DNA of 23,595 bases from a virus, in the IMG/VR virus record IMGVR_UViG_3300005613_000420, positions 1 through 23,595 of that record; one strand, written 5' to 3'. Shown here in pieces: positions 1-23,595 of this stretch. Numbering within the stretch: position 1 is the first letter of the stretch; every line of letters begins with the position of its first letter. The position numbers and the translations under genes were made by a program. Below the pieces are notes generated by a model. The model did not search any database, had not been told where the DNA came from, and was given only the letters and a program-made list of their open reading frames with translations.

Positions 1-1
1 A

Positions 2-1675
2 TTAAAGACAACGCTCGGATGTGAGAAAGTTACCGTTACAGTTCCAACTTCAAATGGAAACGCAAAAGAAGTTTGGGATGATGAAACAGATAATACTGGA
101 ACGTTTGAACCTACTTATGAGATAGTTTACGGGTCAATTGATATTGATGTTGCTGTAATTTACAAAGGTTCGTGTTTACCTACTGAGTGCGATGATGTTG
201 ACAGTAATATACTTCACGCTTTTGATTTCTGCAAACCTTCAGTTGTTGCTCAATTGACAGCAACACAAGTAGCATGTTTAGAATCTGAATTATGCGGAAC
301 TTGCGCAGATGCAACGGTTCAACTTAACGGCACAACGGTCGGAACTATTCCAAGTGGAGATTCTGATTCGTTCACTGTCAACCTAGACGGTTCACCTTCG
401 GGTTCTTGGGATGGTACGGCATGGCAAGTAACGTCACCACCTTGCGATGATGCTACCATTGAATTGAACGGTGTTGAAATGACAACCATACCTTCTGGTG
501 ATACGGAGAACATTACCGTTCTTCAATCATCAGGTGCTACTCAGGTAGGTTCAAAACAAGGCACTCACTGGAGAATAGACGATAGCGCAATAAGCATAAA
601 CGGTTCACCTGTTGCAGACGTAAAAGCTGAAGATTCTTTAGACATTGACGTAACTCAAGGCGGGTCACCCGTTGGAAGTTGGAACGGGTCGGCTTGGATT
701 GTGCCAGCAGTATCACCACCGACCGTAACAATAGTTGCGTCTAATTCAACCCCGAACTACACTGATACGATTACGCTCACCGAAACAACTTCGGGCGCGC
801 CTACCGTTAATTGGACAATTACAGATGGTGTTGATATTTATGAAGCCACGGGCAACCCGATAAACCTAGATACTACTCAATTCGGTTACGGTGCTCTAAG
901 CATAGTTGCAGTAACGGTTGACACGCTGATTGGACGAGGAACATCAAGCGTAACGGTTTCCAACACACCCGAAGATATTTACGATGCTTTTGACGCAGTT
1001 GCAAGCGTTGGAGATGCTACGATAAAAGCCGCTTGGGTATGTGCTATAAGAGATTGGAATGTTGCGGGAGTGTGGTCTAAGATGCCTTCGATTGCAATTA
1101 TGGTAGGCGGTACATCGACTTCACATGCGGTAGATCTTAAAGACCCTACACAGGTTATTACTTGGTACGGATCGCCAACGCATAACGCCAAAGGTGCTTT
1201 GATGAATGGAACGAGCCAATATGGCGTAAGTTGGTATAACCCACAAGCGGAAGGAGCAGATAAGAACAGTTTCGGACTTGTATACGGAAATGCTTACGGA
1301 GCCACTGGCGCGACAATTGTAATGGGCGAAGGAGCTAGCGGGGTGGATGCTTACTTAAGGCAGACGGGTAACTCACTTATTGGTTTAAATTCTGGAACAA
1401 TAGCAGATGCTTCAAACGATGGGGGTTACAATGCTGTTATAAGGGAGTCAAGTACATACGCTTTCAAGTTAAGTAACCTTTCGCTCGATGGAAGTTCTAG
1501 CGTAACAAACACGCAGACCACATGGATCAATACAGGCGTGTACTTTAGTAGGTCTGCATCAGGCTTCGGAGGTATAACATTAATGCAATTCGCGGCTATT
1601 ACAGAGGGCATGTCAGTTGCACAGGCACAGGCAATGATAATGGCCGCAAAGTGCGCTAACGCTAAATTCAGATAA
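2..1675 (+). CDS. Tail/receptor-binding-type structural protein, 5' end cut by the window edge
   Basis: The frame is open from base 2 to the TAA at 1673-1675, giving 557 residues with no start inside the window. The TTG at 254 lies mid-frame and is not a real start. Visible in order: a Cys-containing N-terminal part (residues 1-100), three tandem repeats of about 41 residues (103-234), a Pro/Thr-rich Ig/PKD-like beta segment (about 238-320), and a C-terminal part of about 235 residues rich in Gly, Ser and aromatics, with the look of a LamG/concanavalin-like sugar-binding fold. Such repeat-plus-lectin designs are usual in Bacteroidota phage tail proteins placed just before the holin. Adsorption to the cell surface is the likely role, by inference. 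The next gene starts one base after the stop. An adhesin-like baseplate protein is an alternative. Confidence 0.75.
   Translation, partial: LKTTLGCEKVTVTVPTSNGNAKEVWDDETDNTGTFEPTYEIVYGSIDIDVAVIYKGSCLPTECDDVDSNILHAFDFCKPSVVAQLTATQVACLESELCGTCADATVQLNGTTVGTIPSGDSDSFTVNLDGSPSGSWDGTAWQVTSPPCDDATIELNGVEMTTIPSGDTENITVLQSSGATQVGSKQGTHWRIDDSAISINGSPVADVKAEDSLDIDVTQGGSPVGSWNGSAWIVPAVSPPTVTIVASNSTPNYTDTITLTETTSGAPTVNWTITDGVDIYEATGNPINLDTTQFGYGALSIVAVTVDTLIGRGTSSVTVSNTPEDIYDAFDAVASVGDATIKAAWVCAIRDWNVAGVWSKMPSIAIMVGGTSTSHAVDLKDPTQVITWYGSPTHNAKGALMNGTSQYGVSWYNPQAEGADKNSFGLVYGNAYGATGATIVMGEGASGVDAYLRQTGNSLIGLNSGTIADASNDGGYNAVIRESSTYAFKLSNLSLDGSSSVTNTQTTWINTGVYFSRSASGFGGITLMQFAAITEGMSVAQAQAMIMAAKCANAKFR
308..703 (+). 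repeat. Three tandem ~41-residue protein repeats inside the tail gene
   Basis: Repeat units lie at about 308-430, 449-577 and 581-703. Each begins with an Asp-Ala/Ser pair, then an (I/V)xLNG-like turn, a PSGD/AED segment, and, in units 1 and 3, ends in GSPxGSWxGxAW. Unit 2 has diverged in its second half but keeps a Trp near the end. The DNA has diverged more than the protein, so these are old duplications of a small beta-rich module, not a recent expansion. Confidence 0.75.
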
Positions 1676-1676
1676 G

Positions 1677-1883
1677 ATGAGTTACATAATTCTAACACAA
1701 GAGCAAGCACAGGAGTACAACGGCCATCGCAACGGGGTAAACGTATTCAATGCCGCTAAATTGGCCGATAGCGATATGTGGGCGGTGCATATTAACGCTA
1801 TCAATGAATTTCCCGAACTTCCATTAAGCGGGTTGGATGTTTTGGAAGATGTGGAATTTGAACAAACTGTAAACGAAATTTAA
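1677..1883 (+). CDS. Small hypothetical protein downstream of the tail gene
   Basis: 68 residues, starting with ATG one base after the tail-protein stop, so translational coupling is likely. It opens with MSYIILTQEQAQEYNGH and has an acidic C-terminus. No membrane segment or known motif is visible. Small proteins placed directly behind a tail fibre in Bacteroidota phages may be fibre chaperones or minor tail parts, but nothing in this sequence proves that here. Confidence 0.6.
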   Translation: MSYIILTQEQAQEYNGHRNGVNVFNAAKLADSDMWAVHINAINEFPELPLSGLDVLEDVEFEQTVNEI

Positions 1884-1920
1884 CCAGTCGCGCAATTGGA
1901 ACTGCAAGACACAACGAAAG

Positions 1921-2394
1921 ATGAAATTGATTGACCTACATCATGGATTAGTAAGCCAAATTGAGCCGCTTAAATTCAAATTGCCAATTATAGGGGCATT
2001 GATATTCACGCCAATAATTGAAGTTTTCGGCAAGTATGTCTTTGCAGATTGGGAGTTCTTGATATTCCTAACGCTTCTGATTGTACTTGATACGGTTACG
2101 GGCTTTGTTAAGGCATTGAAACGCGGTCAAGTATCTAGCGAAGGCTTCACAGGAATAATACTAAAGGTATTTGTGTATGGGGTGTTTGTGATAATCTTAC
2201 ACGTTCTCCAGTCATTCAGCGATAAACCCTTGGTCATTGCCACCTTTGATTGGATTGGTACGGGAGGTTATGCGGCTGTAATGGTACGCGAATCAATCAG
2301 TATCATTGAGAATCTAGGAGCAATCAAGCCTAATCTTATTCCTACTTGGATACTGAAGAAACTGAAAGACTTTGACGAAACGGGAAAAGCGTAG
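1921..2394 (+). CDS. Holin, phage_holin_4 type
   Basis: 157 residues. Hydrophobic segments lie at roughly 22-37, 45-62 and 84-101, with a weaker one near 110-125. The second ends in LIVLDTVTGFVKALKRG, which matches the conserved D-x-x-T-G turn of the phage_holin_4 (toxin secretion/phage lysis holin) family. The C-terminus is charged and cytoplasmic-looking (WILKKLKDFDETGKA). Holins assemble in the inner membrane and open it at a set time so that the lysis enzyme reaches the wall. Its place between the tail gene and the spanin-like pair fits a lysis cassette. Length is normal for the family. The ATG at 1921 follows a 37-base gap after the preceding gene. Confidence 0.85.
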   Translation: MKLIDLHHGLVSQIEPLKFKLPIIGALIFTPIIEVFGKYVFADWEFLIFLTLLIVLDTVTGFVKALKRGQVSSEGFTGIILKVFVYGVFVIILHVLQSFSDKPLVIATFDWIGTGGYAAVMVRESISIIENLGAIKPNLIPTWILKKLKDFDETGKA

Positions 2395-2395
2395 G

Positions 2396-2443
2396 ACAAC
2401 AGTTGCTAAACAACATTAAAACGATTGTTTAGCAGGTTGTTGT
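2396..2443 (-). repeat. Imperfect palindrome, attC-like, at the 3' side of the minus-strand gene
   Basis: Arms 2396-2413 and 2425-2443 pair over about 17 positions with a small internal mismatch; the loop is 2414-2424. The outermost bases are ACAACA and TGTTGT. There is no T-tract after either arm, so it is not a simple terminator. The core 2405-2432 matches 3948-3975 on the other strand with compensatory changes. Confidence 0.7.
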
Positions 2444-2451
2444 GTGTAATA

Positions 2452-2721
2452 CTACCTTTCCGACCATCTACGAACATCTATCGTTTCAAAATATCTTTCC
2501 AAAGCCTCTTTTTTTATTTCATTAGTAAAAGGAACTTCCGATTCTTCTATGTTTGAGTTTCTTTTTTGAAGCCTGTCATATTTTTTAACAACTATGTATT
2601 TTCGTTTTCGTGTAGATTCCCTTTTCAAAAGTTGATAACCATTTAGAAAAAGAGTCTCACGTATTAACGTAAAATCCCAAGCCTCTTTTGTTAATTCATC
2701 TTTTACTCTTTCTATTCTCAT
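2452..2721 (-). CDS. Lone minus-strand hypothetical protein (possible cassette gene)
   Basis: 89 residues, ATG at 2719-2721 on the minus strand. Highly charged: it opens MRIERVKDELTKEAWDF and has a Lys/Arg-rich middle (KRESTRKRKYIVVKKYD). No membrane segment or family motif was recognised. It is transcribed against the flanking lysis genes and is bracketed by palindromes at 2396-2443 and 2752-2844, with a 16-base inverted near-repeat (15 of 16) at its two borders (2437-2452 and 2743-2758). The base use looks more AT-rich than the holin and spanin genes. It looks like inserted cargo rather than part of the lysis set. A basic nucleic-acid-binding protein or a toxin-like protein would fit, but that is a guess. 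Confidence 0.6.
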   Translation of the reverse strand: MRIERVKDELTKEAWDFTLIRETLFLNGYQLLKRESTRKRKYIVVKKYDRLQKRNSNIEESEVPFTNEIKKEALERYFETIDVRRWSER

Positions 2722-2751
2722 AATGTTTTTGCTTAATAACCCGTACTACAC

Positions 2752-2844
2752 ACAACAATGTGTATGAAGTAATGGCACGTTAAAGTTTGTGGCATAATTC
2801 AAAGGTTCGGTGTATGTGCCACTACTCATACACTCGTCCGTTGT
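2752..2844 (-). repeat. Long attC-like imperfect palindrome upstream of the minus-strand gene
   Basis: Arm 2760-2778 pairs with 2816-2833 over about 18 positions (one extra base and one mismatch). The outer pair ACAAC (2752-2756) and GTTGT (2840-2844) completes the symmetry. Read on the minus strand it runs ACAACGG ... GTTGTGTGTAG, the same boundary words seen at 17673-17758. Confidence 0.7.
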
Positions 2845-2889
2845 CCATGCAAATCTAACCACACCCACCGTAATAACTGTCACTTGGTT

Positions 2890-2897
2890 TACATTTG
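2890..2897 (+). promoter_or_regulatory. Bacteroidota-type -7 element before the spanin-like genes
   Basis: TACATTTG matches TAnnTTTG exactly and ends 13 bases before the ATG at 2911. No clear TTTG is seen at the usual -33 distance, so this is a medium-strength call. It would give the spanin pair its own start after the inserted minus-strand gene. Confidence 0.5.
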
Positions 2898-2910
2898 CTA
2901 AATTAGCACA

Positions 2911-3243
2911 ATGAAAGAACAGATAGTAACGCATTTGATCGCTGCCATAATAGGCGGTGCGATTGCTTTCTTTGTCTTGGAATATCGGGATAAGACAGAA
3001 CTGATACCCGTTGACCCTAAGACGTATAAACTACAAGAGCGAATAAGAATCGAGCGCGAAGTTATCAAGCCATTACAGGATAGCCTGACAAACAGCATTA
3101 AGGCAATCGAGGAATTGAAAGCACGTAAGCAACAAACGAGAATAATCTACAAAGAACGACAGAATGAAAACCTTACTCTTAGCGATAGTGCTAGTTTTAA
3201 CCTATTGCTTCAACGCATCGGCTCAGTATTGCCTCACGATTGA
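2911..3243 (+). CDS. Spanin-like inner-membrane protein (Rz-like)
   Basis: 110 residues with one N-terminal membrane segment (about 8-25), then a long charged region likely to be a coiled coil, reaching to about residue 85. This is the layout of an i-spanin (Rz): anchored in the inner membrane with a periplasmic helical arm. Spanins join inner and outer membranes and destroy the outer membrane at the end of lysis. The next gene begins inside this one in another frame (80-base overlap), as in many Rz/Rz1 pairs. No sequence family was recognised; the call rests on topology and neighbourhood. Confidence 0.6.
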   Translation: MKEQIVTHLIAAIIGGAIAFFVLEYRDKTELIPVDPKTYKLQERIRIEREVIKPLQDSLTNSIKAIEELKARKQQTRIIYKERQNENLTLSDSASFNLLLQRIGSVLPHD

Positions 3244-3562
3244 ACAGGTCAAAGCGGTCAATTGGTTGCTGGATGAGCGCGATTGGTTGACTGAGCAAGT
3301 CAAATTAGATAGCGTTCAACTTGCGGAATATCAGAAAGCATTGAGACAATCAATAGCACTTGAAAAACAATCAAGGAATGAAGCGGCCAATTTAGACACG
3401 TTATACACTATTGAAGCACAACGGTCAGAGGAACTACAAAGCACTCTTAACAAAGAGCAAAAGAAGGTTAAACGGAGGCAGACACTACTTTGGGTTGTGT
3501 CGGCTGTTGCGGTTGTCGAGACTACCATAATAGGAATTAGTTACGGTTTGTCAGCTAGATGA
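3164..3562 (+). CDS. Signal-peptide coiled-coil protein, second spanin-like partner
   Basis: 132 residues. Residues 1-20 form a signal peptide (MKTLLLAIVLVLTYC, then ...NASA before QYC). The middle 25-105 is charged and helical, and residues 108-128 are hydrophobic, suggesting a C-terminal membrane anchor. It starts 80 bases inside the preceding gene in the +1 frame. Rz1-type o-spanins are usually short lipoproteins; this one is longer and has no perfect lipobox, although Cys15 could serve if the host tolerates a loose one. An alternative is a general phage membrane protein typical of Bacteroidota tail/lysis regions. Confidence 0.6.
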   Translation: MKTLLLAIVLVLTYCFNASAQYCLTIEQVKAVNWLLDERDWLTEQVKLDSVQLAEYQKALRQSIALEKQSRNEAANLDTLYTIEAQRSEELQSTLNKEQKKVKRRQTLLWVVSAVAVVETTIIGISYGLSAR

Positions 3563-3621
3563 CATTTTATGTCGGTCGTGTGATTGAACTTTACAACGGT
3601 ACAGCTAAAAAACGGATTTAA
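3559..3621 (+). CDS. 20-codon ORF overlapping the spanin-like stop, perhaps a truncated gene
   Basis: ATG at 3559-3561 overlaps the TGA of the previous gene (ATGA), the usual coupling in this genome. It encodes MTFYVGRVIELYNGTAKKRI and stops in the segment that contains ACAACGGT (3593-3600), the boundary word of the attC-like sites. It may be the stump of a longer gene cut by insertion of the 3640-3930 unit. Translation is unproven. Confidence 0.3.
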   Translation: MTFYVGRVIELYNGTAKKRI

Positions 3622-3639
3622 CGGTTAGATACTAAAAAC

Positions 3640-3930
3640 ATGGAGGGCAAAATAACTCAATCAGATATTGACTTTGCATTCAACGTAGATGGACACCAGA
3701 GACAACTAATCAAAAAACTATTACTTCGAGTCGAGAAGCTTGAACAACAAGTTAAATCTGTTGATTTAGCTGATGTTGGAGAGTATAATTCATCTTTGAT
3801 TTGGGAGGCAATGACCGATGAAAACATAAGCCAAGAAACGTATGAAAAATTAGGTTCGATATATAACGAACTATGCAGCTCAGTGAATAAGAATAACTGG
3901 CCGATAAGAATTAACATCAATTATGTTTGA
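3640..3930 (+). CDS. Hypothetical protein, possible cassette gene
   Basis: 96 residues, starting with ATG at 3640. A basic/amphipathic N-terminal half (QRQLIKKLLLRVEKLEQQVK) suggests a short coiled coil, followed by an acidic helical part and a C-terminal NWPIRININYV. No family was recognised. It stands apart from its neighbours, with ACAACGGT 40 bases upstream and a 9-bp perfect hairpin followed by GTTGTAAAA downstream. That arrangement matches the other cassette-like units in the window. It faces the convergent DUF5675 gene. Confidence 0.55.
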   Translation: MEGKITQSDIDFAFNVDGHQRQLIKKLLLRVEKLEQQVKSVDLADVGEYNSSLIWEAMTDENISQETYEKLGSIYNELCSSVNKNNWPIRININYV

Positions 3931-3947
3931 TTATCTCATACACCCTT

Positions 3948-3983
3948 CTAAGTAACCGTTTTAATGTTACTTAGCTTAGTTGT
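3948..3983 (+). repeat. Perfect 9-bp hairpin plus GTTGT, cassette-end-like
   Basis: CTAAGTAAC (3948-3956) pairs with GTTACTTAG (3966-3974) around a 9-base loop; GTTGT follows at 3979-3983. There is no T-tract. It is a covarying copy of 2405-2432 read on the minus strand: 23 of 28 bases match and four of the five changes preserve two base pairs. It could still block converging transcription between 3640-3930 and the minus-strand gene. Confidence 0.7.
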
Positions 3984-3996
3984 AAAATTTACGGGG

Positions 3997-4443
3997 TTAA
4001 CTTAACTCATCAAACGGTTTAACGTGAACGCTAAGACTACATTTACCTCCAGCAGCTTTGATACGTTTGGTCAACTCCTTTTCGGCAGTTCCCCAAATGC
4101 GAACTTTATCAGTATTGAAAGCGACCAACGGGCAACCGTGAGAATCTTCGGCATCATTCCCCCCGTGCATTCTGACACCGCTAAACGTTACACCGTCCTT
4201 TTCAATCGTCTTTTGTGGCGTGTTGAATATCAAAGGCATATCGCGTTTGAAGCGTGGCGAGTAAGTAACTTCAACGCTATACTCACCGATTGTAATAGCC
4301 GTTTTTCCGTGTTCCTTAACACCGTCTGCTCTTACCTCATCTTCGAGAGTGTAGCAAAAGAACTCACCATCAATAAGCAATTCGCCGATAGTAGCTCTGT
4401 CTCCTTCGGTATTGAATACCTTTCTGTTAAGTGTTAACTCCAT
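3997..4443 (-). CDS. DUF5675 family protein, candidate peptidoglycan-active lysis enzyme
   Basis: 148 residues on the minus strand. The core SPRFKRDMPLIFN, followed by GVRMHGGNDAEDSHGCPLV, fits the DUF5675 family, common in Bacteroidota phages and contractile systems. The His93/Asn96/Ser101/Gly103/Cys104 cluster resembles the HxxNxxxxxSxGC signature of L,D-transpeptidase (YkuD-like) folds, with Cys104 as the possible nucleophile. It lies beside the holin and spanin-like genes and no other endolysin is visible, so a wall-degrading or wall-modifying role is a fair inference. No signal peptide is present, so it would need the holin to leave the cytoplasm. It is transcribed opposite to its neighbours from a promoter back-to-back with that of 4470-4676. 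Confidence 0.75.
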   Translation of the reverse strand: MELTLNRKVFNTEGDRATIGELLIDGEFFCYTLEDEVRADGVKEHGKTAITIGEYSVEVTYSPRFKRDMPLIFNTPQKTIEKDGVTFSGVRMHGGNDAEDSHGCPLVAFNTDKVRIWGTAEKELTKRIKAAGGKCSLSVHVKPFDELS

Positions 4444-4447
4444 ACCT

Positions 4448-4465
4448 CAAAGATAACTACATTTG
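4448..4465. promoter_or_regulatory. Back-to-back divergent -7 elements giving near-leaderless starts
   Basis: On the plus strand TACATTTG (4458-4465) and on the minus strand TATCTTTG (complement of 4448-4455) both match TAnnTTTG. Each ends 4 bases before its gene's ATG (4470 plus; 4443 minus). Transcription would start at or next to the initiation codon. No clear -33 TTTG is seen for either. Confidence 0.5.
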
Positions 4466-4469
4466 TACA

Positions 4470-4676
4470 ATGAGCGCATACCACGAGAACTTAGAAATCA
4501 AAGAAAAGATTGACAAGCTGCTAATTCGTAACGCAAGCATACAGGCTAACTTGGGAACAGAACACGCGAAGAACTCACCCGAAAGAAAACAGGCAAAAGC
4601 CGAATGGCGGGAACTACTGAAACAAATAAGGCAACTTGATAGCGAATTTGCGAAGGTTGTTGAATTACAGGAATAA
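4470..4676 (+). CDS. Small charged helical hypothetical protein
   Basis: 68 residues from the ATG at 4470; the in-frame GTG upstream at 4431 would overlap the divergent gene and its promoter, so the ATG is preferred. The sequence is almost all charged helix (KEKIDKLLIRNASIQANL, then RKQAKAEWRELLKQIRQLD), probably a short coiled coil. First gene of the plus-strand early operon; the metallophosphoesterase starts 12 bases after its stop. No family recognised. Confidence 0.6.
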   Translation: MSAYHENLEIKEKIDKLLIRNASIQANLGTEHAKNSPERKQAKAEWRELLKQIRQLDSEFAKVVELQE

Positions 4677-4688
4677 ACAACAAGGAAC

Positions 4689-5708
4689 ATGGCTAAAATG
4701 ACAATCAAAGGCGAGATAGTACAGGAATATTTGAACCACGAAGATTGGGGAAAACTTCCAACACTAACACTTGCGAGGCTTATCTACAAGGATAACAAAG
4801 AAGCGTTCAAAGACGTTGAAACACTTAGAAGATTGATAAGACATTACAGAGGACAAGCTGGAGACGAAAGACGCGAAACAGCTACTCACAAAACAGAACC
4901 AGCAGAACACGCCAAAGCACTTGGAATAGCTAACCCATTCGGACTACCTGACTCAGATGAGGATGATTGGGAGCCGTTCGTACTTCCAAAGGCTTGCACT
5001 CGGATACTTCTGTTAAGCGATATTCATGTACCATACCACAACATCGAAGCAATAACCAAAGCTATTCAATACGGCAAGGAAAAGAAGGTAAATGCTATTG
5101 TGTTTAATGGAGATACTATTGACTTTTACGCTCTTAGCAGATACGAAAAAGACCCGCGGAAGCGTAGGTTCAGCGAAGAAATGGAACTATCAAGGCAACT
5201 GCTAAACGTATTCCGTAAAGAATTTGACGGTGTGCCGTTCTACTTCAAGCTTGGTAACCATGAAGAACGATATGAAGCATACCTAAGAACCAAAGCACCC
5301 GAACTACTAGGTACGGCAGAGTTCACGCTTGATACTCTTCTGAAGTTTGGTGAGTTAGGCTGCACACTTATTCAAGATAAACGCATAATCAAGGCGGGTA
5401 AATTGAACATCTTACACGGACATGAATTTGGCAACTCTACATTCAGCCCAGTCAACCCAGCGCGTGGGTTTTATATGCGTGCTAAAGCATCAGTTATCTG
5501 CGGCCACAACCATCAATCAAGCGAACATTCTGAGAACAACTTGGAGGGCAAAGTTGTAACTACTTGGTCAACAGGTTGCCTATGCGAGATGCACCCGCAA
5601 TATATGCCAATCAACAAATGGAATCATGGATTTGCATACGTTGAAGTGTTTGAAGATGGTGGTTTCGAGGTTGAGAATCTGAAGATAATCAAGGGTAAAA
5701 TTCGTTAA
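4689..5708 (+). CDS. Calcineurin-like metallophosphoesterase with an N-terminal helical domain
   Basis: 339 residues. The phosphoesterase core begins near residue 104 and carries the metal-binding motifs in order: LLLSDIH (Asp111, His113), NGDTID (Asp142), GNHEE (Asn190, His191), HGHE (His243-His245) and GHNH (His273, His275). These coordinate two metal ions in the family and hydrolyse phosphoester bonds; substrates range from nucleic acids to nucleotides and cannot be read from sequence. Residues 1-60 form a separate helical region (LPTLTLARLIYKDN then VETLRRLIRHYRG) resembling a small winged/HTH domain, followed by an acidic linker (87-95). In the early region with recombination genes, a DNA-processing or nucleotide-clearing role is plausible. 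Confidence 0.85.
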   Translation: MAKMTIKGEIVQEYLNHEDWGKLPTLTLARLIYKDNKEAFKDVETLRRLIRHYRGQAGDERRETATHKTEPAEHAKALGIANPFGLPDSDEDDWEPFVLPKACTRILLLSDIHVPYHNIEAITKAIQYGKEKKVNAIVFNGDTIDFYALSRYEKDPRKRRFSEEMELSRQLLNVFRKEFDGVPFYFKLGNHEERYEAYLRTKAPELLGTAEFTLDTLLKFGELGCTLIQDKRIIKAGKLNILHGHEFGNSTFSPVNPARGFYMRAKASVICGHNHQSSEHSENNLEGKVVTTWSTGCLCEMHPQYMPINKWNHGFAYVEVFEDGGFEVENLKIIKGKIR

Positions 5709-5720
5709 ATAGTCTCGTTC

Positions 5721-5745
5721 GCTTATTTAGAATCGTTCTAAATTA
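5721..5745. promoter_or_regulatory. Operator-like palindrome, copy 1 of a 25-bp exact repeat
   Basis: Arms ATTTAGAA (5725-5732) and TTCTAAAT (5736-5743) flank a TCG spacer. The whole 25 bases recur without change at 8443-8467. A -7-like TATTTTTG follows at 5750-5757, which would place the palindrome over the -33 position of that promoter, the usual place for a repressor site. Confidence 0.7.
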
Positions 5746-5765
5746 CGTATATTTTTGTCTAAACA

Positions 5766-5796
5766 TTTGGACGTTTCAATTCTTTGCGTACATTTA
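5766..5796 (+). promoter_or_regulatory. Promoter of early operon 5834-8433
   Basis: TTTG (5766-5769), 19-base spacer, TACATTTA (5789-5796): one mismatch to the Bacteroidota TTTG-N19-TAnnTTTG pattern. It is 37 bases before the ATG at 5834. A second candidate -7 (5750-5757) lies just upstream. Confidence 0.5.
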
Positions 5797-5833
5797 CACC
5801 AACGAAACAAACAAACAACAAAACTACCAAGTC

Positions 5834-6019
5834 ATGAGATTAGCAACAGTAACATTAAAGTTTGAAACAAGAGAACAAGCCGAAACATTCACAACAATTT
5901 GGTCAAGAAAAACCAAAAGAGGCCACATAGTTGGTTCTGGAATGGAAAACGTAGAGGTGATGCTACACGATGTAACACCTGACGAATTAGAATGGATAAA
6001 TCAATTGATAAACGAATAA
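5834..6019 (+). CDS. Small hypothetical protein, first of the early operon
   Basis: 61 residues, beginning MRLATVTLKFETREQAETFT and ending in an acidic helix (TPDELEWINQLINE). The pattern of strand-helix-strand-helix suggests a small alpha/beta fold. No family recognised. It is the first gene after the operator/promoter region, so probably among the first proteins made. Such first-position small genes in phages often modify host functions, but there is no direct sign of that here. Confidence 0.6.
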   Translation: MRLATVTLKFETREQAETFTTIWSRKTKRGHIVGSGMENVEVMLHDVTPDELEWINQLINE

Positions 6020-6027
6020 TAAAACTT

Positions 6028-6061
6028 GGTAGTCGGGGGCGATAACTTCAAACCCGTTACC
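6028..6061 (+). other. Intergenic hairpin in the early operon
   Basis: GGTAGTCGGG (6028-6037) and CCCGTTACC (6053-6061) pair over 8 bp with a small internal bulge. No T-tract follows. It might be an attenuator or an mRNA-stability stem before the gene at 6076. Confidence 0.35.
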
Positions 6062-6075
6062 ACAAACTAAACACC

Positions 6076-6303
6076 ATGAACCAAATCACATTTAGCATCA
6101 AGTACAAAGGCGTTGACATAACAGGCAGCGCATACGTTGACGGGAACACCGTTGAAATCGAAGAAATGGACATTGACGCAATCGACCTACTCGGAATATG
6201 CGATAACAACACGTTAAGCACTATTGAACAACTCATCATTGAAGATGCCAATTCACAGGACATTGAGCGTGTTACGGACAGAATGAACGGCCGCTATGAT
6301 TAA
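6076..6303 (+). CDS. Small acidic hypothetical protein
   Basis: 75 residues, strongly acidic. The N-terminus has strand-like stretches (ITFSIKYKGVDITGSAYV) and the C-terminus is an acidic helix (STIEQLIIEDANSQDIERV). No family recognised. It overlaps the next gene by 8 bases, so the two are probably translated together. Small acidic phage proteins sometimes mimic DNA, but this one lacks any further sign of it. Confidence 0.6.
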   Translation: MNQITFSIKYKGVDITGSAYVDGNTVEIEEMDIDAIDLLGICDNNTLSTIEQLIIEDANSQDIERVTDRMNGRYD

Positions 6304-6619
6304 GCACTTAGAGCCATCGCAAACTGTCATGCTGCAATACGAATACAGCAAGGCGAGAAAGCAAATGGCGCAAGGTTACGGGCAACATTCGTTTGAAGAA
6401 GAACCAGCAAAACCGAAACTGCTAAAAGAGTGCTACGAACTTGTTACACGTTACGGTAATTACGACAGAGGGTTGATGCACAAGTATCACTTTGTGAGAT
6501 TCAGTCAAATAATGAAGCTGAACACTACCGACAGAAGAGTGATGGAAGTTGCAAAGAATCTTAATCGCGCAAGTGTTGAACAACTGATACAGATTAAAGC
6601 GGTTTTGTCAGTTTGTTGA
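6296..6619 (+). CDS. Hypothetical early protein
   Basis: 107 residues, beginning MIKHLEPSQTVMLQYEYSKA and ending VEQLIQIKAVLSVC; probably mostly helical. No recognised domain. Overlaps the preceding gene by 8 bases. A terminal Cys is present but there is no metal-binding cluster. Placed two genes before the ERF recombinase. Confidence 0.6.
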   Translation: MIKHLEPSQTVMLQYEYSKARKQMAQGYGQHSFEEEPAKPKLLKECYELVTRYGNYDRGLMHKYHFVRFSQIMKLNTTDRRVMEVAKNLNRASVEQLIQIKAVLSVC

Positions 6620-6654
6620 CATAAAAAAAGGACGGTTAGTATTACTTTCAAGAC

Positions 6655-6840
6655 ATGAAAGCAACGGTAAAACGGCATAGACCCACAGGCGCAATGGTAT
6701 GGTTTCCAAATGATGGAATGAGTGGCATAATCGTACAGGCTGCTCACCCGTGGAAACTTGGAATGGTCTCATCGCATTGGGATTATTCAGACCTAGAACA
6801 AACAGAATTTGAAATCGAAATCAAACTAAAGAAGAAATGA
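6655..6840 (+). CDS. Small hypothetical protein coupled to the ERF gene
   Basis: 61 residues, beginning MKATVKRHRPTGAMVWFP, with beta-rich content, several Trp residues and a basic C-terminal tail (IEIKLKKK). Its TGA overlaps the ATG of the ERF gene at 6837 (ATGA), which implies translational coupling. No family recognised; a small barrel or SH3-like fold would fit its pattern. Confidence 0.6.
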   Translation: MKATVKRHRPTGAMVWFPNDGMSGIIVQAAHPWKLGMVSSHWDYSDLEQTEFEIEIKLKKK

Positions 6841-7439
6841 AAGAACTATTTAAAGCATTGGCAGACTTCCAACAAGAAGTGCCGACAATCCACAAGGGAA
6901 CACAAGGCTATGGTTATTCATACGCTGATCTACCCGCAATATTTGACGTTATCAACCCGCTACTTAAAAAGCATGGTTTAGGTTTCACGCAAACGGTAAA
7001 CGGAAATCAACTATGCACTAAGGTCTTTCACGTTGAATCAGGCGAACTATTAGAAGGTTGTGCTGATATTCCTCAGAACGTACAACTGAAAGGAATGAAC
7101 GATTTTCAAGTTCTTGGTTCTGCAATCACATACATGAGGCGTTATCAATTGTCGGCCATGCTTGGATTGGTTACGGATAAGGACACGGATGCTGGCGGTC
7201 AACAAGTACAAACCGCACAACCTAAAGCGCAAACTGAACCAGTTCAAAAGCAAACTGCACCTACGCCAAAAGCTGAACGGATAATTGTAACCGAAGGAGA
7301 TGAGAACTTCATGAAGATAGTTCAAGGCGTTGCAAGCGGTAAGGCTACTTTGCAGCAAGCGTTGGACAAGTTCAACATATCCGAGCAAGTTGAAGCAAGT
7401 TTGAAGGAAAAGATACAAGCACTCGCTGAAATTGTTTAA
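6837..7439 (+). CDS. ERF family single-strand annealing protein
   Basis: 200 residues. The N-terminal 120 residues match the ERF superfamily: KGTQGYGYSYADLPAIFDVI, then PLLKKHGLGFTQ, and the signature GSAITYMRRYQLSAMLGLV followed by an acidic DKDTDAGG turn. ERF proteins bind single-stranded DNA and pair complementary strands during phage recombination and genome circularisation. After residue 122 comes a Gln/Pro/Lys-rich linker (about 123-150) and a short helical C-terminal domain (155-200). The family usually works with a nuclease and an SSB; here the VRR-NUC protein (16286) and the DUF3127 protein (11676) are candidates. Length is normal. Confidence 0.9.
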   Translation: MKELFKALADFQQEVPTIHKGTQGYGYSYADLPAIFDVINPLLKKHGLGFTQTVNGNQLCTKVFHVESGELLEGCADIPQNVQLKGMNDFQVLGSAITYMRRYQLSAMLGLVTDKDTDAGGQQVQTAQPKAQTEPVQKQTAPTPKAERIIVTEGDENFMKIVQGVASGKATLQQALDKFNISEQVEASLKEKIQALAEIV

Positions 7440-7440
7440 G

Positions 7441-7683
7441 ATGAGCAAAGAACTATTCCATGAACTACGCGAAATCGAAATACTCGCGCAAATGAGCGAA
7501 CAAGTGTACATGGATATACCATTTCACCTACGCGACCAAATGACAATCAAGCGAATCGACCAGCCTAACTTTCGGCCTATCTACGAAAAAGACGCTAAAT
7601 GGAAAGAACGGCATCAATCAGTTATCGAAGCAAGCAAGTCAAGGGCGGAACGAGAAGATGAAATTAGAGCAATGCACAAATGA
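7441..7683 (+). CDS. Hypothetical protein downstream of ERF
   Basis: 80 residues from the ATG at 7441; the in-frame TTG at 7432 overlaps the ERF stop and is less likely. Highly charged and helical (FHELREIEILAQMSEQ), with a basic middle and an Arg/Glu-rich C-terminus. It overlaps the next gene by 4 bases (ATGA). No family recognised. Confidence 0.6.
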   Translation: MSKELFHELREIEILAQMSEQVYMDIPFHLRDQMTIKRIDQPNFRPIYEKDAKWKERHQSVIEASKSRAEREDEIRAMHK

Positions 7684-7892
7684 AAGAAGCAATGGAGTGG
7701 ATAAGCGTTAAAGATAGATTTCCAATAAAAAAAAGCCGTGCATATTTGGTTTATATTGGCGGATATTCAGATAGTAGCGATGCTTGTGAAATCGCTTGGT
7801 TTGATGATGATAAATTCTTATTAAATCAGTATCCTGAATTAGAAGATGGTATTACACATTGGATGCCACTACCTGAGCCACCAAATCAATGA
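7680..7892 (+). CDS. DUF551 domain protein
   Basis: 70 residues. It begins with EWISVKDRFP and ends with THWMPLPEPPNQ, the two hallmarks of DUF551 (W-I-S-V-x-D-R-x-P at one end and WMPLPEPP at the other), with an acidic centre containing AWFDDDKF. DUF551 is frequent in phages and prophages and has no known biochemical role. Stop/start overlaps of 4 bases with both neighbours place it firmly in the operon. Confidence 0.85.
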   Translation: MKEAMEWISVKDRFPIKKSRAYLVYIGGYSDSSDACEIAWFDDDKFLLNQYPELEDGITHWMPLPEPPNQ

Positions 7893-8242
7893 CAGACCCG
7901 TCCGACCAAATCACTAAGCTTAACGAGTACGTGAACAAGTACTACAATTGCAACCGTCAGGACGGAAATGAACTATCGCTCTACCTTCAGAAGATAACAG
8001 GGCTATTGTACTACTTGGAAAGCGTCAGAAGCGATGTTCACGACCTTTATGAGAATGAGGTAAATGAACTGGTCAAAGGCGGTGCAAGCGTAGCTAGGGC
8101 AATAAACGAGGCTAACGTCAAGTACCCTATGATGTATCAATTGCGTAGGCAAATGGACGGGGCGTACAGGGTGGCCGATGCAATTAGAACCAACATCTCT
8201 TACTTAAAATCCGAGAGACAAACTACAAATAATCAAACATGA
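7889..8242 (+). CDS. Conserved-looking helical phage protein
   Basis: 117 residues, nearly all helical: KITGLLYYLESVRSDVHDLY, then SVARAINEANVKYPMMYQL and YRVADAIRTNISYLKSE. This heptad-rich layout, with a C-terminal RTxISYLKSE segment, is one I associate with small proteins next to ERF genes in Bacteroidota phages, but it has no name or known role that I can support. Coupled to both neighbours by 4-base overlaps. Confidence 0.65.
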   Translation: MTDPSDQITKLNEYVNKYYNCNRQDGNELSLYLQKITGLLYYLESVRSDVHDLYENEVNELVKGGASVARAINEANVKYPMMYQLRRQMDGAYRVADAIRTNISYLKSERQTTNNQT

Positions 8243-8433
8243 AAATAGAACCAAATTTAATACTGAACATCTTAATGGCTATTGTCATTTACAAAATGCT
8301 TGTCAATACAATATTGATGGGGTTTCTTAAAATGGTATTCAACTCGGATGTTGGAAGGGAGAAATCTAAAGAAGTTAGAAAAAGCTTTAGGCAAAAGCTG
8401 GAGGACTTGCAAGAAAAACAATCTAATCAGTAA
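8239..8433 (+). CDS. Small membrane protein
   Basis: 64 residues. Residues 7-33 form one hydrophobic membrane segment (LILNILMAIVIYKMLVN onward), followed by a strongly basic and charged tail (GREKSKEVRKSFRQKLEDLQ). ATGA overlap with the preceding gene; last gene of the operon before the second operator region. No family recognised; an inner-membrane protein acting on host membrane functions is one possibility. Confidence 0.6.
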   Translation: MKIEPNLILNILMAIVIYKMLVNTILMGFLKMVFNSDVGREKSKEVRKSFRQKLEDLQEKQSNQ

Positions 8434-8442
8434 ACTTCAATA

Positions 8443-8467
8443 GCTTATTTAGAATCGTTCTAAATTA
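8443..8467. promoter_or_regulatory. Operator-like palindrome, copy 2 of a 25-bp exact repeat
   Basis: Arms 8447-8454 and 8458-8465 around TCG; identical over 25 bases to 5721-5745. It stands 10 bases after the stop of the preceding gene and upstream of the promoter for the second early unit. The shared site suggests that one regulator controls both units. Confidence 0.7.
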
Positions 8468-8497
8468 GGGCTTTGCATGAAAATAATTGTACAAATG

Positions 8498-8530
8498 TTT
8501 GGGCGGTAACAGATAGGCGTTGTATATTCG
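8498..8530 (+). promoter_or_regulatory. Promoter of second early unit
   Basis: TTTG (8498-8501), 21-base spacer, TATATTCG (8523-8530), one mismatch to TAnnTTTG. The ATG of the first micro-gene is 20 bases further on. The spacer is slightly long for the consensus. Confidence 0.5.
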
Positions 8531-8550
8531 CATCAACAAAAACGGAAAAC

Positions 8551-8643
8551 ATGATACGCACAACATCACTAAAGCACTACAAAGAACTCAAAGCAAAAGG
8601 AGTAAACGTTCAGTTAGTAACTAAACAAGAACTAAACAAATGA
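8551..8643 (+). CDS. 30-residue micro-protein
   Basis: ATG 8551, TGA 8641-8643. Basic peptide (MIRTTSLKHYKELKAKGVNV then QLVTKQELNK) that is probably one helix and a strand. It is the first reading frame after the promoter and its stop overlaps the next ATG (ATGA), so it is likely translated and may serve partly to load ribosomes onto the HTH gene. No family recognised. Confidence 0.5.
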   Translation: MIRTTSLKHYKELKAKGVNVQLVTKQELNK

Positions 8644-8807
8644 CAGAATGGCTACGCACCAACTTCGACTGCCTAAGTTTAAACGGTATCGAAAAGCAAT
8701 TGAAAATACCACATGGCACGCTATCCAAAGCCGTTAACGGTTCAAGGACATTGCCGAAAAAGTGGATTCCAGTACTTGAAAAACTCAAAAAAGAACTAAG
8801 CAGATGA
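8640..8807 (+). CDS. 55-residue helix-turn-helix protein (Cro-like)
   Basis: ATG at 8640 overlaps the previous stop; TGA at 8805-8807 overlaps the next ATG. The segment LNGIEKQLKIPHGTLSKAVN followed by GSRTLPKKW reads as a minimal XRE-type HTH: helix 2 (IEKQLKI), turn (PHG), recognition helix (TLSKAVNGS), then LPKKW and a closing basic helix. Cro-like proteins bind operators as dimers and switch early phage promoters. It lies about 175 bases after the palindrome at 8443-8467, so that site and its twin at 5721-5745 are natural candidate targets; that link is an inference. Confidence 0.65.
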   Translation: MTEWLRTNFDCLSLNGIEKQLKIPHGTLSKAVNGSRTLPKKWIPVLEKLKKELSR

Positions 8808-8983
8808 AAGAAACAGGATGGTATTGCAACGTAACAAGCAGTTATGATTTAGACCACGTAATCACGAAAGAATGTGATGATTTGAAAAGAATTGTAATAG
8901 CGGGTATTGACGACAATGGCGATGAAAGTAATAAGAAGGCAATCATCAAAGCCATGATTCAAACTTTAATTGACGAACTATGA
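8804..8983 (+). CDS. 59-residue acidic hypothetical protein
   Basis: ATG at 8804, TGA at 8981-8983, overlapping the next gene by 4 bases. Sequence begins MKETGWYCNVTSSYDLDHVI and ends in a helical stretch (KKAIIKAMIQTLIDEL). Acidic, no membrane segment, no recognised motif. Real because of the unbroken chain of ATGA overlaps on both sides. Confidence 0.55.
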   Translation: MKETGWYCNVTSSYDLDHVITKECDDLKRIVIAGIDDNGDESNKKAIIKAMIQTLIDEL

Positions 8984-9249
8984 AACACTCAATCGACCTA
9001 ACAGACCTTATGGCACGCGCAAAGGATAGCAAAGATACCGAAGTGCGTAACCTATCGCAGAAGATATCTTCAACGCTCAAGATAGGACGCTCGCAAGTTA
9101 TGCCAGTCTCTAAGATTGAACTAGGGCTACTTATTCGCTCACTCGGTCAAGGCTACGCGTCCAAGAAAGGCGCGGCCAATTGGAGCTTTGCAGTACACTA
9201 CAATCACAATCACGTAATATTAACAACACCCATAACTAACGTACAATGA
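8980..9249 (+). CDS. 89-residue hypothetical protein
   Basis: Begins MKHSIDLTDLMARAKDSKDT and has a basic middle (SQKISSTLKIGRSQVMPVSK). The C-terminal third is rich in His, Asn and aromatic residues (WSFAVHYNHNHVILTT). No family recognised. Overlaps both neighbours by 4 bases. Confidence 0.6.
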   Translation: MKHSIDLTDLMARAKDSKDTEVRNLSQKISSTLKIGRSQVMPVSKIELGLLIRSLGQGYASKKGAANWSFAVHYNHNHVILTTPITNVQ

Positions 9250-9443
9250 CACCTTACTATTTAGTACTTCAGAACATGGTATTAGCAAACGGCAAAATGA
9301 TGCTCAGAAAAGACGACAAGCTAACGCCAATCCCGCAGCATCGAGGCTATGACGCTTTCGGAAAAGACGCAAGAAACCTATTCTGGACGGATGATTTTCT
9401 TGACAAACATCCGAGGTTATTTAGACGGGTAAATGCAGATTAG
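9246..9443 (+). CDS. 65-residue hypothetical protein
   Basis: Begins MTPYYLVLQNMVLANGKMML and is basic and aromatic (DAFGKDARNLFWTDDFLDKH). Coupled to the preceding gene by ATGA. A 47-base gap follows before the helicase. In that gap an ATG at 9448 opens only a 12-codon frame that I do not call a gene. No family recognised. Confidence 0.55.
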   Translation: MTPYYLVLQNMVLANGKMMLRKDDKLTPIPQHRGYDAFGKDARNLFWTDDFLDKHPRLFRRVNAD

Positions 9444-9490
9444 TACAATGAAAGACAGTTTAACAGAGAAACAAAGAATAGGTTAGTGGT

Positions 9491-9895
9491 ATGGAATACA
9501 AAGATTTTTTAAAGACAAAGAAAAAGGGATTTGTGTCTAGTGGATTTGAACCGACAACACTGAATCCAAATCTGTTTGACTTTCAGGAATACATAGTTAA
9601 AATAGCACTTAGAAAGGGTCGTTTTGCCATATTTGCCGATTGCGGTCTTGGCAAAACATTAATGCAGCTTGCATGGTCTGAGTGCGTATTTAACCATACT
9701 GGAGAAAAGGTTTTGATACTTGCTCCTTTAGCCGTTGTCGAGCAGACAAAAAAGGAGGCTATATCATTTGGAATAAATACAGATTCATTTGACATTACAA
9801 ACTTTGACCAACTAAAGAACACCGATACATCTATCTATTCAGGTGTTGTCCTTGATGAAAGTTCTATTCTAAAAGGTCGGGATGGTAAGTTATAA
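9491..9895 (+). CDS. SF2/SNF2-like helicase, N-terminal fragment ended by an in-frame TAA
   Basis: 134 residues with helicase motif I FADCGLGKT (Walker A, Lys55), motif Ia VLILAPLAVVEQTKKEA (74-90) and motif II VVLDESS (119-125). The frame stops at TAA 9893-9895, only a few residues after motif II. The next reading frame is in register and begins with an ATG four bases after the stop, carrying motif III onward. Alone this fragment has the ATP site but lacks the second RecA lobe. It could pair with the downstream polypeptide made by reinitiation, be joined to it by read-through, or be the result of a nonsense change or sequencing error. Confidence 0.75.
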   Translation: MEYKDFLKTKKKGFVSSGFEPTTLNPNLFDFQEYIVKIALRKGRFAIFADCGLGKTLMQLAWSECVFNHTGEKVLILAPLAVVEQTKKEAISFGINTDSFDITNFDQLKNTDTSIYSGVVLDESSILKGRDGKL

Positions 9896-9898
9896 TCT

Positions 9899-11665
9899 AT
9901 GATAATTGATTTATTCAAGAACACACCATATAAGCTAGCATGTACGGCCACGCCTAGCCCAAACGACCACATGGAACTGGGCCAACATTCAGAGTTCTTG
10001 GGCGCAATGTCATATCTTGAAATGCTTGCAATGTATTTCGTGCATGATGGAGGCGAAACATCTAAATGGAGACTACGCAAACACGCAACGGATGACTTTT
10101 GGAAATACGTCTGCACGTGGTCTATTTCCCTTGACAATCCCAAAACACTTGGATTTGATGGTTGCGGTTACGAATTGCCAGAAATAGAATACATTGAGCA
10201 TATTATACCAGTTGAGAACAATACTCAAACTTTATTCGGTGATGTTGCTGTTTCTGCAACTGACTTACACAAAGACCTTAATCGATCATTTGATTTGAGA
10301 GTTGACAAGACTTTAGAGTTGGTAAATTCAAACAATGAACAATGGATTGTATGGGGGCTGAAAAACTCAGAGACTGACGCATTAGGAAAATTGATTGAGA
10401 ACGCTGTTAATGTTCAAGGATCTGATTCTCCTCAGTATAAGGCAGATAATCTGAATGGTTTTTCTAACGAGTTATTCAGAGTTCTTGTTACTAAGACATC
10501 AATCGCTTCATTTGGAATGAACTACCAACAATGCCATAACATGGTTTTTATGTCTTACGATTTCAAGTTTGAAGCTTTCTATCAAGCCGTTAGAAGGTGT
10601 TATCGCTTTGGACAAAAGAACAAAGTAAAAGTTCATATTCTAGTTCCTGAGAGTCAGGTGAACGTTCGCAAAACAATACTTGAAAAAGAGGCTAAACACA
10701 AGCAAATGATTCGAGAAATGAGTATGTACTCAGCTAATTCAGACTACAAATTAAACAGGTCAAATGTTACTCTAAATAACAAAGAAATGAAAACAGAACA
10801 CTACCATGTTATCAATGGTGATTGCGTACAGGAAACACAAAAGTTAGATTCAAATGTTGCCGACTTAGTTGTATTTTCTCCACCGTTCGCTGAGTTATAC
10901 GTATATTCGGATAAGGAAGAGGACATGGGTAACGTAAAGAATTATCAAGAGTTTGAGAAACACTTTAAATATTTGATACCTGAGTTGAAACGTGTTTTGA
11001 AGTCAGGTCGTATTTGTGCCGTTCATTGTATGGATTTACCTATTCAAAAAGGAAAAGAAGGCTACATTGGACTACGAGACTTTAGCGGAATGTTGATTGA
11101 TTGGTTTACAGATCAAGGATTCATATACCACGCAAAGACAACAATATGGAAGAACCCAGTAACAGAAATGCAACGAACTAAGGCATTAGGATTGCTTCAT
11201 AAAACAATAAAAAAGGATAGCTCAATGAGTAGGGTCGGTATTCCTGACTATGTTCTATTCTTTAGAAATGAAGGAGATAACGAAGTCCCTATTGTTCATC
11301 AGGACAAAGACCATAATGCACCTAACTTCCTACCTGTTGACCTTTGGCAAAAGTATGCTTCTCCAGTTTGGATGGACGTTGACTACGGAAGAACACTTCA
11401 ATATCGCTCAGGTCGTGATGGTAACGATGAAAAGCATATTTGTCCATTGCAACTTGATACAATTGAAAGAATTATTCACCTTTACTCAAATGAAGGAGAA
11501 ACAGTTCTAAGTCCATTTGGCGGTATTGGCTCTGAAGGGTTTCAGGCATTGAAAATGAAACGAAAATCAATATCCATTGAGCTAAAAGAAAGCTACTTCA
11601 AATTGAACGAGGCTAATCACAGGGCGGCGGTTGAAGAAATGAATTCAGTATTAACACTATTTTAA
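9899..11665 (+). CDS. Helicase C-terminal part fused to a beta-class DNA methyltransferase
   Basis: 588 residues, in the same frame as 9491-9895. Residues 1-290 continue the helicase: motif III CTATPSPND (15-23), motif V-like TKTSIASFGMNYQ (198-210), and motif VI QAVRRCYRFGQ (229-239). From about 300 a DNA methyltransferase follows: catalytic motif IV VVFSPPF (324-330) before the AdoMet-binding motif I LSPFGGIGSEGF (537-548), then SIELKESYFKLNEA. Motif IV preceding motif I is the beta-class order; SPPF suggests N4-cytosine or N6-adenine methylation. Helicase-methyltransferase fusions occur in Bacteroidota phages and could protect phage DNA from host restriction. The separate translation start is unproven; with the TAA ignored the whole protein would be about 724 residues. 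Confidence 0.8.
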   Translation: MIIDLFKNTPYKLACTATPSPNDHMELGQHSEFLGAMSYLEMLAMYFVHDGGETSKWRLRKHATDDFWKYVCTWSISLDNPKTLGFDGCGYELPEIEYIEHIIPVENNTQTLFGDVAVSATDLHKDLNRSFDLRVDKTLELVNSNNEQWIVWGLKNSETDALGKLIENAVNVQGSDSPQYKADNLNGFSNELFRVLVTKTSIASFGMNYQQCHNMVFMSYDFKFEAFYQAVRRCYRFGQKNKVKVHILVPESQVNVRKTILEKEAKHKQMIREMSMYSANSDYKLNRSNVTLNNKEMKTEHYHVINGDCVQETQKLDSNVADLVVFSPPFAELYVYSDKEEDMGNVKNYQEFEKHFKYLIPELKRVLKSGRICAVHCMDLPIQKGKEGYIGLRDFSGMLIDWFTDQGFIYHAKTTIWKNPVTEMQRTKALGLLHKTIKKDSSMSRVGIPDYVLFFRNEGDNEVPIVHQDKDHNAPNFLPVDLWQKYASPVWMDVDYGRTLQYRSGRDGNDEKHICPLQLDTIERIIHLYSNEGETVLSPFGGIGSEGFQALKMKRKSISIELKESYFKLNEANHRAAVEEMNSVLTLF

Positions 11666-11675
11666 ACAAACGAAC

Positions 11676-12032
11676 ATGAGCCAAAACATCAAAGGAACAC
11701 TTGAAGCAATCTTCGAGGTTCAAATCTTTCAATCAGGATTCCAAAAGCGCGAATTTCTTATCAAGACACAGGAGCAATATCCTCAGATAATCAAGCTGGA
11801 ATTGACAAAAGACAAATGTTCAATCCTTGACGCGTTCAAGCAAGGCCAACAAGTAAGCGTTGACTTTAACTTACGTGGCAGCGAATACGGCGGTAAGCAC
11901 TACGTTAATCTGACAGCATGGCGAGTATCTGCTAACTCTGAAGATGGCATTGCTAATACTGCTACGGAGGCGCGTGTTAATGCTATTCCTCAAAGCGTTG
12001 AAGATGTAGACCAAGACTCCCTTCCGTTTTAA
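11676..12032 (+). CDS. DUF3127 OB-fold protein, SSB-like
   Basis: 118 residues. The pattern GTLEAIFEVQIFQSGFQKRE, EQYPQIIKLEL, GQQVSVDFNLRGSEYGGKHY and NLTAWRV fits DUF3127, a Bacteroidota family with an OB fold. The tail is acidic and ends in DQDSLPF, closely like the protein-recruiting C-terminal tip of SSB proteins (acidic residues then LPF/IPF). A role as the phage's single-stranded DNA-binding protein working with the ERF recombinase and helicases is a good inference. It starts 10 bases after the methyltransferase stop, and a rho-independent terminator follows 21 bases after its own stop. Confidence 0.85.
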   Translation: MSQNIKGTLEAIFEVQIFQSGFQKREFLIKTQEQYPQIIKLELTKDKCSILDAFKQGQQVSVDFNLRGSEYGGKHYVNLTAWRVSANSEDGIANTATEARVNAIPQSVEDVDQDSLPF

Positions 12033-12052
12033 ACCAATCCAACCCAATCAAT

Positions 12053-12086
12053 TAAGCCCTGCCATATCGGTGGGGCTTTTTTGTTT
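12053..12086 (+). terminator. Rho-independent terminator ending the second early unit
   Basis: Stem AAGCCC (12054-12059) with GGGCTT (12073-12078), plus inner CC/GG pairs, loop around ATATC, then a run of six T. Placed right after the DUF3127 gene. Confidence 0.85.
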
Positions 12087-12300
12087 TAGGACGTAAACAA
12101 AGGGCGTTTCTTTTTTCCCTATACTCTCTCTCTCTTTAAAAGTTTACAGTTTTGGTTTTTTATTTTTTTTCAAAACCTCAAAAATCTACGTCCATACGCC
12201 CTAAATGTATTTAATAAATTAAAAATCAATAAGTTAACGCGGACGCATCGGGTTTTTATATGCGTCCTTTTTATTTTTTTACGCCCTTTTGTTTATTAAA
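12087..12300. other. AT-rich non-coding tract with repeated ACGYCC motifs, candidate origin
   Basis: The stretch 12033-12475 has no substantial gene. This part holds: TAAACAAAGGGCGT (12094-12107), inverted as ACGCCCTTTTGTTTA (12281-12295); further ACGTCC/ACGCCC/GGACGY words at 12089, 12188, 12196, 12241 and 12262; a TC run (12123-12136); long T runs; and a very AT-rich core (12200-12235). Repeated short motifs in both orientations next to primase-helicase and SSB-like genes are what a phage origin often looks like. This is inference; no direct proof. Confidence 0.4.
12241..12280 (+). terminator. Strong hairpin with T-tract
   Basis: GGACGCAT (12241-12248) pairs perfectly with ATGCGTCC (12260-12267), loop of 11 bases, followed by TTTTTATTTTTTT. 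It is the second terminator-like stem in 230 bases and lies just before the promoter of the primase-helicase, so it may insulate that promoter. It also carries the GGACGC word of the surrounding tract. Confidence 0.75.
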
Positions 12301-12319
12301 AATACTATTACTATATTTG
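12287..12319 (+). promoter_or_regulatory. Promoter of the primase-helicase operon
   Basis: TTTTG (12287-12291), 20-base spacer, TATATTTG (12312-12319): an exact Bacteroidota TAnnTTTG -7 with a good -33. Expected transcription start is about 12325, leaving a leader of about 150 bases before the ATG at 12476. It is the best promoter in the window. Confidence 0.75.
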
Positions 12320-12330
12320 TGTTCGCTTGA

Positions 12331-12387
12331 ATGACACCAAGCAAAAAAGAACGAATGAAACTGATTTTAATTACGCAAGGGAAGTAA
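12331..12387 (+). CDS. 18-codon leader ORF overlapping the structured leader
   Basis: ATG at 12331, a few bases after the expected transcription start, TAA at 12385-12387; encodes MTPSKKERMKLILITQGK. Its last codons cover the 5' arm of the outer stem of the RNA at 12374-12461, so a translating ribosome would open that stem. It may be a leader peptide or chance. Low confidence. Confidence 0.3.
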   Translation: MTPSKKERMKLILITQGK

Positions 12388-12461
12388 CAAGTAAAGCCGA
12401 CCGTTCTCTCAGTTCTGAGTTAATGGCTAACTTGTTTCGGACTGTCAATCCGACCCTTGCG
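12374..12461 (+). ncRNA. Structured leader RNA, three-way junction
   Basis: Four stems can be drawn by eye. P1: CGCAAGGG (12374-12381) with CCCTTGCG (12454-12461), perfect. P2: AACAAGT (12386-12392) with ACTTGTT (12430-12436), continued by AGCC (12395-12398) with GGCT (12425-12428). P3: CTCA (12408-12411) with TGAG (12416-12419). P4: TCGGA (12437-12441) with TCCGA (12449-12453), 7-base loop. P4 abuts both P1 and P2. The element ends 14 bases before the ATG of the primase-helicase. It could be a cis-regulatory leader, an sRNA, or an origin-linked RNA. It does not fit a tRNA. Confidence 0.55.
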
Positions 12462-12475
12462 ATTTAAATTAAATA

Positions 12476-14866
12476 ATGATACATACCGTTACCATTTTTA
12501 AAAACATAACCGCCACCTCGGCAGGATTTAATAGATCAGTTGATTTCGTGTTACAACGTATCAAGCAGGGGAAATCAAAAGAGTTACTTAGTAGAATAAG
12601 GTTAGAACATGACAAAGAGGTTCGTAATAAGCTGAAGATGGGTTTGCCGTCAATTTGCTTCAGTGGTACTTTTTCCAATAGGTCAGCCGCAGGGCTTGTA
12701 AAACATAGCGGTTTGCTTTGTCTAGATTTTGATGGATTTGAAAATGACTCAGTTGCTACCGACTGGCGCGATACACTAACAGCTTGGGAATACACATACG
12801 CATTATTTACGTCTCCAAGTGGTAACGGTTTAAAGGTTCTTGTTCGTATTCCAGAAACGGATGTAAAAGGTCATAAAGAATACTTTGAAGCAATTGAGAA
12901 ATATTTTGAAGATTGTCAATACTTTGATAGGTCAACAAGCGATGTATCAAGAGTATGTTATGAGAGTTACGACCCTAACATTTATACAAACGTTGATTCT
13001 GATATTTGGCACGAAAAGAATGTAAAGGAACTACACGACATTGGTGTTAGTCATGCTTTAATACCTGTTAAATCCGATTCAATTATAATTTCAACCATCC
13101 AAAAATGGTGGGAAAGCAAGAAAAAAGGAAATGGGAAAGGTAGAAACGCTGATTTGTTTGTTTTCGCTTCCGCTTTAAATAGGTTTGGAGTTAGTAAAAA
13201 TGCAAGCGAACAACACCTGTCGCAATTTGCAGTTAAGGACTTTCCAGTTGATGAAATACTAAAAGTTGTTAAATCTGCTTATAAGAACATATCAGAACAC
13301 GGAACGCAGTTCTTAGAAGACCATAGCGCACATCAACAGATTGAAAAAAATATCAGGGCAGGTAAGACCGTTAGGGCAATCGCAAAAGAGTTAGATATTG
13401 ATGAAGTAGTTGCCGAGGATGTTAGCGGACAAATTAGAGAAACTCTAGCTATTACGGACTTTTGGACTTATAACGACAAAGGGAAAGTTCAACTTAGCCC
13501 ACACAAATACAAGTTTTTTTTAGAGCAAAATCAATTTTGTAAATTTTTTCCAGAGGGTTCAAGCAGTTACTTATTCGTTCGAATTAGCTCCAACCTTTTA
13601 GAAGATACAGCAGCGGCATACATCAAAGATTTTGTTCTAAACTATCTATTGCAACGTGGCGACATTGGTTATTCACCATATGACTTTATGGCAAATCAAA
13701 CAAGGTTGTTTAAAGATGATTACTTATCAATGTTGGACACAGCAGAGGTCAATCTGAAAAAAGACACGGAAGAAACCTGTCATTTGTATTTTTCAAATTG
13801 CTGTGTAGCTATTAGCAAGGACAAAGTAGAATCAATTGATTACCTTGATTTGGACGGTTTTGTTTGGAAGAAACACGTAATTGATAGGGAGTTTAAAACC
13901 GTAGTTAAAGGAGGAGGTATGTTTGAAAAGTTTCTTCGATTGGTTGCGTCAAACAATGAGAATAGATTCAACTCTTTAAGATCTGTTCTAGGTTACTTGA
14001 TGCATGGTTACAAAACAGCCGCAAACAACAAAGCAATTATTTTGAACGATGAGTTGATTAGCGACAACCCAAATGGAGGTAGCGGAAAGGGTATGTTCTG
14101 CAATGCCGTTAGCCAAATGAAAAGGGTTGCTATTCTTGATGGTAAGCAATTCAGTTTTGATAAATCTTTTCCTTACCAAACAGTCGGAGCAGATACACAA
14201 GTTTTAGTTTTTGATGACGTTAAAAAGAACTTTGCTTTTGAGCAGTTGTTCAGCTTAATCACTGAGGGAATTACCTTAGAGAAAAAAAATAAAGATGCTA
14301 TTTACGTTCCAGTACAACGTTCCCCAAAAGTGGTAATAACGACCAACTATACAATAGGCGGTGTTGGAGGTTCTTTTGAGCGGAGAAAGTTCGAGGTTGA
14401 ATTTAGTAGCCATTTCGGAGCTCATAACACACCGTTTGATGAGTTTGGATGTATGCTATTTGACGAATGGAACGAAAAAGAATGGTCTATGTTTGATTCA
14501 TTTATGATTGGTTGTGTTCAGTATTATTTAAACAACGGATTAGTCGAACATGAATCTGTTAATCTGGAGCTAAGAAAACTGATAAAAGAAACTTGTTCAG
14601 ATTTTGTTGAATGGGCTAATGATGGAAACCTACCAACTAGAAAGAGACTTGATAAAACAGCGATATTTAAAGCCTTTACCGAAGAATACAACGATTACTC
14701 TAAGTGGCTTACTCAAAGGAAGTTTACTAAGTGGGTTGAGAATTTTGGAAAACATCATGGCAATAATGTAACGCAAGGCAAATCAAACGGTCTAAGGTGG
14801 ATTCAAATAGGCGATGATTTAGAAAATAAAGGTGTTGATTTAGATGATGAAGAATATGCGTTCTGA
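12476..14866 (+). CDS. Primase-helicase: VirE-N/BT4734-type primase domain plus SF3-like helicase
   Basis: 796 residues. The N-terminal 180 residues match the BT4734/VirE-N family, which resembles archaeo-eukaryotic primases: LCLDFDGF (81-88, acidic DxD), SPSGNGLKVLV (113-123) and a DVSRVCYESYDP segment. A middle region contains a PriCT-like stretch (KKKGNGKGRNADLFVFAS). The C-terminal half is a D5/SF3-like helicase: Walker A GGSGKG (534-539), Walker B VLVFDDV (576-582), sensor VVITTNYTIGG and an Arg finger region SFERRKFEVEF. It would make primers and unwind DNA at the phage origin. It sits behind its own promoter and structured leader, next to the candidate origin. The following helicase gene overlaps it by 23 bases. 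Confidence 0.85.
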   Translation: MIHTVTIFKNITATSAGFNRSVDFVLQRIKQGKSKELLSRIRLEHDKEVRNKLKMGLPSICFSGTFSNRSAAGLVKHSGLLCLDFDGFENDSVATDWRDTLTAWEYTYALFTSPSGNGLKVLVRIPETDVKGHKEYFEAIEKYFEDCQYFDRSTSDVSRVCYESYDPNIYTNVDSDIWHEKNVKELHDIGVSHALIPVKSDSIIISTIQKWWESKKKGNGKGRNADLFVFASALNRFGVSKNASEQHLSQFAVKDFPVDEILKVVKSAYKNISEHGTQFLEDHSAHQQIEKNIRAGKTVRAIAKELDIDEVVAEDVSGQIRETLAITDFWTYNDKGKVQLSPHKYKFFLEQNQFCKFFPEGSSSYLFVRISSNLLEDTAAAYIKDFVLNYLLQRGDIGYSPYDFMANQTRLFKDDYLSMLDTAEVNLKKDTEETCHLYFSNCCVAISKDKVESIDYLDLDGFVWKKHVIDREFKTVVKGGGMFEKFLRLVASNNENRFNSLRSVLGYLMHGYKTAANNKAIILNDELISDNPNGGSGKGMFCNAVSQMKRVAILDGKQFSFDKSFPYQTVGADTQVLVFDDVKKNFAFEQLFSLITEGITLEKKNKDAIYVPVQRSPKVVITTNYTIGGVGGSFERRKFEVEFSSHFGAHNTPFDEFGCMLFDEWNEKEWSMFDSFMIGCVQYYLNNGLVEHESVNLELRKLIKETCSDFVEWANDGNLPTRKRLDKTAIFKAFTEEYNDYSKWLTQRKFTKWVENFGKHHGNNVTQGKSNGLRWIQIGDDLENKGVDLDDEEYAF

Positions 14867-16289
14867 AGACCTTAGAGATTATCAGTTAACAGTTGTAGTC
14901 TCTATATTATCCAGTTTCTCGCAAGGAAATAAGCGTGTTGTTATGTGCCTTCCGACAGGTGGTGGCAAAACTCGAATATTTACCTACATGGTAAAGAGAC
15001 ACTTAGATAAAGGTGGTAGGGTTCTCGTTCTCACGGACAGAGTTGAGTTACTTAAACAAGCTGGAGGTTCGTTTGATTCATTTGGTATTAACCCCGAAAT
15101 GATAACTGCAGGAAGTAGCCCTGACCTAACTTTACCATGTCATGTAGCAATGATTGAAACGCTTTCAAGACGTGCTGAAGATTACGCTACATTCATTGCT
15201 AGCAGGTCAATGGTTATACTTGACGAATGTCATAAGGCAGCGTTCGATAAGATTTTCCCATATTTCGGAAAAGACACGTTTGTTATTGGAGCAACTGCAA
15301 CCCCTTATAGAACAGGTAAGCAACCCAGTTTAGACCAATTCTACACAGATATAATTCAGGTTATTGATACTCCCGAATTAATCAAGAAAGGATTCCTTTC
15401 AGATGCTGAAACATACGGGCTACCTATTGACCTTACGGGGATTAAGAAAGTAGCTGGAGAGTATGATCCAAAAGCTATGGCAAATCGGTACGAAGAACGA
15501 AAGGTTTACGAAGGCGTGATTGAGAACTATAATAGGATTTGTCCAAACACCAAAACTTTAGCATTTGCCTCTAATATTGAAAGTTGTAAATCGCTATGTG
15601 ATAAAATGCTTCAATCGGGGTTGAACGCTAGGCATCTCGATTCAAATATGACAGATTACGATAGGCGAGAAATACTTGATTGGTTTAAAACTGTTAAGGA
15701 TGGAATACTTTGTTCTGTTGGAATTTTAACAACTGGGTTTGATCAACCAGACGTTGAGACAATTATTCTTTACAGAGCAACTACAAGCCTACCTTTATTC
15801 CTTCAGATGGTTGGAAGAGGCTCAAGAACCACTGAAACAAAGGGCAAATTCACCATTCTTGATTTTGGCAATAACGTTAAGACGCACGATTTTTGGGAGG
15901 CTAACAGAACTTGGACACTGCATAAGGTAGATAAGAAAAAGAAGGACGTTGCACCGATTAAGAGTTGTCCTAAGTGCAATGCTATGATTCCAAAACAAAC
16001 TGTTAAATGTAATTATTGTGGTCATACGTTCAAGAAAACACCCAAAGAACAGCAAGCAGAAGAAATAGCCATGTTGATTAAACTACCTAAAAAAGAACGG
16101 TTAAAGATCGCTAATCGTTCAGATATTAGATTGAAGGCTGAAATGGCTAAATCAAAGGTAATTAGCCCATTTTGGGTATTGCACAACATGGAAAATAAAC
16201 AAGATGCAATTGAATTTTGTAACTTAATGGGATATAAAAAAGGGTTTATTTATCACAATAAACAAAGATTCAAAGTCTTTCAACAATGA
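14844..16289 (+). CDS. SF2 DEAD/DEAH-type helicase with C-terminal zinc ribbon
   Basis: 481 residues (ATG codons at 14844, 14847 and 14856 are all possible starts; the first is given). Motifs in order: RDYQ (Q-like), LPTGGGKT (36-43, Walker A), VLTDRVELLKQ (Ia), ILDECH (125-130, motif II), GATATPYR (149-156, III), TTGFDQPDV (296-304, V) and QMVGRGSR (321-328, VI). Then CPKC (375-378) and CNYC (389-392) form a four-Cys zinc ribbon. This resembles SSL2/RadD-like phage helicases that remodel branched DNA in replication or repair. It overlaps the primase-helicase at its start and the VRR-NUC gene at its end (ATGA), so the three form one replication operon. Confidence 0.9.
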   Translation: MMKNMRSEDLRDYQLTVVVSILSSFSQGNKRVVMCLPTGGGKTRIFTYMVKRHLDKGGRVLVLTDRVELLKQAGGSFDSFGINPEMITAGSSPDLTLPCHVAMIETLSRRAEDYATFIASRSMVILDECHKAAFDKIFPYFGKDTFVIGATATPYRTGKQPSLDQFYTDIIQVIDTPELIKKGFLSDAETYGLPIDLTGIKKVAGEYDPKAMANRYEERKVYEGVIENYNRICPNTKTLAFASNIESCKSLCDKMLQSGLNARHLDSNMTDYDRREILDWFKTVKDGILCSVGILTTGFDQPDVETIILYRATTSLPLFLQMVGRGSRTTETKGKFTILDFGNNVKTHDFWEANRTWTLHKVDKKKKDVAPIKSCPKCNAMIPKQTVKCNYCGHTFKKTPKEQQAEEIAMLIKLPKKERLKIANRSDIRLKAEMAKSKVISPFWVLHNMENKQDAIEFCNLMGYKKGFIYHNKQRFKVFQQ

Positions 16290-16615
16290 CAGAAGCTAGA
16301 CTGCAAGCTGAGTGCTTTCAATGGCACTGGAACACATACCCGAATCAGAGAGGGTTGCTTTTTATGGTGCATAATTCACCCCGTAATGCAATAGATGGCA
16401 ACCGATTAAAAGCGCAAGGAATGGTTGCAGGGGTTAGTGATATGATTTACTTACGAGATAACCAACCGCCTTTGTGTATTGAGATTAAGTTGCCAAAAGG
16501 CAAGCAACAGGCTAATCAAATAACATGGCAAGAGATAGCAGAATCAACAGGCGCAAAGTATGTAGTAGTTCGTAGTTTGGATGAGTTCAAAGCCCTATTA
16601 GATGCCAATCCTTGA
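16286..16615 (+). CDS. VRR-NUC domain nuclease
   Basis: 109 residues. The core VAGVSDMIYL (Asp52), CIEIKLPKG (Glu66-x-Lys68), then QITWQEIAESTGAKYVVV and SLDEF is the VRR-NUC pattern: G-x-x-D, E-x-K and a downstream Q-x-x-W/hydrophobic strand. These are PD-(D/E)XK-type nucleases; stand-alone phage versions cut branched DNA such as Holliday junctions or flaps. Its ATG overlaps the helicase stop. Length fits the stand-alone phage family. With the ERF protein and two helicases it completes a recombination set. Confidence 0.9.
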   Translation: MTEARLQAECFQWHWNTYPNQRGLLFMVHNSPRNAIDGNRLKAQGMVAGVSDMIYLRDNQPPLCIEIKLPKGKQQANQITWQEIAESTGAKYVVVRSLDEFKALLDANP

Positions 16616-16763
16616 GTTCACATACCAACACCACACCTTCCGAGTAGTTGGAACAAGACGAACGGATACAGGATGGGAACATTCGGTTAAGTGTATCGAA
16701 ACAGGTCAATACAAGTGGAAGTCGGATGAGTGGATAAATCACGTTTTATCGCTGAAACTATAA
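16602..16763 (+). CDS. 53-residue hypothetical protein overlapping the VRR-NUC gene
   Basis: ATG at 16602 overlaps the 3' end of the nuclease gene by 14 bases; TAA at 16761-16763. The protein begins MPILEFTYQHHTFRVVGTRR and is beta-rich and basic, with Trp residues at 25, 39 and 44. The overlap with the nuclease and continuous codon pattern support translation. No family recognised. It is the last gene before the cassette-like region. Confidence 0.5.
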   Translation: MPILEFTYQHHTFRVVGTRRTDTGWEHSVKCIETGQYKWKSDEWINHVLSLKL

Positions 16764-16849
16764 ATCAGGCCACAAGCATAGCGAGATTGTTAAAATGGTC
16801 AAATGTCTTACGGATGACAGTATTTGGTGATTGGATTGTTAGGTTTGTA

Positions 16850-16938
16850 TAACGGTTTGGCTAAAAATTGAAGACCAACCACATAATATAAATTGAAATA
16901 CTAACCTGACATGGGCTTTTGATTTTAGCCCATGTTGT
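16850..16938 (+). repeat. Palindrome with GTTGT boundary, left edge of the cassette-like region
   Basis: ACATGGGCT (16909-16917) pairs perfectly with AGCCCATGT (16927-16935), and GTTGT lies at 16934-16938. Upstream at 16849-16855 is ATAACGG, one base off the ACAACGG boundary word. It is weaker than the other sites, since no full outer stem can be drawn. The 189 bases between 16763 and 16953 otherwise hold nothing I recognise. Confidence 0.5.
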
Positions 16939-16952
16939 AAAACGTAAATGTG

Positions 16953-17156
16953 ATGAAAGCTTATAGAATTACAGAAGATCAATGGAATGATGTCAAGAAC
17001 ACAATGCAAAAGCTTGTAGATAAAATTAACGACTTAGAAAGCGAAGAATCTATTTCATTTAAAGAATCGGAAACAGTAGCGTCTTTCATAGACTATTGCA
17101 AAGAAGAAGGACTTGAAATATCGGGTAAATATTTTGAAGGATTTTTCAACGCCTGA
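16953..17156 (+). CDS. Cassette-like hypothetical protein, 67 residues
   Basis: ATG at 16953 is taken; the GTG three bases earlier is also in frame. Acidic helical protein (MKAYRITEDQWNDVKNTMQK start; FIDYCKEEGLEISGKYFEGF near the end). It starts 14 bases after the GTTGT of the palindrome, as cassette genes do. Compared with the phage replication genes it uses more AT-rich codons. No family recognised. Confidence 0.55.
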   Translation: MKAYRITEDQWNDVKNTMQKLVDKINDLESEESISFKESETVASFIDYCKEEGLEISGKYFEGFFNA

Positions 17157-17186
17157 GCTTTTAGTTTATGATTATAAAACAAAAAA

Positions 17187-17288
17187 ATGGATACAGATAC
17201 ATTTTATTGCTTAGTAGTAGCACCGATACTATTTATTTCGATTATAGTGGGATTTATGCTTAGAGATAATTTTTTAGATGGGGATTAA
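17187..17288 (+). CDS. 33-residue single-span membrane peptide
   Basis: ATG 17187, TAA 17286-17288. Acidic start (MDTDT), hydrophobic segment of about 20 residues (FYCLVVAPILFISIIVGFML), then RDNFLDGD. This would be a single-pass inner-membrane peptide. It shares one cassette-like interval with 16953-17156, with no palindrome between them. A toxin or host-membrane effector is possible; unproven. Confidence 0.4.
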   Translation: MDTDTFYCLVVAPILFISIIVGFMLRDNFLDGD

Positions 17289-17326
17289 AAACAAATTTAT
17301 CGTAAAATGATGAGTGATTATGTTTT

Positions 17327-17451
17327 ACAACGTTTTGAATAAAAAATCGGTGGGATTTGGAAGCCTTGACTTATCCAACCGAATTAACTTATCGACAAGG
17401 CACAGTGGCTAAAAAGCCGCACGACACCCACTGTTTTTTATTTTTTGTTGT
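17327..17451 (+). repeat. 125-base attC-like palindrome
   Basis: Outer words ACAACG (17327-17332) and GTTGT (17447-17451). Next stem: AATAAAAAATCGGTGGG (17338-17354) with CCCACTGTTTTTTATT (17427-17442), one bulged base and otherwise nearly perfect. Further inner pairings exist (GCCTTG 17363-17368 with CAAGGC 17396-17401). The GTTGT is followed by GCGCAG. Confidence 0.75.
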
Positions 17452-17465
17452 GCGCAGTTATTATT

Positions 17466-17666
17466 ATGGAAAAACAAACTTGGACAAGCGAAGAACTATT
17501 CGATAAATTTGATAAGTTGACTAAAAATGAGAAGATAAATATACTTTATGAAGCTATTGATATAATGCAAATGGCTAACTGGCAAAGCAGAAGTAGGGTG
17601 ATTTTCCGAGCAATGGGGTTCAATGATACTGAAGGAGATGGGAAAGAATGGCGTAAGGACTCCTAA
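17466..17666 (+). CDS. Cassette-like hypothetical protein, 66 residues
   Basis: The ATG at 17466 is preferred to the in-frame TTG at 17445, which lies inside the palindrome. The protein begins MEKQTWTSEELFDKFDKL and continues with amphipathic helices (KINILYEAIDIMQMANW), then basic and Gly/Glu-rich ends. No family recognised. It is bracketed by the two best attC-like sites: GTTGT ends 14 bases before the start and ACAACGG begins 6 bases after the stop, which is how integron cassettes are built. Confidence 0.6.
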   Translation: MEKQTWTSEELFDKFDKLTKNEKINILYEAIDIMQMANWQSRSRVIFRAMGFNDTEGDGKEWRKDS

Positions 17667-17672
17667 TTGCGC

Positions 17673-17758
17673 ACAACGGTTCTGATATGCAAAGCAGCGC
17701 ATTGATGAGCCTTCAATTTAGCACAATGCTGGATGCTGTTTTGTATATCTTTTGTTGT
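17673..17758 (+). repeat. 86-base attC-like palindrome
   Basis: ACAACGG (17673-17679) with GTTGT (17754-17758) outside. Then GATATGCAAAGCAGC (17684-17698) with GCTGTTTTGTATATC (17735-17749), 13 of 15 paired. Then GCATTG (17699-17704) with CAATGC (17724-17729). Five bases (TGGAT, 17730-17734) are unpaired on one arm only, like the extrahelical bases of attC sites. GCGC flanks both ends. Confidence 0.75.
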
Positions 17759-17836
17759 GTGGCGCGTGGACTTTGTGCGTTGGACTTAGTAATTCTACGG
17801 ATTTGAAAAACGAACATTAACCTAGATTGAATACAA

Positions 17837-18031
17837 ATGAAAAGTGATGAAACCTTTAAAGCAAAATTTGAAGCCAAGAGAGATGGATACACGGGGGACC
17901 ACGTGAAAGAACAGTTGCAAAAAGCATATACGAGAGGCGTTAAAGAGCTTTATGATGCTCTTGCTGATAAGTTTACAAAAGAGAAGATGTATGAGGCATC
18001 AGCAATTTTGCGTGAGCATAAGGTTGAGTAG
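17837..18031 (+). CDS. Cassette-like hypothetical protein, 64 residues
   Basis: ATG at 17837. Charged and helical, beginning MKSDETFKAKFEAKRDGYTG and continuing VKEQLQKAYTRGVKELYDAL. No family recognised; the helical, Ala/Lys/Glu-rich make-up suggests a small two-helix protein. It follows the 17673-17758 palindrome by 78 bases and ends 3 bases before a boundary word shared with the minus-strand cassette at 2.4 kb. The next gene is ordinary phage accessory DNA. Confidence 0.55.
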   Translation: MKSDETFKAKFEAKRDGYTGDHVKEQLQKAYTRGVKELYDALADKFTKEKMYEASAILREHKVE

Positions 18032-18034
18032 AAT

Positions 18035-18060
18035 TATTACACACAACTACTCGCTAAGAC
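18035..18060 (+). repeat. Half site of the cassette-end element
   Basis: TATTACACACAAC (18035-18047) is identical to the minus-strand sequence at 2451-2439, which also lies just after a gene's stop. Both are followed, after five bases, by GCTAA. Here no matching second arm with GTTGT was found downstream, so the palindrome appears truncated at the edge of the region. Confidence 0.55.
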
Positions 18061-18078
18061 TAACGACAAAATTGTCAC

Positions 18079-18336
18079 ATGCAAAACGTTACAATTCAAC
18101 AAGTTAACGACTTCAAGATTGACTTTGAGATGTATTGGTGTGGTAAAATTCAAGACTTGGTTGAATTACGTAGGACAAAATTGTCGCAATCAGAAATGGC
18201 AATATTGACTGGCAGAAGCATCAAGACCATACAGCGATTTGAGAATTACGAATCAAAGGATTCAGAATTGATGTTCCTGTATAACCGCATTTGTCATTTG
18301 CAAGACATTACCAACGGAACGAACGAACTAGATTAG
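18079..18336 (+). CDS. Helix-turn-helix (XRE-like) protein
   Basis: 85 residues. Residues 32-62 read as an XRE-type HTH: KLSQSEMAILTGRSIKTIQR followed by FENYESKDSELMFLYNRI, with the S-Q-x-E-x-A start of helix 2 and the S-x-K-T-I-x-R-x-E recognition helix. The N-terminal 30 residues are extra (DFKIDFEMYWCGKIQDL). It may control the accessory operon that follows; the next gene begins 4 bases after its stop. Short length suggests a Cro/transition-state type regulator, not a CI repressor with a peptidase domain. Confidence 0.7.
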   Translation: MQNVTIQQVNDFKIDFEMYWCGKIQDLVELRRTKLSQSEMAILTGRSIKTIQRFENYESKDSELMFLYNRICHLQDITNGTNELD

Positions 18337-18340
18337 CGGA

Positions 18341-18700
18341 ATGAGAATCAAAGCACAACATAAGGACGAACAAGTGTCAGGCGAATACGCGGGTTTTTAT
18401 GACTTCTGCGATGAGATGGGATGGGAAAGGTTCACGCCTACCAATGCAGATTTCATTCACTTAGGCTGGCGCGTGTCAATCGAACATGAAATAGGTGAGA
18501 ACGTTTGGCTACCGTATAACCGTCCTGAGTTACAATCTTCGCCACAAAGGATAGCTAAGATGAGGCAAAGGTACACGGATAGCTTAAGACCCTTTAACAA
18601 AGCGTGTAAGCAATGCGTATGGAATAAAGGCAATACGTGTTCAATTGGAATGTTTAAGGTTAAAGCAAACGGAGGTTGTATTAAATTCACGGAGAAATGA
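18341..18700 (+). CDS. Hypothetical protein with C-terminal Cys cluster
   Basis: 119 residues. The N-terminal part includes FYDFCDEMGWERFTPTNADF; the C-terminal part has CKQCVWNKGNTC and a last Cys eleven or so residues on (ANGGCIKF). Four Cys in this spacing could bind zinc or an iron-sulfur cluster. Family not recognised. It overlaps the next gene by 4 bases (ATGA). Confidence 0.6.
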   Translation: MRIKAQHKDEQVSGEYAGFYDFCDEMGWERFTPTNADFIHLGWRVSIEHEIGENVWLPYNRPELQSSPQRIAKMRQRYTDSLRPFNKACKQCVWNKGNTCSIGMFKVKANGGCIKFTEK

Positions 18701-18855
18701 ACTTACTAAAAGCATACGTTATCTTCTGCCTACTTTGCCCAGTATTCAACATAGAGCAAGAACAACCTATTGAAGAACCGATTGAAGAGGTCGCTTTTTG
18801 GTGCGATTGCGGGGCTGCTATTCGATGGGATAAAATTATACGCAAAGAGATATAA
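18697..18855 (+). CDS. 52-residue protein with N-terminal signal/anchor
   Basis: ATG at 18697 overlaps the previous stop; TAA 18853-18855. A hydrophobic N-terminus (MNLLKAYVIFCLLCPVF) is followed by a Glu/Pro-rich stretch (EQEQPIEEPIEEV) and CDCG. It could be exported or anchored. Its 3' end contains the first copy of a 24-bp direct repeat. No family recognised. Confidence 0.5.
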   Translation: MNLLKAYVIFCLLCPVFNIEQEQPIEEPIEEVAFWCDCGAAIRWDKIIRKEI

Positions 18856-18894
18856 AACGACTTTGAAGGCTAAAATTATACGCAAACAGATATA
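18831..18894 (+). repeat. 24-bp direct repeat, two copies 40 bp apart
   Basis: TAAAATTATACGCAAA, then G or C, then AGATATA, at 18831-18854 and 18871-18894; 23 of 24 bases match. The first copy encodes the C-terminus of 18697-18855; the second is intergenic. It looks like a local duplication, or a pair of sites for a regulator. Confidence 0.7.
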
Positions 18895-18923
18895 CTAATC
18901 GCTAACCTAATACTCAATTAACC

Positions 18924-19178
18924 ATGAACACACTACTAGCATTGACATTGATTGCATCCGCCTACGGGTTCGTTGTAACTATTCTTTTACTAAACCAAAA
19001 GGCACGAAGGAAACAGGCTGAAGTACAATTAAGCGCATCAATGAGAGTCGGAAAAGAATGGGAATCCGACCGCGACCAACTAGCGCAAGCACTCAAGGAA
19101 ACTCAGGCGAAACTTGATAGCATTAAAGTAAGGCGAGACCCAAAGACGGGACGAATGGTATCAGCTAAAAGGAAATAA
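18924..19178 (+). CDS. Membrane-anchored coiled-coil protein
   Basis: 84 residues. One membrane segment (about 4-23, TLLALTLIASAYGFVVTILL), then a charged coiled coil (WESDRDQLAQALKETQAKLD) and a basic end (TGRMVSAKRK). The layout resembles small phage membrane proteins and i-spanins, but it is far from the lysis genes. No family recognised; it precedes 19180 by one base. Confidence 0.6.
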   Translation: MNTLLALTLIASAYGFVVTILLLNQKARRKQAEVQLSASMRVGKEWESDRDQLAQALKETQAKLDSIKVRRDPKTGRMVSAKRK

Positions 19179-19179
19179 C

Positions 19180-19632
19180 ATGAGACAGAAGGAAATAATC
19201 GAAGAACTCAACCGCTTAAAAGGCGAGATTGACAGATTGGAAAAAGAGTTGAACAAGCCGCAAGATGAGACTATCTACGTGCCGAAAGGGATATTGGAGG
19301 ATAAGACAAAAGAAATCATTAACGGTAAACATACATTGTTTTGCGATGAAGATGGATGGAATGCAATGGCATCTTCCGCCAATCTTAAATCAACCGAAAA
19401 ACAATACAAGCTAGTTCCATGCGAGCGTAAAGATTTGGAATCTGGAGACGTTGCGTTCTGCTATCTTCAAGAAGGAGAAACCGATATTTACTATGCGAAA
19501 GAAGACTTATCTAGCTATTGTGTTGTTACCGATAAGGGAATTGTATTTTGGGCTGAAGATGATGCTGGAGTTAGTACATGCAATTACAAACTAAACTCTG
19601 ACTATATTTGGTACAAAGTGGTCAAGGCATGA
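19180..19632 (+). CDS. Hypothetical protein with N-terminal coiled coil
   Basis: 150 residues. A coiled coil at the start (MRQKEIIEELNRLKGEIDRL) is followed by a compact alpha/beta region with many Tyr, Cys and acidic residues (CERKDLESGDVAFCYLQEGE). No family recognised. The segment around the Cys residues does not form a clear metal site. Coupled to the next gene by an ATGA overlap. Confidence 0.6.
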   Translation: MRQKEIIEELNRLKGEIDRLEKELNKPQDETIYVPKGILEDKTKEIINGKHTLFCDEDGWNAMASSANLKSTEKQYKLVPCERKDLESGDVAFCYLQEGETDIYYAKEDLSSYCVVTDKGIVFWAEDDAGVSTCNYKLNSDYIWYKVVKA

Positions 19633-19796
19633 CACACGATGAAAGGAAACGCGCTAAACGGTTGCTATTCCTTATGACGCAAGTGTTCAGAATCAAGCAA
19701 CTGTTAACAGGAAAAGACAAAGAAGAAACTAATAACTTCGAGCAATGGAAGAAAGAAATGAATCAGGCTATTCAGAAGGGCGAAAGCATACTATGA
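19629..19796 (+). CDS. 55-residue basic helical protein
   Basis: The ATG at 19629 overlaps the previous stop and is preferred to the upstream in-frame TTG at 19608. Basic N-terminal helix (MTHDERKRAKRLLFLMTQVF), then an amphipathic helix (NNFEQWKKEMNQAIQK). It ends in a 4-base overlap with the next gene. No family recognised. Confidence 0.55.
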   Translation: MTHDERKRAKRLLFLMTQVFRIKQLLTGKDKEETNNFEQWKKEMNQAIQKGESIL

Positions 19797-20143
19797 CCGC
19801 CAACGAATTGAGAATAGGAAATTGGGTAAAGCTAAAGGATTCGCCAACAACACCATACTGGCAAGTAGAATCAGTGGGTAATCTAATCATGGTAGGAGGT
19901 CAACTTTGGTCTATTGAAGAAATTGAACCAATACCACTGACCGAGGAATGGTTGGTTAAATTCGGGTTTCGGCAACTAGCTAATATTTGGGAGTTTTGGG
20001 GAAATAGCGAATGGAATTTGTATAAAGATGGCGGCTGGTATTTGTTGAATGGATACATCTGTGTTGACTGCATAGAAATCAAGCACGTCAACCAACTTCA
20101 GAACCTTTTCCACGCGCTAACAGGCGAAGAACTAAAGATATGA
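19793..20143 (+). CDS. Conserved-type Bacteroidota phage hypothetical protein
   Basis: 116 residues from the ATG at 19793; an upstream in-frame ATG at 19745 lies inside the previous gene and is less likely. The opening MTANELRIGNWV, the middle IEPIPLTEEWLVKFGF and the end HVNQLQNLFHALTGEEL form a pattern I recognise as widespread in Bacteroidota genomes and phages without known function. The first 45 residues are beta-rich, perhaps a small barrel that binds nucleic acid or protein. Overlaps the following 30-residue gene. Confidence 0.7.
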   Translation: MTANELRIGNWVKLKDSPTTPYWQVESVGNLIMVGGQLWSIEEIEPIPLTEEWLVKFGFRQLANIWEFWGNSEWNLYKDGGWYLLNGYICVDCIEIKHVNQLQNLFHALTGEELKI

Positions 20144-20232
20144 CCATAACAGAATACCTAAAGGCATCTCACGAAGATTGGGCGTTCATACTAAGCGATG
20201 AGAAACCAAAGCAATTGACGTTATTCGATTAA
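20140..20232 (+). CDS. 30-residue micro-protein ending in a sliding-clamp-binding-like motif
   Basis: ATG 20140 overlaps the previous stop (ATGA); TAA 20230-20232. The peptide begins MTITEYLKASHEDWAFILSD and ends KQLTLFD. QLTLF fits the bacterial beta-clamp-binding consensus QL(S/D)LF, and a C-terminal position is where such motifs are commonly found. It could tether a phage activity to the clamp or compete for it. The motif is visible; binding is inference. Confidence 0.5.
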   Translation: MTITEYLKASHEDWAFILSDEKPKQLTLFD

Positions 20233-20243
20233 ACTAATGACCA

Positions 20244-20462
20244 ATGACAACCAAAGAACAAATACAATCAATCAACGAAAACACGAACCGCATAGGGCTA
20301 TTCCTTATTGTTCTAATATTTCAAGGATGTTTCGGCTGTAACAAATGCGAACACAAAGAACCAGAACATCAATCAAAACAAATGTCAATTCCTGAGCGAA
20401 TAGAATCGGTTAAAAAGGAACTCAAAAGAATTGATGAGAAATACCCATTTCCAAAGAAATAA
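20244..20462 (+). CDS. Small membrane or lipoprotein-like protein
   Basis: 72 residues. A hydrophilic start (MTTKEQIQSINENTNRI) precedes a hydrophobic stretch (GLFLIVLIFQG), then CFGCNKC and a charged Lys/Glu-rich tail. If the hydrophobic part is an anchor, the Cys cluster lies just outside. The stretch is short for a membrane helix. No family recognised. Last gene before a 209-base gap. Confidence 0.5.
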   Translation: MTTKEQIQSINENTNRIGLFLIVLIFQGCFGCNKCEHKEPEHQSKQMSIPERIESVKKELKRIDEKYPFPKK

Positions 20463-20595
20463 AAAATGGGTGTGGCGAAAATGATGTTTCTAAATACTCG
20501 CTATTCTTACACGATAGAATCGGTTTGAATGACATCAGCCCATATTGACTAACGCTGTGAGGGAATCAGCTAGATCAAAATCCCAACAATCAAAC

Positions 20596-20657
20596 GCTAC
20601 TGTGAGACGAATGGCGCAGTAGCAGATTAAGCCCCTGACTAGTAATAGTTGGGGGCT
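20596..20657 (+). other. Two hairpins in the leader of 20672-20911
   Basis: First: GCTACTG (20596-20602) with CAGTAGC (20617-20623). Second: AGCCCC (20630-20635) and ACTA (20638-20641) with TAGT (20646-20649) and GGGGCT (20652-20657), interrupted only by a TG/TG internal loop. No T-tract. The second ends 14 bases before the ATG. The remainder of the gap 20463-20595 has a small ATTCT/AGAAT hairpin (20503-20520) and nothing else I recognise. Confidence 0.5.
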
Positions 20658-20671
20658 ATATTGAAAACAAC

Positions 20672-20911
20672 ATGACAACGATTAAAGAAGGAGACATAGT
20701 AAAGCTGCTAAATGTAGGCAATGCCACCATACATGATTACAGAGGCCAAACTGTATTTGTTGCTGGGGAAAATTATTTAGTAGATAGAGTTTTGCCAAAC
20801 GGTAACATAGGAATAGTAAGTGCGCACCATGAATGCTATGTTCACTCTAATCAAGTGGTAACTACTGGAACTAGCGTAAAAGTCACGAAACACTGGTATA
20901 AGTTTTGGTAG
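20672..20911 (+). CDS. Small beta-rich hypothetical protein
   Basis: 79 residues, beginning MTTIKEGDIVKLLNVGNATI and continuing with strands around Gly turns (TVFVAGENYLVDRVLPNGNI), like a small SH3/KOW-type barrel; the KEGDIVKL opening is typical of such folds. The C-terminus is basic and aromatic (VTKHWYKFW). It stands alone between two hairpins that share a 15-base sequence. Function unknown. Confidence 0.6.
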   Translation: MTTIKEGDIVKLLNVGNATIHDYRGQTVFVAGENYLVDRVLPNGNIGIVSAHHECYVHSNQVVTTGTSVKVTKHWYKFW

Positions 20912-20916
20912 CAGAT

Positions 20917-20944
20917 TAAGCCTCGTTAATTCGGGGCTTTTTTG
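20917..20944 (+). terminator. Rho-independent terminator before the late module
   Basis: AAGCCTCG (20918-20925) pairs with CGGGGCTT (20932-20939) with one mismatch, followed by TTTTTT to 20943. It ends the accessory region; the late promoter's -7 element begins at once at 20945. Confidence 0.75.
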
Positions 20945-20970
20945 TACCTTTGATAACTAAATCTTTAGTT
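20945..20970 (+). promoter_or_regulatory. Late promoter -7 element with a perfect palindrome at the start site
   Basis: TACCTTTG (20945-20952) matches TAnnTTTG. AACTAAA (20955-20961) and TTTAGTT (20964-20970) form a perfect palindrome with a 2-base spacer at the expected transcription start. No -33 TTTG is seen at the right distance, because the terminator stem occupies that place. An activator or repressor site for the packaging genes is likely. Confidence 0.5.
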
Positions 20971-20987
20971 GATTAATTTCTATTAAT

Positions 20988-21284
20988 TTGGACAGAAGAA
21001 AAAATAACGGAGGTCATTCAACAAAAGCCAAGCGCAAAGATGACAAGAGATTATTGACCAAAATAGAACGCCTTGGATTAGCTAACTTAATGGATGAGGC
21101 TTTGACCAATGAAGATTGGGTGAAGATATTCAAGGCATCTAAAATGGAGGCCATAGCTGGAGACCTTAACCATATAAAGTTTTTAGCTGATTACTATTTT
21201 GGTAAGCCACAACAACACATCGACCACACAACAGACGGTGAAAAGATAAACGTGCCGATAATCAACGTACATAGTGAGCATTGA
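20988..21284 (+). CDS. Small terminase subunit-like protein (TTG start)
   Basis: 98 residues from TTG at 20988; an in-frame stop at 20970-20972 leaves no ATG upstream, and the next ATG would cut off the basic N-terminus. The start RRKNNGGHSTKAKRKDD is the Asn/Gly/Arg/Lys-rich tail common in small terminases of Bacteroidota phages, followed by helical segments (EDWVKIFKASKMEAIAG) and the end FGKPQQHIDHTTDGEKINVP, also typical. Small terminases bind the packaging site and load the large subunit. The large subunit gene overlaps it by 11 bases. Confidence 0.75.
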   Translation: MDRRKNNGGHSTKAKRKDDKRLLTKIERLGLANLMDEALTNEDWVKIFKASKMEAIAGDLNHIKFLADYYFGKPQQHIDHTTDGEKINVPIINVHSEH

Positions 21285-22617
21285 CCTATCCAAGAAACAA
21301 TCCAAAGCTTGGCATCTACTCGAATCTAAACCCGAAGTATCTGAGGTGTTTTTTGGCGGAGGTGCCGGATCGGGCAAGTCATGGTTCGGGTGCGTATGGC
21401 ATATCAACAGGCGTATGCGTTACGCTGGTAGCCGTGGACTGATAGGACGGGCAAAGCTTTCAGCACTTGAACAATCAACGTTAGTTACTCTATTCGAGGT
21501 TGCTCATTTGATGGGCTACCAAGTAGGCAAAGACTTCAACTACAATAGCCAAAAACACGTTATCAATTGGGCGAACGGTTCAACAACGGTTCTAAAGGAT
21601 TTATTTCTGTACCCGTCAGACCCCGATTTCATTTCGCTTGGTTCAACCGAATATACAGATGCGTTCATTGATGAGTTGCCTGAAATAACCGAGAAAGCTT
21701 ATGACATTGTGAGTAGCCGTATCCGTTACAAATTAGACGAATATGGAATAACGCCTAAGATATTCAGTACTGGCAACCCGCGCAAGAACTGGGTCAAGAA
21801 AAAGTTTGTTGACCCCGAAGTGTTGCCCGAACATATTAGCTACGTACCCGCATTGCTTTCTGACAACCCTAACGAAAAATTTAGGGAGCTATATGAGCAA
21901 CAGTTAGGCCGCATGCGTAGCGATTACGATAAGCAAAGGCTGCTATACGGTAATTGGGATGCCGATGAAGAGGTTGATAACCCGTTCGCGTTCAATTGGT
22001 CGGACGAACACCACATTCAACCCTGCTACCATAACCCTAACAGGCAACTCATCATATCAATGGACTTTAACATTGAGCCTTTCGCGTTCATCTACTCACA
22101 CGTTTGGCAAGACAAAGAGGGATTCCATTGTCATATCTTCATGGAAGAAACGATTGAAAAGGGTTCGATACATCAGGCCGTAACGAACATTAGACATAAG
22201 TTCCATCACTACCTATGGAATTGTGCTATTACAGGCGATTACAACGGCAATAAGCGTGAATTAGGACAATCGGACAACGCATCAAACTATGAGCAAATCA
22301 GACGCGAATTAGGGTTATCAGCAAGGCAGATACAGACAAGCCCGAACCCGAAGCATAGCAACAGCCGAAACGACCTTAACTTTGTTCTATTCCATTCACG
22401 CGGCAATCCACACGACATTGACTTTAGGATTGACCCTAGATGCCCGAACACTATCCGAGATATGAAGTTTGTTGAGGCCGATGGTGAGGGCGGAATCGTT
22501 AAGGACAATCGAAAGCACATACACGAAAAGGCCGACCACTTGGATGCTGTGAGGTATTTGGTCAACCATGATTCAGTGCAACGCTATATCCGTTACCGTC
22601 AAAAGTTGTATATTTGA
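21274..22617 (+). CDS. terL: Terminase large subunit
   Basis: 447 residues from a GTG at 21274. ATPase domain: Walker A FFGGGAGSGKS (26-36), Walker B and catalytic Glu FIDELPE (131-137), coupling motif STGNP (165-169). Nuclease domain (RNase H fold): IISMDFNIEP (Asp264), Glu291/Glu292 and Asp322 in GDYNGN, and the closing HEKADHLDAVRYLV (Asp421, Asp424). It pumps DNA into the prohead and cuts it to length. The order and size are as expected for the family. It overlaps the small subunit by 11 bases, a sign of coupling that also supports the GTG start. The portal should lie beyond the right edge. Confidence 0.95.
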   Translation: MSIDLSKKQSKAWHLLESKPEVSEVFFGGGAGSGKSWFGCVWHINRRMRYAGSRGLIGRAKLSALEQSTLVTLFEVAHLMGYQVGKDFNYNSQKHVINWANGSTTVLKDLFLYPSDPDFISLGSTEYTDAFIDELPEITEKAYDIVSSRIRYKLDEYGITPKIFSTGNPRKNWVKKKFVDPEVLPEHISYVPALLSDNPNEKFRELYEQQLGRMRSDYDKQRLLYGNWDADEEVDNPFAFNWSDEHHIQPCYHNPNRQLIISMDFNIEPFAFIYSHVWQDKEGFHCHIFMEETIEKGSIHQAVTNIRHKFHHYLWNCAITGDYNGNKRELGQSDNASNYEQIRRELGLSARQIQTSPNPKHSNSRNDLNFVLFHSRGNPHDIDFRIDPRCPNTIRDMKFVEADGEGGIVKDNRKHIHEKADHLDAVRYLVNHDSVQRYIRYRQKLYI

Positions 22618-22620
22618 GCC

Positions 22621-22797
22621 ATGCTAAACGATGAACAACTGGACAACCTACGGCACAACGCTAAAGGCTTGACGAACGCTAAGAACGAGATAAACGAACA
22701 GCTCAACGGCTTCATTAAGATGTGTCAGAAGTTGGGATATTCGGTCAACCCAAAGACGGGTGAATTAAAGGAAATTTCTAGAATCATAAGGATATGA
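22621..22797 (+). CDS. 58-residue hypothetical protein behind terL
   Basis: ATG at 22621, three bases after the terL stop; its TGA overlaps the next ATG. Helical and charged, beginning MLNDEQLDNLRHNAKGLTNA, with the centre EQLNGFIKMCQKLGYSVNPK. No family recognised. It is in the packaging/structural operon, so a small virion or packaging accessory role is possible. Confidence 0.55.
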   Translation: MLNDEQLDNLRHNAKGLTNAKNEINEQLNGFIKMCQKLGYSVNPKTGELKEISRIIRI

Positions 22798-23156
22798 GTG
22801 TTTGTGACCCATGTACTAAAGTATTGCCCGTCCTATATTGTTCGGACGCGGTTTGGATAGGTGATTGGCCTGCGGGTGCTGGTGTTGCCTTGCAAGTTTG
22901 GTGGATGAACACGGCAAACGGATTGATAGGCAACGAGGCTGTAACAAGCGGAACGGGCGGCAAAGTATCCATTACATTTGCAAATCACATGGAGGGTAAT
23001 AGCTATGAGGTATGGATGAACGCAAGCGTAGGACAGATGCTTGTCAAGTCTCCATTCAACCTACCATCAACAGCAACTTCAGTAGATTGCATACTCGTTT
23101 CTTTTGAGCGCGTGAATGGTGTAACAGTTGCTGAAAGCAAAGTTAGCGTGTCATGA
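22794..23156 (+). CDS. Beta-rich hypothetical structural protein
   Basis: 120 residues, beginning MSVCDPCTKVLPVLYCSDAV. Four Cys lie in the first 16 residues, and the rest is strand-rich with Gly/Thr turns (GTGGKVSITFANHMEGNSYE) and a conserved-looking SFERVNGVTVAESKVSVS end. It resembles small beta-sandwich virion proteins and the decorated ends of tail proteins. Coupled on both sides by 4-base overlaps. No family recognised. Confidence 0.6.
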   Translation: MSVCDPCTKVLPVLYCSDAVWIGDWPAGAGVALQVWWMNTANGLIGNEAVTSGTGGKVSITFANHMEGNSYEVWMNASVGQMLVKSPFNLPSTATSVDCILVSFERVNGVTVAESKVSVS

Positions 23157-23449
23157 TAGAGATATACACGGCATTTGCCATAATCGGGCTGCACCGAAGT
23201 GTTGACCTTATTCTTTGGTCGTTCACTGGTAATGGCTTATCCGAGTATTGGGATATGATGGAAAGGGTGACTTTCAGAAACGCTTTGAAGCCTATTATCT
23301 TTTGCGTGTATTGCATGCCCTCAATATGGGGAACAATAGCATACCTTTACTTCCATTCCAATTACAACGTAGGCTCTTGGGCTTTTTTTGTCCTTGTAGT
23401 TGCCGCGTTCGTGCATTTGTTTGATAGGGTTATTGATAAACTTTCGTAA
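23153..23449 (+). CDS. Small membrane protein in the structural operon
   Basis: 98 residues with probable membrane segments at about 4-24, 45-65 and 72-92 (AFFVLVVAAFVHLF in the last). It contains Cys51 and Cys54 (IIFCVYCMPS). Membrane proteins at this position are seen in Bacteroidota phages between terminase and portal; the role is not known. ATGA overlap with the preceding gene; the next ATG overlaps its stop by one base. Confidence 0.6.
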   Translation: MIEIYTAFAIIGLHRSVDLILWSFTGNGLSEYWDMMERVTFRNALKPIIFCVYCMPSIWGTIAYLYFHSNYNVGSWAFFVLVVAAFVHLFDRVIDKLS

Positions 23450-23595
23450 TGGGTTTCAAACTAGGCGAATCAGTATTCCTAAAGACCGACAACGAACAAC
23501 ATGAAAACATAGTTGTCTCAGTTCGTCAATTCTACGGAGGAACAACCACATACACTATCAGTTGCAACGGTTCTTACATTGACGTTTATGAGTGT
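23449..23595 (+). CDS. Hypothetical protein cut by the right edge
   Basis: ATG at 23449 shares a base with the previous TAA and the frame is open to the end (49 codons seen). Begins MGFKLGESVFLKTDNEQHEN, followed by strand-like segments (IVVSVRQFYGGTTTYTISC). The KxGExVFLKTD start is like small beta-barrel phage proteins. The family cannot be decided from this piece. Confidence 0.5.
   Translation, partial: MGFKLGESVFLKTDNEQHENIVVSVRQFYGGTTTYTISCNGSYIDVYEC

Follow-up and report, generated by a model that had tools for sequence, protein, structure and literature searches.

Kissing-loop leaders of Bacteroidetes-phage genes as candidate promoter-proximal attenuators

How Bacteroidetes phages time the expression of their genes is, to our knowledge, largely unknown; the genes considered here start from host-type promoters. 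An IMG/VR virus record of 23,595 nucleotides (the window, along which positions are counted below) raises this question in concrete form, namely what a compactly folded RNA does between a promoter and the start codon of a primase-helicase gene. The gene order of the window, phosphatase, ERF, DUF3127, primase, helicase, VRR-NUC and terminase, resembles that of Nonlabens phage P12024S. The folded leader is real and probably one of a previously unlisted Bacteroidetes-phage class, and it probably controls whether the gene behind it is read.

The folded leader of the primase-helicase gene

The RNA of positions 12374-12461 folds with a minimum free energy (MFE) of -31.2 kcal/mol against a mean of -18.6 for dinucleotide shuffles (z -4.29), and none of 200 shuffles was as good, which is the outcome of an energy check proposed in an earlier sequence-only reading of this DNA. 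The three-way junction that this reading described, made up of an 8-bp closing stem (stem B), a long second arm and a hairpin of 5 bp with a 7-nt loop (HP2), is present in all its parts in the MFE fold; the hairpin adjoins the second arm and the 3' strand of stem B without a gap, and the distance of 14 nt from the end of stem B to the ATG was also given correctly. The extent of the element was underestimated, in that the junction is only the 3' half of a larger structure that starts with a 5'-terminal hairpin (HP1) and in which two further pairings enter the junction. In the same way the hairpin once likened to a T-arm is there, and what had been overlooked is that its loop is predicted to kiss that of HP1. 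The features of the leader are collected in Table 1.

Table 1. Coordinates of the leader features and of the gene behind them
Feature	Position	Strand	Sequence	Basis or remark
Bacteroidetes-type promoter	12288..12319	+	TTTG (12288-12291), 20-nt spacer, TATATTTG (12312-12319)	TAnnTT[TC]G box similarly placed before nearly all members
HP1, 5'-terminal hairpin	12325..12342	+	GCUUG-AAUGACAC-CAAGC	z -4.28; homologous hairpins in L001, L002, L003, L005, L330
PK1 5' strand, in HP1 loop	12332..12336	+	UGACA	pairs with 12443-12447
A-rich linker	12343..12373	+		carries PK2 strand AGAACG
Stem B 5' strand	12374..12381	+	CGCAAGGG	fold; 8-bp perfect closing stem
Second arm	12386..12436	+	AACAAGU/ACUUGUU, AGCC/GGCU, CUCA/UGAG	fold, z -3.1; homologous arm in L330
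HP2	12437..12453	+	UCGGA-CUGUCAA-UCCGA	fold; 'T-arm' of the sequence-only reading
PK1 3' strand, in HP2 loop	12443..12447	+	UGUCA	pairs with 12332-12336
Stem B 3' strand	12454..12461	+	CCCUUGCG	fold; partner of CGCAAGGG
14-nt AU spacer to start codon	12462..12475	+	AUUUAAAUUAAAUA	site of U8 tract in most members
Primase-helicase gene	12476..14866	+		Pfam BT4734-like_N + DUF5906

The loops of HP1 and HP2 are thus modelled as a kissing pseudoknot (PK1), a pairing equalled by 3 of 5000 loop shuffles; it amounts to 5 bp with flanking mismatches, against the 6 bp or more by which the class is defined, and its nearest analogue likewise has 5 bp. A second pairing (PK2) can form between AGAACG of the linker (12348-12353) and CGUUCU of the second arm (12402-12407), and taken alone it is weak (144 of 5000 shuffles). 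The promoter lies about 55 nt 5' of stem B, and HP1 begins a few nucleotides downstream of its TATATTTG box. A promoter had been recognised here before and is indeed present; the pattern alone is not rare in the window, since 30% of shuffles have as many, yet it is kept in relatives.

The leader does not correspond to a known RNA family. Consistent with the earlier statement that it was no recognised riboswitch, a search of Rfam 15 gave no family at the gathering threshold, RAGATH-27 scoring 16.6 bits against a threshold of 76.1, and BLASTN of the leader against phages returned short chance matches only. The likeness to an acceptor-T arm had been judged superficial and proves so: a tRNA, tmRNA or tRNA-like identity is rejected because ARAGORN reports 0 genes, the tRNA covariance model gives no match and the loop CUGUCAA is no T-loop (UUCRANY). 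These results speak neither for nor against a role in ligand sensing.

A class of leaders with kissing loops

In leaders of related primases in viral contigs an order A-B-A'-B' recurs directly behind the promoter box. A sits in the loop of HP1 and A' in the loop of the apical hairpin HP2 inside the longer stem B, so that the two loops kiss. The common layout is therefore a TAnnTTTG box, HP1, an A-rich linker, a long stem B, HP2, the loop of which pairs with that of HP1, and a start codon about 17 nt further on, a layout shared by many Bacteroidetes-phage leaders with almost wholly different sequences; e.g. CAGUU-GGCUCAG-AACUG kisses GCA-CUGAGCC-UGC in locus L003, CCCAAU-GUGCGA-AUUGGG kisses GCA-UCGCAC-UGC in L002, and AGUAUU-GGCCAG-AAUACU kisses CAUAA-CUGGCC-UUAUG in L014. 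The window has the same succession, with stem B enclosing HP2 and the start codon soon after.

A kissing-loop scan yielded 29 sense-strand matches at or below -34 kcal/mol in 31 nonredundant loci, against 0 and 0 in two dinucleotide-shuffle sets; the window leader falls short of the strict detector threshold. When a TAnnTT[TC]G box was required within 45 nt, such promoter-linked elements were found at 54 per Mb with the threshold at -36 and at 36 per Mb with it at -34 in two independent sets of phage primase flanks, at 4 per Mb in viral contigs chosen otherwise, and neither in shuffles nor in 1.0 Mb of host chromosome (both strands counted), the latter being Flavobacterium, Flavobacteriaceae and Pedobacter sequence selected for perfect promoters. 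The detector was built on the loci where the pattern was first seen; independent testing rests on the second of the primase sets, on the phages in culture and on the host controls. The element is missing from six bacterial-genome relatives of the primase, and no promoter-linked element was detected in P12024S, phi46:1 or MW202828, of which the first two have related gene orders. A simple DNA pattern, TGATAAAGN{7,9}CTTTTGA, was discarded as a detector in viral contigs, being too loose, with true elements at only 3 of 80 sites.

Sixty elements, chosen only by promoter, K and B, form 49 sequence clusters and include a few evident chance matches. In this set K starts mostly 15-23 nt past the start of the promoter box, the flanks of HP1 pair in 39 elements and those of HP2 in 28 (22% and 21%, respectively, in cross-element controls), and 50 distinct kissing-loop sequences occur. 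Linker length and stem B, compared as a strict geometric coupling rule, showed no significant correlation.

Comparison of homologous leaders, the test that the sequence-only reading had suggested, strongly supports a conserved structure. In a 12-sequence MAFFT alignment of one subfamily the proposed structure has 94.7% of cells paired; both sides have changed in 16 of 22 pairs, and all four helices contribute. The covariation score is 0.671, against 0.179 for shuffles and at most 0.12 for slid structures. Among cultured Flavobacterium phages the kissing helix is GUGAGACG/CGUCUCAC in hemulen6-1 and GUGGAACG/CGUUCCAC in snusmum6-1 and mumin6-1, a double compensatory change. The kissing-loop leaders are well supported as a structural class.

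The window leader is a divergent three-way-junction member of this class. Its kissing is weak, at 5 bp, and it has no clear U tract; its junction is a variant of a widespread arrangement that more often occurs without the middle arm. Its closest counterpart is the leader of L330, a locus with a primase sharing 68% identity with that of L001. This leader folds independently into a three-way junction in which a hairpin lies directly next to the closing stem (z -4.8). Its loops make a 5-bp contact, GCCAA/UUGGC, and its linker and arm form an 8-bp PK2, UGACCAGG/CCUGGUCG, reached by none of 2000 shuffles; the match with the window is one of topology, every helix differing in sequence and the two leaders not being alignable. 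The start codon is 52-79 nt away in L001, L002 and L005.

Contigs carry one to four elements, and the genes behind them encode primase-helicases, NUMOD4/HNH, HNH and GIY-YIG endonucleases, N6/N4 and C5 methylases, and small unknown proteins, so an element specific to the primase gene was rejected. Cultured Baltic Flavobacterium phages have two or three each, before endonuclease/DUF3127, helicase/methylase and primase operons, at 13744 and 14782 in MN812208 (L430), at 5729, 9668 and 10706 in MN812234 (L431) and at 6685 and 7723 in MN812220 (L432). In L099, L103, L144 and L177 the loops of one genome share the approximate pattern GUNGUNG with differences at positions 3 and 6, as though they were kept apart from each other. 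In 23 of 44 elements both sides of the internal loop between stem B and HP2 carry GA (e.g. UGAU/UGAU in L099, GGAU/UGAA in L003), which suggests tandem sheared G.A pairs and a specific bend or protein site.

The U tract and the role of the leader

A GC-rich stem followed by eight U residues is an intrinsic terminator, and a promoterless gene right behind one relies on read-through, i.e. is under an attenuator. The profile of the class has both parts, the GC-rich stem and a U tract directly following it. The eight positions after stem B hold 5.5 U on average in the 60 elements and 2.6 U at a comparable distance before 236 control genes of the same contigs, and the tract is sharp, ending at position 9-10. 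The distance from stem B to the ATG has a median of 17 nt and is 9-26 nt in 34 of 39 elements, and none of these 39 has a second TAnnTTTG box in the gap, so that the gene should be expressed only by read-through. It is the sharp U8 of most members that leads to the reading of the class as promoter-proximal kissing-loop attenuators. The window itself differs from the profile, since AUUUAAAU after its stem B has 4 U in 8, below the 5 in 8 used to define the tract; L330 has 5 and L001 has 4, and the tract, frequent in the class, is not universal in this subgroup.

In the proposed mechanism the host RNA polymerase would initiate at the strong TAnnTTTG promoter and HP1 would form within a few nucleotides of the RNA 5' end. 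Once the A-rich linker had been transcribed, stem B would be begun with its 5' strand and HP2 would follow; the HP2 loop would pair with the HP1 loop, and the 3' strand of stem B would then close the structure just 5' of the start codon. In most members the GC-rich base of stem B and the 8-nt U tract would constitute a promoter-proximal intrinsic terminator with a pseudoknotted apex. The complementarity of HP1 and linker to stem B is no higher within an element than between elements (p = 0.16 and 0.44), i.e. no antiterminator pairing was found by this comparison, so any switch would be expected to lie in the kissing contact or in a factor, from phage or host, recognising it; either might set the level of read-through and hence the timing of replication and DNA-modification genes. 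For the three-way-junction subtype of the window the U tract appears to have decayed, and because it is poor, translational control by the same fold, acting on initiation, seems likelier there, or else a weak terminator. That the window leader belongs to the kissing-loop class, and that in most of its members the class acts by promoter-proximal attenuation with read-through set by kissing or by a factor recognising it, is favoured with moderate confidence; structure, covariation, position, U tract and gene context are observed, and termination, the direction of control and the controlling factor are what we infer. A bolder and more tentative version is of a hitherto undescribed RNA switch of Bacteroidetes phages, independent of sequence, in which a 5' hairpin kisses the apical loop of a promoter-proximal terminator, is recognised by shape, and with one to four private loop codes per genome times replication, endonuclease and methylase genes.

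Among other roles, a translational operator like the T4 gene 32 leader pseudoknot, autoregulatory or under control of a factor, would have a phage protein bind the folded leader and govern ribosome access to the start codon. The 9-26 nt between stem B and the ATG in 34 of 39 elements would suit it, as would the window and L330, with about 10-14 nt between stem B and the ATG and no clean U tract, and the recurrent GA-rich internal loops described above. It is nevertheless unlikely, leaving unexplained the sharp 8-nt U tract of most members, and the unrelated genes downstream (primase, HNH, GIY-YIG, methylases) speak against simple autoregulation by each product. A 5'-terminal stabiliser of the mRNA, in which hairpin and kissing hide the 5' end from 5'-dependent decay, would agree with the start of HP1 a few nucleotides past the promoter box and with a fold kept while loop sequences vary freely; a simple hairpin would however suffice for this, and the U tract and the close start codon would have no explanation, which makes such a role improbable. 

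The sequence-only reading had also raised a small RNA or replication RNA. As a trans-acting species freed by termination, a primer or an immunity RNA like that of P4 CI with loops acting in trans, this would be a compact product of about 90 nt, the high loop diversity would resemble incompatibility or immunity specificities, and in primase loci the repeats by the promoter suggest that an origin is close. A free-standing RNA of this kind has become less likely because the same architecture precedes several unrelated genes, mostly at 9-26 nt from the start codon; these genes are too close behind for another promoter, some have no part in replication, and the loops are self-complementary in cis, so that we give the idea little credence. 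It is very improbable that the three-way junction of the window arose by chance and has nothing to do with the class, for although the window falls short of the strict detector threshold, kisses by 5 bp only, has a weak PK2 and is extremely divergent in sequence, its promoter, order, spacing and gene are as in L001-L005, L330 has the same junction and both pseudoknots in other sequences, and its z is -4.3.

The recurrence of a kissing-loop leader with a terminator signature before primase, endonuclease and methylase genes makes the timing question directly testable, also in the cultured Flavobacterium phages (hemulen, mumin, snusmum), which are a ready experimental system.

Comparable systems and neighbouring sequences

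Several known leaders share single features with the class. The phage T4 gene 32 leader, in front of a DNA-replication gene, likewise forms a pseudoknot, in its case a single sequence-conserved one of H type that serves translational autoregulation; the class differs in its loop-loop kissing, its many genes and its U tract. The put RNA of HK022 consists of two simple, sequence-conserved hairpins that suppress downstream terminators, also a structured RNA at the 5' end of a phage transcript acting after initiation, whereas the structure of the class itself looks like a terminator. In phage P4 the PLE leader/CI RNA immunity uses a processed trans-acting RNA; there, too, RNA pairs with RNA and transcription ends prematurely ahead of a primase-helicase operon, but in the class the pairing is within one leader. 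The pT181 and pIP501 attenuators, as known generally and from PMC4878617, resemble the class in coupling hairpin-loop kissing to an intrinsic terminator in the leader of a replication gene, immediately ahead of that gene; their kissing partner is an antisense RNA in trans with a competing antiterminator, in contrast to the cis partner of the class, for which no competing pairing was detected.

The open literature searched held no description of a kissing-loop leader class. A candidate RNA of a human-microbiome study, HMP_4078, is a palindrome without a predicted terminator near a D5-type primase domain of a Bacteroidetes phage (PMC8040213); it is alike in context and is set apart by its description alone. 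With that proviso the class, absent from Rfam 15 and from the literature searched, is taken as undescribed. Free co-variation of its loops can hide it from sequence-profile methods such as Rfam, which makes it a concrete case of an RNA class defined by structure and missed by homology search.

Further features of these loci were observed. Two ORFs of the window in the same frame (+), 9491-9895 with the N-terminal part of a helicase and 9899-11665 with Helicase_C and N6_N4 methylase domains, have a TAA between them and look like one helicase-methylase gene broken by a stop codon. Short repeats lie upstream of the primase promoter at 12033-12290, with TACGCCCT twice and in an inverted copy, and relatives have GGGGCAGATTGA three times, TGTGTACTTT three times and ATGTGCCG repeats in corresponding places (L038 2825-2860, L010 575-731 and the upstream region of L337); these are possible initiator-binding iterons and the region hence a candidate replication origin. 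In mumin6-1 an array of GGTAACC-type repeats follows the VirE-like helicase gene (L432, about 12548, minus strand) and is perhaps an origin or operator.
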